From an uncultured Alphaproteobacteria bacterium (GTDB lineage Bacteria > Pseudomonadota > Alphaproteobacteria > GCA-2731375): a stretch of DNA of 64,000 bases. The stretch's first letter is position 1, and each line of letters opens with the position of its first letter. The position numbers were made by a program, and so were the translations under genes. The stretch covers positions 1,132,557 through 1,196,556 of the forward strand of contig CATOSZ010000003.1 of the NCBI GenBank assembly GCA_951812805.1, in the 5' to 3' direction. Of the stretch, positions 1-64,000 are shown one piece after another. Under the pieces are notes generated by a model that was not told where the DNA came from, ran no database searches, and was given only the letters and a program-made list of their open reading frames with translations.

Positions 1-1009
1 CCATCTCCGCCGCGATGTCGTCCGGCGTGCCGACGAGCGGGAAGGTGCCGGGATAGGTGCCCTCGTAGGACCGCCCCGTCGCGCGGGTGAAGCGGTTCTC
101 GGCCGGGCGGGCGGCGACCCGGTTGCCGCTGCCGGCAACGGCGCCCCGGTGGCCCCGGTGGTAGGCGCGGCCCTCGACGTCGGCCATCTCCTCGGCGAAA
201 TAATGGAAGAACTCTTCCGCCTCGCGCCGGCTCGGGCGGCAGACGATGTGGCTCATGGCATAGATGGGAAGGCTTCGCCCGTGCCGCGCCATGTGGCCGT
301 GCACGTCGGCCAGCAGGTTCGCCACCTGGCCGTGCTCGGTCACCGTGGTGAAGAGGGCGTCGGCCGCCTGGGCGGCGAAGTCGCGGCCCTTGGGCGAAAA
401 GCCGGCCGACATCACCAGGGGCCGCGGGCGCTGGATCGAAATGGGGTCGGTCTGCAGGTTTTTCAGCTGGAAGAATTCGCCCTCCCAGTCGAACTCCGAC
501 CCGCCCTCCAGCAGTTTCGCCCAGATCCGCCACCACTCCACGCCATGTTCATAGCGTGTCTCGGGATCGATGGTGACGCCGTGCAATTCGAACTCCGGCT
601 GGTTCCAGCCGCAGACGATGTTGAGGCCGGCGCGCCCGTGCGTCACGTGATCGATCGTCGCCATCGCTTTTGCCGCGAAGGCGGGCGTCACCAGCGGCAC
701 ATGCACCGTGGCGAAGACGCAGATTCGTTCCGTGAGCGCGCCGATGGCGGCCGAGTGGGTGAGCGTCTCGTAGGACTTGCCGTAGATGTTGGCCTGGCCC
801 TGATAGCCGCGCCACTTGGCGACCGGCAGGATGAATTCCAGGCCCGCCGCGTCGGCCAACCGGCACATGGCGACGATATCGTCCCACTCGGCCCGCCAGC
901 GTTCCGGCGCCAGGGAAATCGTCAGGCCGCCGTCGCAATTGGCGCTGAAGACGCCCAGCTTGAAGCGGTTCGGCCCGAACATCGGGTTCGTCGCGGCACG
1001 CGGATCCAT
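1..1009 (-). CDS. LLM-class flavin-dependent monooxygenase, RutA-like (3' end outside window)
   Basis: This is a luciferase-like (bacterial luciferase/RutA/DmoA superfamily) FMN-dependent monooxygenase. The gene enters from the left edge, so about 336 N-terminal residues are visible and the C-terminus is missing. The start ATG (complement of 1007-1009) gives MDPRAATNPMFGPNRFKLGV, followed by FSANCDGG, WRAEWDDIVAMC, ANIYGKSYETLTH, VATVHVPL-type strands and GLNIVCGWN, a pattern typical of the RutA and alkanesulfonate-monooxygenase branches. Such enzymes need FMNH2 from a separate flavin reductase. It begins 4 bp after the stop of the racemase-like gene, so the two are almost certainly co-transcribed. 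The pairing suggests oxidative or hydrolytic breakdown of a cyclic ureide or pyrimidine-like compound. The family is secure; the substrate is inference. Confidence 0.85.
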   Translation of the reverse strand, partial: MDPRAATNPMFGPNRFKLGVFSANCDGGLTISLAPERWRAEWDDIVAMCRLADAAGLEFILPVAKWRGYQGQANIYGKSYETLTHSAAIGALTERICVFATVHVPLVTPAFAAKAMATIDHVTHGRAGLNIVCGWNQPEFELHGVTIDPETRYEHGVEWWRIWAKLLEGGSEFDWEGEFFQLKNLQTDPISIQRPRPLVMSAGFSPKGRDFAAQAADALFTTVTEHGQVANLLADVHGHMARHGRSLPIYAMSHIVCRPSRREAEEFFHYFAEEMADVEGRAYHRGHRGAVAGSGNRVAARPAENRFTRATGRSYEGTYPGTFPLVGTPDDIAAEM

Positions 1010-1013
1010 GGTC

Positions 1014-1832
1014 TCAGTCCCCGAAGTCGAGCGTGTCGAGGCCGTAGAAGGCCAACACCTGGTCGACCCGCGCGGCGCTCGGGACCGAGTTATGAAAGCC
1101 GTGCCGGCTGGCGCTCAACCCGGTGGCACGCCGTAACTCGACCATCGTCTCGGCCATCTTCAACGTGACGGCGAAAGTGTCGATCAGCGGCACGTCGTCG
1201 ATCCGCGCGATCCCATTGCGCGCCAGCAGCAGGCTGATCGGCACCTCGCCCGCGATCAGCACGTCGCAGCCGGTCTCCGCGATCATCGCCCGCGCGGCGG
1301 CGGTGAACTGTTCGATCACCGGCCCTGGATCCGTATAGCCGGCGAGGACCTGGGCGAAAGAAATACCGTTGGCGCGCACGCCGGCGGAACGTTCCGCCAG
1401 GCCATAGGCGCGGATCTGTTCCTCATAGTGCGGGATCATGCGGTCGATGAAGATCATCACGCCGAAACGCTGGCCGAGCATGGTGGCGAGATGCAGGCTC
1501 GCCTCGCCCAGGCCGATCACCGGAATGTCGACCAGGCTGCGCGCCTCGCGCAGCATCGGGTTCGGCAGGGTGCACATGGCGTAAGCGTCGTAGCCCTGCC
1601 GCTCCGCCGCCCGCGCGGCGGCGAGCCACTGGTGGCCGTGCATCATGTAGGTGAAGCCATAACCGATGTCGTCGCCTGGATAGTCGGAAGGGTAGGTCCC
1701 GGGAAGCTGGCCGTGGAACATGATTTCGCTGTCGGGGCGCAGCACCTCGGCGGCGCGTTCCGCCAACGCCTCGCCATAGGCCGGCAGGTCCTCCAACACG
1801 GTAAAGCTCTGATGCCAGATCCGCATACCCAT
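1014..1832 (-). CDS. Asp/Glu/hydantoin racemase family protein
   Basis: A 272-residue protein of the aspartate/glutamate/hydantoin racemase superfamily. The paired catalytic cysteines of the family appear as Cys87 (AMCTLPNP) and Cys189 (ETGCDVLIAGEVP), and the length is normal. Family members racemise hydantoins or allantoin or isomerise related acids by two-base proton transfer. It is the first gene of a minus-strand pair with the RutA-like monooxygenase (4-bp gap), which fits a role in cyclic ureide or pyrimidine catabolism. The N-terminus MGMRIWHQSFT fits the first beta strand; the ATG at 1832 and the one at 1826 are both usable. The exact reaction cannot be told from sequence; arylmalonate or maleate isomerase-like activities are alternatives. 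Confidence 0.8.
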   Translation of the reverse strand: MGMRIWHQSFTVLEDLPAYGEALAERAAEVLRPDSEIMFHGQLPGTYPSDYPGDDIGYGFTYMMHGHQWLAAARAAERQGYDAYAMCTLPNPMLREARSLVDIPVIGLGEASLHLATMLGQRFGVMIFIDRMIPHYEEQIRAYGLAERSAGVRANGISFAQVLAGYTDPGPVIEQFTAAARAMIAETGCDVLIAGEVPISLLLARNGIARIDDVPLIDTFAVTLKMAETMVELRRATGLSASRHGFHNSVPSAARVDQVLAFYGLDTLDFGD

Positions 1833-1923
1833 CGCCGCATTCTCCCTTTCGCCAAGACGGGGCCGATCTTGGCCGAGGCCTCACATCGAGACAACAGAGG
1901 GGATGGAGATCGCGTTGGTCGCC

Positions 1924-2121
1924 TCAAGTGCGCGGATCTTCCTTTGCTTCGTCGAAGATCCTTTTGGCGATCAAATAGACCCAGCGAAGCAAGGGAACGG
2001 CGACGAGGGCCAGCAACAGACCAAGGTCCGACACCTCGTCATTGCCCCTGAACCAGCCGGCGATCAACAGGGCAACGGCAATTGCCCAGAGGCCCCAACA
2101 TAACCAGAACAGGAACCGCAT
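1924..2121 (-). CDS. small two-helix membrane protein, unknown function
   Basis: A 65-residue ORF with two strongly hydrophobic segments (about residues 3-22 and 33-53) split by a polar GNDEVSD turn. It ends in a charged tail (KRIFDEAKEDPRT), consistent with a small inner-membrane hairpin protein with both ends in the cytoplasm. It lies between the racemase-like and amidohydrolase genes on the same strand. I do not recognise the family. Membrane-like composition and lack of a competing gene support it, but small size keeps confidence moderate. Confidence 0.5.
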   Translation of the reverse strand: MRFLFWLCWGLWAIAVALLIAGWFRGNDEVSDLGLLLALVAVPLLRWVYLIAKRIFDEAKEDPRT

Positions 2122-2133
2122 TCCGCGATGCTG

Positions 2134-2988
2134 CTACGTGGCCGCCGCCCGCCCGCTCGGCTCCCAGCCGTAGAGGCGTGCGAGGTTGCCGCCCATCAGC
2201 AGGGCGCGTTCCGCGTCGTCGAACCGAGTCGTCAGGCGGAACGGCTCGACGCCCTGGGCGTAGCTCAGCACCCGGATCGCCCGGGTCCAGTCGGTGCCCC
2301 AGATACAGCGCTCGATGCCGAAGGCCTCGACGATGCGCAGCACCGGGTCCCAGATGTCGTCATAGGGATAGGGCTGGTGCGAGAGGGTGCAGGCACCGGA
2401 AATCTTGATCGCCACGTTGTCGTATGCCGCCAGCGCCAGGACCTTGGGCAGGTCGGCGAAGGGGTCCGCCGGGGCGGGGGGATCGAAGGGCTGCTGCAGG
2501 CCCAGGTGATCGACCACCAGCCGGGTGTCGGGATGCGCCGCCGCGACGGCCGCAGCCTGTTCCTGGCGATCCCAGCACAGCAGGTTGACGGGCAGCGACA
2601 GGCGTCCCGCCGCGCCCAACACCGCGGCGATGCCGGGATCGGCGGGATCGTCGCTGACCTCGTCGTTCATCATGATGCGGATGCCGACGGTGCCCTCGCG
2701 CGCCGCCCAGGCCTCGATCTCCTCGACCACGGCGCCATCGTTGGTGTCGACCGGTTTGACCAGGGCGAAGCGGTCCGGGTGGGCCTCGCGGACCTCGATC
2801 GCGTAGCTCGGATCGAAGCGGTACATGGTGTGGACCGAGACCAGCAGGGCCCCGTCGACGCCGACCGCGTCCATCGCCGCCACCATCTGGTCGCCCGTCA
2901 CCTCCGGCGGGCCGGCCAGCACACCGTGCCAGGGCCGTCCCGGATGGTCGCGTTCATAGGCGTGCACCTGCGCGTCGATCGTCACCAT
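2134..2988 (-). CDS. amidohydrolase family 2 (metal-dependent TIM-barrel hydrolase)
   Basis: A 284-residue amidohydrolase-2 protein of the 2-pyrone-4,6-dicarboxylate lactonase/4-sulfomuconolactonase type. The N-terminal metal motif is DAQVHAYERDHP, and later strands carry RIMMNDE, LVVDHLGL (barrel His) and the C-terminal CIWGTDWTRA with the catalytic Asp. I set the start at the ATG on 2986-2988, because an AGGACGG ribosome site lies just upstream and the protein then begins right at the first strand (MVTIDAQVH). A longer reading frame starting at 3036 adds residues with no family resemblance. These enzymes hydrolyse lactones or decarboxylate cyclic acids. The gene is divergent from the beta-propeller gene at 3108. 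The substrate is not deducible. Confidence 0.85.
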   Translation of the reverse strand: MVTIDAQVHAYERDHPGRPWHGVLAGPPEVTGDQMVAAMDAVGVDGALLVSVHTMYRFDPSYAIEVREAHPDRFALVKPVDTNDGAVVEEIEAWAAREGTVGIRIMMNDEVSDDPADPGIAAVLGAAGRLSLPVNLLCWDRQEQAAAVAAAHPDTRLVVDHLGLQQPFDPPAPADPFADLPKVLALAAYDNVAIKISGACTLSHQPYPYDDIWDPVLRIVEAFGIERCIWGTDWTRAIRVLSYAQGVEPFRLTTRFDDAERALLMGGNLARLYGWEPSGRAAAT

Positions 2989-3107
2989 GGTCGCCGTCCT
3001 CCCGGTTGCGGAGCACGAGCTTAGCGCGCCCTGCATGTTTCGTCGCCCCGCCGGCTCGGCTACACTTTCGCCTCGGTCTTTGGAAATCGCCAGGGAGGCA
3101 CGCGAGC

Positions 3108-4160
3108 ATGTCCCAGTCCCACATCCATGTCGGTGTCGCCGGCTATGTCGGCCGCCCGGACGCGGTGGGCGCCGTCGGCGTCTTCCGCCGGCCCTGCGCG
3201 GGCGGCGCCTGGCAGCATGTGCTCGACAGCCACGAGGTTCACACCGTCTTCGTCTACCCGGACGAGCCGAGCCTGGTCTTCGCCGGCAGCAACGACGGCG
3301 TCTGGTTCAGCGGCGACTACGGCGCCACGTACGAACGGGCGCGGTTCCCCGACGACAACATGCAGATCTGGTGCTTCCTGGTTTCCGAGGCCGACCCGGA
3401 TTTGATGTATGCCGGCGCTTCACCGCTCGCGGTCTATCGCTCCCAGGACCGGGGCCGCAGCTGGAGCGAGCTCGCCGAGCCGGACATCCCCGAGCGTTGC
3501 GCCGGCCCCTTCAACCCGCGGGTCATGCGCCTGGCCGAGACGCCCGGCAAGCCCGGCGAACTTTATGCGGCGCTGGAGATCGCCGGCGCCATGCGGACGA
3601 CCGACGGCGGCGAAAGCTGGCAGGATCTCGGCGACGACCTGGTCCGCCTGTCCGACGAGCCGCATCTGCGAAGCGCGATCGTGCAGCAGGACACCCAGGC
3701 CGAGGGCATGCTCGACGGCCACGCGATCGCGATCTGCGCGGCCAAGCCGGACACGCCGATCATCGCCGTGCGCATGGGCCTGTTCTCGACCGGCAACGGC
3801 GGCTCGACCTGGGCGGACATGGACATCCGCCGCTTCTCGCCGACCACTTACGGGCGCGATATCAAGGCCTCGCCGCACGATCCCGCGACCCTCTACAGCG
3901 CGCTCTCCGTCGCGGCGGCGAGCCATGACGGCGGGGTCTATCGCTCGACCGACGCGGGCGAAAGCTGGCAGCGCTTCGACAAGGTGCAGGTCAACGGCAC
4001 CATCATGAACATCGGCCTGCACACCTCGGACCCGAACCAAGTCTATATCGGCGCGCGCTACGACGGCGAGATCTTCGGCACCCACGACGGCGGCGAGAGC
4101 TGGGAGGCGATGTCGATCCCCGGCCCGATCAAGGACATCTATGCCGTCGCCGCCGGGTGA
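3108..4160 (+). CDS. BNR/VPS10-like beta-propeller protein (exo-alpha-sialidase fold)
   Basis: A 350-residue protein built of BNR (Asp-box) repeats: SGDYGATY, SQDRGRSWSE, TTDGGESWQD, STGNGGSTWAD, STDAGESWQR and THDGGESWEA. It therefore folds as a sialidase/sortilin/Ycf48-type beta propeller. There is no signal peptide, so it is probably cytoplasmic. The start ATG at 3108 has AGGGAGG (3092-3098) at good spacing; the open frame extends upstream to 3006 without a ribosome site. The sialidase catalytic Arg triad is not evident, so true sialidase activity is unlikely. A binding, assembly or small-molecule lyase role is more plausible. It is divergent from the amidohydrolase and 18 bp before the cyclase gene. 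Confidence 0.75.
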   Translation: MSQSHIHVGVAGYVGRPDAVGAVGVFRRPCAGGAWQHVLDSHEVHTVFVYPDEPSLVFAGSNDGVWFSGDYGATYERARFPDDNMQIWCFLVSEADPDLMYAGASPLAVYRSQDRGRSWSELAEPDIPERCAGPFNPRVMRLAETPGKPGELYAALEIAGAMRTTDGGESWQDLGDDLVRLSDEPHLRSAIVQQDTQAEGMLDGHAIAICAAKPDTPIIAVRMGLFSTGNGGSTWADMDIRRFSPTTYGRDIKASPHDPATLYSALSVAAASHDGGVYRSTDAGESWQRFDKVQVNGTIMNIGLHTSDPNQVYIGARYDGEIFGTHDGGESWEAMSIPGPIKDIYAVAAG

Positions 4161-4178
4161 GTTTCGGACCACGCTCTA

Positions 4179-7100
4179 ATGTCGGCTGAGATCAAAGATT
4201 GGTTGGAGGCGCTGGGCCTCGGCAAGTATGGCGATGCATTCGTCGAGAACGAAGTCGAACTTCGAAGCCTTCCACATCTGGATCAAGACGATCTCAAGGA
4301 ACTCGGCGTCGCCCTCGGTCACCGCAAGTTGATGCTTTCGGCGATCCGGGAGCTGACGGCAGTATCGACGCCGCCAGCATCCGCTTCGCCCGGTGACGCG
4401 GCCACGATGTCCACCGCACCCGGTGGTGATGGGGAACGCCGCTGGCTGACGATCATGTTTTGCGACCTCGTCGATTCGACGGCGCTTGCGGGACGGCTGG
4501 ATCCGGAGATCATGCGCGAGGTCCTGCGCCACTATCAGGATCGATGCGCCGGCGAAATCTCCCGGTTCGACGGCTTCGTCGCAAAGTTCATGGGCGACGG
4601 CATCCTCGCCTACTTCGGCTATCCCAAGGCGCACGAGGATTCCGCCGAACGGGCGGTGCAGGCCGGGCTCGCCATCCTGGATGCGATGCGCGGAACGGCG
4701 ACGCCCGACGGCCAGCCTTTGGGGGTGCGGATCGGTATCGCGACCGGGTTGGTCGTGGTCGGAGACCTTGTCGGTGAAGGATCCTCACAGGAGGAAGCGG
4801 TCGTCGGCGAGACGCCGAACCTCGCCGCGCGCCTGCAGGGCCTGGCGGCACCGGGGCAGCTGGTCATCGCCGAGGCGACCCGCCGCCTCCTCGGGGTGAA
4901 CTTCGAGCTTGAGGATCTCGGCCGCCGGCAGCTCAAGGGTATCGACGAGCCGACCACCGCTTACGCCGTCGTCGGTGTGCGGACGAGCGCAAGCCGGTTC
5001 GACTCCAGGACCGGTGCCGCCCTCTCGCAGCTGGTGGGTCGCGACCAGGAGCTGGCGCTGTTGTTGGAGCGCTGGACCCAGGCCAAAGGAGGCGAAGGCC
5101 AGGGCGTGTTGTTGGTGGGCGAGGCGGGGATCGGCAAGTCCAGGATCACCCGGGCCTTGTTCGACGGGATCGAGGCGGAGTCCCACCTGCGGATCCGCTA
5201 CCAATGCTCGCCCTATCATGGCGACAGCGCACTTTGGCCGGTGATACAGCAACTCGAACGCGCGGCGAAGTTCACCGGGACGGACACAGGCGAGGCCAAA
5301 CTGGACAAGCTGGAAGCTCTGCTTGCGCAGGCCGGCAACGCCGACGAGGCGAGTCCCTTGATCGCCGAACTGATCGGCCTGGACGGCGAGGGCCGCTACG
5401 GTCCAATGGATATGATACCCCGCGTCCAGCGGCAGCGGACGTTGGACGCCCTGGTCGTGCAGCTGCTGGGGCTGGCCTCCGGCATGCCGGTCCTGATGGT
5501 GCTGGAAGATGCCCATTGGATCGACCCGACGACGTTGGAATTCATCGAGCTCTGCCTCGAAGGCATTTCCGCGGCGCCCGTCCTGCTTCTGCTCACCAGC
5601 CGCCCCGACAATCAGCCGAGCCTCGCCGGACACCCCCACGTCACCCGTCTCACCTTGAACCGGCTCGGCCGTCAGGGCATCGAGGCCATCGTGGCGGGGC
5701 TGGGCGGAGACGCCTTGCCGGCCGACGCCGTCGGCGAGATCGTCGCGCGCACCGACGGGGTGCCGCTCTTCATCGAAGAGCTGACGAAGGCGATCCTGGA
5801 ATCGGGCGAAACGACGATACCGACCTCCCTGCATGATTCCCTGATGGCACGCCTGGACCGGATCCCCGAAGTGAAGGAGGTGGCGCAGGTCGCCGCCTGT
5901 ATCGGCCGCGAGTTCCACCATTCTCTGCTGTCGACCATCGCGGAAGCGTCGGAACAAGACCTCAGACGATCCCTGGACAAGCTCGCCGAGGTCGAACTGA
6001 TATTTCGTCGCGGCGCGCCACCCGATGCCCACTATACTTTCAAGCACGCGTTGGTTCGCGATGCCGCCTATCAGAGCCTTCTCAAGAGCCGACGGCAGAA
6101 CGTACACGGCCGCATTGCCGACGCCCTGGACGTCTCGTCTTCGACCTCTGCGGGGGCCGAGCCTGAAATTCTAGCCCGCCACCTCGAACTGGCGGACCGA
6201 GTCGCGGAGTCCATCGCGCAGTGGCAGATTGCGGGCACCCATGCCAATCGACGCTTCGCCTACAGGGAGGCCATCGGCCATCTCGAGAATGGACTGCGGT
6301 TGCTGAAGACCTCGACCGGGGACCCGGAACGGGATGGCCACGAACTGATGCTGCGCCGGGCGCTCGGGCCGGCGCTGATCAACGCGCGGGGATGGTCGAC
6401 GGACGAGGTCAAAACCAACTACGACCGTGCACAACGGTTGTGCCAGGCGCTGGGCAACGAAGAGGCATTGTTCGAGGTCCTGCGTGGTCTTTGGCAGTTT
6501 CATCTAACGCGCACCGATCTCGCACAGTGCCTCGCACTCGGCAAGCAGATGTTGGATCAGGCCCACCGCGCGCCCGGCGAAGGCCGGGAACTCGACGCCG
6601 ACTATGCCCTGGGGGCGACCTATATCTGGCGGGGTGAATTCGAGCACGCGCGGGAGCATTTCGAAGCCGGGCGGAAGCGTTACGAACGACAGGGGGATAC
6701 CGGAGCGGGCGACAAGTCCGGCCACTCCGCCGGCGTCGTCTGCCTGTATCTGGGCGCACAGACGTTTTGGTGCCTCGGCTATCCCGACCGGGCACGCGCC
6801 CTGATCGAGGAGGCTCGGGACCTGGCGGCACGGCTGTCGCTGCCGTTCTCCATCGCCATCTCGACATTGCAGTCGGCGTTCACGCAGCTCCATTGTCGCA
6901 ATCCTGGTCAGACCGCCGAGTTGGCGGAGGAGGGGTACCGCGTCGCGGCCGAGTACGGTTTTCCCGCCCTCTCGGCCGAGCTGGATATCGTGCGGGGTTG
7001 GGCCGCGGCCATGTCCGGGCGGCTGTCCGAAGGCATGGCGCAGATGCAACTCGGCCTGGATGCGTTCGCGGAAATGGGGCTCCTCTTGCAACGGCCTTGC

Positions 7101-7493
7101 TATCAGATACTCATGGCGGAAATGCACATCGAATGCGGGGCCATCGATGCCGCCGAGAACGCCCTCGACGAGGCCGGAGCCCTGGCGCGTGAAACCGCCG
7201 AGGGATACGCTGAAGCCGAATGGCATCGGGTCGCCGCAAAACTTCATATCGCGCGAAACAACGACGTCGCCGCTGCGGTGGCCAGCCTACGCGATGCCTT
7301 ACGCATCGCCCAAGCGCAGGGTGCCAAATCCTGGCAGATCCGCGCGGCCAAGGACCTCGCACGGCTCTGGGCGAACCGTGGCCAGAGGCAAGAGGCCGTG
7401 GCGTTGCTGGCGCCGATCTACGGCTGGTTCACGGAAGGGTTGGACACACCCGATCTCGAAGAGGCAAAGGCGCTCCTCGATGAACTGGCTTGA
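4179..7493 (+). CDS. SAM-domain / class III adenylate cyclase / AAA-STAND ATPase / TPR signalling protein
   Basis: A 1104-residue multidomain protein. Residues 1-60 form a SAM domain (IKDWLEALGLGKYGDAFVEN). Residues about 88-265 are a class III nucleotide cyclase domain with both metal aspartates, D96 (FCDLVDST) and D140 (KFMGDGILAYFG), followed by GIATGLVVVGDLVG. From about 280 a STAND/AAA ATPase follows with Walker A GEAGIGKSR (314-322), a Walker B-like LMVLEDAHWID, and a winged-helix-like region. The C-terminal ~450 residues are helical TPR-like repeats. This architecture is a known large cyclase family in alphaproteobacteria, thought to couple ligand or protein sensing by the TPRs to cAMP/cGMP synthesis. 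The start at 4179 has no clear Shine-Dalgarno but matches the SAM domain start. Confidence 0.9.
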   Translation: MSAEIKDWLEALGLGKYGDAFVENEVELRSLPHLDQDDLKELGVALGHRKLMLSAIRELTAVSTPPASASPGDAATMSTAPGGDGERRWLTIMFCDLVDSTALAGRLDPEIMREVLRHYQDRCAGEISRFDGFVAKFMGDGILAYFGYPKAHEDSAERAVQAGLAILDAMRGTATPDGQPLGVRIGIATGLVVVGDLVGEGSSQEEAVVGETPNLAARLQGLAAPGQLVIAEATRRLLGVNFELEDLGRRQLKGIDEPTTAYAVVGVRTSASRFDSRTGAALSQLVGRDQELALLLERWTQAKGGEGQGVLLVGEAGIGKSRITRALFDGIEAESHLRIRYQCSPYHGDSALWPVIQQLERAAKFTGTDTGEAKLDKLEALLAQAGNADEASPLIAELIGLDGEGRYGPMDMIPRVQRQRTLDALVVQLLGLASGMPVLMVLEDAHWIDPTTLEFIELCLEGISAAPVLLLLTSRPDNQPSLAGHPHVTRLTLNRLGRQGIEAIVAGLGGDALPADAVGEIVARTDGVPLFIEELTKAILESGETTIPTSLHDSLMARLDRIPEVKEVAQVAACIGREFHHSLLSTIAEASEQDLRRSLDKLAEVELIFRRGAPPDAHYTFKHALVRDAAYQSLLKSRRQNVHGRIADALDVSSSTSAGAEPEILARHLELADRVAESIAQWQIAGTHANRRFAYREAIGHLENGLRLLKTSTGDPERDGHELMLRRALGPALINARGWSTDEVKTNYDRAQRLCQALGNEEALFEVLRGLWQFHLTRTDLAQCLALGKQMLDQAHRAPGEGRELDADYALGATYIWRGEFEHAREHFEAGRKRYERQGDTGAGDKSGHSAGVVCLYLGAQTFWCLGYPDRARALIEEARDLAARLSLPFSIAISTLQSAFTQLHCRNPGQTAELAEEGYRVAAEYGFPALSAELDIVRGWAAAMSGRLSEGMAQMQLGLDAFAEMGLLLQRPCYQILMAEMHIECGAIDAAENALDEAGALARETAEGYAEAEWHRVAAKLHIARNNDVAAAVASLRDALRIAQAQGAKSWQIRAAKDLARLWANRGQRQEAVALLAPIYGWFTEGLDTPDLEEAKALLDELA

Positions 7494-7542
7494 GGCCGCG
7501 TGTGGCTGTCAGATCCGATAGCCGACCTCGAACCGGCGTCGC

Positions 7543-8310
7543 CTACGCGCCCTCGCCGACGAGGTCCCGCGTGAAGACGTCGTAAGCGTCCCGCATCGGA
7601 AGCTCGAGGTCGACCTTTACCCGGCGCCGGGTCGCGGTGACGCTCTCGCCGGTCTTTGGATTGACGCCGGCCTTCTCGTAGCTCTCCCAATAGAGCGCGA
7701 TGCCGCGGCGCTGCCAGGCCGGCAGGTCGTTGAAGTTGACGCCGCCCTCCTGGAACAACAGCTCGTTCTTCTGGCCGACCGACAGGCCGTTCAGGCGCCC
7801 GGTCGCGGTATCGGCGGAAAGCCCCTGGCCGCGCAGCAGCCAGTAGCAGTGACCGTTGAGCGCGTTGCGATGGGCGTCCTCGCTGCGCCAGCGCAGATAG
7901 GCCACCACCCGGTCGAGGTCCGGCAACTGGCTGATCCGGCAATCGAAGGCGGCGGGCGCGCCGAGACGAAGCGAGAACGCGGCGCTCGCCTCCGCGGCCA
8001 GGAGAGAATCGAGCTTGCGCAGCTTGCGGGCGAAGGCATCCTCGTCGCGGTCCAGAACCAGGTTGATCTCGTCGCTCTGGGTATAGGCGTAACGCACGCG
8101 AAAGCCGCAGCTCATCAGGTGTTGCGAGGTCGCGATCATGTGGTCGCGAAACGCTGTGTCGTAGGGCGCCTCGAATTCGTGCACCTCGCGGGTCAGCCGC
8201 GTGAAACCGCGCCCGTCGATCCGCGCCACCATATGAATGCCGGGCAACACGCAGTGGTCGTGCGCCGTCTCGTAGATCCGCATCCGGGACTCGAGCTCGT
8301 CGAACTTCAT
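7543..8310 (-). CDS. Thg1-like tRNA(His) guanylyltransferase / 3'-5' polymerase
   Basis: A 255-residue protein of the Thg1/TLP family, which adds nucleotides in the 3'-5' direction (G-1 addition to tRNA-His in eukaryotes, tRNA 5'-end repair in bacterial and archaeal Thg1-like proteins). The palm-domain metal ligands are visible: D32 in ARIDGRGFTRL and D80-E81 in YTQSDEINLVL. Further family blocks are HNALNGHCYWLL-like (HRNALNGHCYWLLR) and LSVGQKNELLFQEGGVNFNDLP. Length and domain order match bacterial TLPs. The start ATG at 8310 gives MKFDELESRMRIYE, the canonical beginning. It lies between the cyclase gene (convergent) and the broken antiporter tail. Family assignment is strong. Whether it works on tRNA-His or in general repair cannot be seen. 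Confidence 0.9.
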   Translation of the reverse strand: MKFDELESRMRIYETAHDHCVLPGIHMVARIDGRGFTRLTREVHEFEAPYDTAFRDHMIATSQHLMSCGFRVRYAYTQSDEINLVLDRDEDAFARKLRKLDSLLAAEASAAFSLRLGAPAAFDCRISQLPDLDRVVAYLRWRSEDAHRNALNGHCYWLLRGQGLSADTATGRLNGLSVGQKNELLFQEGGVNFNDLPAWQRRGIALYWESYEKAGVNPKTGESVTATRRRVKVDLELPMRDAYDVFTRDLVGEGA

Positions 8311-8353
8311 GGTCAGCGGTTCTCCATCGTCGGGCGCGCGCGCATGTCACACC

Positions 8354-8437
8354 CTACTCACGGCCCCGGCTTTCGTCGACGGCGGCCTGCTCCGCCTGAC
8401 GGCGGACCTCGACCATCTCCCGCGCCGCGTGGTCGGG
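8354..8437 (-). pseudogene. 3' fragment of kefB/kefC-like antiporter gene, cut off by IS21
   Basis: Reading the minus strand from 8437 gives DHAAREMVEVRRQAEQAA and then VDESRGRE with a TAG stop at 8354-8356. Joined in frame to the antiporter fragment at 11413-13080 across the duplicated GTCGGG, it restores ...MDLGIPD-HAAREMVEVRRQ, the normal C-terminal helix of Kef-type antiporters. It no longer has a start and is separated from its gene by 2975 bp. Confidence 0.8.
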
Positions 8438-8544
8438 TGTGAATCGGCATGCAAAACTGACCCACTTTGGTGGGTTATGAGCGGTAAGAATTGACCCACC
8501 TGGAACGCTAGCATCCGCACGGAACAGTGCGGAGGAAAGAGCAG

Positions 8545-10053
8545 GTGGTATTGATGGAAAGCGTATTGAAGATCCGACGTTGGATATTACGGGAGGGTCG
8601 GAGTATCCGATCTGTATCTCGTCAGACTGGTTTGTCGCGGAACACGATTAAGAAGTATCTGAAGGACGGCGATCCACCGAGCTATCAGCGGCGCGTTTCA
8701 CCCGTCCGGCGTAAGCTTAGCGATGGCTTCGCCAGCCGGCTTCGGGCGCTCTTTGAGCAGGACCTGGGGCGCCCGCGCCGTGAGCGCCGGACGGCCAAGA
8801 AGCTTTATGAGCAGCTTGTGTCGGAAGGCTATAGCGGATCCTACTCGACGGTTCAGAGGTTTGTCCGCGACCTGAAGCGTTCTGGCGCCGGATCGGGGGA
8901 TGCGTTCATTCCGTTGCACTTTACGGCAGGTGACGCGCTCCAGTTTGACTGGAGCACGGAATACGCTGTCCTGGGCGGTGTCGAGCAGAAGGTAAAGGTT
9001 GCCCACTTCCGCCTATGTCATAGCCGCAAGCCCTTTGTTGTTGCCTATCCCAGCGAATCTCAGGAGATGGTGCTGGACGCCTTTGCACGGGCGATGTCTT
9101 TCTATGGCGGCGTACCGCGCCGGGTGATCATCGACAACCCCAAGACGATGGTAACCTATGTTTCGCGCTCTAAGGACCGTGTGTTCCATCCGCGCTTTCT
9201 GGCGTTGATGAACCACTATGTGATGGAACCGGTTGCTTGCACACCCGCGGCGGGGTGGGAGAAGGGTCAGATTGAGAACCAGGTTGGGTTCCTGCGGGGA
9301 CAGCTGTTTGCGCCCAAGCCCGCCTTTGACGATCTGGATGCGCTGAACGGCTGGTTGCGTCTGCGCTGCGAGGAATTGGCGAATCGCGCCCACCCCGAAC
9401 AATCGGATCGCAAGATCTCGGACGTGTTCGCAGACGAGTGCGCCGAACTGCGTCCCCTGGGCCGGGCTTTTGACGGCTATGTTGAGAAGGCCGCTCGTGT
9501 CCGCTCTACCTGTCTGGTCCAATATGCCACCAATCGCTATAGCGTCCCCTCCCGGTTCGCCGGGGAGCTTGTCTCTCTGCGCGCCTATGCGGACCGGATC
9601 GTGGTTGTGTCAGGGCAGAATGTGATTGCCGAGCACAAGCGCCGCTTTACCCGCAACGCCAGCTATTTCGAGCCCTGGCATTACCTGCCCCTACTCGACC
9701 GCAAGCCCGGCGCGCTGAGAGATGGCGCGCCCTTTGTGGGTTGGCAATTGCCTGAGGCGATGCACCGGGTCAGGGCGCATTACATGGCCGGCAAAGGCGG
9801 GGACCGGGAGTTTGTCGATCTGCTCCTGCTGGCCCAGGATCACGGGATCGAGGTGGTCGAGATAGCCTGTGAACTGGCCGTGGAGCAGAACACGCTGCGC
9901 CTTCCGGCCATCATCAATCTGATCAACCAACTGGTGGAGCCGGTCATCGCGCCATGGGGCGAGAGCCACGCCTATCCGCAACTGACCTTGCGGCCCGAAG
10001 CGGACTGCAAGCGCTATGAGACGCTGTGCGTTGCCGGGGAGGCCGTCGCATGA
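8545..10053 (+). CDS. istA: IS21-family transposase IstA
   Basis: The DDE recombinase of the first IS21 element, about 502 residues. It has an N-terminal helix-turn-helix ([17 protein letters not shown]), then the catalytic core: first Asp in [14 protein letters not shown], second in [10 protein letters not shown], Glu in [16 protein letters not shown], followed by the C-terminal beta-barrel ([13 protein letters not shown]). GGAGG at 8531-8535 supports initiation at the GTG 8545 or the ATG 8554; an upstream in-frame GTG at 8527 precedes the ribosome site and is less likely. It overlaps istB by 4 bp (ATGA). The frame is intact, so it is probably active. Confidence 0.9.
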
Positions 10054-10781
10054 AAGCTTTGATAGACCAACTGATCGCCCTGAGGCTGTATGGAATGGCG
10101 GCTTGCGCCGAAGCTTTGCTGGCCGCGCGCAAGCCGCCAAGTCTGACCACTGCGATAAAGCAACTGATCGACGCCGAGACTGTAGAGCGCCGGGTGCGCT
10201 CTATCCAGCACCAAATGCGGGCCTCGAAGTTCCCCCACCATAAGGACTTCGCCACTTTCGATTACGGCCTAGCCGCCGTCACCCAAGCGCAAATCGACCC
10301 CTTCTGCTCAGGGCAGTTCACCCAGGAGGCCCACAACCTCATTCTGGTGGGCGGAACCGGTACGGGCAAAACCCACATCGCCATTGCTCTGGGGACGCTG
10401 TTGATCAATCAGGGAAAGAAGGTCCGTTTCTTCAACGCCGTCGATCTGATCAATGCGCTGATCAAGGAACAGGCCGAAGGCAACGCCGGCAAGATCATCC
10501 GGCAACTGACGGCCATGGATTGCGTCATCATCGACGAACTGGGCTATATCCCATTCCCCAAATCCGGCGGTGCGCTCTTGTTCCACCTGATCAGCAAACT
10601 CTATGAGAAGACCAGCGTCATCATCACCACCAATCTGGAGTTCGGGGAATGGGTCTCCGTCTTCGGAGATGCAAAAATGACAACCGCGTTGCTGGATCGT
10701 GTAACGCATCACTGCGCAATCATCGAAACAGGCAACATGTCTTACCGCTTCGCACAAAGCAAACAGCGACGACAAAAGTAG
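10050..10781 (+). CDS. istB: IS21-family helper ATPase IstB
   Basis: A 243-residue AAA+ ATPase that helps IstA capture target DNA. Walker A is GGTGTGKT (residues 101-108) and Walker B is [12 protein letters not shown]. The IstB signature [26 protein letters not shown], here shortened to its core [19 protein letters not shown], is intact. The ATG overlaps the istA stop (ATGA), the standard coupled arrangement. The frame is intact and the length normal. Confidence 0.92.
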
Positions 10782-10796
10782 CCGCCCTGTAAGCAA

Positions 10797-10841
10797 AGCC
10801 CCAGGCTGATCCGCTATATGGAGCCAATCAGCCTGGGGGCT
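10797..10841 (+). terminator. hairpin terminator after istB
   Basis: AGCCCCAGGCTGAT (10797-10810) pairs with ATCAGCCTGGGGGCT (10827-10841) around a 16-nt loop, followed by TTTC. It starts 15 bp after the istB stop. The stem is strong and the T-tract short, so it is a plausible intrinsic terminator. Confidence 0.6.
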
Positions 10842-10941
10842 TTCATCGCAAAGGCGGGCAAATCAAAACGGGTCCTGTACAGATTGTTCTGCAAAAGGGG
10901 TTTCGTAGCTGGGGCACAAGTCCGGGCCGATGGGGTGGATG

Positions 10942-11067
10942 AGCTGCCTCCGGCTGGTCCGGGCTCTCGCGATCGAAATCCATGAGGACTGGCTGGATGC
11001 CAACCGCTAGCTCAACATGATCCATCTCAAGGAGAGCAAAAGCGAACGCATCCAGAAAGCCGCCTGA
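10942..11067 (+). pseudogene. possible C-terminal remnant of a Mutator/IS256-type transposase inside the IS21 element
   Basis: The frame ending at the TGA on 11065-11067 reads SCLRLVRALAIEIHEDWLDA, NR-stop, LNMIHLKESKSERIQKAA. It looks like the C-terminal tail of a Mutator-type transposase with a nonsense codon in place of a Tyr. Both sides are unrelated sequence, so only a decayed scrap remains. The family name is a memory-based guess from this short stretch. Confidence 0.3.
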
Positions 11068-11075
11068 CGGCGGCT

Positions 11076-11125
11076 CGGCATGCCTGGCGCTCCGAGCAAT
11101 CGAAATCTCCGCGCCAGGCATGCCG
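11076..11125. repeat. 15-bp perfect inverted repeat with 20-nt loop
   Basis: CGGCATGCCTGGCGC (11076-11090) is exactly complementary to GCGCCAGGCATGCCG (11111-11125). It lies in the right-hand cargo of the IS21 element, just after the transposase remnant. It could be that remnant's terminator or a relic of an IS end. Confidence 0.6.
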
Positions 11126-11236
11126 GTGGCCCTCATCGGCAGCCATGACAAACTTGCAGAACAGTCTGGACACTACTTCAAAAGCTCATTGCCACTTCAA
11201 GAACCCCACCTGATCCCCACGTTCCGCCGCCGGCCC

Positions 11237-11343
11237 GGTTGTCCCGGTGGGCCCACAGGCCCCTCCCACGCGGCTTCGCTCCGCGTAACGCAAAGCGCTA
11301 CACGAAGCCGCGCGGGGCCCTCCCGTGGACTACCGGGACAACC
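11237..11343. repeat. 107-bp nested palindrome near the IS21 right end
   Basis: Outer arms GGTTGTCCCGGT (11237-11248) and ACCGGGACAACC (11332-11343) are perfect. Inside are imperfect GGGCCC-rich arms and an inner pair GCGGCTTCG / CGAAGCCGC. The design (long outer stem, separate inner stem) resembles the chromosomal palindromes at 48354, 56160 and 61635, but I see no clear sequence match to them. The rest of 10782-11412 holds no gene I can support. Confidence 0.6.
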
Positions 11344-11412
11344 TCCGTCGAAGCAAGGGGGGGGGTCAATTTTGCACGCCGATAGGGGGTCAGAATTAAA
11401 TGCTGATTGACA

Positions 11413-13080
11413 GTCGGGGATGCCCAAGTCCATCAGCACGATCTCGCTCAGTTGCAAGCTGGCTTCCGTCGTTTCCGGTACGGCATGGTTCGCGCCCAGT
11501 GCGATCAGTTCTCTCGCATGCGCGCCGTCACGGGCCCGCGCGAAAATCGCGAGGTCCGGCCAACAGCGCCGCGCCGCGACGACGACGCGTTGCGCCGCGC
11601 GGGCGCTGTCCATGGTGACGACCATGGCGGCGGCGCGTTCGGCGCCGAAGCGCCTGAGGATATCGGTGTGCGCGGCATCGCCGTGAAAGATGCCCGCCCC
11701 GTCCGAGCGAAGCGCCGCGACCAGGTCCGTGTCGCTGTCCAGCGCGACATAGGCAAGCGCGTGGGCATCCAGGAACGTCGCCAGCATCTGCCCGACACGG
11801 CCATAGCCGACGATGATGACGTGGCCGGCGAGGTCGGCCGGGAAGGCCGTCTCGGGTCGGTCGTGCCGCGCCTCCCAAGCCTCGATGCGCCGTGCGATGG
11901 CGCGGGCCATATGGGCGACCAGCGGCGTCGCGATCATCGTCATGCTGGCGACGATCAGCATGAACTGCGCTGTGCCGCCGGGCACCAGCCCGAGCGCGAA
12001 GGCCATGCCGACGACGACGAAGGCGAATTCGCCCCCCTGGCCGAGGAGCAGGGCGGATTCGACGGCGACGGAACGCGGCTCGCCGAACAACCGGGCCAGC
12101 AGAAAGATAATCGGTCCCTTCACGGCGAACAGGCCGACGACGGAGGCGGCCAGCCAGAGCGGCTTCGCGCCCACTTGCGAAATGTCGATCGACATGCCGA
12201 CGGAAATGAAGAACAGGCCCAGCAGCAGACCCTTGAAGGGCTCGATCTCGACGTCCACCTCGTGGCGATACTCGGTCTCGGCAAACAGCAGGCCGGCGAG
12301 GAAGGCGCCGAGCGCCATGGAGAGGCCGGCCATCTCGGTGGCCAGCGCCGTGGCGATGATCACCAGGAGGACCAGCGCCAGAAACATGTCCCGGCTCGCC
12401 GTGCTGCCGATGAAGCGAAACAGCGGCCGGATGACCAGGCGGCCGACGACCAGAATGACAGCGATGGCGATCAGCGCCTGGCCGAACGACCAGATCAGCG
12501 GCAAGAACACGGCGCCTTCGCCCTGATTGTGCAGTGCGGCCACCATCAGCAGGATCGGCAGCACCGCCAGGTCCTGGAACAGCAGGATGGCAAAGCTGGT
12601 ATGCCCCGTGGCCGTGCCGAGCCGGCGGCCTTCCGAGAGCAACTGCATGACGATCGCCGTCGACGACAGCGCGAAGGCGGCGCCGAGAATGATCGCCGCG
12701 GCCGGCGTGTTGTCGAAGAACGAGGCGATGACGGCGATCACCGCCCCCGTGACGACGACCTGTAACGCGCCCAGACCGAAGACATGGCGACGCATCGCCC
12801 ACAGCCGGTCGATCGAAAGCTCGAGCCCGATCATGAACAGCAGGAAGACGACGCCGAGTTCGGCGAGTGCGCGGACCCCGTCCAGGTCGGCGATCGCGAC
12901 GTATCGAAGCCACGACGCATCCTCGACCCAGCGGACGAAGCCGAACGGGCCGATAGCGATACCCACCACGAGGTATCCCAGCACCGGACTGATTCTAAGG
13001 CGGTGCAGCAAAGGCACGATCACGCCGGCGGCGACCAGGAAGACGACCACCTCGTGCAGGTTCAGGGCTTCGAGATGCAT
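11413..13080 (-). pseudogene. kefB/kefC-like monovalent cation:proton antiporter, 3' end replaced by IS21
   Basis: This is a CPA2-family antiporter with about 12 membrane helices in residues 1-390 (LHRLRISPVLGYLVVGIAIG, GVVFLLFMIGLELS, AAFALSSTAIVMQLLSEG, FQDLAVLPILL). A TrkA-N/RCK NAD-binding domain follows from about 405 (GHVIIVGYGRVGQML). The IS21 right end interrupts it after MDLGIPD. The frame then runs on through IS sequence to 11197, giving a 627-residue chimera with a foreign tail of about 72 residues. The native gene would have ended 25 codons later (8354-8437). All membrane helices and the full TrkA-N domain survive, so the chimera may still function. ATG at 13080 is the natural start. 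Confidence 0.85.
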
Positions 13081-13143
13081 GGCATTTCTATATTGGCTCC
13101 GGCACGGCGGACCGCATGAGACATGTTAACGCACCGGGGCGGC

Positions 13144-14061
13144 TCAGGCTCTCAGTCCCGTGGTTTCCGCCAGAAGCCAGTCGCGAAAGGTGCGAACGGC
13201 GCGGCGGACCAGACCACCCGGCGGATAGACCAGCCAGTTGGAGAAGGCCAAGGGCAGCGCGAGCGGGAAGGGCCTGACGAGACGCCCGGCGGCGAGATCG
13301 GCGGCGACGACGCGCCCGCGCCCCAGCGCCACGCCCTGGCCGTCGATCGCCGCGGCGATCACCATGGGGTAGGGCATCAGGGTCAGGCCATAATTCGGAT
13401 CGACATCCTCGACCCCGGCGGCCCGCAGCCACATCGCCCAGTCGGGCATGATGTCCGCGACGTTGCGGGTGCCGTCGTGCAGCAGCATGTGGTGCGCGAG
13501 ATCCCCCGGCTGGCGGAGCGGATGGGACCCGGCGAGCAAGGCCGGGGCGGTGACGGGGAAGACCTCGTCCTCGCCGCTCAACCGTTCCACCTCGTAGCCG
13601 GGATAGCGCCCGGCGCCGAACCGGATCGCCAGGTCGACACCGTCCTCGTCGAAATGCGCCAGCGCCATGGAGGCGTCGATCCGCACGGAGAATTCGGGAT
13701 GGCGGGTGTGGAAATCGTCCAGCCGGGGGATTAGCCAGCCGGTGGCGAAGGTCGGCGAGACGCTGACCTGCACGCTCCGATCGTCGTGCCGCGTGCGCAG
13801 CCGGGCGACGGCGCTCGCCAGGGAATCGAGGCCGAGGGCGATTCCCGGCAACAACGCCTCGCCCGCGTCCGTGAGCGCGATGCGGCGCTTCTCCCGGGTG
13901 AAGAGGGGCCGGCCCAGGTCCGCCTCCAGATGACGCACCTGCTGACTGACGGCGGCGGGCGTGACGAACAGTTCCTCCGCCGCGCGGGTGAAGCTGAGAT
14001 GCCGGGCCGCCGCCTCGAAGGCCTTCAGCGCGTTGAGCGAGGGGAGCTGTCGCATGGCCAC
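13144..14061 (-). CDS. LysR-family transcriptional regulator, GcvA type
   Basis: A 305-residue LysR regulator. The winged helix-turn-helix is at residues 1-62 (SLNALKAFEAAARHLSFTRA, then AEELFVTPAAVSQQVRHLEA). The co-inducer domain shows the GcvA-type pattern (VSVSPTFATGWLIPRL, DGVDLAIRFG). GcvA-like proteins in alphaproteobacteria control varied catabolic genes, so the glycine-cleavage role should not be assumed. It starts at 14061 (or at the ATG 14055). It is divergent from a 60-residue ORF at 14224 across an AT-rich 160-bp gap, the usual place for its operator. Confidence 0.9.
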   Translation of the reverse strand: MAMRQLPSLNALKAFEAAARHLSFTRAAEELFVTPAAVSQQVRHLEADLGRPLFTREKRRIALTDAGEALLPGIALGLDSLASAVARLRTRHDDRSVQVSVSPTFATGWLIPRLDDFHTRHPEFSVRIDASMALAHFDEDGVDLAIRFGAGRYPGYEVERLSGEDEVFPVTAPALLAGSHPLRQPGDLAHHMLLHDGTRNVADIMPDWAMWLRAAGVEDVDPNYGLTLMPYPMVIAAAIDGQGVALGRGRVVAADLAAGRLVRPFPLALPLAFSNWLVYPPGGLVRRAVRTFRDWLLAETTGLRA

Positions 14062-14223
14062 TATATTTAAAGTTTTTCTATCGATCTGACTAGTAAAGAT
14101 CGTTTGTATCCCGGGGTCTTCTTACCCATTTCTCCAATATCAGACACGAAAACGACACGTCGAGTGAGCGACAGGAAAATCTAAGGAGATTTAGATTTTC
14201 CAAACCCTGAAAGGACGGGACAG

Positions 14224-14406
14224 ATGTACCAGCACGCAACGGAGAACAGCTTCCAGGTCGACGCCGGCCAGCAGTCGGGCGAGCCGATCTGGTACGTGAG
14301 CGACGCCGCCTACGACCGGGCCATGCGCCGCGCCATGCGGGAACGCTCGGCACTGGCTGCCGGCCTGGCCCGCAAGGCGATCCGCTTCCTGCGCGGACAA
14401 CGCTGA
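14224..14406 (+). CDS. small basic protein, unknown function
   Basis: A 60-residue ORF, MYQHATENSFQVDAGQQSGE and onward. It ends in an Arg-rich amphipathic helix (YDRAMRRAMRERSALAAGLA, RKAIRFLRGQR) reminiscent of DUF1127-like small proteins. AGGACGGG lies 5 nt before the ATG, a good ribosome site. It is divergent from the LysR gene and is likely its regulatory target or is expressed from the shared intergenic region. Supported by the ribosome site and protein-like composition only; function unknown. Confidence 0.6.
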   Translation: MYQHATENSFQVDAGQQSGEPIWYVSDAAYDRAMRRAMRERSALAAGLARKAIRFLRGQR

Positions 14407-14503
14407 GGACGAAACGGCCATTGACCTCCCCGGGTCGGAGACCGACCTCTCCGGCCTCCCCCGACGGACGCGCTTCTCCCCCCCAATGGCGCGTCCGACG
14501 TTC

Positions 14504-14539
14504 GGGCGGGTGCGAACGTTCCACCGTTCGCGCCCGCCC
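14504..14539. terminator. GC-rich 15-bp hairpin between the small ORF and the CBS-like gene
   Basis: GGGCGGGTGCGAACG (14504-14518) pairs with CGTTCGCGCCCGCCC (14525-14539), one mismatch, 6-nt loop TTCCAC. No T-run follows, so a rho-independent role is doubtful. It could be a pause or attenuating structure, or the 3' end of the small-ORF transcript. Confidence 0.4.
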
Positions 14540-14635
14540 GCCACGGGCGCTTCGCCCGGCCGTGCAAATGGCTTGTCGAAGGGCCGTCGGTTCGTGTAAG
14601 GCGGGTCCGTAATCACGGAGCCGGAGTTACACGCC

Positions 14636-15592
14636 ATGACCGACGTCGCCACCACCGCCTGCGACCTGCTCGACACCGTCGGCAACACGCCGCTGGTGCG
14701 CCTTGCCAAGCTGTTTCCCCAGGATGGCGTCGAGGTCTTCGCCAAGCTCGAGTTCTTCAATCCGACGGCGAGCGTGAAGGACCGCATCGTCCGCCACATC
14801 GTCGCCGCCGCCGAGCGCTCGGGCGAGCTGAAGCCGGGCGGCACCATCGTCGAGAACACCTCGGGCAACACCGGCGCCGCGGTGGCGATGATCGCGGCGG
14901 CCAAGGGCTACCGGGCGATCCTGACCATGCCGGACAAGACCAGCGCCGAAAAGCAGAAGGCCTTGCAGGCCTTCGGCGCCGAGATCGTCGTCTGCCCGAC
15001 AGACGCCCCGCCCGACAGCCCGGAGCACTATGTGAAAAAGGCGCGCGCCATCGCGGCCGAAACGCCGAATTCCTTCATGATCAACCAGTACGACAATCCG
15101 GTGAACGCCGAGGCGCACTATGCGACCACCGGCCCCGAGATCTGGCGGCAGATGGACGGCAGGCTCGACTATTTCGTGGCTTCGGGCAGCACCGGCGGCA
15201 CGGTGACCGGCACCGGGCGCTACCTGAAGGAGCAGGACCCGAGCATCAAGGTGGTGATGCCCGATCCGATCGGCTCGATCTACAAGACCTATTTCGAGAC
15301 CGGCGAGATCGACGAGAGCGAGATCGGCACCTACCAGGTCGAAGGCATCGGCGAGGACCATATCGCCAAGTGCATGGACTTCGCCGTCGTCGACGAGATG
15401 TTGAAGTTCAACGACGACGATGCTTTCGGCATGGCCCGCGAGATCGCCCGCACCGAGGGCATCCTTTGTGGCGGCAGCTCCGGCGCCAACCTCTACGGCA
15501 CCCGCAAGCTGGTCGAAGGGCTGAGCGGTCCGGCCCGCATCGTCACCGTATTGCCGGATACCGGGCTCAAATACCTCTCGAAAATCTTCTGA
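14636..15592 (+). CDS. PLP-dependent cystathionine beta-synthase/cysteine synthase family enzyme
   Basis: A 318-residue fold-type II PLP enzyme. The Schiff-base lysine is K48 (PTASVKDR), the substrate loop is TSGNTG (75-80), and the phosphate-binding loop is GSTGGTVTGTG. The stretch TSAEKQKALQAFGAEIVVCP and NQYDNPVNAEAHYATTGPEIW-type sequence resembles cystathionine beta-synthases more than O-acetylserine sulfhydrylases. There is no C-terminal CBS (Bateman) pair, so it is the core-only bacterial form. It would make cystathionine from serine and homocysteine, or cysteine. It begins after GGAGCCGGAG-type purine-rich sequence. Start and length fit the family. Confidence 0.85.
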   Translation: MTDVATTACDLLDTVGNTPLVRLAKLFPQDGVEVFAKLEFFNPTASVKDRIVRHIVAAAERSGELKPGGTIVENTSGNTGAAVAMIAAAKGYRAILTMPDKTSAEKQKALQAFGAEIVVCPTDAPPDSPEHYVKKARAIAAETPNSFMINQYDNPVNAEAHYATTGPEIWRQMDGRLDYFVASGSTGGTVTGTGRYLKEQDPSIKVVMPDPIGSIYKTYFETGEIDESEIGTYQVEGIGEDHIAKCMDFAVVDEMLKFNDDDAFGMAREIARTEGILCGGSSGANLYGTRKLVEGLSGPARIVTVLPDTGLKYLSKIF

Positions 15593-15647
15593 GAATTCCC
15601 AGGCGCCCGCTCCTGTCCTAGACTGTGCGCACGAGCACGGGAGGGAC

Positions 15648-16502
15648 ATGATGGCGTTCACCACCAAACAATTGGGCGATGGCTTCGCGGCCGAGATCCA
15701 GGGCGTCGATCTCGCCGCCGACATCGACGAGGCGACGTTCACGGCGTTGCGTCGGACCTGGATGGAAAACAAGGTCGCCGTCCTGCGCGGACAAAAGCTC
15801 GACGACGGGGCAATGATGCGCTTCTCGCGCCGCTTCGGTGAGCTGTTCGTCCATGTCCGCAAGCAGTTTCATTCGCCCGAACATCCCGAAGTCCTGCTGA
15901 TCTCCAACCTCGAACAGGATGGGCGGCCGATCGGGGCGCTGGGGCACGAAGGCCTCGCCTGGCATTCCGATCAGGCCTATACGGCGAAGCGGGTCTTCGG
16001 CACCTTGCTCTATGCGGTGGAGATCCCGGAGGCGGGCGGCAACACCCTGTTCGCCGATCTGGCCCAGGCCTACACGGCCCTGCCCGCGGCGCGCCGGGCG
16101 GAACTGAGTACGCTGGAGACAATCTATTCGATCGAGGTGACGACGAAGACGGAAGGCCTGCCGCTGCCGAACGAGCAACGCCAGGCGACGCCGGACGTCG
16201 TCCATTCCCTGGTCCGCCGCCATCCGCATTTGGCGCGCGAGGGGCTCTATCTCTCGCCGGCGCATACCCTGGCGATCCGCGGCATGGCGCGGGCGGAGAG
16301 CGACGCCCTGCTGTCCGAGCTGGCAGCCTGGGCGAGCCAGGACCGCTTCATCTACGAGCACGAGTGGGCCGAAGGCGACGTCATCATCTGGGACAACACC
16401 CATCTCATGCACACCCGGCGCCCGTTCAACCCCACGGCCCGGCGCCTGTTGCGCCGCACCGGCTGGTACTACGCCGACGACGCCGGCGAACGGGCGGCCT
16501 AG
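15648..16502 (+). CDS. TauD/TfdA-family 2-oxoglutarate/Fe(II) dioxygenase
   Basis: A 284-residue dioxygenase. The facial triad is H106-x-D108 (LAWHSDQAY) plus the distal His in DNTHLMHTRRPF, and the 2-oxoglutarate-binding Arg follows in RRLLRRTGWY. Length matches TauD and TfdA. Members hydroxylate sulfonates, phenoxyacids or alkyl sulfates; the substrate here is unknown. A GGGAGGG site precedes two tandem ATGs (15648, 15651). It is 55 bp after the CBS-like gene and may share its transcript, which would fit a sulfur-scavenging role. That is inference from adjacency. Confidence 0.88.
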   Translation: MMAFTTKQLGDGFAAEIQGVDLAADIDEATFTALRRTWMENKVAVLRGQKLDDGAMMRFSRRFGELFVHVRKQFHSPEHPEVLLISNLEQDGRPIGALGHEGLAWHSDQAYTAKRVFGTLLYAVEIPEAGGNTLFADLAQAYTALPAARRAELSTLETIYSIEVTTKTEGLPLPNEQRQATPDVVHSLVRRHPHLAREGLYLSPAHTLAIRGMARAESDALLSELAAWASQDRFIYEHEWAEGDVIIWDNTHLMHTRRPFNPTARRLLRRTGWYYADDAGERAA

Positions 16503-16514
16503 GGCCGCGCCCGC

Positions 16515-17588
16515 GTGGCCGACGGCGCCACCACCCTGCCCCTCACGATCCGCCAACGGCGGGGCCGCGTTTTCTGGCGGATCCTGCAGGTCATCGTCTT
16601 CATCCTCTGCGTCTTGGTCCTCTCGGGCAGTGGCCTCGATCCGACGGACGAGCCGTTGCTGGTCGTCATCGCTATCACCGCCGGCCTGATCCTCCTGTTC
16701 GAGATCGTCTTGCGCTGGCGTGGGCGGGTCCGGGACCGGATCTATACGATCGACCGGGACGGCGTGCGCTTCGCCACGGGGCGGGAGAGCTGGGCCGAGC
16801 CGCTGGCCGCCTACGACGGCGTGCTCTGGCGCGAGGAGGTTCGACGCAGCGGCGGCAGCGGCGGAAGTGGCGGCAGCCACCGGGTCTGGATCCTGGAATT
16901 GCGCTGTCCGGGCGAAGCCTCACACACGGTGCCGCTGCTGGAGAAGCGCAGCGAAACCGGCGTCCGCGCGCGGTGGGAGGCGTTGGCCCGCGCCCTCGAC
17001 CTGCCGGCCTTGCGCGACGTCGGCGGTGGCGAGATCCAGCAGCGTGCGCCCGACGACCTCGACCTCTCCGTGCGCCAGCGGGCCGCCAAAGGCCGGCTGG
17101 ACGGGCCGGCCGAGATCGGGACCATCCCGCCGAAGGATGTCGAGTGGAACCCGCGCGATGCGCGGGAAGCCCGGATACGCCAGCATTCGGGCGCCCGGGC
17201 CGTGCTGTTCGCCTTCAGTTTCATCCCGGCACTCGGCGGCCTGATCGCCTTCTGGGGTCATGACCAGCAGCTGCCCTTGCTGCTTCTGGCGACGCCGCTG
17301 TTCGGCCACGCCTACCGTGTCGCCGCGCGCTACCGCATCGCCGCGGTCGACGACCGGCTGGAATTGGCGCTCGAGTTCGGCCCGCTACGCTTCGCCCGGC
17401 GCCGTTTCCCCATCGACGACATCGAACAGATCTGGACGACGAGCACCGGCCCGGCGGAGCTGGGCGTCATGCGGATCAAGGTCGAATCCGATGCCCGGTC
17501 CGCCAGCCTCGCCCTGTTGTCCCGCGACACCGGGGACTGGACGGCGGCCTTCATCCGCCATCTGGCGAGCGCGCCCAAGGCCCGTTGA
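16515..17588 (+). CDS. membrane protein of unknown function (two helix pairs)
   Basis: A 357-residue protein starting at GTG 16515, just 12 bp after the dioxygenase stop. Two membrane hairpins are visible: residues about 22-42 and 48-66, and about 232-250 and 256-272. Each hairpin is followed by a soluble beta-rich module (IYTIDRDGVRFATGRESW; YRIAAVDDRLELALEFGPLR) like the PH-like or DUF3592-type parts of bacterial membrane proteins. A Gly/Ser linker (SGGSGGSGGS) lies near residue 115. The duplicated plan suggests an internal repeat. I cannot assign a function. Confidence 0.7.
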   Translation: MADGATTLPLTIRQRRGRVFWRILQVIVFILCVLVLSGSGLDPTDEPLLVVIAITAGLILLFEIVLRWRGRVRDRIYTIDRDGVRFATGRESWAEPLAAYDGVLWREEVRRSGGSGGSGGSHRVWILELRCPGEASHTVPLLEKRSETGVRARWEALARALDLPALRDVGGGEIQQRAPDDLDLSVRQRAAKGRLDGPAEIGTIPPKDVEWNPRDAREARIRQHSGARAVLFAFSFIPALGGLIAFWGHDQQLPLLLLATPLFGHAYRVAARYRIAAVDDRLELALEFGPLRFARRRFPIDDIEQIWTTSTGPAELGVMRIKVESDARSASLALLSRDTGDWTAAFIRHLASAPKAR

Positions 17589-17600
17589 GGGAGCATCGAC

Positions 17601-18050
17601 ATGAGCGACGAAGACATGTTGCAAATCGCCCTGGCTGAGGCGCGGGCCGGCCTCGCCGAGGGGGGCATTCCGATCGGCGCGGCACTGTTCGCCGGCGACG
17701 GCACGCTGCTCGGCCGGGGGCGGAACCGCCGCGTGCAGGACGGCGATCCCTCGTGCCACGGCGAGACGGACGCCTTTCGCAACGCGGGCCGGCAGGCGGA
17801 CTACCGCTCAGTGACCATGGTGACCACCCTGTCGCCCTGCTGGTATTGCAGCGGCCTGGTCCGCCAGTTCGCGATCGGCCGCGTCGTCATCGGCGAGAAC
17901 GAGACCTTCCGCGGCGGTGAGGACTGGCTGCGCGAGCATGGCCACGAGGTCGTCGTCCTCGACGATACGGCCTGCAAGGCGATGATGCGCGATTTCATCG
18001 CCGCCAATCCCGCACTCTGGCACGAGGATATCGGCGTCGCCGGGGATTGA
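17601..18050 (+). CDS. cytosine/nucleoside deaminase, yeast FCY1-like
   Basis: A 149-residue zinc-dependent deaminase. Zinc ligands and the catalytic Glu are H53 and E55 (SCHGETDAF) and C80, C83 ([10 protein letters not shown]). The C-terminal half ([42 protein letters not shown]) closely recalls yeast cytosine deaminase, including the terminal W-x-EDIG that caps its active site. The expected reaction is cytosine to uracil plus ammonia. It sits 12 bp after the membrane-protein gene and probably in the same transcript. This is a different fold from E. coli CodA. The family is secure; cytosine as substrate is likely. Confidence 0.85.
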
Positions 18051-18172
18051 AGTCGCCATCGCCGCGCGCTATACCCCGCGCCCGCCCGAGGCGAAGAGGC
18101 GCCGTACCGGGCGGAGGAGGTGTGTCATGGCCAGCAAGTCCCACAGCGAGCACCAGCCGTCCTTTCGAGCCG

Positions 18173-18379
18173 ATGAGCAAGCGGCGTCGCGGCTTCCCGT
18201 CTGAAAGCCGGGTCAAGCGTGGCGATCGCGTCGTCCACGGCGACAAGGAACTGATCGAAAAGCTCGGCCGCAACGACCCCTGCCCCTGCGGTTCGGGAGA
18301 GCGTTTTCAAGCGCTGCTGTCTCGCCAGCGGGCGTTTCGACGGCGCCGAACGAAACCACTTCTTTCAAGGACTGATCAA
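18173..18379 (+). pseudogene. SEC-C zinc-binding-motif protein, frameshifted
   Basis: From ATG 18173 the frame reads [20 protein letters not shown] and then [20 protein letters not shown], the start of a SEC-C motif. After GSGE the sequence CGTTTTCAAG shifts frame: one T fewer would give [19 protein letters not shown], the expected end of the motif (CxCx8CC). So there is a +1 error in a T-run at about 18304-18307. After the shift no stop appears before the next gene, so the 3' end is also unclear. It is either a real pseudogene or a sequencing error in a homopolymer. Confidence 0.55.
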
Positions 18380-18386
18380 GGCAGTC

Positions 18387-18830
18387 TCAAAGTTCCCAGT
18401 CGACGACGAAGTCCTCCAACGGGCGGCGCAGCTTGCGCTCGCTGACGACACGGCCGCGCACGGAGATGCCGGCCTCGTGCACCGTCTCTGGATCGCCGGA
18501 GACCAGCGGATGCCACCACTCGAGATCCCGGCCCTCGGCCAGGCGGCGGTAGGCGCAGGTCTTCGGCATCCAGGGGATTTCGGCGACGTTCGCCGGCGTC
18601 AGTACGACGCAATCCGGCACAAGGCGGGTGCGCCGGTCATAGTCGCCGCAACGGCACGAGCCGAGGTCGAGCAGGCGGCAGGCGACCCGGGTCGGCAGGA
18701 TCTCGCCGGTGTCGATATCCTCGATCTTGTTGAGACAGCATTTGCCGCAGCCATCGCAAAGGCTTTCCCATTCCCGGGCGTTCATCTCTTCCAGGCGTTT
18801 GCGTCGCCAGAAGGGAAGATCGTCGCTCAC
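18387..18830 (-). CDS. YcgN/UPF0260-family cysteine-cluster protein
   Basis: A 147-residue protein with the family's cysteine cluster [11 protein letters not shown], then [29 protein letters not shown] and WMPKTCAYR, matching the YcgN (CxxCxxCC) family of probable Fe-S or zinc binders of unknown role. I chose the GTG at 18830 because it overlaps the stop of the PHA-depolymerase gene (GTGA, 18827-18830) and begins the family's usual [20 protein letters not shown]. The frame is open far upstream, but that part is the out-of-frame depolymerase gene. The overlap implies translational coupling. Confidence 0.85.
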
Positions 18831-20056
18831 GCCCGCGGGCCCGAATGACGCTCGATGAAGGCGGCGATACGGGGCGCGATCTCGCCCCGCCAGCGCCGGC
18901 CGTTGAAGACGCCGTAGTGACCGACGCCCGGCTGCACGTGGTGGGCACGCAGGTCCGACGGCAGCGCGGCGCACAGCGTCTGCGCCGCCGCGGTCTGGCC
19001 GACGGCGGAGATATCGTCCTTTTCCCCCTCGACCGTCATCAAGGCGATGTCGCGGATCACCTCCGGCCGCACAGCCTCGCCCCGGTGGCGGTAGCGGCCA
19101 TGGGCCAGGTCCTTGTTCTGGAAGACCCGTTCCACCGTCTCCAGGAAATAGTCCGCCGGCAGGTCCATCACCGCCTGGTATTCGTCGTAGAAGGCCCGGT
19201 GCGCCTTCAGCCCGTCGCCGTCGCCCTTGACCAGCTGATTGAAGATCTCGAGGTGGGCGTCGACGTGACGATCGAGGTTCATCGACAGAAAGCCGGAAAG
19301 TTGCAGGAAGCCCGGATAGACCCGCCGCCCGGCGCCGATATTGCCGGCCGGCACCCGCTGGATCACCGTCCGTTCGAACGAATCGCGGCTGTGGTTCTCG
19401 GCATAGAGGTTCGGCATCGTCGGGTTGATGCGGGTGTCGACGGGGCCGCCCATCAGGGTCATCGTGCGCGGGCGGACGGGATCGTCCGCCGCCGCCAGCA
19501 GGGCGCTTGCCGCCAGCATCGGGACCGAGGGCTGGCAGACCGCCATGACATGGGTCTCGGGGCCCAAGTGGCGCAGCATATCCAGCAGATAATCGACATA
19601 GTCGTCGAGATGGAACGGCCCCTCCGCCAGCGCCACGTCGCGGGCGTCGTGCCAATCGGTGATATGCACGTCGTGCCCCGGCGCCATGGCGCGCACGGTA
19701 TCGCGCAACAGCGTCGCATAGTGACCGGAGAGCGGAGCGACGATCAGCAGCTTCGGCCCCGCCGGCACGCCGGCCTTGACGAAGCGTTTCAACTGGCAGA
19801 ACGGGCGATGCCAGGTGACCTCCTCCGTCACCGCGACCCGGCGATTGCCGACCCGCACACTGTCGATCCCGAAAGCGGGCTTGCCGTAGGCGCGCAGCGC
19901 GCCCTCCATCAATTCGCAGGCGGCGGCCAGCGCCCGCCCGCCCTGGGTATAGGCGGCGGGGTTGAGCGGGTGGCGATAGAGCAACTTGGTGGCGCCGGTG
20001 GCGAGACGGAATGGTGTCATCGCCGCCCGTTGGAACTCATGCAGTTGGTAAAGCAA
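18827..20056 (-). CDS. phaZ: intracellular polyhydroxyalkanoate depolymerase
   Basis: A 409-residue intracellular PHB/PHA depolymerase with an alpha/beta-hydrolase fold. The nucleophile is the family's Cys (C174 in [10 protein letters not shown]) instead of a lipase-box Ser. Other blocks are [44 protein letters not shown] and the C-terminal His in [15 protein letters not shown]. It mobilises stored PHA granules to hydroxyacid oligomers in the cytoplasm, and no signal peptide is present. Length is typical. It is first in a two-gene unit with the YcgN-like gene. The start ATG at 20056 gives [17 protein letters not shown], the normal family beginning. Confidence 0.92.
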
Positions 20057-20195
20057 TCGACCCTCTGGAGGCTGGGGCCCGCACAGGCGCGGTACCGGAC
20101 GCGTCGTTCATGCAGCGCACAACAAATCGTGTTGCGGTGCGAAGTCTAGGCGTTCGGCGCCGTGCGGTGCAATAGCCCCCCAACTCCCCCGCGCC

Positions 20196-20822
20196 TCACG
20201 GCCACTCGGGGCGGCGCATGCGGAAGATCTCCGTGGTATCGGAATAGTCGGCGAGATAGCCGAGGCGGGCGACCGGACGGGTGCGGGCATAGTCGATCAT
20301 GCCATCGACGATCACCGATTCGTCGATGTGGATGCCGACGACCTCGCCGAGGACGATCCGGTTGGGGGTGTAGCCGTCGGGCGACTTGGTATCGATCACC
20401 TCCAGCAGGCGGCACTCGAAGTTGACCGGGCTCTCCGCCACGCGCGGCGCGTTCACCCGTTCCGCAGCCACGGCCGTCAGGCCGGCGAGCGCGAACTCGT
20501 CGACGTCGGGCGGGCATTCGGCCGAGGTTTTGTTCATCGCCTCGCGCAGGTCCCAGGTCACCAGGTTGTGGACGAAGCTTCCCGTCGCCTCGACGTTGGC
20601 GAGGCTGTCCTTCACCGGCGCGGGCGCGTCCTTGGGCCGGGCGCCGACCGAATACATCACCTGCGGGGGCACGTAGGAGACCGCGTTGAAGAAGGAATAG
20701 GGCGCGACGTTCGGCTGGCCGTCGGGCCCGTAGGTGGAGATCCAGCCGACCGGTCGGGGCGCCACCAGGGCGTTGAAGGGGCTGTGGCGGAGGCCGTGAT
20801 GCTCTTCGGTGCGCCAGTACAT
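20196..20822 (-). CDS. flavin reductase-like FMN-binding protein
   Basis: A 208-residue flavin reductase-like (split-barrel) protein: SPFNALVAPRPVGWISTYGP, GQPNVAPYSFFNAVSYVPP, SFVHNLVTWDLREAMN, FECRLLEVIDTKSP. Members bind FMN, and many supply FMNH2 to two-component monooxygenases such as the LLM proteins at 1-1009 and 24673-26034; partnership is inference. I place the start at 20822 (MYWRTEEHHG), since the family begins just before this point and a longer frame to 20963 has no homology-like content. It is divergent from the MFS gene at 21040. Confidence 0.85.
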   Translation of the reverse strand: MYWRTEEHHGLRHSPFNALVAPRPVGWISTYGPDGQPNVAPYSFFNAVSYVPPQVMYSVGARPKDAPAPVKDSLANVEATGSFVHNLVTWDLREAMNKTSAECPPDVDEFALAGLTAVAAERVNAPRVAESPVNFECRLLEVIDTKSPDGYTPNRIVLGEVVGIHIDESVIVDGMIDYARTRPVARLGYLADYSDTTEIFRMRRPEWP

Positions 20823-21039
20823 GGGTTGCCTTGCTCCTCGACGGTGTCGGTTCGCCCTCGCAATAGAGCAGCGGGCGCGGAAAATCCACCGGGTGGCCGC
20901 ATGGTATCCGCGCGGAGTGGACCTTTCAGCCGGTCGGCCGGCGGCATAGGTTCGCCCCGACACCCTGGGCGGCGCGGCCGGTTTCCACTAGGCTGGCAGC
21001 CGCCCCGGGGCCCCGGAGCGCGCACGAGGACAGGCAGCG

Positions 21040-22251
21040 ATGAGTGGAAACGCCGAGGAGCGGATGGACAGGCGGGCGATCGTCTTCTCGAACGTCGGCC
21101 ATACCTATACCCATATGTTCACGGTGCTCTATGCGACCGCCGTGCTCTTCCTGCCGAAGGTCTTCAACCTGCCCTACGGCGAACTGCTGGGCCTCTCGAG
21201 TTTCGGCCTGGTGCTGTTCGGCGTCGCCGCCGTGCCGGCTGGCTGGCTCGGCGACCGTTGGAGCCGGGTCGGAATGATGGTCGTCTTCTTCATCGGCATG
21301 GGCGCCGGCTCGATCGTGACCGGGCTCGCCGACGGGCCCGCCATGCTGTGGCTGGGGCTGACCCTGATCGGCCTGTTCGCCGCGATCTATCACCCCGTCG
21401 GCATCGCCTGGATCGTCGCCTCGGCGAAGCGCCAGGGCATGTCGCTCGGCATCAACGGCGTCTTCGGCAATGTCGGCAACGGCCTGGCGCCGATCTTCGT
21501 CGGCCTGATGATCGATTTCGTCGACTGGCGCGCCGCCTTCATCCTGCCGGGCCTGTTGTCGATTCTGACCGGCCTGTATCTGCTGTTCTGCTGGAAGCGC
21601 GGCGATATCGGCGATACCACCGCCGACCGCGCGCCGGCGCCGGCGGCCGACGGTGGTGCCATGATGCGGGTCTTCTTCATCCTGACCATCACCATGGCCT
21701 GCACCGGCTTCGTCTATGCCGGCATCGCCAACACCATGCCCAAGCTGTTCGAGAACGGCCTCGGCCCCGCCATGGCCGGCGACTACACCCGTATCGGCCT
21801 CTTCGTCGGCCTGATTTCCGGCATCGCCTCCTTCGCCTCGATGGCGGGCGGCTGGCTCGCCGATCGCTATTCGGCACGCGCGATCTACGTCGTGTTCTGG
21901 CTGCTGCAGGTGCCGCTGCTGTTCGTCATCGTCGACCTCTCCGGCGGCTCGCTGCTGCTGGCGACCTTCCTGGCGATCAGCTTCAACCTGACCTTCACCG
22001 CCGCAGAGAACATGCTGGTCGCGCACTACACGCCGTTCCGCTGGCGGGCGCTGGCTTACGGGGCCAAGTTCGTGCTGGCGCTCGGCGTCGGCGGCCTGAC
22101 GGTGAAGCTCGCCGGCTGGATGTACGACGCCCAGGGTGGTTTCGACCTGCTCTATTTCTATTTCGCCATCGCCGCGATCCTGGCCGCCCTGGTGGCGATC
22201 TTCCTGCCCGGCCGCCGCCGGCCGGAACCGGTGCCCGTCGGGGCCGATTGA
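21040..22251 (+). CDS. major facilitator superfamily transporter
   Basis: A 403-residue MFS carrier with 12 predicted helices. The A-motif between helices 2 and 3 is GWLGDRWSRVG, repeated in the second half as GGWLADRYSARA. YHPVGIAWIVAS resembles the fosmidomycin-resistance (Fsr) branch, but the match is too general to name a substrate. It starts at ATG 21040 and is followed 40 bp later by the SDR gene on the same strand, so exporter and dehydrogenase may work on one compound. Confidence 0.88.
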   Translation: MSGNAEERMDRRAIVFSNVGHTYTHMFTVLYATAVLFLPKVFNLPYGELLGLSSFGLVLFGVAAVPAGWLGDRWSRVGMMVVFFIGMGAGSIVTGLADGPAMLWLGLTLIGLFAAIYHPVGIAWIVASAKRQGMSLGINGVFGNVGNGLAPIFVGLMIDFVDWRAAFILPGLLSILTGLYLLFCWKRGDIGDTTADRAPAPAADGGAMMRVFFILTITMACTGFVYAGIANTMPKLFENGLGPAMAGDYTRIGLFVGLISGIASFASMAGGWLADRYSARAIYVVFWLLQVPLLFVIVDLSGGSLLLATFLAISFNLTFTAAENMLVAHYTPFRWRALAYGAKFVLALGVGGLTVKLAGWMYDAQGGFDLLYFYFAIAAILAALVAIFLPGRRRPEPVPVGAD

Positions 22252-22291
22252 CCGGGCCGGCGGAGGGATCATCGTTGCCGAGGAGAAAGCC

Positions 22292-23080
22292 ATGACCGCG
22301 TTCGAACACCCCATCGTCCTGACCGGCGCCGCCTCCGGCGTGGGCGACGCCACCGCCCGCCGCCTGATCGAGCGCGGCCACCAGGTCGTCTCGATCGACC
22401 TCAAACAGCCGACCGCCGCCGTCGCCGCCCACCACGACTGCGACCTCTCGGATCCCGAGGCGATTGGCGCGACGCTGGCCCGGCTGGAGGGCCCCTACGC
22501 CTCGCTGCTCAACGTCGCCGGCGTGCCGAGTGCGGTGGGCGACGAGAAGACCGTGGCGGTGAACGTCCTCGGCCTGCGCCAGCTGACCGAAGGCCTGTGG
22601 GATCGCATCACCGACGGCGGCACCATCGTCAACGTCGCCTCCATCGCCGGCAACCAATGGCGCAAGCGGCGCGAGCCGATCCTGGCGCTGCTGGCGAGCG
22701 ACGATTTCGCCGCCGGCCTCGACTGGTGGCGGGCCAACGGGGGCGACGTCGACACCGACAGCTACACCTTCTCGAAGGAGGCGGTGGTGCTCTACACCAT
22801 GCAACTCGCCATGCGGGGCATCGCGCGCGGCATCCGCGTGAACGACGTCGGACCCGGGCCGATCGAGACGCCGATCTTCCCCGACTTCACCGATGCCGTC
22901 GGCCAGGAGGTGATGGGCAACATGATCGACATGGTCGGCCGCGTCGGCCAGCCGCAGGACATCGCCGAGGCCCTGGTCACGCTGGCCGAGGGCGAGATGG
23001 GGTGGCTCAACGGCCAACACATCATCGTCGACGGCGGCATGATGGCGGGCTTCTGGTCGGGCGCGAAGCGCGACGCCTAG
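22292..23080 (+). CDS. SDR-family dehydrogenase, 3-alpha-HSD/coniferyl-alcohol dehydrogenase type
   Basis: A 262-residue short-chain dehydrogenase. The NAD(P) loop is TGAASGVG (11-18) and the catalytic residues are S117, Y158 and K162 (SYTFSKEA). The long insert between Ser and Tyr and the acidic SIDLK after strand 2 (NAD preference) recall hydroxysteroid and coniferyl-alcohol dehydrogenases. The start at 22292 has AGGAG upstream. The TAG stop (23078-23080) lies inside the CTAG target of the IS1182 element, so insertion left the coding sequence complete. It is probably co-transcribed with the MFS carrier. Confidence 0.88.
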   Translation: MTAFEHPIVLTGAASGVGDATARRLIERGHQVVSIDLKQPTAAVAAHHDCDLSDPEAIGATLARLEGPYASLLNVAGVPSAVGDEKTVAVNVLGLRQLTEGLWDRITDGGTIVNVASIAGNQWRKRREPILALLASDDFAAGLDWWRANGGDVDTDSYTFSKEAVVLYTMQLAMRGIARGIRVNDVGPGPIETPIFPDFTDAVGQEVMGNMIDMVGRVGQPQDIAEALVTLAEGEMGWLNGQHIIVDGGMMAGFWSGAKRDA

Positions 23081-24624
23081 CAGCCTGTCGGACTTGAGCC
23101 GAGTTTCGAGATGAGATTCACTGTCACGGTCTGATTCTCTCCTGCGCGGTGATTTTGTGATGAGCAACTTTCGACAGGTTGACCGGGAGACCAGCTATCT
23201 TCTGCCGCCTTCGGTGGACGAATGGCTGCCTGATCGTCATCTGGCGCGCTTCGTGGTCGATGTGCTGGAGCAGCTGGATCTCTCTGCGTTCGTGAAGGCC
23301 TATCGTGGTTCGGGCTCGGCGGCGCATCACCCGAGCGTCCTGCTGGGCCTGCTGATCTACGGCTACGCGACGGGGGTGCATTCCAGCCGGAAGCTGGAGC
23401 GGGCGAGCTATGATTCGGTGGCCTTCCGCTTCATCGCGGCAAACGACCACCCCGACCACGACACGATCGCCACGTTCCGCCGTCGCTTCCTGCCGCTGAT
23501 CGAGGGGCTGTTCGTGCAGGTTCTGCTGCTGGCGCGGCAGGCCGGCATGCTGCAACTGGGCACGGTGGCGCTGGACGGGACGAAGATCCATGCCGACGCG
23601 AGCCGGCACAGCGCCCTGTCGTGGCAGCGTGCGGGCGAGATCGAAGCCCGGCTGCGGGCCGAGGTGGCGGAGTTGATGGCGTTGGCGGAAGCGGCGGACC
23701 GGTCCGAGGTTCCCGACGGCATGAGCGTGCCGGAGGAGCTGGCACGGCGCGAGGACCGGCTGGCGGCGATCGCCGCGGCGAAGGCGGAGATCGAGGCGCG
23801 GGCGGCCGAGCGTCATGCGCGGGAGCAGGCGGAGTACGAAGAGAAGCTGGCAGCCCGCGAGGCGAAGGAAACGCGGACCGGCCGCAAGCCGGGCGGGCGG
23901 CCACCGAAGCCGCCGGAGCCGGGGCCACGGGCGAAGGACCAGGTCAACCTGACGGACCCGGACTCGCGCATCATGCCGGTGGCCGGCGGCGGCTTCGAGC
24001 AGTGCTACAACGCCCAGGCTGCGGTGGCCGCCGGCAGCCTGCTGGTGGTCAGCGCCGACGTGGTGCAGGCGGCGAACGACAAGCAGCAGATCGAACCGAC
24101 GCTCGAAGCACTCGCCGGCCTGCCGGACGGGCTTGGCGAGGTCGAGACCCTGTTGGCGGACAGCGGCTACTTCAGCCAGGCCAACGTCGAGGCCTGCGGG
24201 GAAGCGGAGATCGCGCCGCTGATCGCGCTCGGCCGGGAGCACCACCATCTTTCCTGGCGGGACCGCTTCGCCGAGGCGCCGCCAGCGCCCGAGGATCCGA
24301 CGCCGCTCGAGGCGATGTGCCATCGCCTGGCCACACCCGAGGGCCGGGCGCTCTACGCGCTTCGCAAGCAGACGCCGGAGCCGGTGTTCGGCATCATCAA
24401 ATCGGTGATGGGCTTGCGTCAGTTCAGCCTGCGCGGCCTCGACAAGGCGAAGGGGGAATGGACCTTGGCCACGCTCTCCTGGAACATCAAGCGGATGTTC
24501 GTCCTCAGCCACGCCTGAACGGGCGGGCCAACCCGCGTTCGCAACTTCATGGGGGTAAATCCATGACATCGACGCCCGCCAAGCCAATCTTACCAATCCT
24601 TGCATGCCCGAGTCCGACAGGCTG
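23081..24624 (+). mobile_element. IS1182-family insertion sequence
   Basis: A 1544-bp element with 14-bp perfect terminal inverted repeats CAGCCTGTCGGACT, flanked by the 4-bp duplication CTAG (23077-23080 and 24625-24628). It carries one transposase gene. Rejoining the flanks gives CGACGCCTAGGCGTCG, a 16-bp perfect palindrome, so the element inserted in the middle of a palindrome at the SDR stop codon. It lies directly upstream of the flavin monooxygenase gene. Confidence 0.92.
23157..24518 (+). CDS. IS1182-family DDE transposase
   Basis: A 453-residue transposase of the IS1182 group (IS5/IS4-like DDE). The N-terminal DUF772-type domain is MSNFRQVDRETSYLLPPSVD and HHPSVLLGLLIYGYATGVHS. The first catalytic Asp is in GTVALDGTKIHADAS, the second in LLADSGYF, and the Glu in PEPVFGIIKSVMGLRQFSLR. 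A charged coiled-coil insert rich in Arg/Glu/Ala lies between residues about 155 and 245. The frame is intact. Translation may begin at GTG 23157 or the adjacent ATG 23160. Confidence 0.93.
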   Translation: MMSNFRQVDRETSYLLPPSVDEWLPDRHLARFVVDVLEQLDLSAFVKAYRGSGSAAHHPSVLLGLLIYGYATGVHSSRKLERASYDSVAFRFIAANDHPDHDTIATFRRRFLPLIEGLFVQVLLLARQAGMLQLGTVALDGTKIHADASRHSALSWQRAGEIEARLRAEVAELMALAEAADRSEVPDGMSVPEELARREDRLAAIAAAKAEIEARAAERHAREQAEYEEKLAAREAKETRTGRKPGGRPPKPPEPGPRAKDQVNLTDPDSRIMPVAGGGFEQCYNAQAAVAAGSLLVVSADVVQAANDKQQIEPTLEALAGLPDGLGEVETLLADSGYFSQANVEACGEAEIAPLIALGREHHHLSWRDRFAEAPPAPEDPTPLEAMCHRLATPEGRALYALRKQTPEPVFGIIKSVMGLRQFSLRGLDKAKGEWTLATLSWNIKRMFVLSHA

Positions 24625-24672
24625 CTAGGCGTCGGCCATTCCCTTGCCGCCCGTGCGAAGAAGGAACCGCCG

Positions 24673-26034
24673 ATGACGCGTCCGCGCCGCATGCTGCTGA
24701 ACGCCTTTTCCATGAACTGCGTCACGCACATCCAGCCGGGTATGTGGACGCGCGAGGATACGCGCCAGCTCGACTACACCCGTCTCGATCCCTGGGTCGA
24801 CCTCGCGAAGACCTTGGAGGCGGGCGGCTTCGATTCGATCTTCTTCGCCGACGTGCTCGGCACCTACGACGTCTTTCGCGGCGGGCCGGAGACGGCGATC
24901 CGCGAAGCCATGCAGATCCCGATCAACGATCCCTCGCTGCTGATCCCGGCCATGGCGCAGGCGACGGAACATCTGGGCTTCGCCTACACCAGCTCGATCT
25001 TCCAGTCCCCGCCCTTCACCTTCGCCCGGGCGATCTCGACCCTCGATCACCTGACCCGGGGGCGGGTCGGCTGGAACATCGTCACGACCTATCTCCGGAA
25101 CGCCGCCACCAACCTCGGCCTGGAGGAATTGCCCTCGCACGATGCCCGCTACGACCGGGCGGACGAGTATCTCGACGTCGTCTACAAGCTCTGGGAGGGC
25201 AGCTGGGAGGACGGCGCGGTGCTGCGCGACCGGGCGGGCGGGCGCCATGCGGATCCGGCGAAGATCCACGCCATCCACCACAAGGGCGAACACTACAGCG
25301 TCGAGGGGCCTCACCTGGCGGAGCCCTCACCCCAGCGCACGCCCCTGCTGTTCCAGGCCGGCACCTCGACCCGGGGCCGCGCCTTCGCGGCGCGCCATGC
25401 CGAATGCGTCTTCCTGCTCGAGACCCTAGCGGCCCTGCAAGGCCCGGCGAGCGCGATTTCCGACATCCGCGCCCAGGCCCGCGCGCTCGGCCGCGATCCC
25501 GCCTCGATCCGCTTCTTCCAGGGCCTCTCCCCGGTCGTCGCCGGCAGCGAGGCGGAAGCCAAGGCCAAGCTCGACGACCTGATGGACAGCTACAGCCTGG
25601 ACGGCGCGCTCGCCCATATCAGCGGGGCGATCGGCGTCGACCTCGGCGCCATCGACCCGGACGTTCCCTTGGGCGACGTCGACGCCATGGCGATCCGCGG
25701 CTGGGTCAAGGGCATCATCGAGGCGGCGCCCGACAAGACCATCACCTTCCGCGACCTGATCCGCGCCCGCACCGAGGAACGCTTCCTGGTCGGCGCGCCG
25801 GAACAGATCGCCGACGCGCTGGAGACCTGGTTCGAGGCCGGCGTCGACGGTTTCAACCTGACCTATACGGTGACGCCCGGCACCTTCGTCGACTTCATCG
25901 AGCATGTGGTCCCGGAGCTGCGCCGCCGCGGGCTAGTGCAGACCGACTATGCGCCCGGCACCTTGCGAGAAAAGCTGTTCGGACATCCGAAGCTTCCCGC
26001 CGGCCACCACGGCGCCTCGTTCCGGCGAGGGTAG
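24673..26034 (+). CDS. LLM-class flavin monooxygenase, NtaA/SnaA/DszA type
   Basis: A 453-residue FMNH2-dependent monooxygenase of the nitrilotriacetate/pristinamycin/dibenzothiophene-sulfone family. Key blocks are LNAFSMNCVTHIQPGMWTRE, GFDSIFFADVLGTYDVF, FTFARAISTLDHLTRGRVGW, NIVTTYLRNAATNLG and QAGTSTRGRAFAARHAECVF. The ATG at 24673 has AAGGAA upstream and starts the family's usual RPRRMLLNAF. The open frame extends back into the IS1182 inverted repeat, which is not part of the gene. Insertion of IS1182 has probably separated the gene from its native promoter. The substrate is unknown. Confidence 0.9.
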   Translation: MTRPRRMLLNAFSMNCVTHIQPGMWTREDTRQLDYTRLDPWVDLAKTLEAGGFDSIFFADVLGTYDVFRGGPETAIREAMQIPINDPSLLIPAMAQATEHLGFAYTSSIFQSPPFTFARAISTLDHLTRGRVGWNIVTTYLRNAATNLGLEELPSHDARYDRADEYLDVVYKLWEGSWEDGAVLRDRAGGRHADPAKIHAIHHKGEHYSVEGPHLAEPSPQRTPLLFQAGTSTRGRAFAARHAECVFLLETLAALQGPASAISDIRAQARALGRDPASIRFFQGLSPVVAGSEAEAKAKLDDLMDSYSLDGALAHISGAIGVDLGAIDPDVPLGDVDAMAIRGWVKGIIEAAPDKTITFRDLIRARTEERFLVGAPEQIADALETWFEAGVDGFNLTYTVTPGTFVDFIEHVVPELRRRGLVQTDYAPGTLREKLFGHPKLPAGHHGASFRRG

Positions 26035-26073
26035 GACCGTCGTAGTCAGGACCGTCGCGGGCAGGACCGGCGC

Positions 26074-26364
26074 TCAGAGCCCTTCGGTCAGGATCAGCTC
26101 GGTCTTGGCGCCGGCGTTCCGGGCCTGCAGCCAGGGCTGGTATTCGGCCGAGGTATAGAAGGTCTGGGCGGCGGCCTTGTCGGGGAATTCGATCACCACG
26201 ACGACATGCGGCGCTTCGCCGTTGCTCTCGACCACTTCCAGCTCGTTGGAGCGCACGAGATACTTGCCGCCATGCGCCTCGACCAGCGCCTCGACGGCGG
26301 GAATGTAACCTTCGATCCAGGCGGGATCGGTGACCTCGACGCGGCCGACCACGAATACGGACAT
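26074..26364 (-). CDS. DUF1330 family protein
   Basis: A 96-residue protein, MSVFVVGRVEVTDPAWIEGY and onward, with VVVVIEFPDKAAAQTFYTSA and the terminal YQPWLQARNAGAKTELILTE. These are hallmark segments of DUF1330 (dimeric ferredoxin-like barrel). Function is unknown; the fold is shared with small monooxygenases. The ATG at 26364 has GGAAACGTC upstream and matches the family start; a longer frame to 26433 is not needed. Confidence 0.85.
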   Translation of the reverse strand: MSVFVVGRVEVTDPAWIEGYIPAVEALVEAHGGKYLVRSNELEVVESNGEAPHVVVVIEFPDKAAAQTFYTSAEYQPWLQARNAGAKTELILTEGL

Positions 26365-26492
26365 GACGTTTCCTTCCCAGGTTCTCTGCGTGTCAATGCC
26401 GACGGTACCAGGAGTGCCGGCGCCTTGCAGCAAGAATGACGCCTTGCGCCGTGCGACGCCCGATCGCCCGCGACGGTGTCGGTGGGGTCAGC

Positions 26493-26554
26493 GCCCAAAA
26501 GGAGTCAGGACTTGAATGTTGAATTCAACATTCAAGTCCTGACTCCTTTTGGGC
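26493..26554. repeat. 62-bp perfect palindrome with no spacer
   Basis: The sequence from 26493 to 26554 is its own reverse complement, centred on the GAATTC at 26521-26526. Half-arms read GCCCAAAAGGAGTCAGGACT then TGAATGTTGAA. It lies between the ends of two minus-strand genes (VOC upstream, DUF1330 downstream). It is AT-richer than its surroundings. A transcript would form a 31-bp stem without a loop. The rest of 26365-26617 shows no gene. Confidence 0.9.
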
Positions 26555-26617
26555 CTCGCGAAGTGGTGTGGGTGTGGCCTTTGGTTGGGGAAATCGCGTC
26601 GGCATTGCCGCGTAGGT

Positions 26618-27154
26618 TCAATCCTTCGCGGCACGGGCGCGGTCGGTGCGGATGTCGTCGATCATGTCGGCGTAGTCGGGTGTCGGGAAGGGCTGGCCGG
26701 CGGGGACGCGCATCATGTCGGCGTAGAGTTCCAGCGAATTCCCGTCCGGATCCTCGAAATAGAACGAGCGGCTGCCGCTGCCGCCCGCGAGCGTGCCCGG
26801 GCCGGTGCCGCCCTCGAAGCCGTGCACCAGGGGCCCGGCGGTGATCTTCACGCCCGCCGCCCGCAGGGCGGCCAGCGCCTTCAGCCACTCGTCCCGGTTC
26901 TCCATCTCCATGGCGATGTGTTGCAGGCGGTTGCCCGCCGGATCACCCGCCGCAACCTCCGGTTTGGGCATCAACACGATGTCGTGGTGGTTCTCCTGGA
27001 AGCGCAGGAAGACGATCTCGCCGCCGCCCGGCATCGCCCAGCGTCCGGTGAGCGTCAGCCCCAGCACGCCCGTATACCAGTCGATCGCGGCCTCGAGATC
27101 GGCGACGTAGATGCCGACATGGCCGACGCGGGCGATGGTGAATTTTGCCGTCAT
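26618..27154 (-). CDS. VOC-family (glyoxalase I-like) metalloprotein
   Basis: A 178-residue vicinal-oxygen-chelate protein: RVGHVGIYVADLEAAIDWYT, NHHDIVLMPK, RLQHIAMEMENRDEWLKALA and FYFEDPDGNSLELYAD. Metal-site candidates are the His of GHVGIYV, the His of LQHIAME and the Glu of LELYAD. The fold covers glyoxalase I, catechol extradiol dioxygenases and others. A perfect AGGAGG precedes the ATG at 27154. It stood divergent from the glyoxalase-II-like gene before IS481 entered the gap, which hints at a paired role in aldehyde detoxification. Confidence 0.87.
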   Translation of the reverse strand: MTAKFTIARVGHVGIYVADLEAAIDWYTGVLGLTLTGRWAMPGGGEIVFLRFQENHHDIVLMPKPEVAAGDPAGNRLQHIAMEMENRDEWLKALAALRAAGVKITAGPLVHGFEGGTGPGTLAGGSGSRSFYFEDPDGNSLELYADMMRVPAGQPFPTPDYADMIDDIRTDRARAAKD

Positions 27155-27186
27155 GGCTTTGTGCCTCCTGCGCCGGGATGTGGATC

Positions 27187-28242
27187 TGACTAGGTTCAGA
27201 TAGATGTGAGACGCGCCTCTGGCGGCAGAGGCGGGGATCTCCGAAGCTGTGAGTTGCGAGACCAACAGCTTGAAGGAGAACCCCATGCAGGTTTTTGGCC
27301 TGCCCCGACATGTTATCAGGGGTTGGAGGACGGCGTTGGCATCGGGCCCGGCGTGACGGCTTGACGGCCGAGGCGGCGGCCCAGGCGGTGGGCGTGCCGC
27401 GTAGCACGCTCTATCGCTGGGACGAGCGGTTGGAGCCGCGCTCGCGCGCGCCTCGCCGCCGTCGTCGCCGAGAGTGGTCGAGTGCGGTGCTGCGTCGGCT
27501 TGAACGGCTGCGCCGCGACTTCCCGATGTGGGGCAAGGCCAAGCTCGGACCGCTGCTGCGCCGAGAGGGCTTCACCTTGTCGGACAGCACCGTTGGTCGC
27601 ATGCTCGCCCATCTGGTCGCGCGCGGCGTCGTTGTGCCGGTGCCCGTGGCGCGACGACGCGCCAAGGGCAAGAGAGCCAAGCGCCCACACGCCAAGCGTT
27701 TGCCGAAGGGGATGAAGGCAACGGCCCCCGGCGATCTGGTCCAGCTCGACACCTTGAGCATCACGCCGGCCGGCGAGCGCACGGTCAAGCAGTTCACCGC
27801 CTACGATCCCGTCAGCCGCTTCACCTGTGCCAAGGCCTTCCGCAGAGCGACCGCCAGGAACGCCGAGAGCTTCCTCGACAAACTCGTGGCCGACCTGCCC
27901 TTCCCCGTGAAGGCCATCCAGGTCGACGGTGGATCCGAGTTCATGGCCGAGTTCGAGGCCGCCTGCGAGAGCCGAAAGATCCCCGTCTATGTCTTGCCGC
28001 CGAGGACGCCGCAGCTCAATGGCGGCGTCGAGCGAGCCAACGGCGCATGGCGCTACGAGTTCTACGCCTGCCATGACATCGAGGACCAGCTCGACAAACT
28101 AAACCCACAGATCGACAAGTTCGCCAACATCTACAACACCTTCAGGCCTCATGGAGCCTTGAAAGGCAAAACCCCCGAGGAGTACCTTCGACAGATCACA
28201 GCCAAGAAGACCTCGTCGTCTCATATGTAGTGAACCTGGACA
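27187..28242 (+). mobile_element. IS481-family insertion sequence
   Basis: A 1056-bp element. Imperfect inverted repeats are TGACTAGGTTCAGATAG (left, from 27187) and TGTCCAGGTTCACTAC (right end read inward), both continuing to TGAGACG. It is flanked by the 5-bp duplication GGATC (27182-27186 and 28243-28247). It sits in the divergent promoter gap between the VOC gene and the glyoxalase-II-like gene. Confidence 0.88.
27310..28230 (+). CDS. IS481-family integrase-type transposase
   Basis: About 306 residues: an N-terminal helix-turn-helix (GLTAEAAAQAVGVPRSTLYR) and a retroviral-type integrase core. The DDE triad is seen in DLVQLDTLSI, IQVDGGSEFM and NGGVERANGAW. An ATG at 27285 with a good AAGGAG site starts the family-like MQVFGLPRHVIRGW but is out of frame and stops after about 23 codons. 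The intact part can only start at 27295 (TTG) or 27310 (ATG). The original N-terminus therefore seems frameshifted and the protein may be slightly truncated. The catalytic core is complete. Confidence 0.85.
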   Translation: MLSGVGGRRWHRARRDGLTAEAAAQAVGVPRSTLYRWDERLEPRSRAPRRRRRREWSSAVLRRLERLRRDFPMWGKAKLGPLLRREGFTLSDSTVGRMLAHLVARGVVVPVPVARRRAKGKRAKRPHAKRLPKGMKATAPGDLVQLDTLSITPAGERTVKQFTAYDPVSRFTCAKAFRRATARNAESFLDKLVADLPFPVKAIQVDGGSEFMAEFEAACESRKIPVYVLPPRTPQLNGGVERANGAWRYEFYACHDIEDQLDKLNPQIDKFANIYNTFRPHGALKGKTPEEYLRQITAKKTSSSHM

Positions 28243-28321
28243 GGATCTATCCCCTGCCCGGCTTCCGCCCTATGATGCCCGCGACATCGAAGCACCACAA
28301 ACGCCCGAGGGAGATGAAGCC

Positions 28322-29113
28322 GTGATCGTCGAGCAGATCTGGACCGGCAATGCCTACCGCAACTTCAATTATCTGATCGTCTGCCCGGAGACGGGCGAGG
28401 CGCTCGCGGTCGACCCGCTCGACCACGAGAAATGCCTGGCCAAGGCGAAGGAGAAGGGCTGGGAAATCACCCAGATCGTCAACACGCACGAGCACGGCGA
28501 CCACACCGGCGGCAACAAGCCGATGATCGAGGCGACCGGCGCCCGCCTGCTGGCCCACGCCAACGCCCGCGATACGATCCGCGGCATGGACACCGGCCTC
28601 GGCGCCGGCGACGTGGTCAAGGTCGGCCGCACGGTCGAGCTGGAGGCGCTCGACACGCCCGGCCACACCATGAGCCATGTCTGCCTGCTCTCGCGCACGG
28701 AACAGCCGGCGCTGTTTTGCGGCGATACCCTGTTCAACGCTGGCGCCGGTAACTGCCACAACGGCGGCCACCCGAACGAGCTGTACCAGACCTTCGTCGA
28801 GCAGCTGAACCGGCTGCCCGGTACCACACAGATCTATCCGGGCCACGACTACATCATCAACAACCTGGAATTCACCCTCGATCGGGAGCCGGACAACGCC
28901 AAGGCGCAAAGCCTGCTCTCGGAGCTGCGGAGCCAGGATCCGGACGAGGCCCTGGTAACGACGCTGGCACTCGAAAAGGAAGTGAACACCTTCTTCCGTC
29001 TTGCCAGCCCATCGGTGCACGAGGCGCTACGCGCCGCCTTCCCCGACCTGCCGGTCGAGCTGGACGCCAAGACGGTGTTCGTGAAATTGCGCGAGCTTCG
29101 TAACAGCTGGTGA
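28322..29113 (+). CDS. hydroxyacylglutathione hydrolase-like metallo-beta-lactamase (glyoxalase II type)
   Basis: A 263-residue metallo-beta-lactamase-fold hydrolase. The metal motif is VNTHEHGDHTGG, with further ligands in TPGHTMSHVC, FCGDTLFNAGAGNCHNGG and YPGHDYI, the classical glyoxalase II order. The C-terminal ~80 residues match the HAGH C-terminal domain. It would cleave S-D-lactoylglutathione to lactate and glutathione in the cytoplasm. It starts at GTG 28322 after GGGAGATGAAGCC. The IS481 element ends 80 bp upstream and may have replaced its promoter. Confidence 0.9.
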   Translation: MIVEQIWTGNAYRNFNYLIVCPETGEALAVDPLDHEKCLAKAKEKGWEITQIVNTHEHGDHTGGNKPMIEATGARLLAHANARDTIRGMDTGLGAGDVVKVGRTVELEALDTPGHTMSHVCLLSRTEQPALFCGDTLFNAGAGNCHNGGHPNELYQTFVEQLNRLPGTTQIYPGHDYIINNLEFTLDREPDNAKAQSLLSELRSQDPDEALVTTLALEKEVNTFFRLASPSVHEALRAAFPDLPVELDAKTVFVKLRELRNSW

Positions 29114-29151
29114 GCCGGGCTCGGGGCGAGCCCCTCGCAATCTTCGATTCA

Positions 29152-29233
29152 CCTGGTCGGCTCGCGCCCCCGCCCCAAGCACCCATAGTGTGCACCTTTG
29201 GGGTGGTTGGGGCGGGGGCGCGAGCCGACCAGG
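29152..29233. repeat. 33-bp inverted repeat with 16-nt loop
   Basis: Arms 29152-29184 and 29201-29233 pair at 32 of 33 positions (start CCTGGTCGGCTCGCGCCCCC). The loop is ATAGTGTGCACCTTTG. It fills the gap between the glyoxalase-II-like gene and the MFS gene, both plus strand. No T-run follows either arm. The MFS start codon is 26 bp downstream. Confidence 0.88.
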
Positions 29234-29258
29234 CATTCCGCCATCGGCGGCGTCACAG

Positions 29259-30518
29259 ATGAGCCCCGCCCGCGGCACCGGCCCCGCTTCGTTGCTGCGC
29301 CAGGCCGATTTCGTCAAGGTCTGGCTCGCCGGCGGTTTCGCCAACACGGTGCGCTGGGTCGAGATCCTGGCGATCGGCATCTATGTTTTCGACGCCACCG
29401 CCTCGCCCTTCCTGGTGGCGCTGTTCGTCGTCGTACGCGCCTTGCCGATCTTCCTGTTCGGCTCGCTCACCGGCGCGCTCGCCGCCAACCGGGACCGGCG
29501 ACGGATCTACATGGTCGCGATCTCCGGCATGGCGCTGGTCTCACTGGCGCTCGGCCTGCTGGCCTGGCAGGACCAGCTGCCGCTCTGGGCGATCGGCGTC
29601 GGCGCCTTCCTCTCGGGCCTCGCCTGGTCTACGGAGCATCCGGTGCGCCGCGTGCTCTCGGGCGAGATCGCCGGGCGCGAACGGCTCGGCCCGGCGATGG
29701 CGATGGAGAGCGCGTCGAACAACGCGACCCGTCTGCTCGGCCCGCTGCTCGGCGGGCTCGCCTACGAGGCGGCCGGCCTGGTCGGCGCCTATTTCACCAG
29801 CGTCGGCCTGCTGGCGGCCTCGCTCACCCTGCTCGCCCTGCTGCGCCGGCGCTCGGCCGGCGGCGGCGTCCCGGGCGGGCGCTTCTTCGCCGACCTCGCC
29901 GCCGGCTTCGCCTATGCGCGGCGCAGCCGGGCCGTGCTCGGCGTCCTTTCGGTCACCATTATCCTGAACATGTTCGGCTTTCCCTATACCGCGATGATCC
30001 CGGTGATCGGCAAGGACGTCATGGATCTCGGCCCGAGCCTGGTCGGCGCGCTCTCCTCGGTGGAGGCGGCCGGCGCGCTCGTCGGCTCGACGCTGGGCGC
30101 CATCCTGCTGCGCCCGCCCTGGTACGGCCGGGTCTATGTCTACGGCTCCGCCTTCTTCATGTGCATGGTGCTGGTCTTCAGCTTCGTCGACGGCTTCGTG
30201 CCGGCGCTGTTCGTGCTGGCGTTCGGCGGTTTCGGCGCGGCCGGCTTCGCGATCATGCAGGGCACGCTGATCATGCTGGCGGTCCCGGTGGAAATGCGCA
30301 GCCGCGCCATGGGCCTGCTGGCCGTCGCCATCGGCACCGGACCACTCGGCATGCTGCACCTCGGCATGATGGCCAACTGGCTGGGCGCCCAGCGCGCCGT
30401 GACGGTGATGACGATCGAGGGCCTGGTCCTCCTGCTCGCCGCCGCGCTCTATTTCTCCGAGCTGCGCGCCCCGCCGCGCAGCCCGATCGGCAACGAGGAC
30501 GACGCGCCGTCCCGCTGA
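29259..30518 (+). CDS. MFS transporter, EntS-like
   Basis: A 419-residue major facilitator protein with 12 predicted helices. It begins LLRQADFVKVWLAGGFANTV, typical of the MFS_3 (EntS-type exporter) group, with the A-motif-like LAANRDRRRIYMVAISG. The ATG at 29259 begins the conserved part; the frame open from 29190 lies in the palindrome. Likely an exporter of a small molecule; substrate unknown. It converges with kynU, the two stops being 5 bp apart. Confidence 0.85.
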   Translation: MSPARGTGPASLLRQADFVKVWLAGGFANTVRWVEILAIGIYVFDATASPFLVALFVVVRALPIFLFGSLTGALAANRDRRRIYMVAISGMALVSLALGLLAWQDQLPLWAIGVGAFLSGLAWSTEHPVRRVLSGEIAGRERLGPAMAMESASNNATRLLGPLLGGLAYEAAGLVGAYFTSVGLLAASLTLLALLRRRSAGGGVPGGRFFADLAAGFAYARRSRAVLGVLSVTIILNMFGFPYTAMIPVIGKDVMDLGPSLVGALSSVEAAGALVGSTLGAILLRPPWYGRVYVYGSAFFMCMVLVFSFVDGFVPALFVLAFGGFGAAGFAIMQGTLIMLAVPVEMRSRAMGLLAVAIGTGPLGMLHLGMMANWLGAQRAVTVMTIEGLVLLLAAALYFSELRAPPRSPIGNEDDAPSR

Positions 30519-30523
30519 CGCCT

Positions 30524-31756
30524 TCAGGTGACCGCGTGTCGCGCGCGGAACGCCGGCCGTTCCCATTCCCGCCCCGTCATCACGCCCTCCAGTTCGTCGA
30601 CGACGCGGGCGATGTCGACATGGCGCAGGCAGAGCGGGGAGAGGCCGAAACGGACGATGTCGGGCGCACGGAAATCGCCGACGACACCCCGCGCGATGAG
30701 CGCCTGCACGATGGCGTAACCCTCGGCGTGCCGGAACGCGACCTGGGCGCCGCGCACCGCGTCGTCGCGGGGCGAGGCGAGCTGGAAGCCATGCCCGGCC
30801 AGGCGGGTCTCGACCCCCTCGATCAAGACGGCGCCGAGCCGGCGCGCCTTGGCCGCCAGCGCCTCGACCGGGACGCCGTCCAGGGCGATCAAGGCATGTT
30901 CCAAGGCCAGCAGGGAGAGCACCGGCGGCGTGCCCGAGAGGAAACGGTCGATGCCGTCGGCCGGGGCATAGTCGGTCTCGAAGGCGAAGGGATCGCGGTG
31001 GCCCATCCAGCCGGAGAGCGGATTGGCCGCCGCCGTCCGGTGGCGTTCGGCGACATAGAGATAGGCCGGCGCCCCCGGCCCCCCGTTCAGGAACTTGTAG
31101 CCACAGCCGACCGCCAGATCGACGCCGTCACCGCAGAGGTCGACCGGCAGCACGCCGGCGCTGTGCGAGAGATCCGCGAGGAGGAGCGCGCCCGCCGCCC
31201 GCGCCGCATCGGCCAGCGCCGCCAGGTCCCAGACCCGGCCGGTGCGGTAATCGACATGGCTGATCATCACCACCGCCGTGTCCGGCCCGATCGCCGCGGC
31301 GAGTGCCTCGTCCGGCACCCTGCGGGCGCGGGCCCCGGCGAGGCCGGCGAGGCCCTGGGCGACATAGAGATCCGTCGGAAAATTACCGACGCTGGACAGG
31401 ATCTCGCGCCGGCCGGGGCGGAGCGCCAAGGCGGCGCCCAGCAGCTTGAACAGGTTTACGGTGGTCGAATCGCCGACCGCGACGTCTTGCGCACCGGCGC
31501 CGATCAACGGCGCGATGCGCCCGGCGACACGTCGCGGCAGCCCGATCCAGTCGTGCCGGTTCCAGCTGGCGATCAGGTCGCGGCCCCATTCCTGGCGTAC
31601 CGCGCCGTCCAGGCGGTCGGCCAGACCGCGCGGCAGCGGGCCGAGGGAGTTGCCGTCGAGATAGACCAGGCCCGCGGGCAGCTCGAAGCGTGCCATCCAG
31701 GGCGCCAGCGGATCCTCGGCGTCCCACCGGGCAAGTTCCGATTCCCTCCAGGTCAC
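30524..31756 (-). CDS. kynU: kynureninase
   Basis: A 410-residue fold-type I PLP enzyme. The Schiff-base lysine is K221 in GCGYKFLNGGPGAPAYLYV. Other kynureninase blocks are VYLDGNSLGPLP, RDLIASWNRHDWIGLPRRVA, GDSTTVNLFKLLGAAL, SHVDYRTG and ADLSHSAGVLPVDL. It cleaves kynurenine or 3-hydroxykynurenine to anthranilate or 3-hydroxyanthranilate plus alanine. I chose GTG 31756 because the family starts here (TWRESELARWDAEDPLA); the frame stays open upstream into ISAs1. The IS end is only 99 bp upstream, so transcription may now depend on the IS. No tryptophan dioxygenase or kynurenine formamidase is in the window. Confidence 0.9.
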   Translation of the reverse strand: MTWRESELARWDAEDPLAPWMARFELPAGLVYLDGNSLGPLPRGLADRLDGAVRQEWGRDLIASWNRHDWIGLPRRVAGRIAPLIGAGAQDVAVGDSTTVNLFKLLGAALALRPGRREILSSVGNFPTDLYVAQGLAGLAGARARRVPDEALAAAIGPDTAVVMISHVDYRTGRVWDLAALADAARAAGALLLADLSHSAGVLPVDLCGDGVDLAVGCGYKFLNGGPGAPAYLYVAERHRTAAANPLSGWMGHRDPFAFETDYAPADGIDRFLSGTPPVLSLLALEHALIALDGVPVEALAAKARRLGAVLIEGVETRLAGHGFQLASPRDDAVRGAQVAFRHAEGYAIVQALIARGVVGDFRAPDIVRFGLSPLCLRHVDIARVVDELEGVMTGREWERPAFRARHAVT

Positions 31757-31854
31757 ATCGTCATCCCACGGTCCCCGCCCGGTCACGGCACTGTAACGAT
31801 GGGCGGTGAAACTCGCCACATCGCGTCGGCGGGCACCACCGAGAGATCGGTGCT

Positions 31855-33065
31855 CAGGGCAATCGCATTTCAGAATTTGCCGAGGAGTGACAGGAGATAG
31901 TCGTTGTTCCAAGCGGCGATTTTGAACTTGGCGCGCAGCGAGTCTTTTCGTGGATCCTTTCGCATGACATTGAGCGCCATGTGGCGCAGGACGGCGAGAT
32001 TGTGCGGTCCATTGTCCTTGCGGGTTCTGTCTTGGTCTTCGTTCATTTGGACATCGAGGCACCAGTGCAGGCGGTTTTCGACCCCCCAGTGCGCCCGGGC
32101 AACGGGATTGAAGCGCTCGGCGTCGAGCGGCTGGCTGAGCAGGTAGTAGGCGGTTTCGCTCGACGTCTTCTCCGCGCACTCGCGGGTCCGGGTGACTTTG
32201 GCGACCGCCTTCAGGCCCGGCCAATGATGGCGCTCTTGCAGCCACTCGACGTGGCTGGAGACGAGAGCGGCACGGGTCTCGATGCGGCCATGATCGCCAT
32301 CGACCGTGGTGTCGGTGGTGGTCGCTTCGGCTTTCGGATCGTCGAGGAAGGTTCTCACGTCGTCATGCAGCGTGCCTTGATTGCCCTTCAACGCCAGGGC
32401 GTAGTCACCCCCCTGCTCGATAATCTGGCTGGCGATGGCGCGCTGGCAATTGAGGGCGTCCACGGTCACGATCGTCCCCTCGAGGCTCAATAGTTTCAAC
32501 AGCTTCGGCACGGCGGTGATCTCGTTGGACTTGGCGTCGGTGGCGACTTGCCCCAACACCAGCCGCTGATCACAGCCCCAGGCCGAGACCATATGCAGCG
32601 CCGACGTGCCGCTCGCCTTGTCGTAGGATCGCCGCACCACCTTGCCGTCGATCGCAATGACCCCTTGGCAGGTCTCGGAAAAGCGCGCCATGAAGCGCTG
32701 GAAGCAGGCGCCGAACGCCTCCGGATCCAGCAACCGGAACACCCGGCTGAAGGTGTCGTGGCTCGGCACGCCATGTTCGAGTACGAGAAATTCCCGCAGG
32801 AACGCCTCCTTTTCACGCGCGAAGATCGCCATGTCGACCGCCGTCTGACCGCCCGAGAGGACCGTGCACAGGGCGATCGTCAAGATCTCCAGCAGATCGT
32901 GACGCCCGGCATTGCCAGTCCGCGGATCCTCGAGACCCTCAAAGCACTCCAGAAAGCCTTCCATCGCAACCTCCACCCGTGAAAAGACCGGGTAGAATCG
33001 ATTCGCGCCAATACCTCAAGATCAAACACGCACGTCAAGGCAATTCCAAATGCGATTCCCCTGGG
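31855..33065 (-). mobile_element. ISAs1-family insertion sequence
   Basis: A 1211-bp element. Ends are CAGGGCAATCGCATTT (left) and, read inward, CCCAGGGGAATCGCATTT (right). It is flanked by the 8-bp duplication TCGGTGCT (31847-31854 and 33066-33073). It sits between kynU and ugpB, which are divergent, so it has entered their shared regulatory region, with its transposase gene pointing toward kynU. Confidence 0.88.
31870..32964 (-). CDS. ISAs1-family transposase
   Basis: A 364-residue DDE transposase: LEDPRTGNAGRHDLLEILTI, FSRVFRLLDPEAFGACFQRF, GVIAIDGKVVRRSYDKASG (first Asp), GTIVTVDALNCQ (second Asp), and the terminal HWGVENRLHWCLDVQMNEDQ (Glu region) plus NLAVLRHMALNVMRKD. This is the standard ISAs1 layout with an H-repeat-associated N-terminal domain. 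GGAGG lies just before ATG 32964; a GTG start 12 bp upstream overlaps that site. The frame is intact. Confidence 0.92.
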   Translation of the reverse strand: MEGFLECFEGLEDPRTGNAGRHDLLEILTIALCTVLSGGQTAVDMAIFAREKEAFLREFLVLEHGVPSHDTFSRVFRLLDPEAFGACFQRFMARFSETCQGVIAIDGKVVRRSYDKASGTSALHMVSAWGCDQRLVLGQVATDAKSNEITAVPKLLKLLSLEGTIVTVDALNCQRAIASQIIEQGGDYALALKGNQGTLHDDVRTFLDDPKAEATTTDTTVDGDHGRIETRAALVSSHVEWLQERHHWPGLKAVAKVTRTRECAEKTSSETAYYLLSQPLDAERFNPVARAHWGVENRLHWCLDVQMNEDQDRTRKDNGPHNLAVLRHMALNVMRKDPRKDSLRAKFKIAAWNNDYLLSLLGKF

Positions 33066-33337
33066 TCGGTGCTTGACTCTCCCACCGGAGGGTCGAACAC
33101 TCGCCAACGTGAGGAGAGGGTTCCGTGACATTGATGTCGAAGGCCGTGCCGATCGACGGGGATGGCGCAAGCGGATCGTGGATCACAACGCCGGGACCCT
33201 GGACGGTAACAATGCGTGCACGGGCCATTTGCGTGGCGAGCCCGCCCACGGCAAGTCGATTTCGCCACGCCCGGCGCGCCGCCGACGGCGACGAACGACC
33301 GTAATATACGGCGCGCCTTATCAGGAGGGACGATCCC
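33066..33337. promoter_or_regulatory. remnant of the kynU/ugpB divergent intergenic region
   Basis: I see no protein-coding gene in this stretch. Before ISAs1 entry it was contiguous with the 90 bp upstream of kynU. The last 20 bp hold a strong ribosome site (TCAGGAGGG) for ugpB. GTAATATACGG at 33301-33311 is the only AT-rich promoter-like patch, and I cannot define -35/-10 boxes with confidence. Confidence 0.4.
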
Positions 33338-34591
33338 ATGAGTTTGCGACGGACAGCATGGCTGTTGGCGGCGAGTACCGCCATCAGCGCGATCGCCGGG
33401 CCGGCGATGGCCGCGACCGAGATCCATTGGTGGCACGCGATGGGCGGGCGCCTTGGCGAAGTGGTCGAGGAGATCACCAAGCGCTACAACGCCTCGCAGT
33501 CGGACTACAAGCTGATCTCGACGTTCAAGGGCGGCTACGAGGACACCATGACGGCGGGCATCGCGGCCTTCCGGGGCAAGCAGCAGCCGCATATCATCCA
33601 GATCTTCGACGCGGGCGCCGCGACCATCATCAACGCCAAGGGGGCGTTGTTCCCGGTCGCCGACCTGATGACCAAGCACGGCGTCGGCTTCGACATCAAC
33701 GACTACATCGAAGGCGTGCGCTACTTCTATGCCGATTCCGGCGGCAAGATGATCGGCCTGCCGTTCAACAGCTCGACCCCGCTGCTGTACTACAATAAAG
33801 ACGCCTTCAAGAAGGCCGGCGTCTCGGCCCCGCCCGCGACCTGGGAAGAGTTCGAGGCGATCGCGCCGAAGCTGAAGGCGGCCGGCTACGTGGCGCTGGC
33901 GCAAAGCCACAGCCCGTGGATCTTCTCCGAGAACTTCCACAGCCGGCACAACATCCAGCTCGCCTCGGCCAACAACGGCTACGACAGCACCGATGCCAAG
34001 ATCATGTACAACAACGAGCACATGATCATGCATTGGAAAAAGGTGAAGAGCTGGCTGGACGACGGCTACTACGGCTATTACGGCAAGAAATGGGGCGACA
34101 ACCAGGACGCCTTCAACCAGCAGAAGGCGGCGATGTGGCTCGGCTCGTCCGGCTCCTTCGGTGGCCTGCGTAAGAGCGCCAAGTTCAACTTCGGCACCTC
34201 CTACCTGCCCTATTGGAAGAGCATCATCGACAAGCCCAAGGGCACCTTCATCGGTGGCGCCGCGCTGTTCGCCTTCTCCGGCCATGACGATGCCGAATAC
34301 AAGGGTGTCGCCGACTTCTTCGCCTTCATGATCAAGCCGGAGACGCAAGTCTACTGGCACAAAGAGACCGGCTACGTCGCGATCACCAACAAGGCCTACG
34401 AGATGGCCAAGTCGGCGGGCTACTACAAGGAAGTGCCCGACGCCGAGTTCGGCATCCTGCAGCTGAACCAGCCGGGTGGTGAGTGGACCAAGGGCTATCG
34501 CCTCGGCTACTACGTGCAGATCCGCGAAGTGATGTACAAGCACTACGACAACATCTTCGCCGGCAACAGCTCCGTCGAGGACGCCTTCAAG
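33338..34591 (+). pseudogene. ugpB: ugpB-like ABC substrate-binding protein, 3' end displaced by IS66
   Basis: Periplasmic binding protein of an sn-glycerol-3-phosphate/glycerophosphodiester ABC importer. It has a signal peptide (residues 1-25, cleavage after PAMA), then TEIHWWHAMGGRLGEVVEEI, FDAGAATIINAKGALFPVAD, FNSSTPLLYYNKDAF and WLGSSGSFGG, all UgpB features. The IS66 element enters after codon 418 (EDAFK). The frame continues 17 codons into the IS and stops at 34645, so a 435-residue protein is still encoded, against 436 originally. Only the last 18 residues differ, so function may survive. It heads the ugpBAEC operon, but the IS now lies between it and ugpA, likely with polar effects. 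Confidence 0.88.
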
Positions 34592-36362
34592 GTAACAGGG
34601 GCAAAACCCCGGGCGGTCAAGCCATTTCGATGCAGCGTTGTCTGACGAGGATCGGCAGTGGGGGCACGGGTGGGGCGCCGGGGACCTTGAGGCGGTCGCC
34701 GAGATAATCCCAGAAGGAGAGGCCAAGTTTCTGGCAGGTCTTGTAGAGGCCGAGGAATGTGTCTCGGGCCTGCTTGCCGTCCTCGGAGCGTGTGCCGCCG
34801 GAGAATTTTCGCCTTGTGACCATGGCGCGGATGTCGCGTTCCGCGCCGTTGGTGTTGAGCGGGACCTCCGGGCGGTCGAGGACGACGAGCAGTTCGTCGC
34901 GGTTGGCATGCAGGCGAGCCAGGAGCCGGTCGAGGCGGAGGAATCCGGTCTTGGTCGCGAAGAGCGCATCGAAGCGGCATGCCAGGTGGGCCCGCCGTCC
35001 TGGCGCCGGCCTTTCGCGATAGGCTTTGAGATCGGCGTAGAGTTGCCAGAGCCGTGCCTGGATGTGTTCCTTCTCGCGCCGCTGGCTCCGGGAGAAGGTC
35101 ATCAGCTTGTGGATCAAGCGCTCCGCATGGACCCAGCAGAGCGCGTGGCGGCCGACGTTGAACTGGCCAGCATCGTCACTCAGGACGACGCAGGCGCCCG
35201 CGGCCGTGCCCCTGAGCAGGCCGTGCGCGGCGATGGCGCCCCACAGCGCCCCCTCGGTGGCGGTCCGCGCGGCCCCGCGCCCGTCCCCGTGCCCGGTGAT
35301 GGCGAGCCGCCCCAGGTGGGCCAGCCAGGCATCTTCGTTGGTGAAGCGCCGCGGGCAGCCCTCGGCCAGACGGGCGATCACCGATGCGGCCAGGTCGCGC
35401 TCGGCCATGTAGGCGAAGGCGGCGGCATTGAGCACATAGTCCGCGTGGCCGGCCCGCAGCCGTTCCAGGAAGTTCAAGCGGCTCTTGGAAAACGTCGTGG
35501 CGAACCAAGCGAAGGCGTCGTTGCCGATCCCGCTCGTCACCCCGTTGCGGTTGGCGTGGCGGGCGCCGGTATCGTCGACGCTGATCCAGGGCGCCGTCTC
35601 CAGGCCGGCGCGCAGCACCGCCTCGCCCTCGGCGACGAAGCCGTCATGGCCCTCGTTCAACAACCGCACCACCTGGCGCTTGGAGATCTTGATGCCGAGG
35701 TCGTCCAAGAGCCGCGCCAAGCGCTCCGCGCTGGTCTGGCCGCCATGATAGAGCGCCAGCACGAAACGCCTGAGCGCCGGGCCGAAGTGGCCGCGCGTCC
35801 CCGCCGGCAGCGGCGCCACGATCGTGGCCCCCTCGGGCGTCAGCCAGCGCTCGCGGCGTAACAGGACAGTGTTCGGCCGGCAGAGCAGGTCCTGAACCAG
35901 ATAGTCTTCATAGCCCTTGAAGCGCGAGCCCGCCGGCACGGCGGCCCGGACGATCCGCCTCTCGTCGATGGGAACCCGGCCCTTCTTGGCCCGCCGTCCC
36001 GCCTTCCGCCCCGTCCGGCCCCGGGATACGGCCTGCTTGTCCATGCCGCTCGGCTTGATATCCGGTGGCCCGGAAAGGCCTTTGAGACGGCGGATCTCTT
36101 CGCGCAATGTCGCGTTCTCGGCACGCAGGGCCGCCTGCTCCTCAAGCAGCGTCAGAACCAGCGCCTTCAGGGCGGCGACATCAAGATCGTCGAGATCCGG
36201 AAGCGATTCGGCCATGACGGGATCGAATCACAGACCTCCCGCCGCGAACATCGATATCTGGTCACTTGACGCGGAAGCCTCACAAGATGTGGCCGTTGAG
36301 ACTCACCCCTATACCCAGGCCAGATCCCCCCGTCCCCAGGCCCGGCCTTTTGCCCCGGTTAC
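34592..36362 (-). mobile_element. IS66-family element (single-gene, ISBst12-like)
   Basis: A 1771-bp element. Ends are GTAACAGGGGCAAAA (left) and, read inward, GTAACCGGGGCAAAA (right). It is flanked by the 8-bp duplication CCTTCAAG (34584-34591 and 36363-36370), the usual IS66 size. Only the tnpC-type gene is present, without tnpA/tnpB, as in the ISBst12 subgroup. It is inserted in ugpB, opposite to its direction. Confidence 0.92.
34617..36215 (-). CDS. tnpC: IS66-family transposase (TnpC-like)
   Basis: A 532-residue IS66 transposase. An N-terminal leucine-rich coiled coil (LKALVLTLLEEQAALRAENA) leads into the DDE_Tnp_IS66 core: PWISVDDTGARHANRNGVTS (first Asp), VVLSDDAGQFNVGRHALCWVH (second Asp), and the C-terminal NTNGAERDIRAMVTRRKFSG (Glu) with FLGLYKTCQKLGLSFWDYLG. 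The frame is intact. It ends 25 bp from the left IS end. Confidence 0.92.
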   Translation of the reverse strand: MAESLPDLDDLDVAALKALVLTLLEEQAALRAENATLREEIRRLKGLSGPPDIKPSGMDKQAVSRGRTGRKAGRRAKKGRVPIDERRIVRAAVPAGSRFKGYEDYLVQDLLCRPNTVLLRRERWLTPEGATIVAPLPAGTRGHFGPALRRFVLALYHGGQTSAERLARLLDDLGIKISKRQVVRLLNEGHDGFVAEGEAVLRAGLETAPWISVDDTGARHANRNGVTSGIGNDAFAWFATTFSKSRLNFLERLRAGHADYVLNAAAFAYMAERDLAASVIARLAEGCPRRFTNEDAWLAHLGRLAITGHGDGRGAARTATEGALWGAIAAHGLLRGTAAGACVVLSDDAGQFNVGRHALCWVHAERLIHKLMTFSRSQRREKEHIQARLWQLYADLKAYRERPAPGRRAHLACRFDALFATKTGFLRLDRLLARLHANRDELLVVLDRPEVPLNTNGAERDIRAMVTRRKFSGGTRSEDGKQARDTFLGLYKTCQKLGLSFWDYLGDRLKVPGAPPVPPLPILVRQRCIEMA

Positions 36363-36370
36363 CCTTCAAG

Positions 36371-36427
36371 GGCATGGAGAAAGAGAGCAACGCGTTGCTC
36401 AAGCGGTTCCACGACACCTATAATTGA
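36371..36427 (+). pseudogene. ugpB: detached 3' tail of ugpB
   Basis: Immediately after the CCTTCAAG duplication the plus strand reads GMEKESNALLKRFHDTYN and a TGA stop (36425-36427). It is in frame with codon 418 of ugpB when the IS and one duplication copy are removed. Together they give a 436-residue UgpB. Confidence 0.85.
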
Positions 36428-36513
36428 TGCCGTGTCGCCTGGATGGGCGGTGGGCTGAACGCCTGCCGCCCATCGCGTTTTCACATGTTGCCGCACCGAT
36501 GGGGGCTTGAGGG

Positions 36514-37392
36514 ATGAAGCGGGTCCAGTACGAACATTCCATCGTGCCCTATCTGTTCATCGCGCCGCAGATCATCATCATCGCCGTCTTCTTCATCTGG
36601 CCGGCCGGGCAGGCGATGCACCAGTCCTTCCTGCTGGAGGACGCTTTCGGCCTGTCGAGCCAGTTCGTCTGGTTCCGCAACTACGAAGACATGGTGTGGA
36701 GCGAGCCGTGGCTGCAGTCGGCGATCTTCACGGTCATGTTCTCGGCCCTGGTCACCTTTCTGTCGCTGGCACTGGCGCTGCTGCTGGCGGTCCGCGCGAA
36801 CGAAGTGCTGCGCGGCGCCCGAAGCTACAAGACCATGTTGATGTGGGCCTATGCGGTGGCCCCCCCGGTCGCCGGCCTCATGGGCAACCTGATGTTCAAT
36901 CCGCTGATCGGCGACCTCTACAAGGGGCTGAACTGGGCGGGCTGGGACTTCAACCACAATATCGACGCCTTCGACGCCACCTTCGTGATCGTCCTGATCT
37001 CGGTCTGGAAGCAGGTGAGCGTCAACTTCATCTTCTTTCTGTCGGGTCTCCAGGCGATCCCGAATTCGGTGATGGAGGCGGCGACGCTGGATTGCCGCAG
37101 CGCGGAGAAGCGCTTCTGGACCATCACCTTCCCGCTGCTGGCGCCGACGACCTTCTTCCTGCTGGTGATCAACATCACCTATGCCTTCTTCGAAACCTTC
37201 GGCATCATCGACACGACGACGCAGGGCGCCCCCGGCGGGGCGACCAACACGCTGGTCTACAAGGTCTATGCCGACGGCTTCCTCGGCGCGGACCTCGGTG
37301 GCTCCTCCGCCCAATCGGTGATTTTGATGATCATGGTGCTGACCCTGACGGTGTTCCAGTTCCGCTTCATCGAACGCCGCGTGCACTATTGA
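36514..37392 (+). CDS. ugpA: ABC transporter permease UgpA-like
   Basis: A 292-residue inner-membrane permease with about six helices: YLFIAPQIIIIAVFFIWPAG, ALVTFLSLALALLLAV and others. The EAA loop that docks the ATPase is EAATLDCRSAEKRFWTITFP. Sequence around the first helices and VAPPVAGLMGNLMFNPLIG is UgpA-like. With UgpB, UgpE and UgpC it forms an importer for glycerol 3-phosphate or glycerophosphodiesters. It is 86 bp after the ugpB tail and 10 bp before ugpE. The upstream IS66 insertion could reduce its transcription. Confidence 0.9.
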   Translation: MKRVQYEHSIVPYLFIAPQIIIIAVFFIWPAGQAMHQSFLLEDAFGLSSQFVWFRNYEDMVWSEPWLQSAIFTVMFSALVTFLSLALALLLAVRANEVLRGARSYKTMLMWAYAVAPPVAGLMGNLMFNPLIGDLYKGLNWAGWDFNHNIDAFDATFVIVLISVWKQVSVNFIFFLSGLQAIPNSVMEAATLDCRSAEKRFWTITFPLLAPTTFFLLVINITYAFFETFGIIDTTTQGAPGGATNTLVYKVYADGFLGADLGGSSAQSVILMIMVLTLTVFQFRFIERRVHY

Positions 37393-37402
37393 GGGCGCGA
37401 TC

Positions 37403-38257
37403 ATGAATCAATCCCTGCTCCGCACGCTGACCAATCACACGATTTTGATCCTCGGCACGATCTTTATGGGCCTGCCGGTCTGGGTCGCCTTCATGAGCTC
37501 GACCCATGCGCCGGAAACGCTGTTCCGCGAGGGGCTGCAGTTCTGGTACGGCGGCCATTTCTTCGAAACCTACACGGAAGTGCTGTTCGTCGAGGGCGGG
37601 GTGATGAAGAAGGTCACCGCGACCAAGATGCTGCTGAATTCCATGGTGCTGGGCTTCGGCTTCTCCATCGGCAAGGTGGTGATCTCGATGCTGGCGGCCT
37701 ATGCCATCGTCTACTTCCGCTTCCGCCTGGCGATGCCGCTGTTCTGGATCATCTTCATGACCCTGCTGCTGCCGCTCGAGGTTCGCATCGTACCCTCCTA
37801 CGAGGTGGTCGCCGGTCTCGGTCTGCTGAACACCTTCACCGGCCTGATCGTGCCGCTGATCGCCTCGGCGACGGGGACGTTCTTCTTCCGCCAGTTCTTC
37901 AAGTCGGTGCCGGAGGAGATCCTGGAGGCCGCGCGGCTGGACGGCGCCTCGCCGCTTCGCTTCTTCATCGATATCCTGGTGCCACTCTCGAAGACGATGA
38001 TCGCGGCGATCTTCATCATCATGTTCGTCGTGGGTTGGAACCAGTATCTCTGGCCCCTGCTGATGACCACGAGCGAGGAGCACTACACCATCGTCATCGG
38101 CATCAAGCAGATCTATCAGGTGCTTTCGGAGGGCGGGGAGTTGCCGCAGTTCCAGAAGGCCTTCGCCCTCACCATCCTGGCCACCCTGCCGCCGGTCCTG
38201 GTCGTCGTGATCTTCCAGCACTGGTTCGTGAAGGGCCTGCTCGAAAGCGAGAAATAG
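37403..38257 (+). CDS. ugpE: ABC transporter permease UgpE-like
   Basis: A 284-residue permease with six predicted helices and the EAA loop [40 protein letters not shown] and [20 protein letters not shown] are characteristic of UgpE/MalG-type subunits. It pairs with UgpA to form the membrane channel. It lies 10 bp after ugpA and 4 bp before ugpC, so this is one operon. Confidence 0.92.
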
Positions 38258-38261
38258 CGCC

Positions 38262-39350
38262 ATGGCGACTTTGAGTCTGAGCGATGTCAACAAGCGCTAC
38301 GACAACGGCGCCCACGCCGTGCGCGGCGTGGACATGGAGATCGCCGACGGCGAGTTCATCGTCTTCGTCGGCCCGTCGGGCTGCGGCAAGTCGACCCTGC
38401 TGCGCATGGTCGCCGGCCTCGAAGCGATCACCGAGGGGGAGATCGCGATCGACGGCCGGCGGATCAACGACGTCTCGCCCTCGGAGTGCGACGTCGCCAT
38501 GGTGTTCCAGAACTACGCGCTCTATCCGCACATGACCGTCTACCGGAACATGGCCTACGGCCTGTCCAACCGGAAGGTGCCGAAGACGGAAATCGAGAGC
38601 ATCGTCCGCCAGGCGGCGGCGACGCTTAGGATCGAGGAGTTTCTCGACCGCAAGCCGCATCAGCTCTCCGGCGGCCAACGCCAGCGGGTCGCCATGGGCC
38701 GGGCCATCGTGCGCAACCCCAAGGTTTTCCTGTTCGACGAACCGCTCTCCAATCTCGATGCCAAGCTGCGCGTGCAGATGCGGATCGAGATCAAGCGGCT
38801 GCAACGCTCGATCGGCGTCACCTCGATCTATGTGACGCACGACCAGATCGAGGCGATGACGCTGGCCGACCGGCTGGCGGTGATCAGCGATGGCCGGATC
38901 GAGCAGATGGGCACCCCGATCGAGCTGTACGAAACCCCGGCGACGACCTTCGTTGCCAGTTTCATCGGCTCGCCGGCGATGAACTTCCTGCCGGCCCGGG
39001 TCGCTGACGACGGCGGCTCGATCACGCTGGACGAGGGACCGGTGTTGCCCATCCCGGCGGGCGCCCTCGCGGCCCATGCCGGCCGAGCGCTCACGCTTGG
39101 CGTCCGACCCGAGCATCTCGGCGAGGAGGGCGACGACGACCCCGTCGCCAGCCTGGAGGTCGAGCTGATCGAACAGCTGGGCGCGGACACCCTGATCTAC
39201 GGCCGGTTGGCTGAGGGCGGCGAGGATTTGACGGTCCGGCTGCAGGGCGTGCGCACCCTGAGCCCGGGCGACACCCTGCCGATCCGCGCGCCCTGGCGTC
39301 ACCTGCACCTGTTCGACGCCGAGAGCGGCGCGCGCATTTCGCTTGGATGA
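38262..39350 (+). CDS. ugpC: ABC transporter ATPase UgpC-like
   Basis: A 362-residue MalK/UgpC-type ATPase. Walker A is GPSGCGKST (37-45), Q-loop [11 protein letters not shown], signature LSGGQ (135-139), Walker B VFLFDEP (155-161), and switch His in [15 protein letters not shown]. The C-terminal ~120 residues form the TOBE/regulatory domain ([21 protein letters not shown]). It powers import through UgpAE. Its last 4 bases overlap the start of the phosphodiesterase gene (ATGA), so the two are translationally coupled. Confidence 0.93.
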
Positions 39351-40324
39351 GCCGCATGTATCGCCTCCTCGCGCTGCTGCTCATCCTCCTCGCCACCGCC
39401 GGTTTCGACCTGCAAGGCCATCGCGGTGCCCGCGGCCTGGCGCCGGAGAACACCTTGCCCGGCTTCGCCACGGCGCTCACCATCGGCGTCACCACCCTGG
39501 AGCTGGACACCGGCGTCACCCGGGACGGCGTCGTCGTCGTCAGCCATGACCGCGCCCTCAACCCCAGCCTCGCCCGGGGGCCGGACGGCGCCTATGTCGC
39601 CGGCGACGACGTTTATCTGCGCAACCTCGATTTCGTCGAGTTGCAGGCCTATGACGTCGGTCGGCTGAAGGCCGGCAGCCGTGCCGCCGGGCGCTTCCCC
39701 GACCAGGTCCCCCAAGACGGCACGTCCATGCCTTCGCTTGCCGAGGTCTTCGCGCTCACCGTCAAGGCCGGCAATACGAGCGTCCGTTTCAACATCGAAA
39801 CCAAGCTGCGCCCCGACAAGGCGGGCGAGACGGTCGGGCCGGAGGCGTTCGTGACGGCGCTGCTGGATGCCATCGACGCGGCCGGCATGGCGAAGCGGGT
39901 GACGATACAGTCCTTCGACTGGCGTACCCTGCGCCTGGTCGCCGCGCGCCGGCCGGAGATCGAGACGGTCTGCCTGACGGCGGAAGCCCGCTGGCTCGAC
40001 AACGTCCAGCGCGGCGGCGACGGCGCCTCGCCCTGGACCGGCGGCCTGGACATCGACGACGAGGCCAACCTCGCCGCGCTGGTCCACCGGGCCGGCTGCG
40101 GGACCTGGTCGCCCTGGCACAAGAATTTGGACGCGGCGAGCCTGGCCGAGGCGAAAGGGGCCGGGCTCGCCGTCGTGCCCTGGACGGTGAACGAGCCGGC
40201 ACGGATGGCAGAACTGATCGAGATGGGCGTCGACGGCCTGATCACCGACTACCCCGATCGCCTGCGCAAGCTGATGGCGACCCGCGGCATGGCCGTGCCG
40301 GCCCCGACCCCCGTTCAGCCCTGA
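39347..40324 (+). CDS. periplasmic glycerophosphodiester phosphodiesterase
   Basis: A 325-residue GDPD-family enzyme with a hydrophobic N-terminus ([16 protein letters not shown]) that looks like a signal peptide or anchor. Catalytic residues are H25-R26 (GHRGARG), E34 (LAPENT), E52 and D54 ([10 protein letters not shown]) and H67 (VVSHD). Later motifs are FNIETK and ITDYPDRL. It hydrolyses glycerophosphodiesters to glycerol 3-phosphate and an alcohol, feeding the Ugp importer. Coupling to ugpC supports this. It is the exported (GlpQ-like) form by its leader, though the operon position resembles ugpQ. Confidence 0.9.
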
Positions 40325-40345
40325 CAGGCTCCAGGCGAGGGAGCG

Positions 40346-41092
40346 TTGGCGTTGGGCGCCGAGACATGGCTCCTGGTCGGATCGGTGTTTCTCTTCACGG
40401 CCTTCGTCAAGGGGACGACCGGGCTCGGCTTTTCGACCATCGCCCTGCCGTTCCTGGTGCTCTTCCTCGAGATCGAGCAGGCCTTCGCGGTGCTGATCAT
40501 CGCCTCGCTCGCCTCCAACATTCTCGTCATGGCGGAGGCGGGCCAGTTTCGCCCGACCGTGAAGGCCTACTGGCCGCTCTACCTGGCGCTGCTGCCGGGC
40601 ATCGCCATCGGCCTGGCCCTGCTGGATGCGAGCGATCCGCTGGTCGCCACCGCCGTGCTGGGCCTGGTCGTCCTGGTCTATGCGGGCGTCGCCTGGCGCT
40701 TGCCGGAGCTGTCCCTGCCGAAGTCTTGGCAAGCCCCCCTCGCCGTGCCGGCCGGCCTCGCCACCGGGCTGGTGAACGGCTTCACCGGCTGCCAGGTCAT
40801 CCCGATGCTGCCCTATTTTCTCGCCCTGCGGCTGGAGGCCAACCGTTTCGTGCAGGCGATAAACTGTTCGGGCACGACCTCGAGCCTGGCGATGGCGGTC
40901 GGTCTCTCGCAACTAGGCGTCATCACGTTCGAGATCGCTCTGCTATCCACGGCCGGCCTGGCGCCGGTCTGGCTCGGCATCAAACTCGGTGGCCGCCTGC
41001 GCCGCCGGCTGGCGCCGGAGATCTTTCGCCGGGCGGTTTTGGCGTTGCTGGCCCTCCTCGGCCTCGGCCTGTTGATCCGGCCGTTGCTGTAA
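40346..41092 (+). CDS. TauE/SafE-family permease
   Basis: A 248-residue membrane protein with about eight helices. The two TauE half-motifs are FTAFVKGTTGLGFSTIALPF and TGLVNGFTGCQVIPMLPYFL. Family members are thought to export sulfite, sulfoacetate or other small anions. The start is TTG 40346 (or TTG 40352) after AGGCGAGGGAG; no ATG is available at the proper place. It follows the phosphodiesterase gene by 21 bp and may be an operon end. Substrate unknown. Confidence 0.85.
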   Translation: MALGAETWLLVGSVFLFTAFVKGTTGLGFSTIALPFLVLFLEIEQAFAVLIIASLASNILVMAEAGQFRPTVKAYWPLYLALLPGIAIGLALLDASDPLVATAVLGLVVLVYAGVAWRLPELSLPKSWQAPLAVPAGLATGLVNGFTGCQVIPMLPYFLALRLEANRFVQAINCSGTTSSLAMAVGLSQLGVITFEIALLSTAGLAPVWLGIKLGGRLRRRLAPEIFRRAVLALLALLGLGLLIRPLL

Positions 41093-41110
41093 TAATCCGG
41101 AGACGACGCC

Positions 41111-41725
41111 ATGACATCGCATAACATCCCGCCCGTCATGCGGGCCGTCGTGCTGACCGGGCACGGCGATCTGGACCGCCTGGTCTACCGCGAGGACTGG
41201 CCCCGGCCGGAACCCGGGCCGGATGAGGTGCTGATCCGGGTCGGCGCCTGCGGCCTCAACAATACGGACGTCAACACACGGACGGCCTGGTACTCGAAGG
41301 GTGTAGACACGGCGACGACCGGGGGCGCCTTCGACGGGGCCGAAGACGCCGACGCCACCTGGGGCGGCAGCGCCATCCGGTTCCCGCGCATCCAGGGGGC
41401 GGACGTTGCCGGCCGCGTGGTCGCGGTCGGCGCGCGGGGCGATCGTAACCTCGTCGGCGCCCGGGTCCTCGTCGATCCATGGCTGCGCGACGATAACAGA
41501 CCGGGGGACCTGACGCGGGCCGGCTACTTCGGCAGCGAGTGCGACGGCGGCTTCGCCGACTACACCCTGGCGGACCGGCGCAACGTGCATGCGATCGAGA
41601 GCGCGCTGTCCGATGCCGAGTTGGCAACCTTCGCGACCGCCTCGGTAACGGCGGAGAACATGTTGAACCGGGCCGGCGTCGGGGCGGGCGACCGGGTGGC
41701 GATCACCGGCGCCTCGGGCGGTGTC
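41111..41725 (+). pseudogene. zinc-type alcohol dehydrogenase/quinone oxidoreductase, 5' part, split by IS21
   Basis: The first 205 codons of an MDR-family (GroES-like) oxidoreductase: MRAVVLTGHGDLDRLVYRED, EVLIRVGACGLNNTDVNTRT, PRIQGADVAGRVVAVG, then VGAGDRVAITGASGGV, the Rossmann-fold nucleotide loop. The IS21 element enters inside that loop, so this part lacks the cofactor domain and continues 24 codons into the IS. The catalytic-zinc Cys of CGLNNTDVN is present. Joined to 44358-44834 it makes a 363-residue enzyme. As it stands it is very probably inactive. Confidence 0.88.
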
Positions 41726-41897
41726 TGCGCGTTTCGGAAAGTCCCGGACACCGATTACGGAAAGTCCTGGCCAGAGATTTCAGTAAGTCGCGGCCAGTGA
41801 TTCCGGAAAGTCCCGGACAGCATCACGGGGCGATCTGAGTTCAGCTTTCGGGTGCGCCGTCTCGGCGTCTACCTCTTGGCTTTTGCCGGGAGGGGAC

Positions 41898-43451
41898 ATG
41901 CCCAGACGGAAGCAGACGAGACGAACGACGGTGAGAGATGCACGAACGATCCTGCGGCTGACGCATGACCAAGGCCTCTCGGCGCGAGAGGTGGCGGAAC
42001 GGCTGAAGGTCTCCAAGACGACAGTGTCGACCTATTTGCTGCGGGCCCGCGAGGTCGGCCTTACCGCCTGGCCGCTGCCGGCGGAATACGAGGACGACGC
42101 GGTCCTGCAAGAGACGCTGTTCCGCCGCATGGGCCGGCCCCCGCGCGACAGGTGCGAGCCGCACTGGCCGACGGTCGCGGCCGAGCTGAAGCGCAAGGGG
42201 GTGACGCTGACCCTGCTCTGGCAGGAATACCGCGCCTCACATCCCGATGGCTACGGCTACACCTGGTTCTGCGAAGCCTTCACGGCGTTCAAGCGGCGCA
42301 CCGGCGCCACCTGGCGCAACCGCCACGAGGCCGGTGCGGTCATGCAGACCGATTATGCCGGCCAGACGGTGGACATCGTCGACCCCGAGACCGGCGAGGT
42401 GCACGACGCGCAGATCTTCGTCGCCGTGCTGGGCGCTTCCTCGCTCACCTTCGCCACCGCCAGCCTGACCCAGCGCCTGCCCGACTGGGTCGCCGGACAA
42501 TGCCGGGCGCTCGCCTACTTCGGCGGCGTGCCCAAGAGCATCGTCTGCGATAACCTCAAGGCCGGCGTCGCCAAGCCGCTCTGGTTCGAGCCGACCCTCA
42601 ACCCGACCTTCGCCGCGCTCGCCGAGCACTACGACACCACCGTCCTGCCGACCCGGGTCCGCAAGCCGCGCGACAAGGCCAAGGTCGAAGTCGCCGTCCA
42701 GGTCGTCGAGCGCTGGATCCTGGCAAGACTGCGCAATACGCGCTTCTTCTCCCTCGACCAGCTCAACCGGGCGATCCGCGACCTCCTCGAGGAGCTCAAC
42801 GAGCGGCCCATGCGCAACCTTGGAAAGAGCCGGCGCCAGATGTTCGAGGCCATCGAGCGCGAGGCCCTGGCACCCCTGCCGACGACGCCCTTCGAATATG
42901 CCGAATGGAAGACCGCCAAGGTCCATTCCGACTATCACGTCGACGTCGAGCGCAGCTTCTACTCCGTGCCGCACGGCCTGATCGGCCGCAAGGTCCAAGT
43001 CCGGCTCACTCACCGCACGGTCGAGATCTTCCACAACCACAAGCGCGTCGCCAGCCATCTCCGCCGCTCACCGCATGGCGGCCATGCCACGATCCCGGCC
43101 CACATGCCCAAGGCGCACCAGCGCTATGCCGAGCGAACGCCACAAAGCCTGATCGACCAGGCCAGCCGCATCGGCCCCAACGCCGCCCTCCTGGTCGAGC
43201 GGATGATCCGCGATCGGCCCCATCCCGAGCAAGGCTATCGCAGCGCCATGGGCGTCTTGTCGCTCGCCCGCCGATACGAACCGGAACGCGTCGAGGCCGC
43301 CTGCGCACGCGCGCTCACCATCAACACGACCAGCTACTCATCGCTCGCCGCCATCCTCAAGTCCGGCCTCGATCGCACACGCCCCGAGCGCGAACCGCTT
43401 CTGCCGCTGCCGCCACACACCAACATCCGCGGCCCCGGCTACTACCGATAA
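41898..43451 (+). CDS. istA: IS21-family transposase IstA
   Basis: A 517-residue IstA. The helix-turn-helix is [20 protein letters not shown]. The DDE core has [20 protein letters not shown] (first Asp), [12 protein letters not shown] (second Asp) and [20 protein letters not shown] (Glu), with the C-terminal domain from [22 protein letters not shown] 41898 has GGGAGGGG upstream; a TTG start at 41883 is unlikely. The frame is intact. istB starts 17 bp after it. Confidence 0.93.
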
Positions 43452-43468
43452 CCAGGAGAAGACACCTC

Positions 43469-44245
43469 ATGCTGACACACCCGACCCTCGACCAGATGCA
43501 GGCCCTCGGCTTCAAGGGCATGGCAGAGGCTTACCGCGACATGGCCGAGCGAGGCCAATCATCGGAATTGAACCGCGAGGACTGGCTCGCCCTCATGCTC
43601 GACCGCGAGGCCGCCACCCGCGCCGACAAGCGCCTCGCCAACCGCCTCAGACAGGCCAGGCTACGCTTCCCCGAGGCCTGCATCGAGGACATCGACTTCG
43701 CCGCCGAACGAGGCCTCGACCGCCGCGCCGTCCTCTCTCTCGCCCAGGGCGTCTGGCTCAAGGCACACGAGAACCTCATCGTCACCGGCCAGACCGGAAC
43801 CGGCAAGACATGGCTCGCCTGTGCCATCGCCCATCAGGCCGCCAGGCTCGATCATTCCGTCCTCTACGTCCGCATGCCCAGGCTCTTCGAGGACCTCGCC
43901 ATGGCCCGCCTCGACGGCCGGCTGCCCCGCCTGATCGACCGCCTCGCCCGGGTCCAGCTGCTCGTCCTCGACGACTGGGGAACCCATGGCCTGACCGACC
44001 GCCAGCGCCTCGATCTCCTGGAAATCTGCGAGGAACGATACCACCGACGCTCAACCCTCATCACCGCGCAGATCCCCGTGACCGCCTGGCACGACCTGAT
44101 CGGCGAGGCCACCATCGCCGACGCCATCCTCGACCGCGTCATCCACAACGCCCACCGCATCGGCTTGAAAGGCGACAGCATGCGAAAGAAGAAATCGACG
44201 ACCGACTTGACCCAGCCAACCACAACGGAAAACAATCCCGACTGA
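43469..44245 (+). CDS. istB: IS21-family helper ATPase IstB
   Basis: A 258-residue IstB. Walker A is GQTGTGKT (107-114), Walker [13 protein letters not shown], and the C-terminal signature is [20 protein letters not shown] and [28 protein letters not shown] at 43454-43461 places the start at ATG 43469. The frame is open far upstream, overlapping istA in another phase, but that part is not real coding sequence. Intact and probably active with its IstA. Confidence 0.93.
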
Positions 44246-44357
44246 CGGCAACAAGGCACCCGAAGCCAAACTCCCGGAACCGGCCGGGACTTTATGAAAT
44301 CGGTGGCCAGGACTTACTGAAACCGCCGTCCGGAACTACCGAAATCCGCACGGTGTC

Positions 44358-44834
44358 GGCTCCGCCTTGATCCAGCTCGCGCGGCGCCGGGGGGCGGAGA
44401 CTATCGCGCTCTGCCGGCCGGCCAAGGCCGACGCGGTCCGCGCCTTAGGCCCGGACCATCTGGTGACCGACGGGCCGGGCGGCCTCGCGGGTTTGGGAAT
44501 GCCGGTGAGCGTCGTCGCCGACGTGGTCGGCGGGGAGGATTGGCCGCGATTGATCGAGGCACTGGCCCGCGGCGGGCGCTATGTCGTTTCCGGTGCGATC
44601 GGCGGGCCGATGGTGTCGCTAGATCTGCGCACGCTCTATCTCCGCGATCTCAGTTTCTTCGGCGCGACGGTGGTGCCCTCCGGCGTCTTCGCCGACCTCG
44701 TCGGCTATATCGCACGGGGCGAAATCCGCCCCTTGCTCGCCGCGACCTATCCGCTGCGCGATCTGGCCGAGGCGCAGGCCGCCTTCATCGAAAAACGCCA
44801 CGTCGGCAACATCGTCGTCACGATGGAGCCATAG
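44358..44834 (+). pseudogene. zinc-type alcohol dehydrogenase, 3' part, split by IS21
   Basis: The last 158 codons of the dehydrogenase cut at 41725. After the CGGTGTC duplication the frame reads GSALIQLARRRGAETIALCR, PAKADAVRALGPDHLVTD, then MVSLDLRTLYLRDLSFFGAT and the terminal LAEAQAAFIEKRHVGNIVVT. It completes the Rossmann fold interrupted at ITGASGGV. A free start within it would not give a working enzyme. It converges with the NTF2-like gene (stops 3 bp apart). Confidence 0.88.
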
Positions 44835-44837
44835 CCC

Positions 44838-45248
44838 TCATGCCGGATCGATCGTCACCTCACGTCGGGCGAAGCGCCAGCCCGCCGCCGTACGCTGCAG
44901 GGTATCGCGGTAGACGCCCGTCGCCCGCAGCAGCGCCGTTTCGCCCTGGCCCGCACCATAGGCGTTGAGGTAGCAGGCGAGCGTCGCCCGATCGCCGTCG
45001 ACCTCGATCAGCAGGTTCCAGTTCCAGTGCCGGGCGCGGCCCTGGGCGCGTTCGAAATGGCCGACCGCATAGGCGCGCAGTGCCGCGCTGCCCTGGTGGG
45101 TGCCGCCGCGCGGATCGCCGTCCGGCAGACCGACGCAGGTGAATTCGCCATCCTCGGTGAAGCACTCGGCCCAGCCGTCGACGTCGCCGAAGTCGATGGC
45201 CCAGTTGTAACGGGCGAGCAGCTGGCGGATCTCTTCGTGATCACTCAT
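44838..45248 (-). CDS. NTF2/SnoaL-like small protein
   Basis: A 136-residue cone-shaped NTF2-fold protein: IRQLLARYNWAIDFGDVDGW, AECFTEDGEF, ARHWNWNLLIEVDGDRATLA, and the terminal GWRFARREVTIDP. Such proteins act as isomerases, dehydratases, lyases or auxiliary dioxygenase subunits (SnoaL, scytalone dehydratase type). It overlaps the PLP-decarboxylase gene by 4 bp (45245-45248), so it is the last gene of a coupled minus-strand operon. The specific role is unknown. Confidence 0.8.
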   Translation of the reverse strand: MSDHEEIRQLLARYNWAIDFGDVDGWAECFTEDGEFTCVGLPDGDPRGGTHQGSAALRAYAVGHFERAQGRARHWNWNLLIEVDGDRATLACYLNAYGAGQGETALLRATGVYRDTLQRTAAGWRFARREVTIDPA

Positions 45249-46456
45249 CGGGTTGTCTCCTCGAAGATGCGGGCCTTGATCGCGGCCATGTCGGCATTCG
45301 GGTTGGCGGCGACGCAGCGCAACCAGGGGGTGCCGTCAATCGCCGTGGTCGACGCGGTCAGCGGCGCCAGCCGGCGGGCCAGCGCGTCGACATCGCCGGA
45401 TTTCGGCCGGAAGACCACCACGCCCGTTTCGGGCGGGGCGAACAGGTCGAAGCCGGGATGCGCGCGAAGCGCTTCCGCGAGGTCGGCCGCGTTGGCCATG
45501 CAGGTCTCGACCCGGGCGGCCAGTCCCTGCCGCCCCCAGGCAAGCAGCGTCGCCAGGAGCGGGACGGCCATCGCGCCGTGGGAGCCCTGGATGCCGACGT
45601 TCGGCACCGCGAGATAGGCGCCGCCGAAGCTGATCGCCCGGTTGGCGGCGGCCGTATCGCGAAACAGCACAAGCGCCGATTCCTTCGGCTGGAAAAACCA
45701 CTTGTGGGCGGAGACGCAGACGGAATCGGCGGCCTCCAGGCCGGCCAACACCTCGCGGTGCCGCGTCGAAAGACGGAGCGGTCCGGCCCAGGCCGCGTCG
45801 ACATGGGTCCAGGCGGCGGCCCCGGCGGCGGCCAGCGGATCGACGGCACCGGTCCCGGTCGTCCCGGCGGTCAGCACCAGGCAGGTCGCCGACAAGTCTC
45901 CGAGCCTGTCGACCTGCAACCGGTCCTGCGCGTCGACTGTGCCGGCCTCGAACGCGAGGCCCAGGATATGCGCCGACTTGGCGATGGAAAGATGCGCCGA
46001 GGGCGAGGCCACCACGCGGCGCACGCCGGCGATATCGCGCGCCGCCCAGAGCGCCGTCAGATTGGCGATCGAGGAGCCGGGCGTCATGTGCCCGCCATCC
46101 ATGGCGAAGACCGGCGCCAGCCAATCCACCACCCGCGCCTCGATGTCGCGTGCCACCGGCGAAATCGCCGGGTGCAGCAGGTTCTGGTTCAGCCGCGCGT
46201 TCCACAGCCAGGCCGCCCAGGTAATCCACGGCGTCGGCGGATCCATATGGGCGAAGGCGCTTGCGTCGTCGAGCCGGGCGGCACCGCCCAGCACCACGGG
46301 CGCCAGCCGGTCGATCACCGTCGTTTCGCCGAGGCCCTTCTCAGGCAACTCCGCCGGCAGCGCGTCCGGCGTGTCGCGGGCGGTGTCGGCCGACAGGGCG
46401 TGGAGCGCCCGGGCGAGGCCGTCCGCGTCGACCGCGAAACTCGGATCCAAAGTCAT
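45245..46456 (-). CDS. PLP-dependent decarboxylase (group II amino-acid decarboxylase-like)
   Basis: A 403-residue fold-type I PLP enzyme. The Schiff-base lysine is K252 after H251 (VSAHKWFFQPKE), and the cofactor Asp is D220 (THVDAAWAG). The pyridine-stacking region is PSAHLSIAKSAHILGL, and GHMTPGSSIANLTALWAARD matches the phosphate-binding loop of aromatic/glutamate/sulfinoalanine decarboxylases. It is somewhat short (403 against about 470 residues) because the C-terminal small domain is compact. Substrate unknown. It sits 7 bp after the amidohydrolase gene and overlaps the NTF2-like gene by 4 bp. Confidence 0.82.
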   Translation of the reverse strand: MTLDPSFAVDADGLARALHALSADTARDTPDALPAELPEKGLGETTVIDRLAPVVLGGAARLDDASAFAHMDPPTPWITWAAWLWNARLNQNLLHPAISPVARDIEARVVDWLAPVFAMDGGHMTPGSSIANLTALWAARDIAGVRRVVASPSAHLSIAKSAHILGLAFEAGTVDAQDRLQVDRLGDLSATCLVLTAGTTGTGAVDPLAAAGAAAWTHVDAAWAGPLRLSTRHREVLAGLEAADSVCVSAHKWFFQPKESALVLFRDTAAANRAISFGGAYLAVPNVGIQGSHGAMAVPLLATLLAWGRQGLAARVETCMANAADLAEALRAHPGFDLFAPPETGVVVFRPKSGDVDALARRLAPLTASTTAIDGTPWLRCVAANPNADMAAIKARIFEETTR

Positions 46457-46463
46457 GCGTCGC

Positions 46464-47528
46464 CTAAAGACCCAGCAGGCGGGCGGCGTTGCCGCCGAGG
46501 ATGGCGATGCGTTCCTCGTCGCTCAGTTCCGGCGCTTCCAAAATCAGCTCGATCGCCCGGTCGGTCCAGGGATAGGGGTAGTCAGTGCCGACCATGAGCT
46601 GGCCGGCGCCGACTTCGGCGACCAGATGGCGCACGCCCTCGGGGCGGAAGACCATGGTGTCGTAATAGAGCTGCTTCATGTAGTCGGACGGGCATTTCTC
46701 GATCCCGCCGTGCGCGCCGCCGGGACAAAGGTCGGGGCGCACGGCGCAGCCGCGGTCGAAGCGCCCGGCGTAGGAGGGCATGTAGCCGCCCGCGTGCGCG
46801 GCGCAGATCTTCAGCCCCGGAAAGCGGTCGAGCGTGCCCTCGAAGATCAGATGGGCGAGCGCGATGGTCGTCTCCAGCGGATTGCCGATGACGTTGGAAA
46901 GATAGCCGTTGCCCTGGAAACGCTGGGCGAGCTGGCTCGGCGCGCCGTCGCCCTGCGGGTGGATGAAGACGAGGACGCCGAGCTCTTCGACCTTGGCCCA
47001 GAACGGGTGGAAGCGGGGATCGCTCAACTCCGCGCCGGCGACGTTGCCACCGACGGCAACGCCCTTCAGGCCCAGGCGCTTCACCCCGGCCTCGACCTGT
47101 TCGGCGGCGAGATCGGGAAACTGCACGGCAGCACTGGCGAAGGCGACGAAGCGGTCCGGGTTGGCGGCGCAGGCCTCGGCCAGGGCCTCGTTCTGCAGCT
47201 CGATCGTTCGTGCGGCGAGATCGCGATCCTCTATCCCGTACCAGTTCGGATTGATCGACAGGGCCTCCATGTCGATGCCCTGGGCGTCCATGGTGCGCAG
47301 GCGGAGGTCGACCTCGCTGGCCATGTCGAGGTCGGGGCGCATGCCCGGCCCGCCGAGTTCGATCCCGCGCAGGCTGAGCGCTGCGGGCACCGCGCAATGG
47401 GCGTGGATGTCGATGGTGCGGATCCGTTCGCCCCGCACCTCGATGCCGCGCCGCCGCACCTCGCCCTCGGGGCCCGGGCCGGCGGCGCTGAGGCCGCAAT
47501 CGACAAAGACCAATCCATTCTCCGCCAT
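46464..47528 (-). CDS. ACMSD-like amidohydrolase family 2 protein
   Basis: A 354-residue metal-dependent hydrolase/decarboxylase of the aminocarboxymuconate-semialdehyde decarboxylase superfamily. The first metal motif is TIDIHAHCAVP, and other blocks are RTMDAQGIDMEALSINPNWY, HPQGDGAPSQLAQ, GLKICAAHAGGYMPSYAGR and the barrel-end Asp in MVGTDYPYPWTDRA. These fit nonoxidative decarboxylases. ATG 47528 has GGGGGAGGAAG upstream; the frame stays open above it only by reading through the SDR gene out of phase. In this operon it probably removes CO2 from an aromatic or enol acid; the substrate is inference. Confidence 0.87.
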   Translation of the reverse strand: MAENGLVFVDCGLSAAGPGPEGEVRRRGIEVRGERIRTIDIHAHCAVPAALSLRGIELGGPGMRPDLDMASEVDLRLRTMDAQGIDMEALSINPNWYGIEDRDLAARTIELQNEALAEACAANPDRFVAFASAAVQFPDLAAEQVEAGVKRLGLKGVAVGGNVAGAELSDPRFHPFWAKVEELGVLVFIHPQGDGAPSQLAQRFQGNGYLSNVIGNPLETTIALAHLIFEGTLDRFPGLKICAAHAGGYMPSYAGRFDRGCAVRPDLCPGGAHGGIEKCPSDYMKQLYYDTMVFRPEGVRHLVAEVGAGQLMVGTDYPYPWTDRAIELILEAPELSDEERIAILGGNAARLLGL

Positions 47529-47548
47529 GTTCGTCTTCCTCCCCCGGA

Positions 47549-48331
47549 TCAAGCGTTCTTGATGGTGAGCCCGCCGTCGACCGGCAACACCGCGCCATTG
47601 ATATACCCCGCGGCCGGCAGGACAAGCGAGAGGGTGCCGTGCGCGATCTCCTCCGGCTCGGCATAGCGGCGCAGCGGCACACGGCGGCGCGCGAAGATCT
47701 GCTTGTGTTCGTCCTTGATGGCGCTGGTCATCGCCGTGTTGACGGCGCCGGGGCAGATACAGTTGACGGTGATGCCCTCGCGCCCGAGTTCGACCGCCAG
47801 GGAGCGCGTCAAGCCGATCACCCCGTGCTTGGCCGCCGTATAGGCGCTGGTTTCGGGCGTGGCGCCGAGACCCTCGGTCGATGCGATATTGACGATGCGC
47901 CCGCCGCCACCGCGCGCACGCAGGTGCGGCAGCGCGGCGCGAACCGTTCGCGTGTGTGCGGTCAGCAGGATTTCGAGATGACGGGCCCAGATCGCCTCGT
48001 AATCCGCGCCGTCGATTGTCGTGTGCTGGGAAATGCCGGCGTTGTTGACCAGGATATCGAGCCCGCCGAAATGTGCCGCGACCTCGTCGATCACCCGGGT
48101 GATGGCCCCCGCGTCGGCGAGGTCGAGCGGCCACCCCTGGGCAGTGCCGCCGGCCTGGCGAATTTCCGCCACGACCGCCTCGACATTGTCCGCGATGATG
48201 TCGGTGACCGCGACATGGGCGCCCTCATCGGCGAAGAGATGCGCCGTCGCCCGCCCCATGCCCCGCCCGGCGCCGGTAATCAGGGCCACCTTGCCCGCGA
48301 TCGAGCGGCTGAGTGTCGTCAGTCGTGCCAT
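47549..48331 (-). CDS. SDR-family oxidoreductase
   Basis: A 260-residue classical short-chain dehydrogenase. The NAD loop is TGAGRGMG (19-26), the NNAG motif is LVNNAGISQ, the catalytic Ser is in IVNIASTEGLG and the catalytic Tyr/Lys in AYTAAKHGV, ending with NGAVLPVDGGLTIKN. Asp at the end of strand 2 (VTDI) points to NAD(H). The ATG at 48331 has GGGAGG upstream; the longer frame to 48496 runs into the palindrome. It is the first gene of the four-gene leftward operon. Confidence 0.9.
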   Translation of the reverse strand: MARLTTLSRSIAGKVALITGAGRGMGRATAHLFADEGAHVAVTDIIADNVEAVVAEIRQAGGTAQGWPLDLADAGAITRVIDEVAAHFGGLDILVNNAGISQHTTIDGADYEAIWARHLEILLTAHTRTVRAALPHLRARGGGGRIVNIASTEGLGATPETSAYTAAKHGVIGLTRSLAVELGREGITVNCICPGAVNTAMTSAIKDEHKQIFARRRVPLRRYAEPEEIAHGTLSLVLPAAGYINGAVLPVDGGLTIKNA

Positions 48332-48353
48332 GTCCGCCTCCCTTTCCGCCAGT

Positions 48354-48521
48354 CTAGCCCGCCTTTCTCCCCCTCTCCACGGCCTCAGTCGACCTGGGTC
48401 GAGTCGTCTCGGCGAGGTGCGGGCCCGAAGGCGTAGCGGGGCTACGTCGAGGGACCGCGCCTCGCCGAGCGGCCGGCCCAGGTCGACTGACGCCATGGAG
48501 AGGGGGAGAAAGGCGGGCTAG
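48354..48521. repeat. 168-bp nested palindrome (element A)
   Basis: Arms 48354-48379 and 48496-48521 are a perfect 26-bp inverted repeat (CTAGCCCGCCTTTCTCCCCC...). Pairing continues inward through AGTCGACCTGGG / CCCAGGTCGACT and CTCGGCGAGG / CCTCGCCGAG to a central GTAGCGGGGCTAC. It lies between rpoH (3' end) and the SDR gene (5' end), both leftward. Its inner part is about 90% identical, in inverse orientation, to 56293-56400. Outer stems of the two copies differ by paired substitutions. Confidence 0.92.
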
Positions 48522-48556
48522 CGGAGAAGGGAAGCGAGGGGGATCGCCGCCGGGAG

Positions 48557-49399
48557 CTAGTTGGCCGTGTGCAGCATCGCCTGGCGGAACTTCTTCATCG
48601 CCGCCGCCTCGATCTGGCGGATCCGTTCCCGGCTGACGCCGTACTTTTCGCTCAAAGTTTCGAGCGTCGGCTTGTCTTCCGTCAGGTGGCGCTGGGTCAG
48701 GATGTCCCGCTCCCGCGGGTTGAGGCGGGAGAGTGCACCCGGGATCATCGCCCGCCGGCGCGACATTTCATCCGCCTCCAGCGCGTAGCCTTCGGGATCC
48801 TGGCTTTCGTCGACCAGCGAATCCTCGAAGGTCGTGCTGCCGTCGGCGCCGAGCGGCGCGTTCAGCGACTGGTCGGACCGCCCGATACGACCGTCCATCG
48901 AATAGACGTCGGCGAGGCTGACGCCGAGCTGGGTGGCGATCTTTTTTGCCACCTCCGCGGTGACGCCGTCGGCGCCGAGATCGCCGTGCTTGGCCTTCAG
49001 GGCACGCAGATTGAAGAACAGCTTCTTCTGCGCCGCCGTCGTGCCGACACGGACGATATGGGCATTGTGCATGACATACTGGCCGATCGCGGCCCGGATC
49101 CACCAGGTGGCGTAGGTGGAGAAGCGATTGCCCATTTCAGGGTCGAACTTCTCCGCCGCCTGCATCAGGCCGACCGAGCCCTCGGCGATCAGATCGGCGA
49201 GCGGCAGGCCGTAGCCGAGCGAGCCGCGCGCGATCTTCACGACCAGGCGCAGATGGCTGCCGACCAGCTTGTCGATCGCCTCTTCGTCGCGCTCGTCACG
49301 CCAGCGGCGGGCCAGCTCACGCTCCTCCTCCGCGGCGAGCAGAGGATAGCGGGCGATGCGCCGCATGAAGAGATCTACCGTCGTGGCTTTCGTATCCAT
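48557..49399 (-). CDS. rpoH: RNA polymerase sigma-32 factor
   Basis: A 280-residue heat-shock sigma factor. Region 2 has LVGSHLRLVVKIARGSLGYG, LPLADLIAEGSVGLMQAAEK and NRFSTYATWWIRAAIGQYVM. The RpoH box follows as AAQKKLFFNLRALKAKHG. Region 4 is RLNPRERDILTQRHL and LETLSEKYGVSRERIRQIEA. Length and start (MDTKATTVDLFMRRIARYPL) match alphaproteobacterial RpoH. It directs polymerase to heat-shock promoters. A GAGGG site precedes the ATG. It is monocistronic, followed by the large palindrome, which could be its 3' structure. Confidence 0.95.
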   Translation of the reverse strand: MDTKATTVDLFMRRIARYPLLAAEEERELARRWRDERDEEAIDKLVGSHLRLVVKIARGSLGYGLPLADLIAEGSVGLMQAAEKFDPEMGNRFSTYATWWIRAAIGQYVMHNAHIVRVGTTAAQKKLFFNLRALKAKHGDLGADGVTAEVAKKIATQLGVSLADVYSMDGRIGRSDQSLNAPLGADGSTTFEDSLVDESQDPEGYALEADEMSRRRAMIPGALSRLNPRERDILTQRHLTEDKPTLETLSEKYGVSRERIRQIEAAAMKKFRQAMLHTAN

Positions 49400-49690
49400 G
49401 ATGCCCTCACATACCTGTTCTCAACCCTGCCCCATATCCCGGATCGCTGTATCGCCGATCACGGTTAACAAACCATGCGCCGCGCCGCGATCCCGCTTTT
49501 TTGCGGGTTTAAGCCAACACTTTCCCAACTTGACGTTGGTTCCGGAGCCTATCAGATATGGTGAACGCAGCGCGAACATTCAACCCGCCGCATGGGCCGT
49601 CTCACGTCCAAGTGATGTTTGTGGCGCGTCTGATCACAATTGAAAAATCATTTCGTTTCAGTGCGTTATGCGAACGGATCTTTCGCCTGC
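49400..49690 (-). promoter_or_regulatory. rpoH upstream region
   Basis: About 290 bp upstream of rpoH with no supported gene, noticeably more AT-rich than neighbours between 49600 and 49690. On the rpoH strand a short hairpin CCCGC-(A6)-GCGGG occurs at 49492-49507, about 93 bp before the ATG. It could be a leader structure. I do not assign promoter boxes. Confidence 0.4.
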
Positions 49691-49721
49691 GCGACTGACT
49701 GAACAATATTCAGTCAATCGC
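49691..49721 (-). terminator. hairpin downstream of the TauD-like gene
   Basis: TGACTGAA and TTCAGTCA pair around CAATA, extended by GCGA / TCGC with one mismatch. It starts about 25 bp past the stop of the leftward dioxygenase gene (49747) and so may terminate it. There is no strong T-run. Confidence 0.5.
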
Positions 49722-49746
49722 CTCCGGCCCCGGGATCGACACCGTG

Positions 49747-50820
49747 CTAAAGCGCGACGGCACCGTCCGCGCGGCGCGCACGCGGGACCCGGTTGACGCC
49801 CGCCAAAAGTTCCGCCGCCGTCCAGCCGAGCTGCCCGTGGCGACCGATGCCATAGCGGACCACGGCGTCGTCGGAGAACGCCCGCATGTCCTCGATGTCG
49901 AGCCAGATACGTAGCAGCATGCGTTTGCGCGCTTCGTCGGTGACGGGAGCGTGGGCGGGTCGGCCGTGCAGCACCGTGTAGTTCGAGCAGAACTGCACGT
50001 CGCCGGCATGGAAGGGAAACTCGAAGCGGTTCTCGTAGGCGACCTCGTCGAGGATATCCAGGATGGCGCTGTCCTCGGCGCTCATCTCTTCGCCCTTGCG
50101 TTCATAGGCGTTGCGGATCCAGGACCGGTTGTAGCGACAGGAGATCTGGCCGCCCGAATGGGAAAACACCGGGACCCGGTAGCCGGACGTAATCCCCTCA
50201 CCCGGGCCGTGCTCGCCCATGCGGGACCATTCAAAGCCCTGGTAGAGCCGTTCCATCGCCTCGGGCGCGCGGGCCAGCATCTCGTTGTGCACGGTGACGG
50301 AGCTGGCGAGCCAGCTCGGCGGATCGTCCGGCGCCTGCTGCACGCAGAGCAGGGTCACCACATCCATCAGGTCGACATGCAGGCTGGAAACGCGGGGCAG
50401 CCCGACGCCGCGGCTGCCCTGGCTCGGCCGCTTGGCGCCGTCGGTCACATAGTGGATCAGGCCACCCTCGCCGTTCTGGCTGAGCCCGGTGCCGACATGC
50501 TGGCACAGACCCCAATACATGGCGTCGAGGTCGTCGCTGCCATGGCCCTCGACCGGAAAATTCCGCATCAAGGCGAAACCACGCCCGGTCCGCAGATCGT
50601 CGCGCAAGCGCGCCAGCCGCGGCGCCAGGCCCGGCAGCGGGAAATCCGCCGCCGTCACCGCGGCGAGCGGCAGCCCCCGCGCCTTGACCGCCACGAGCGC
50701 CGCCTCCAGCTCCGCCCGCTCGTCCGCCTCGAGCCGATACTCCCACGCTCGCGTCGCCTGCATTTCGGCGCCGGTCCAGGCGCTCGGGTGATCGACCCGG
50801 GCTCGTAGTACGTTGGTCAT
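49747..50820 (-). CDS. TauD/TfdA-family dioxygenase (large type)
   Basis: A 357-residue Fe(II)-dependent oxygenase. The iron motif is H148-x-D150 (SSLHVDLMDVV), the distal His is in NYTVLHGRPAHAP, and the Arg is in RKRMLLRIWLDIEDMR. It is longer than typical TauD because of an N-terminal extension of about 70 residues, as in a subgroup often annotated as TauD-like oxygenases of unknown substrate. The ATG at 50820 is the only good start. It is divergent from the glutathione S-transferase gene. Confidence 0.85.
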   Translation of the reverse strand: MTNVLRARVDHPSAWTGAEMQATRAWEYRLEADERAELEAALVAVKARGLPLAAVTAADFPLPGLAPRLARLRDDLRTGRGFALMRNFPVEGHGSDDLDAMYWGLCQHVGTGLSQNGEGGLIHYVTDGAKRPSQGSRGVGLPRVSSLHVDLMDVVTLLCVQQAPDDPPSWLASSVTVHNEMLARAPEAMERLYQGFEWSRMGEHGPGEGITSGYRVPVFSHSGGQISCRYNRSWIRNAYERKGEEMSAEDSAILDILDEVAYENRFEFPFHAGDVQFCSNYTVLHGRPAHAPVTDEARKRMLLRIWLDIEDMRAFSDDAVVRYGIGRHGQLGWTAAELLAGVNRVPRARRADGAVAL

Positions 50821-50958
50821 GATCTCAGTCTCGCTTCCTCGCCATCCCTTCGACCGCCCGGCGACATTTGCGCCCGACCGTCGCTCGGCCCATCATGGCC
50901 GAAAGGCGGCGGGGGAGACAAATCCCCCGGCCGCAACACAACCTCGGAGGAAGTTCCC

Positions 50959-51597
50959 ATGGCGAAACCCGTCCTGCATGGTCCCGGCTTTTCCACCTAT
51001 GTGCGCACGGCGCGCCTGGCGCTGGCCGAGAAGGGCATCGACTACGATCTGAACGAGTTCAACTTCATCGCCGACGGCGTGCCGGCCGATCACCTGGCGC
51101 GCAATCCCTTCGGCAAGGTGCCGGCCTTCAGCCATGGCGATTTCGAAGTCTACGAGACCGTCGCCATCGCCCGCTATATCGACGAGGCCTTCGAGGGCCC
51201 GGCCCTGCAACCGGCCGACGCCGCCGGCCGTGCCCGGGTCACCCAGGCCTCGGCCATTATCGACAGCTACGCCTATCCGAGCGCCATCACCGGCGTCGTG
51301 ATCCAGCGCGTCGTCGTGCCGATGATGGGCGGCGAGGCCGACGAAGCGGTGATCGCCGAAGCGCTGCCGAAGGCCGCCCAGGCGCTCGGCGTGCTGAACG
51401 CGATGATCGGCGATCGCGCCCATCTGGTCGGCGACGCGCTAAGCCTCGCGGATCTGCATCTGGTGCCGGTCTACGACTACTTCCGCCAGACCCCGGACGG
51501 CCAGGGCGTCCTCGCCGATATGTCCGGCCTGCAGCGTTGGTGGGACGGCATAGCGGCCCGCCCCTCGGTCACCGCAACGACGCCGCAGCTCGGCTGA
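50959..51597 (+). CDS. glutathione S-transferase family protein
   Basis: A 212-residue soluble GST. The N-terminal thioredoxin-like domain has KPVLHGPGFSTYVRTARLAL, NPFGKVPAF (cis-Pro) and YETVAIARYIDEAF (glutathione-binding Glu-Thr). The C-terminal helical domain has HLVGDALSLADLHLVPVYDY. Ser/Tyr of GFSTYVRT is the likely activating residue. GGAGG lies 7 nt upstream of ATG 50959. It converges with the IPNS-like oxygenase gene. Substrate unknown. Confidence 0.9.
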   Translation: MAKPVLHGPGFSTYVRTARLALAEKGIDYDLNEFNFIADGVPADHLARNPFGKVPAFSHGDFEVYETVAIARYIDEAFEGPALQPADAAGRARVTQASAIIDSYAYPSAITGVVIQRVVVPMMGGEADEAVIAEALPKAAQALGVLNAMIGDRAHLVGDALSLADLHLVPVYDYFRQTPDGQGVLADMSGLQRWWDGIAARPSVTATTPQLG

Positions 51598-51616
51598 GCG
51601 GCAGGCACCCGCGTCG

Positions 51617-52588
51617 CTATTTCCGGTAGCTGAAAGACGCGTCGAAGCGGGACTGGATATAGGCACCGACGGTCGTCGGCTCGTACGCCGGCGCCTCGCC
51701 GGCGCGGCAGGCGATCGCCGGGTCGACCACCGTGTCGACGTCGGGGTCGACCGCGACGACCAGGGAATAGCGCTCGAGGCCCGAGGTGTTGACCACCCGG
51801 TGCGGGGTCGAGGCGAAGCCGTCGTTGGTCCATCGGGCCAGCAGGTCGCCGACGTTGATCACCAGGGTCCCCGCAATGGGATGCGCGGTGACCCATTCGC
51901 CGGCCTTGTTCTGCACCTGCAGGCCGCCGACCGAATCCTGGCACAGCACGGTCAGGCAGCCATAGTCGGTGTGCGGGCCGACGCCGAACTGGTCGGCGCC
52001 CATGTCGGGGGTCTGCGGCGGGTAGTAGACGACGGAGGCGCGCGAGATCGGCTGACGGTAATGGGCGACGAAGCTGTCCTCCGGCAGGTCCATGGCGACG
52101 GCGAAGGCGCGCAGCAGCTCGCGGCCCAGCGCGTTGCCCGCCTCCAGCCAGGGATAGAGGCCGGCGCGGAATTCCGGCATGGCGGCCGGCCAGCGGTTCT
52201 TGGCGTGGAAGGCGTTGCCGGGATCGTCGGCCTCGACCTCGATCCCCCAAACGAAGCTTTCCTTGAGGTCGGACTTCACGTCGTCGCGCATGCGGGCCTG
52301 GCCGACGGCGAGAAAGCCGCGATGGCGGTCGTTGACCTCGACCTCCAGCTTGGCTTCCATCGGCTGGGCGAAGAAGCGGCGCGACGCGGCGCGCGCGTCC
52401 TCGATCACCGTGTCGGGAATGCCGTGGTTCGAGACATAGAAGAAACCCACCGTCTCCGCCGCATCGCGCATCGCCGCCGCCACCCGGGCGGCGCCGCCGG
52501 GCTCGCGCGCCAGCAGGGGGCCCGCATCGATCACCGGGATTTCCGAGGCTTCGATCTCGCGCGCGGTGGCATAGCTCATGACCGTCAA
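51617..52588 (-). CDS. isopenicillin N synthase-like 2-oxoglutarate/Fe(II) oxygenase
   Basis: A 323-residue IPNS/DOXC-type oxygenase. The N-terminal DIOX_N domain is IPVIDAGPLLAREP and ETVGFFYVSNHGIPDTVIED. The iron triad is H206, D208 (VGPHTDYGCLTVL) and H263 (STPHRVVN). The RxS motif for 2-oxoglutarate is R273-x-S275 (ERYSLVV). Bacterial members hydroxylate or desaturate small N-containing molecules. It overlaps the CMD-family gene by 4 bp (52585-52588), so it is the last gene of a coupled leftward operon. ATG 52588 and 52579 are both possible. Confidence 0.88.
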   Translation of the reverse strand: MTVMSYATAREIEASEIPVIDAGPLLAREPGGAARVAAAMRDAAETVGFFYVSNHGIPDTVIEDARAASRRFFAQPMEAKLEVEVNDRHRGFLAVGQARMRDDVKSDLKESFVWGIEVEADDPGNAFHAKNRWPAAMPEFRAGLYPWLEAGNALGRELLRAFAVAMDLPEDSFVAHYRQPISRASVVYYPPQTPDMGADQFGVGPHTDYGCLTVLCQDSVGGLQVQNKAGEWVTAHPIAGTLVINVGDLLARWTNDGFASTPHRVVNTSGLERYSLVVAVDPDVDTVVDPAIACRAGEAPAYEPTTVGAYIQSRFDASFSYRK

Positions 52589-53163
52589 TCCTTCCCGTAG
52601 TAGCCGATGGCATCGCCCGCGAGGCTGACGCCGAGCCCGTTCAGCAGCCGGTTGGAATAGTTGAAATAGGCGCAGACCTGGTTCACCTCCAGGATCTCGC
52701 CGTCGCTGGCGCCGGCCTCGCGCGCCGCCAGCACGTCGGCCTCGACCATCTCGCCGGGCGTCGCCGTCAGCTTGCGGGTATAGCGTAGCAGCGCCAGCTC
52801 CTTGCCGGCGAACACCCGCTCGGGCGCGCCGGCCTCGAGGGCCTGATAGATCGCTTCCGAGCGCGCCTCGTCGTCGATCAGTTCCGCCGCATTGCGGAAG
52901 TGATGGGTCAGGCTGTATTCGCAGTCGTTGGTCATCGAGGTATAGACGGCGACCGTCTCCAGGAACCAGAGCGGCAGGACGTTGTCCTCGTGGTGCAGCA
53001 CGCTTTTGTAGAGCACCAGGTGCCCTTCCATCGTGTGTGGGCGCAGGCTGTGGGCGCGCATGACGTTGTCGACGGTGTTCTTGGGCGTCTTCACCCGCTC
53101 GTACATCTCCCGCAGGAAGCCGGTGGCCGCCTCATAGGAAATCATCTCGATCCAGGCTGACAT
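52585..53163 (-). CDS. carboxymuconolactone decarboxylase (AhpD-like) family protein
   Basis: A 192-residue all-helical CMD-like protein: GFLREMYERVKTPKNTVDNV, MRAHSLRPHTMEGHLVLYKS, PLWFLETVAVYTSMTNDCEY, SLTHHFRNA. The AhpD CxxC pair is reduced to a single Cys (NDCEYSLTHH), as in the peroxidase-related subgroup, so thiol-disulfide chemistry is doubtful. It lies between the creatininase-type gene (17 bp) and the oxygenase gene (4-bp overlap). Role in the pathway unknown. Confidence 0.85.
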   Translation of the reverse strand: MSAWIEMISYEAATGFLREMYERVKTPKNTVDNVMRAHSLRPHTMEGHLVLYKSVLHHEDNVLPLWFLETVAVYTSMTNDCEYSLTHHFRNAAELIDDEARSEAIYQALEAGAPERVFAGKELALLRYTRKLTATPGEMVEADVLAAREAGASDGEILEVNQVCAYFNYSNRLLNGLGVSLAGDAIGYYGKD

Positions 53164-53180
53164 CGGCGCGTCCCCTCCCC

Positions 53181-53963
53181 TTACGGTGTGTCTTCGGCCA
53201 GGAACGCTTCATAGTCCGCGATCACGTCCGGCACCAGGATTTCCAGCAGGCGGCGGCCCGCCTCCGGCGTCGCGAGAGAGGGGTCGGAGCCGATCCGCCC
53301 GTCGGGAAACCAGTGCCGGTGATGGACCGCGTCATAATGCCGGTCGCCGCCGAAGTCGCGGTAGTAGCCGGGCGAGAGCCGCGCCGGCTTGGCCATCTCG
53401 ACCCGCTTGATCGCGTCGGGATAGGCCGCCTGGGTGATCGCCACCTCGCTCGGCGTCGCGTGCAGCCCCTCGTCCTCGCCGTAGAGGTCGTGGCGCAGCG
53501 TGTTCGCGCCCTCGTACTCCCACCAGCTTCTCAGGCGACAGCGCAGGGGCGACGCGCCGGCGCGATCGGCGCGGAAACTGGCGTCGGCATAGAGATCCTG
53601 GAAGGCGGCGTTGGCCGGCGCGATGTTGCCGCCATGGCCGTTCAGAAAGAACACCCGCTCGAAGCCATGGCGGACGAGGGAGCGGACATAGTCCCGGATC
53701 ACGGCCATCAGGGTCTCCGCCCGGAGCGTGACCGTGCCCGGAAAGTCGAGATTGAACTGCGCGACGCCCAAGGTGATCGTCGGCCCGACCAGAACCCCGT
53801 GCGCCGTGCCGGTGGCGAGCGCGATCTCCTCCGCGCAAATCGCGTCCGTGGCGATCAGGCCGTTCGGGCCGTGCTGTTCCATCGAGCCGATGGGCACGAT
53901 GATGCCCTTCGAGGTCTCGAGATAGGCCTCGACCTCGGGCCAGGTGCTGAGCGCCAGCCGCAT
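53181..53963 (-). CDS. creatininase-family amidohydrolase
   Basis: A 260-residue creatininase/FAPy-deformylase-type metal hydrolase. Metal ligands are E29 and H31 (GSMEQHGPN), D40 (LIATDA), the His of FFLNGHGGNI, and the late Glu of ATPSEVAITQ. The family opens cyclic amides (creatinine, mycofactocin precursors, formamidopyrimidines). ATG 53963 begins the conserved first strand. It follows the RidA gene by 17 bp. In this operon it probably hydrolyses a ring or amide made by the oxygenases; the substrate is inference. Confidence 0.9.
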   Translation of the reverse strand: MRLALSTWPEVEAYLETSKGIIVPIGSMEQHGPNGLIATDAICAEEIALATGTAHGVLVGPTITLGVAQFNLDFPGTVTLRAETLMAVIRDYVRSLVRHGFERVFFLNGHGGNIAPANAAFQDLYADASFRADRAGASPLRCRLRSWWEYEGANTLRHDLYGEDEGLHATPSEVAITQAAYPDAIKRVEMAKPARLSPGYYRDFGGDRHYDAVHHRHWFPDGRIGSDPSLATPEAGRRLLEILVPDVIADYEAFLAEDTP

Positions 53964-53980
53964 GATGCCACGCCTTGCCT

Positions 53981-54373
53981 CTAGTCGTCCGCGATGAAGG
54001 CCATGGCGTCGACCTCGACGTCGATGTCGGGATCGAAGAAGCCCGCCAGGCCGACCCAACCGGTGGTCGGCAGGATCTCGCCGAAGACCTCGGCATGGGC
54101 CCGGCCCGCGTCGGGCCAGCGCGACATGTCGGTGAGGTACATCCGGGTGCGAAAAACATCGGAGAACGAGGCGCCCGCCTGGCTAAGCGACTGGCCGATG
54201 ATCTCGAGGCAGAGCCGGGTCTGGCGGTAGACGTCGCCCGGATAAAGGATGGTGCCGTCGGGTGCTGCCGGCGAGGTCATCGAGAGGTCGATGATGTTGC
54301 CGAGGCGCACCGCGCGGCTGAATCCGGCCTGTGCCTCCCAGGGCCGGCCACTGGAAATGTTCTGGCGCTTCAT
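53981..54373 (-). CDS. RidA/YjgF-family enamine deaminase-like protein
   Basis: A 130-residue Rid-family protein: GFSRAVRLGNIIDLSMTSPA, YRQTRLCLEIIGQSLSQAGA, RTRMYLTDM and the terminal VEVDAMAFIADD. The catalytic Arg of canonical RidA corresponds to the Arg of VFRTRMYLTD. These trimers hydrolyse reactive imines or enamines. GGGAGGGACGAGG precedes ATG 54373. It is the first gene of a leftward operon, divergent from the ABC permease at 54495. Confidence 0.9.
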   Translation of the reverse strand: MKRQNISSGRPWEAQAGFSRAVRLGNIIDLSMTSPAAPDGTILYPGDVYRQTRLCLEIIGQSLSQAGASFSDVFRTRMYLTDMSRWPDAGRAHAEVFGEILPTTGWVGLAGFFDPDIDVEVDAMAFIADD

Positions 54374-54494
54374 CCTCGTCCCTCCCACGAACCCAACCGG
54401 TGCCGGCATAGCATATTTCCAGGCCTTTTCCCTTGTCGGCGTGGGCCGGGGCGTGCCATCAAGCGAGGGGGCGCGGCGAGGGGGCGGGGCGAGC

Positions 54495-55283
54495 ATGGTG
54501 AAACGACACCGCTGGTGGCTCGACACCGTGCAATTCATCGCGCTCGTCGCCGGCCTGATCTATATCGCCGTGCTGGGTGCCGAACAGCTCAACTACAATT
54601 GGCAATGGTACCGGGTGCCTAAGCTATTCTGGCGGGTGATCGACGGCGAGCTGATCTGGGGCCCGCTGATCGACGGCCTGCTGGTCACCTTCGAAATCAC
54701 CGCCTGGGCTTTGCCGTTGGCGATCCTCATCGGCCTGACCACGGCGCTGCTGCGACGCTCCAACTCCTTCGCCGGGCGTTGGGTGGCGACCGCCTATCTC
54801 GAGATCATCCGCTCGACGCCGATCCTGGTGCAGGTCTACATCTTCTATTTCATCATCGCGCCGATCTTCGGCATCCAGGCCTTCTGGGCCTGCGTCCTGG
54901 CGCTGGCCTTCCATGAGGGCTCCTTCACCGCGGAGATCTTCCGCTCCGGCATCGAGTCGGTCGCCAAGGGACAGTGGGAGGCCAGCGACTCGATCGGCCT
55001 GAACCGCGTCGACACCTACCGCTATATCGTCCTGCCGCAGGCCGTGCCGCTGATGCTGCCGCCCCTCACCGGCCAGGTCGTGACACTGATCAAGCATTCC
55101 TCGATCCTGAGCGCAGTGGCGATCTTCGACCTCACCACCATGGCCCTCGACCTCGTGGCCGAAACCTTCATGGCCTTCGAGATCTGGCTCACCGTCGGCG
55201 CCATCTACCTGGTGGTGACCGGCTCGCTCTCGCTGCTGGTCGGCCTGTTCGAACAGCGCATCCGCGCGAGGTACCGGCGATGA
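54495..55283 (+). CDS. polar amino-acid-type ABC permease 1
   Basis: A 262-residue HisMQ/GlnP-type permease: GPLIDGLLVTFEITAWALPL, YLEIIRSTPILVQVYIFYFI, FHEGSFTAEIFRSGIESVAK, then the EAA-type loop QWEASDSIGLNRVDTYRYIV and LPQAVPLMLPPLTGQVVTLI. ATG 54495 starts the conserved part; the frame is open upstream only as a shadow of the RidA gene. It overlaps permease 2 by 4 bp (ATGA). The transporter should import a small N-containing solute, the probable substrate of the neighbouring catabolic genes. Confidence 0.92.
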   Translation: MVKRHRWWLDTVQFIALVAGLIYIAVLGAEQLNYNWQWYRVPKLFWRVIDGELIWGPLIDGLLVTFEITAWALPLAILIGLTTALLRRSNSFAGRWVATAYLEIIRSTPILVQVYIFYFIIAPIFGIQAFWACVLALAFHEGSFTAEIFRSGIESVAKGQWEASDSIGLNRVDTYRYIVLPQAVPLMLPPLTGQVVTLIKHSSILSAVAIFDLTTMALDLVAETFMAFEIWLTVGAIYLVVTGSLSLLVGLFEQRIRARYRR

Positions 55284-56161
55284 CCGCCCGGATGCGCTTC
55301 GGCTGGCTCGACGTCGTGGTCATCGGCTGCGTTGTGGCGCTGCTCGCCTATGTCGCCTACCGGGTGCATGGCCACCTCGTCTACCACTGGAACTGGGCGG
55401 AGCCGTTGCAGTTCTTCTTCCGCCGCGACGAGGCGGACGGCGGCTGGGTCCCCAACCTGCTGATCGAAGGCGTGATCATCACGCTGCGCGTCTCGCTCTG
55501 GGGGGCGGTGCTGGGCATGGCGATCGGCCTCCTCGCCGGCCTCGGCCGGATCAGCCAGGTCGCCCTCTTCCGCATGATCTCGCGCGGTTACGTCGAGCTG
55601 GTGCGCAACGTCGCACCCGTGCCCTTCCTCTTCATCATGTTCTTCTTCGTCGGCAACCAAATCCTGAAACCGCTGGGGCTGGAGGGCGTGCAGGACGCGG
55701 TATCGCCCGCCACCGGCGGGGTGCTGGAACTGATGTTCGGCGAGTTGAACCTGCTGCGCAACTTCGCCGCCGCGACCCTGGCGCTGGCCCTCTACGAAGG
55801 GGCCTATATCGCGGAGATCGTCCGTGCCGGCGTGCTGTCGATCGAGCGCGGGCAATGGGAAGCGGGCGACAGCCTCGGCCTCTCACGCCTGCATCAGCTG
55901 CGCCATGTGATCCTGCCGCAGGCCGTGCAGCGGATCACGCCGCCGCTCGCCAACCAGTCGATCCAGCTGATCAAGGACAGCTCCCTCGTCTCCCTGCTGT
56001 CGATCCAGGAGATGACCTTCATGGGCCAGGAGATCGCGCATTCGACCTCGCGCTTTTTCGAAACCTGGATCATCGTCGCGGCGATGTACTTCGTGGTATG
56101 TTTCGGCCTGTCACGGATCTACGCTCGTCTGGAACGACGCATCAACAAGAGCCGCCGCTAG
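55280..56161 (+). CDS. polar amino-acid-type ABC permease 2
   Basis: A 293-residue HisMQ-type permease: NLLIEGVIITLRVSLWGAVL, RGYVELVRNVAPVPFLFIMF, LYEGAYIAEIVRAGVLSIER and QWEAGDSLGLSRLHQLRHVI, LPQAVQRITPPLANQSIQLI. It forms a heterodimeric channel with permease 1, whose gene it overlaps. Its TAG stop (56159-56161) overlaps the first bases of the large palindrome B that separates it from the binding-protein gene. Confidence 0.92.
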   Translation: MTARMRFGWLDVVVIGCVVALLAYVAYRVHGHLVYHWNWAEPLQFFFRRDEADGGWVPNLLIEGVIITLRVSLWGAVLGMAIGLLAGLGRISQVALFRMISRGYVELVRNVAPVPFLFIMFFFVGNQILKPLGLEGVQDAVSPATGGVLELMFGELNLLRNFAAATLALALYEGAYIAEIVRAGVLSIERGQWEAGDSLGLSRLHQLRHVILPQAVQRITPPLANQSIQLIKDSSLVSLLSIQEMTFMGQEIAHSTSRFFETWIIVAAMYFVVCFGLSRIYARLERRINKSRR

Positions 56162-56427
56162 TCCGCATTTCTCACACTATCCATGGCCTCAGCGGCGCTG
56201 TGGGCCCGACAGGGAAGGAGCGCTGCGCCGTTCGATGTGGTTCATCGTACAAGCAGTGCGACGCACCCTGTCGGGCCCACAGCGCCGCCCGGAGGGTCGA
56301 CCTGGGCCGGCCGCTCGGCGAGGCGCGGTCCCTCGACGTAGCCCCGCTACGCCGTCGGGCCCACTCCTCGCCGAATCGACTCGGCCCAGGTAGACTGAGG
56401 CCATGGATAGTGTGAGAAATGCGGACT
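56160..56427. repeat. 268-bp nested palindrome (element B) with two internal hairpins
   Basis: Outer arms 56160-56192 and 56395-56427 pair perfectly over 33 bp (AGTCCGCATTTCTCACACTA...). They enclose two hairpins. B1 is a perfect 22-bp stem, 56193-56214 with 56266-56287, with a 51-nt loop. B2 (56293-56394) is homologous to the core of element A at 48389-48486. It lies between the second permease and the binding-protein gene of one transporter operon. The whole gap 56162-56536 contains no gene. Confidence 0.93.
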
Positions 56428-56536
56428 GACACGGGCAAAGACACAACCGAACATCCAAGAACCAACCATGTGCGCACCGTGCCGACGAACGGCCGGTGCG
56501 CGCACCACAAGGGTCGATCACGGGGAGGAAACAACG

Positions 56537-57388
56537 ATGAAGACCTTGAGACGCAACTTTTTGAAACTGGCGATGGCGACCGCTCTTGCCGGCGCGCTCG
56601 TCACGGGCGCGGAAGCGCAGACCGTCAGCAAGCAACTGGCCGGCGAGAGCGTGCTGGAGACGATCAAGAAGCGCGGCAAGCTGCGCGCCGGCGTCTCCTC
56701 CTTCGTGCCCTGGGTCATGCGGGCCAAGGACGGCAGCCTGATCGGCTTCGAAATCGACGTCGCCAAGAAGATCGCCAAGGACATGGACGTCGAGATCGAG
56801 TTCGTGCCGACGCCCTTCTCGGGCATCATCCCGGCCCTGATCGCCGGCGAGTTCGACATTATCATGACCGGCATCTCGCTGGTGCCGAAGCGCAACCTGA
56901 CGATCAACTTCTCCAACCCCTACAACTGGGGCGGCATCGGCATGGCGGCCAACCGCAAGCTGACCGACGGCTGGAAGCCCGAGGACTTCAACAAGCCGAG
57001 CGTCACCTTCACGGTGCGCCGCGGCTCGAACGACTCGATCTTCTCGGTGAAGAAGATTGCGCCCAAGGCGAAGATCCGGCAGTTCGACGACGACGCCCAG
57101 GCGATCCAGGACGTGCTGAACGGCACCGCGCACGCCTTCGTCACCGCCGAGCCGAAGCCGACCAACTACGCCCGCGACTATGCCGACCGCGTGTGGCAGC
57201 CGCTCGGCAAGGAAAAGCTGCTGCGCTGGCCTTCGGCCTTCGCCGTGCGCAAGGGTGATCCGGACATCCTCAACTGGCTGAACAATTGGATCACGCTTTC
57301 CACCGAGCGCGGCTTCATCGAGGAGCGGCACGACTACTGGTTCCGCAACGTCGCGTGGAAGGACCTGGTGGCACCGAAGAAGAAGTAG
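56537..57388 (+). CDS. polar amino-acid-type ABC substrate-binding protein
   Basis: A 283-residue SBP_bac_3 family protein. Residues 1-27 form a Tat-less signal peptide ([20 protein letters not shown], cleavage after AEA). Then come [60 protein letters not shown] and [16 protein letters not shown], the normal ligand-binding blocks. It delivers ligand to permeases 54495-56161. GGGGAGGAAAC precedes ATG 56537. Separation from the permeases by the palindrome may allow higher expression of the binding protein. Confidence 0.92.
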
Positions 57389-57455
57389 CCGCCAACATGT
57401 TGCCGGCCGGGCGCGGTATCTCGCGGCCGGCCGCACCTTTCCCGGGAGCCCGCCC

Positions 57456-58205
57456 ATGACCGATGCCGCGAACCTGATGATCGAGCTCGGCGGCGTCGCC
57501 AAGTGGTTCGGCGACTTCCAGGCCCTGAAGGGCGTCGACCTGGAGGTCGGCCTGGGCCAGCGGATCGTCGTCTGCGGCCCGTCCGGCTCCGGCAAGTCGA
57601 CCATGATCCGCTGCATCAATCGGCTGGAGCGCCACGACGCCGGCCGCATCGTTGTCGACGGCATCGAGCTTACCGACGACATGAAGAACATCACCGCCGT
57701 GCGCCGCGAGGTCGGCATGGTGTTCCAGCAGTTCAACCTCTTCCCGCACCTGAGCGTGCTGGACAATCTCACCCTGGCACCGATGAAGGCCCGCAAGATG
57801 TCGAAGCGGGAGGCCGCGGAACTGGCGCGCCACTACCTCGAACGCGTGCGGATCCCGGAGCAGGCGGACAAGTATCCGGGCCAGCTCTCCGGCGGCCAGC
57901 AGCAGCGCGTCGCCATCGCCCGCAGTCTCTGCATGCGCCCGAAGATCATGCTGTTCGACGAGCCGACCTCGGCCCTCGATCCGGAGATGATCAAGGAAGT
58001 GCTCGACACCATGGTCGAGCTGGCCGAGGACGGCATGACGATGATCGTGGTAACGCACGAGATGGGCTTCGCCAAAACCGTCGCCGACAGCGTCGTCTTC
58101 ATGGACGCCGGCGAAATCGTCGAATCCCTGCCGCCGGACGTGTTCTTCACCGCGCCCGAAAGCCCACGCACCATCGAATTCCTGAGCAAGATCCTGATTC
58201 ATTGA
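57456..58205 (+). CDS. polar amino-acid-type ABC transporter ATPase
   Basis: A 249-residue GlnQ/HisP-type ATPase. Walker A is GPSGSGKST (41-49), Q-loop [11 protein letters not shown], signature [20 protein letters not shown], Walker [15 protein letters not shown], and switch His in [20 protein letters not shown]. It is 67 bp after the binding-protein gene and 25 bp before the Rieske oxygenase gene, so transport and oxidation genes probably share a transcript. Confidence 0.94.
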
Positions 58206-58230
58206 GCCACGACAGCGGGAGGGCCGCGCC

Positions 58231-59589
58231 ATGACCGCCGCCGACGAATCCCAGGTCCGCACACGCCGCCCGTTCGGCGCCTATTACCGCGATCCGACCA
58301 TCGAGGACGACGCGGAACTGACCGGCGTCGGCCGCGGCACGCCCGGCGGCGAATACCTGCGCCGTACCTGGCAGCCGGTCTGCCTCTGCGAAGAAGTGGG
58401 CGACCTGCCGTTGCCGGTACGCATGCTGGGCGAGGACCTCGTCGTCTTCCGCACCCGGGCCGGCGTGGTCGGCCTGCTGGACCGGGCCTGCAGCCACCGG
58501 GGCACCTCCCTCGAATATGGGCTGCCGTCGGAAACGGGGCTGGTCTGCTGCTATCACGGCTGGCACTTCGCCCCGGACGGGACCATCCTCGAAACCCCGA
58601 ACGATCCCGACAGCACCCTGAAGGACCGGCTCTGCCATCCCGCCTATCCGACGCACGAGCGCGACGGCATCATCTTCGCCTGGATGGGCCCGCCGGACGA
58701 GCGGCCGGACTTTCCCGTGCTCGACGCCTATGTCCAGGCGGATACGGAGATTGTGCCCTTCGCCCTCGATTTCCCCTGCAACTGGGTCCAGGTCCTCGAC
58801 AATACCCAGGACCCGGTGCATTCCTGTTTCCTGCATACCCGGGTGAGCGGCGCCCAGTTCTCGATCTCCTGGGGCGAGATCCCGGAGCTGGAATATATCG
58901 CGACGCCGATCGGCATGATCAATCTCAACGTTCGGCGATGGGGGGATCGCATCTGGGTGCGCACCACCGATGCCATGCTGCCGAACCTGAACCAGACCGG
59001 CGCGCTTTGGCTGACGGCGGACCGGGAGGAGACGTTCCTCGGCTGCGCGCTCACCCGCTGGATGCGGCCCGTCGACGATACCAACACGCGGATGATCGGC
59101 TGGCGCTATTTCAACGCGGCGACGGACCGCGAGCGGGTCGGCGACAAGGCCGCGGTCGGCGTCGGCAAGATCGACTTCATCGGCCAGACGGAAGACGAAC
59201 GGCCCTACGCGGAACGCCAGCGCGTGCCGGGCGACTTCGAGGCGATCGCCGGCCAGGGCCCCATCGCGCCCGCCGCCCGCTGGAACCTGAACCGGGGCGA
59301 CCGGGGCGTGACGATGCTGCGCCGGCTGATCCGGGAAAACATCCGCGCCGTGGCCGAGGGCCGCGACTATACGGTGCTGGAACGCGCTGCCGCACCGGGC
59401 GGCATCGTTCCCACCTACACCCGCGATACCGTCGTCACTCTGCCGCCCGGACAGGGCGACGACCGCGCGTTGCTGCGCGAGATTGCCGCCGAGGTCTGGG
59501 CGGCGGTGCGCGACGGCGCAAGCCTGGATGGCGACCGGGGAAGCCAGTTCGCCGCCGAGCTGGACCGGATTGTCCGCCATCACCGCTAG
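58231..59589 (+). CDS. Rieske non-haem iron oxygenase, large subunit
   Basis: A 452-residue ring-hydroxylating-type oxygenase. Rieske ligands are C87 and H89 (ACSHRG) and C106 and H109 (VCCYHGWHF). The mononuclear iron site is DNTQDPVHSCFLH, which satisfies D-x3-D-x2-H-x4-H. The C-terminal catalytic domain is complete. Members of the phthalate/vanillate-type branch perform hydroxylation or O-/N-demethylation, using electrons from a separate reductase not seen here. Position after the ABC ATPase suggests it acts on the imported compound. N-demethylation is an attractive but unproven guess. Confidence 0.9.
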   Translation: MTAADESQVRTRRPFGAYYRDPTIEDDAELTGVGRGTPGGEYLRRTWQPVCLCEEVGDLPLPVRMLGEDLVVFRTRAGVVGLLDRACSHRGTSLEYGLPSETGLVCCYHGWHFAPDGTILETPNDPDSTLKDRLCHPAYPTHERDGIIFAWMGPPDERPDFPVLDAYVQADTEIVPFALDFPCNWVQVLDNTQDPVHSCFLHTRVSGAQFSISWGEIPELEYIATPIGMINLNVRRWGDRIWVRTTDAMLPNLNQTGALWLTADREETFLGCALTRWMRPVDDTNTRMIGWRYFNAATDRERVGDKAAVGVGKIDFIGQTEDERPYAERQRVPGDFEAIAGQGPIAPAARWNLNRGDRGVTMLRRLIRENIRAVAEGRDYTVLERAAAPGGIVPTYTRDTVVTLPPGQGDDRALLREIAAEVWAAVRDGASLDGDRGSQFAAELDRIVRHHR

Positions 59590-59648
59590 CCTGCGTGGCG
59601 TGGCGAGAAGAAACCATCTACCCTCGGTTCCTTGGAACGGAGGCGGAT

Positions 59649-61526
59649 ATGCGCCGCATCCTTGGCATCGTTTTGTGGCTGACGTGCTTTTTCGCCGCCC
59701 CGGTGCAGGCGGGCGAGGTGGCCTTCGGCCGCTACCATGCGCTGGTCATCGGGATAAACGACTACGCCCACCTGCCGAAGCTGAAGACCGCCGTCAAGGA
59801 CGCGGAAGCCGTCGCCGAGGTCCTCAAAGCCCGGCACGGGTTCTCGGTTCGTCTCCTGCGCAATGCCACCCGTGATGACATCCTGCTGGCCCTGAACGAA
59901 TATCGGGCGGAACTGACCGAGTCGGATAATCTTCTCGTCTACTACGCCGGGCATGGCGTTCTCGACCGCCGGACCGATACGGGTTTCTGGCAACCCGCCG
60001 ATGCCATGGCCGACAACGACCTGAACTGGATCCCCAACGAAGACCTGACGCGCCGCTTGAGCGCCATGTCGGCGCGCCACGTGATGATCATCGCGGACAG
60101 CTGTTATTCCGGCGCCCTTGTGCGAAGCGCCGACTCCCGGCTCCCGACCGGCAGCGACCGGCGGCGGCTATTTGCGCGCCTGGCGGAGAAGCGTTCGCGA
60201 ACCGCTATCGTCTCGGGCGGTCTCGAGCCTGTCGCCGACAGCGGACGGAACGGTCACTCGGTCTTCGCCAACGCCTTCCTCGCCGCCCTGCGGGACAACG
60301 CCGAAATCATCGAAGGTCTGAGCCTCTTTACCCGGATCAGCCGGCCGGTCATCGTCAACGCGCGCCAGACGCCGCAATACGCCGATATCCGAAACGCCGG
60401 TCACGAGGGCGGTGAGTTCATCTTCGTTCCCAAGGGTGCGACCGTTGTCGTGGTGCCACCGGCGACGGTCGCGCCGGTCGACGAGCGCAGGTTCGACCTG
60501 GCGTTCTGGGAGAGCGTCAAGGACAGCAATGAACAGGCAGCTTTCGAGGCCTACCTGGCGAAGTATCCCGACGGCATCTACGCGACGCTCGCCCGCCTCA
60601 ACCTGAAGAAGTTCGCCGACCCAGGGGCCCGGACGCCGAAGCCCGCCCCTCGCCCGGCGGCGCCGGGACACGCCACTCTGATACCGGCCAAACCAAAGGG
60701 TGGCGCGGCGGCCGTGCCGGCCGTCGGTGTCCACGGCCCGGATCTGGTTCCGGGCCACGTGTTCAAAGACTGCGACATCTGCCCGGAGATGGTCGTGCTG
60801 CCGGCGGGAAGCTTCACGATGGGTACGCCGGACACGGAAGCGGGGCGCAAAGCGATAGAGGGCCCCCGGCACGAGGTTACCTTCGCCAGGCCCTTTGCCA
60901 TCGCCAAATTCGAAGTGACATTCGAGGAATGGGACGCCTGCGTATCCGAGGGCGGCTGCAAGCGTGGTGGGCGAAGCGACAAGGGCTGGGGCCGGGGGCG
61001 CCTGCCCGTGATCCACGTCACCTGGCATCAAGCAAAGGCATACACCGCGTGGCTCGCCGCGAGAACCGGCAAGCCATACCGCCTGCCGAGCGAGGCGGAA
61101 TGGGAGTATGCGGCACGCGCCGGCGCGCCAACACGCTATCCCTGGGGCGATGACGCGACACACGGCGAGATCTGCCGCCATGCGAACGGCCGCGACAGGA
61201 GCACCGGATCACACCTGGCGAACCGCGCCTGTGACGATGGCAGCGCGGAACGGACGGCCGAAGTCGGCCGCTACGAAGGGAACGACTTCGGCCTGTTCGA
61301 CATGATCGGCAATGTCGAGGAATGGCTGGAAGACTGTCTGAACAAAAGCTACGTGGCGGCGCCGGACGATGGCACCGCCTGGACCGGCGGCAATTGCGAC
61401 TATCACATGAAACGCGGCGGATCCTGGAACGCCAGACCACGCGAACTCCGCGTCGGGCGGCGCTCTTTCGCCGACGCCGTCTTCGCGATGCCCCACATCG
61501 GCTTTCGCGTCGCGATGGGTCGTTGA
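59649..61526 (+). CDS. secreted caspase-like / formylglycine-generating-enzyme (SUMF1) fusion protein
   Basis: A 625-residue two-domain protein with a signal peptide (residues 1-21, cleavage after VQA). Residues 25-260 are a caspase-family (metacaspase-like, C14) domain with the His/Cys dyad H102 (VYYAGHGVLD) and C152 (IIADSCYSGAL). A linker holds the FDLAFWESVKDSNEQAAFEA repeat often found in bacterial caspases, then a Pro/Ala stretch. Residues about 373-625 are an FGE-sulfatase (SUMF1) domain: MVVLPAGSFTMG, VTFEEWDACV, PVIHVTWHQAKAYTAWLAA, YRLPSEAEWEYAARAG, MIGNVEEWLED, RGGSWNARPRELRVGRR. ATG 59649 follows AGGCGG. Likely periplasmic. Confidence 0.88.
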   Translation: MRRILGIVLWLTCFFAAPVQAGEVAFGRYHALVIGINDYAHLPKLKTAVKDAEAVAEVLKARHGFSVRLLRNATRDDILLALNEYRAELTESDNLLVYYAGHGVLDRRTDTGFWQPADAMADNDLNWIPNEDLTRRLSAMSARHVMIIADSCYSGALVRSADSRLPTGSDRRRLFARLAEKRSRTAIVSGGLEPVADSGRNGHSVFANAFLAALRDNAEIIEGLSLFTRISRPVIVNARQTPQYADIRNAGHEGGEFIFVPKGATVVVVPPATVAPVDERRFDLAFWESVKDSNEQAAFEAYLAKYPDGIYATLARLNLKKFADPGARTPKPAPRPAAPGHATLIPAKPKGGAAAVPAVGVHGPDLVPGHVFKDCDICPEMVVLPAGSFTMGTPDTEAGRKAIEGPRHEVTFARPFAIAKFEVTFEEWDACVSEGGCKRGGRSDKGWGRGRLPVIHVTWHQAKAYTAWLAARTGKPYRLPSEAEWEYAARAGAPTRYPWGDDATHGEICRHANGRDRSTGSHLANRACDDGSAERTAEVGRYEGNDFGLFDMIGNVEEWLEDCLNKSYVAAPDDGTAWTGGNCDYHMKRGGSWNARPRELRVGRRSFADAVFAMPHIGFRVAMGR

Positions 61527-61634
61527 TCGCCTGGGTGCCGCGTCTCCTGCTGAAACCGCCTGTCTGGAATTCTGTTCGCGGTCCCTATTGGGAGTGGATG
61601 GGCCTCGTCCCGTCGACGCCGGACTTTAGGCCTC

Positions 61635-61902
61635 CTAGAGCACGGTCCGACCCTATGGAAGCGCTGGATGGCCCTGCCTGGCCGCTCGGGCAGGAGCGCT
61701 GCGCCGCGCGATGTGGTGCCATCGGGCAAGCAGCGCGACGCCCCCGAGCGGCCAGGCAGGGCCACCGAAGGCCGGGTTCTTTTGCGCCGTGGCGGCCATG
61801 GCATCGCTCACCGATACCCCGCATCGCCATCGCGATGCCATGGCCGCCACGACACAAAATCTCCCCGGTCCAGCGCTTCCATAGGGTCGGACCGTGCTCT
61901 AG
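61635..61902. repeat. 268-bp nested palindrome (element C) with two internal hairpins
   Basis: Outer arms 61635-61668 and 61869-61902 pair perfectly over 34 bp (CTAGAGCACGGTCCGACCCT...). Inside, C1 is a perfect 22-bp stem (61669-61690 with 61743-61764) whose 52-nt loop closely matches the loop of B1. C2 is a perfect 19-bp stem (61788-61806 with 61833-61851). It lies between two convergent genes, ending 2 bp before the CoA-transferase stop codon. The rest of 61527-61904 has no gene. Confidence 0.93.
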
Positions 61903-61904
61903 CC

Positions 61905-63065
61905 CTACTCCGCCGCCCGCTCGCGCGCCGCCAGTTCGGCCCGGATCTCGTCCGAGTGCTCACCCAACACCGGGGCCGGCCGGCGCACGCCGCCGGGCGT
62001 CGCCGACAGCTTGACCGGCGTGCCGATGTTGCGCTGGCGGCCGGCCTTGGGATGCTCGACCTCGACCACCATGTCGCGGTCCAGCACATGGGGATCGTTG
62101 AACACCTCGTCGTGATAGCGCACGGGGCCGGCGGGAATGTTCTCCGCATCCAGCTTGTCGAACCAGTTCTCCGTCGTATCGGTGATGAAGCGTTCCTGCA
62201 GCAACGCCACCAGGGCCTTGTTGTTGGCGACCCGGTCGGCCTTGCTCTTGAAGCGGGGATCCTCGATCAGATGCTCGCAGCCGAGCACCGCGCAGGCCTT
62301 GACCCAGAGATTGTGCTGCGCCGCACCCAGCACCAGCCAGCCGTTCTGCGTCTCGAAGACCTGGTAGGGGGAGGAGCCGCGGTGCTGCTGGCCGATGCGG
62401 GTCGGCCGCTCGTTCGTGGCGAAATAACCGGCCGCCTCGTAGACGCATTTCGAGATCGCGCTTTCATACAGCGAGACGTCGACCTGCTGGCCTTCCCCGC
62501 TGACCTCGCGCTGGGCGATGGCGGTAAGCACGCCGAAGGCCGCGAACATGCCGGCGCTGGTGTCCGAAATGGCGATCGGCAGGCGATGCGGCGGCCCGTC
62601 CTCGTCGCCGGAGATCGCCATCAGGCCACTCATCGCCTGGGCCACCAGGTCGAAGCCGCCGCGCGGGCTGTAGGGACCGGTCTGCCCGAAGCCTGAGATC
62701 GAGCAATAGACCAGCCGCGGATTGAGGGCGTGCATGTCGCCGTAGCCGAGGCCTAAGCGGTCCATCACGCCGGGGCGCGCATTCTCGACCAGGATGTCCG
62801 CCTCGGCGATCAGCCGCTTCGCGACGTCGAGGTCTTCGGCATCCTTCAGGTTCAGCTCGATCGAGCGCTTGTTGCGGTTCCACAGCATGAAGGGCGCGCT
62901 CTCACCCTCGATGAAAGGCGGCGTCTCGCGCAACACGTCGCCGGAGCCCGGCCGCTCGATCTTGATAACGTCGGCGCCCTGGTCCGCCAGCAGCATGCAG
63001 CAATAGGGCCCCGATAGATGGGTCGTGATGTCCACGACCTTCAAATGCGACAGTGCGCCCGGCAT
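61905..63065 (-). CDS. CaiB/BaiF-family (family III) CoA-transferase
   Basis: A 386-residue type III CoA-transferase: LKVVDITTHLSGPYCCMLLA, DQGADVIKIERPGSGDVLRE, NRNKRSIELNLKDAEDLDVA, and the catalytic Asp D168 (LPIAISDTSAGM), then GQQVDVSLYESAISKC and RGSSPYQVFETQNGWLVLGA. The family shuttles CoA between carboxylic acids (formyl-, carnitine- or succinyl-CoA types). Length and start (ATG 63065) are normal. The gene stands alone, divergent from the sensor gene. Substrate unknown. Confidence 0.92.
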   Translation of the reverse strand: MPGALSHLKVVDITTHLSGPYCCMLLADQGADVIKIERPGSGDVLRETPPFIEGESAPFMLWNRNKRSIELNLKDAEDLDVAKRLIAEADILVENARPGVMDRLGLGYGDMHALNPRLVYCSISGFGQTGPYSPRGGFDLVAQAMSGLMAISGDEDGPPHRLPIAISDTSAGMFAAFGVLTAIAQREVSGEGQQVDVSLYESAISKCVYEAAGYFATNERPTRIGQQHRGSSPYQVFETQNGWLVLGAAQHNLWVKACAVLGCEHLIEDPRFKSKADRVANNKALVALLQERFITDTTENWFDKLDAENIPAGPVRYHDEVFNDPHVLDRDMVVEVEHPKAGRQRNIGTPVKLSATPGGVRRPAPVLGEHSDEIRAELAARERAAE

Positions 63066-63200
63066 CGGCCTTCCTCCTCCCGTTCAAATGGCCGGGCATC
63101 ATAGCGGGGCGGCGACGGGCCATCGAATCTGATTCATAAAATCTTGAACGTTACACATCCATAATGGGCAACTCTGGAAAGCAAGAGACTTAATCGGGCC

Positions 63201-64000
63201 ATGAACTTCTCACATCACTCCATCGTCTGGCGGCTGATCCTGCCGATCCCCGCCGCAGTCATGATCCTGGTTGCCGGCCTCTGGTTCTGGTTGCCGGAAC
63301 GGGTCGGCAACGACGTCACCGAGGCGACCATCGCATCGGCCACACAGACGGCGAACCAGTTCAAGACGATCCGCGGCTATTACACCAAGAACGTCATCAA
63401 GAAGGCGGTGAAGAACGGTAGCCTGAAGCCCTCCTTCGACCATGCGAAGGAAGCGAACGGCATCCCGCTGCCCGCGACGTTGATCCACGATTTGAGCAAG
63501 CAGCTGGAGAAGCGCGACACCCGGGTCGCCCTCTATAGCGCCTTCCCCTTCCCGGTTCGGGGCGAACGAAAACTCGACGACTTCCAGCGCAGCGCCTGGC
63601 AGGCGTTGAGCGCGGACCCCGACGCGGTGGTCCATCGCCGGGTCGAGGTCGACGGCCGCCCGATGATCCGGGTCGCCATCGCGGACCGGATGGTGGCGGA
63701 CGCCTGCGTCAATTGCCACAACACGCACCCCGCCTCGCCCAAGACGGACTGGAAACTCGGCGATGTGCGCGGCGTGCTCGAAGTCGCGAGTTTCATCGAC
63801 GGGCCGCTCGCCGCCGGCGGAAATTTGTCGGAGACGATCATCCTCGCGGTTATCGGCGCGGGTGTCTTGCTGACCTTGATCAGCCTGATCCTCGCACGCC
63901 GGGTCGCCGGCCCGGTCGGCCAGCTCGCCGGCGCGATCAGCGCGCTCGGCGCGGGCGATACCACCCAGCGGGTCGAGTTCGCACACCGCCGCGACGAGAT
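63201..64000 (+). CDS. membrane sensor with Tll0287-like c-haem domain and HAMP (3' end outside window)
   Basis: The first 266 residues of a transmembrane signalling protein. Helix 1 is at about residues 10-31, a periplasmic Tll0287-like (DUF3365) domain spans about 32-210, helix 2 about 213-238 (IILAVIGAGVLLTLISLILA), and a HAMP linker starts at ARRVAGPVGQLAGAI. The periplasmic domain has a c-type haem-binding CVNCH (C169, C172, H173). Such modules sense redox state or gases and feed chemotaxis transducers, histidine kinases or cyclases. The output domain is beyond the edge. ATG 63201 matches the domain start. Confidence 0.85.
   Translation, partial: MNFSHHSIVWRLILPIPAAVMILVAGLWFWLPERVGNDVTEATIASATQTANQFKTIRGYYTKNVIKKAVKNGSLKPSFDHAKEANGIPLPATLIHDLSKQLEKRDTRVALYSAFPFPVRGERKLDDFQRSAWQALSADPDAVVHRRVEVDGRPMIRVAIADRMVADACVNCHNTHPASPKTDWKLGDVRGVLEVASFIDGPLAAGGNLSETIILAVIGAGVLLTLISLILARRVAGPVGQLAGAISALGAGDTTQRVEFAHRRDE

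Follow-up and report, generated by a model that had tools for sequence, protein, structure and literature searches.

The closest described counterparts of the elements analysed here are the bacterial MITEs of IS5- and IS630-type elements, for example RUP and the Correia elements, and the mosaic palindromes of rhizobia (RIME and ABC) and Brucella (Bru-RS), with reported sizes near 100 bp; the insertion sequence IS711 sits inside Bru-RS. The REP sequences are shorter palindromes of 20–40 bp that carry GTAG or CGTC tags (PMC3733652). Template switching is established in E. coli as a process that makes quasipalindromes more perfect (PMC7202029), and it has been proposed as a source of apparent compensatory changes in RNA genes (PMC8794818).

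The elements reported below were found in a window of 64,000 nucleotides (that is, the whole stretch of DNA analysed) from the genome of an uncultured alphaproteobacterium. They share with MITEs a short, non-coding, multi-copy and intergenic nature, terminal inverted repeats, TA duplication and insertion polymorphism, but are set apart by near-perfect 30-bp arms and two structured hairpins conserved phylum-wide. Like RIME/ABC and Bru-RS, with which they were compared by description only, they are dispersed palindromic mosaics in Alphaproteobacteria, and, in a parallel to IS711 within Bru-RS, one copy contains an IS5-family insertion sequence (IS); the size near 100 bp reported for those repeats is a difference. 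The integron attC sites likewise keep a fold while the stem sequence varies, but the cassette and integrase context of attC was not seen at our elements. REP/REPIN sequences with their RAYT transposases are also dispersed extragenic palindromes moved in trans, as may be the case here, whereas the present elements measure ~265 bp and have CTAG/YTAR ends. Finally, template-switch hairpins (PMC8794818) and quasipalindrome correction in E. coli (PMC7202029) provide a precedent for one arm being copied from the other with seeming compensation, but they have been described for RNA genes or reporter loci and not for a dispersed mobile element.

Palindromes of the window and their family in the host genome

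Two related palindromes of the window, A and B, belong to what we call family I, and a third element of the same anatomy lies in the window too. Their parts are as follows.

48354..48521, minus strand: element A, a family I copy without hairpin P2, reversed relative to B
48354..48388: A, left arm of the outer stem P1, with the CTAG end
48389..48486, minus strand: A, hairpin P3, the core with the CGTAGC..GCTACG tip
48487..48521: A, right arm of P1
56158..56429, plus strand: element B, a complete family I copy (P1-P2-P3)
56160..56192: B, left arm of P1
56192..56288, plus strand: B, hairpin P2 (module B1 of the first-pass annotation)
56225..56254, plus strand: tip of P2, GCGCCGTTCGATGTGGTTCATCGTACAAGC, common to class-wide relatives
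56293..56394, plus strand: B, hairpin P3, a 102-nt core with 14 occurrences in the genome
56395..56427: B, right arm of P1
61635..61902, plus strand: third element, of the AGAGC-ended type, with the P1-P2-P3 anatomy and P2 tip of B but different P1 and P3
61669..61764, plus strand: third element, hairpin P2
61780..61859: third element, hairpin P3

A pair-by-pair table of P1 bears out, at the very same coordinates, the five base-pair-preserving substitutions by which the first-pass annotation had distinguished the two left arms, namely 48358/56162 (C/T) and the differences at 48363, 48370, 48372 and 48375 (all C/A). Their opposite-arm partners in A lie at 48517, 48512, 48505, 48503 and 48500, and every one of the ten pairs is Watson-Crick. 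The sixth difference (48380/56184) is paired only in B, again as had been stated. The list of differences is thus correct, but a single-arm difference at 48491 had been overlooked: 48384/48491 is C.C in A, whereas the equivalent 56188/56399 is C:G in B. The core of A is matched at C3:1180945-1181043 on the minus strand. Chance is ruled out as the origin of the palindrome by the 33 perfect arm pairs of B, which stand 202 nt apart, and the view that neither A nor B is a plain terminator is upheld, since neither is followed by a T run. Judging from gene names read from translations, A has rpoH and an SDR gene as neighbours, and B sits between the genes for the permease and the substrate-binding protein of an ABC transporter, with its left CTAG providing the stop codon of the permease gene. 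Two further palindromes were noted in the window, a perfect one with 31-nt arms and zero spacer (26493-26554) and an inverted repeat with 33-nt arms of 97% complementarity and a 16-nt spacer (29152-29233).

Searching the host genome with the 56293-56394 core, as the first-pass annotation had proposed, retrieved 14 full-length copies, A and B included. The aligned copies share one plan, an outer stem P1 (~33 bp, with CTAG ends) and the hairpins P2 and P3, and P1 arms are present in all 14 as well as in the relatives treated below. P2 is complete in 11 copies, partly deleted in one, shortened in another and absent from A. The description of B as A with an inserted hairpin is valid as a comparison, but with A as the only copy devoid of P2 the hairpin was most likely lost from A. 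The elements are 168-306 bp long and show no open reading frames except those that result from reading across a palindrome. All 14 fall outside genes when judged by ORFs and GC3; in five, the CTAG of the element supplies the TAG stop of the preceding gene. No covariance model of Rfam 15 reached its gathering score, either across the window or at the elements.

Ends, target sites and candidate transposases

Insertion polymorphism is apparent among relatives of family I in the genome G006. The site occupied there by the copy L171 is empty in G009, and that of L156 is empty in both G009 and G002, the joined flanks being contiguous without a gap. Twelve G006 copies are flanked as YT^AGAGC...GCTCT^AR, which points to duplication of TA within YTAR. 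Another subtype (L057, L072) has TACC...GGTA ends flanked by TAA and resembles an IS of the host genome that makes TNA duplications. The empty sites, the TA duplication and these alternative ends together indicate that P1 acts as a terminal inverted repeat, with different ends in different lineages. Having no coding capacity, terminal inverted repeats and, as found for the G006 relatives, a target-site duplication with precise empty sites, family I is best read as a short non-coding MITE-like element, its dispersal being seen here and the empty sites being known from relatives.

Such an element would be moved by a transposase acting in trans on the P1 ends, probably one of the IS5 family in at least some lineages. 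The outer P1 sequence of the elements in G746, TTAGAACGTGTTTACGATCT, abuts the C-terminus of a transposase remnant in Janthinobacterium, which is placed in the IS5 family by PF13586 and by NF033580 (E=1.5e-11, below the whole-protein cut-off of the model). Intact IS5-family copies elsewhere have ends similar to the G746-type P1, and this P1 shows both IS5-like terminal repeats and the YTAR/TA target. The ends of the window's own family (GCCCGC...) were matched to no IS, and an autonomous partner of family I or of the G006 elements was not found when DDE_3 and DUF4096 domains were searched for in G000 and G006; nor do any P1 arms lie 1-2 kb apart among the sites listed for G006.

Two candidate partners were considered and rejected. 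An IS630-type DDE_3 IS occurs at 27 places in the host genome, but it has TACC ends and makes TNA duplications, and these are not the ends of family I. These places in the host genome, G000 (L217, L218, L220-L244) are mostly near-identical copies of a 1.17-kb IS with the ends TACCAGTCGACA...TGTCGATTGGTA and 3-bp TNA duplications, which has probably been active recently. The single DUF4096 match, in G317, turned out to be an IS that had inserted into a P3 hairpin. IS5-family (DUF4096) insertions occupy the same CCTAG within P3 in L275 (G317:C66) and in L178, and P3 seems, on the strength of these two copies, to be an insertion hotspot.

Coupled change of the two arms

The proposition that the two arms change together is strongly confirmed. 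When 11 sequences from several genomes were aligned, 92.9% of the cells paired, compared with 33-42% after the partners had been slid by 1-3 columns; two-sided changes were found in 68 of the 96 pairs, and two-sided cells numbered 199 against 61 in shuffles. Neighbour-joining trees of the short elements, with events reconstructed by parsimony, gave for 52 copies (six subfamilies, four genomes) 45 same-branch changes of both partners, where 4.3 are expected for random partners, and 41 of the 45 led from one Watson-Crick pair to another. Family I taken alone shows 17 such changes versus 0.85, and one P1 pair in G006 is seen in all four Watson-Crick forms. Independent change of the arms, which the first-pass annotation had set against its own structural claim, does occur (140 pair-breaking events), yet the coupling is still about tenfold above expectation. 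That all this is an artefact of recent duplication, assembly error or chance can practically be dismissed: some draft genomes have the P2 motif at the ends of contigs, as is typical of repeats, but the 14 copies are at separate loci, the slide and shuffle controls argue against it, and independent genomes carry relatives, including the complete single-contig genomes G588, G746 and G541.

The matching might conceivably reflect co-evolution of the terminal repeats with their transposase, the two P1 arms being bound by one protein without any need for folding. This would suit the terminal-inverted-repeat behaviour of P1, its TA/YTAR ends and the resemblance of a relative's P1 to IS5-family ends. 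We regard it as quite improbable, because paired changes also occur in the non-terminal stems P2 and P3 (7 and 2 events, respectively, in family I), and the arms match over ~33 bp as opposed to roughly 16-22 bp in the IS copies examined.

Selection for a structured RNA (an attenuator, an mRNA stabilizer or an sRNA) maintained by compensatory mutation would be the customary interpretation of such very strong covariation, and two further observations could be cited in its favour, the location of B within an ABC-transporter gene cluster and a small excess of G.T over A.C (15 versus 3) in P2 of the cross-genome alignment, which runs contrary to the reading that we prefer. However, the breaks caused by transitions (95 in six subfamilies) show no strand preference, with 51 G.T and 44 A.C (p=0.54); the lean varies among subfamilies and is opposite in family I (6:15). 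In addition, some genomes have an inverted P2 in the place of P3, which puts the motif on opposite strands, the orientation and neighbouring genes vary among copies, and Rfam offers no match. The equality of G.T and A.C breaks disfavours RNA selection as the main cause, leaving DNA-level processes, and we consider a structured RNA an unlikely explanation.

The first-pass annotation had left the choice between selection for the folded form and a mechanism copying one arm from the other. Copying is favoured by L004 and L005, which represent one insertion in a locus that was duplicated: if the bases at the outermost boundary are disregarded, the two elements are told apart only by a single P1 pair, of which both partners differ (T:A in one, C:G in the other); of the selective options, the RNA version is the one that lost ground. 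On balance, we think it probable that family I is a MITE-like mobile element and that the match between its arms is maintained mainly at the DNA level. One arm would serve as the template for repair or replication of the other, and the pattern suggests quasipalindrome template switching in a hairpin or cruciform as the route. The paired differences between A and B may then be point mutations whose transfer to the partner arm took place in an ancestral copy, from which a subfamily inherited them. Homogenization of the arms is incomplete, since single-arm mismatches survive and in some subfamilies have been amplified; one with an A/G mismatch at one P1 pair has multiplied in G006. Transitions make up 31 of the 41 paired changes, a spectrum that does not distinguish copying from compensation. 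The rate of change in paired columns is roughly half that in unpaired columns, which suggests that constraint operates too, and this we count against our preferred reading.

Relatives across the phylum and the folded form

A search with the P2 tip pattern returned 29 contigs, all titled Alphaproteobacteria (Hyphomicrobiales, Afifella, Hoeflea and others), on which the elements are mostly ~270 bp long, share the three-way-junction fold and differ completely in P1 sequence. The invariance of the P2 tip loop in the alignment A1 is partly by construction, since the loci were gathered by the tip pattern, and the loop is variable in a wider search with a covariance model of P2 (R1). The matches of this model, whose E-values are only rough, number 124, 59 and 40 in three genomes of the class (P3 as an inverted P2 being counted in), the highest count in any genome being 124. 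The class is probably Alphaproteobacteria, to judge by the titled records. Matches extend to 17 genomes outside it, in other classes of the phylum; the out-of-class elements inspected are built of arms, P2, a junction resembling CCCGAAGGG and P3. The tip pattern had no match in viral contigs, searches of plasmids with whole elements yielded almost nothing, and our literature search found no paper with the tip sequence or describing the element. Copies located in annotated records are without any annotation.

P3 is an inverted P2 in G006 and in some copies of G317 (for L156, an alignment score of 41 versus 11±2 in shuffles), so each end there reads terminal repeat, then hairpin; the same could not be shown for B or the third element. 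The copies L213-L215 of G073 combine the P2 tip with a P3 tip of the CGTAG...CTACG type known from family I of the window, and hairpin modules thus appear to be exchangeable between lineages. Several irregular loci were also recorded. A chimera at G000:C12:18264-18472 (L026, L081) has an AGAGC-type left end (CTAGAGCACGGTCCG), an unrelated interior and a right end of the family I type (CTGAGGCCATGG...GCGGACTAA). L076 (G000:C3:148740) is a lone right arm of an element of the third type, its partner missing, and is probably a remnant. At L066, L067, L060 and L051, simple hairpins of ~40-55 bp abut three-way-junction elements and end at or near the same CTAG.

That the P1-P2-P3 fold has been conserved for so long throughout the phylum suggests selection for the fold itself, which we again count against our preferred reading. 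Folded DNA would be the selected form if a transposase or host protein recognized the three-way junction or cruciform, whether single-stranded or extruded. Recurrence of the fold phylum-wide with diverging stems is in keeping with this, as are the conserved single-stranded stretches (AAGGCGCG, CAAGC, CGCAACG and CCGAAGG) and the halved rate of the paired columns, and the symmetry of G.T and A.C breaks is also compatible with a two-strand cruciform. Mismatched subfamilies nevertheless keep multiplying, copies without P2 or with damaged hairpins occur, and we know of no protein partner for the fold, so that we entertain selection on folded DNA as a possibility of a rather doubtful kind. Equally tentative is a broader proposal, that the elements form a phylum-wide mobile class whose ends, each a terminal repeat with a subterminal hairpin, are recognized as folded DNA; the stems would drift freely, with the fold and a few unpaired bases preserved, and a single recognition system could thus move elements with divergent stems and exchangeable hairpins.

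A functional RNA is commonly regarded as proven when covariation is strong, yet this mobile repeat shows such covariation without an RNA strand signature, which calls for caution in covariation screens. With many copies per genome, the elements offer a natural system for measuring arm-to-arm copying. The motif has R1 matches in 42 of the 385 genomes sampled from the class, yet it is unannotated in the records found and absent from Rfam. If mobility depends on the fold, these elements would represent a type of folded-DNA transposon end that is widespread and as yet has no name.
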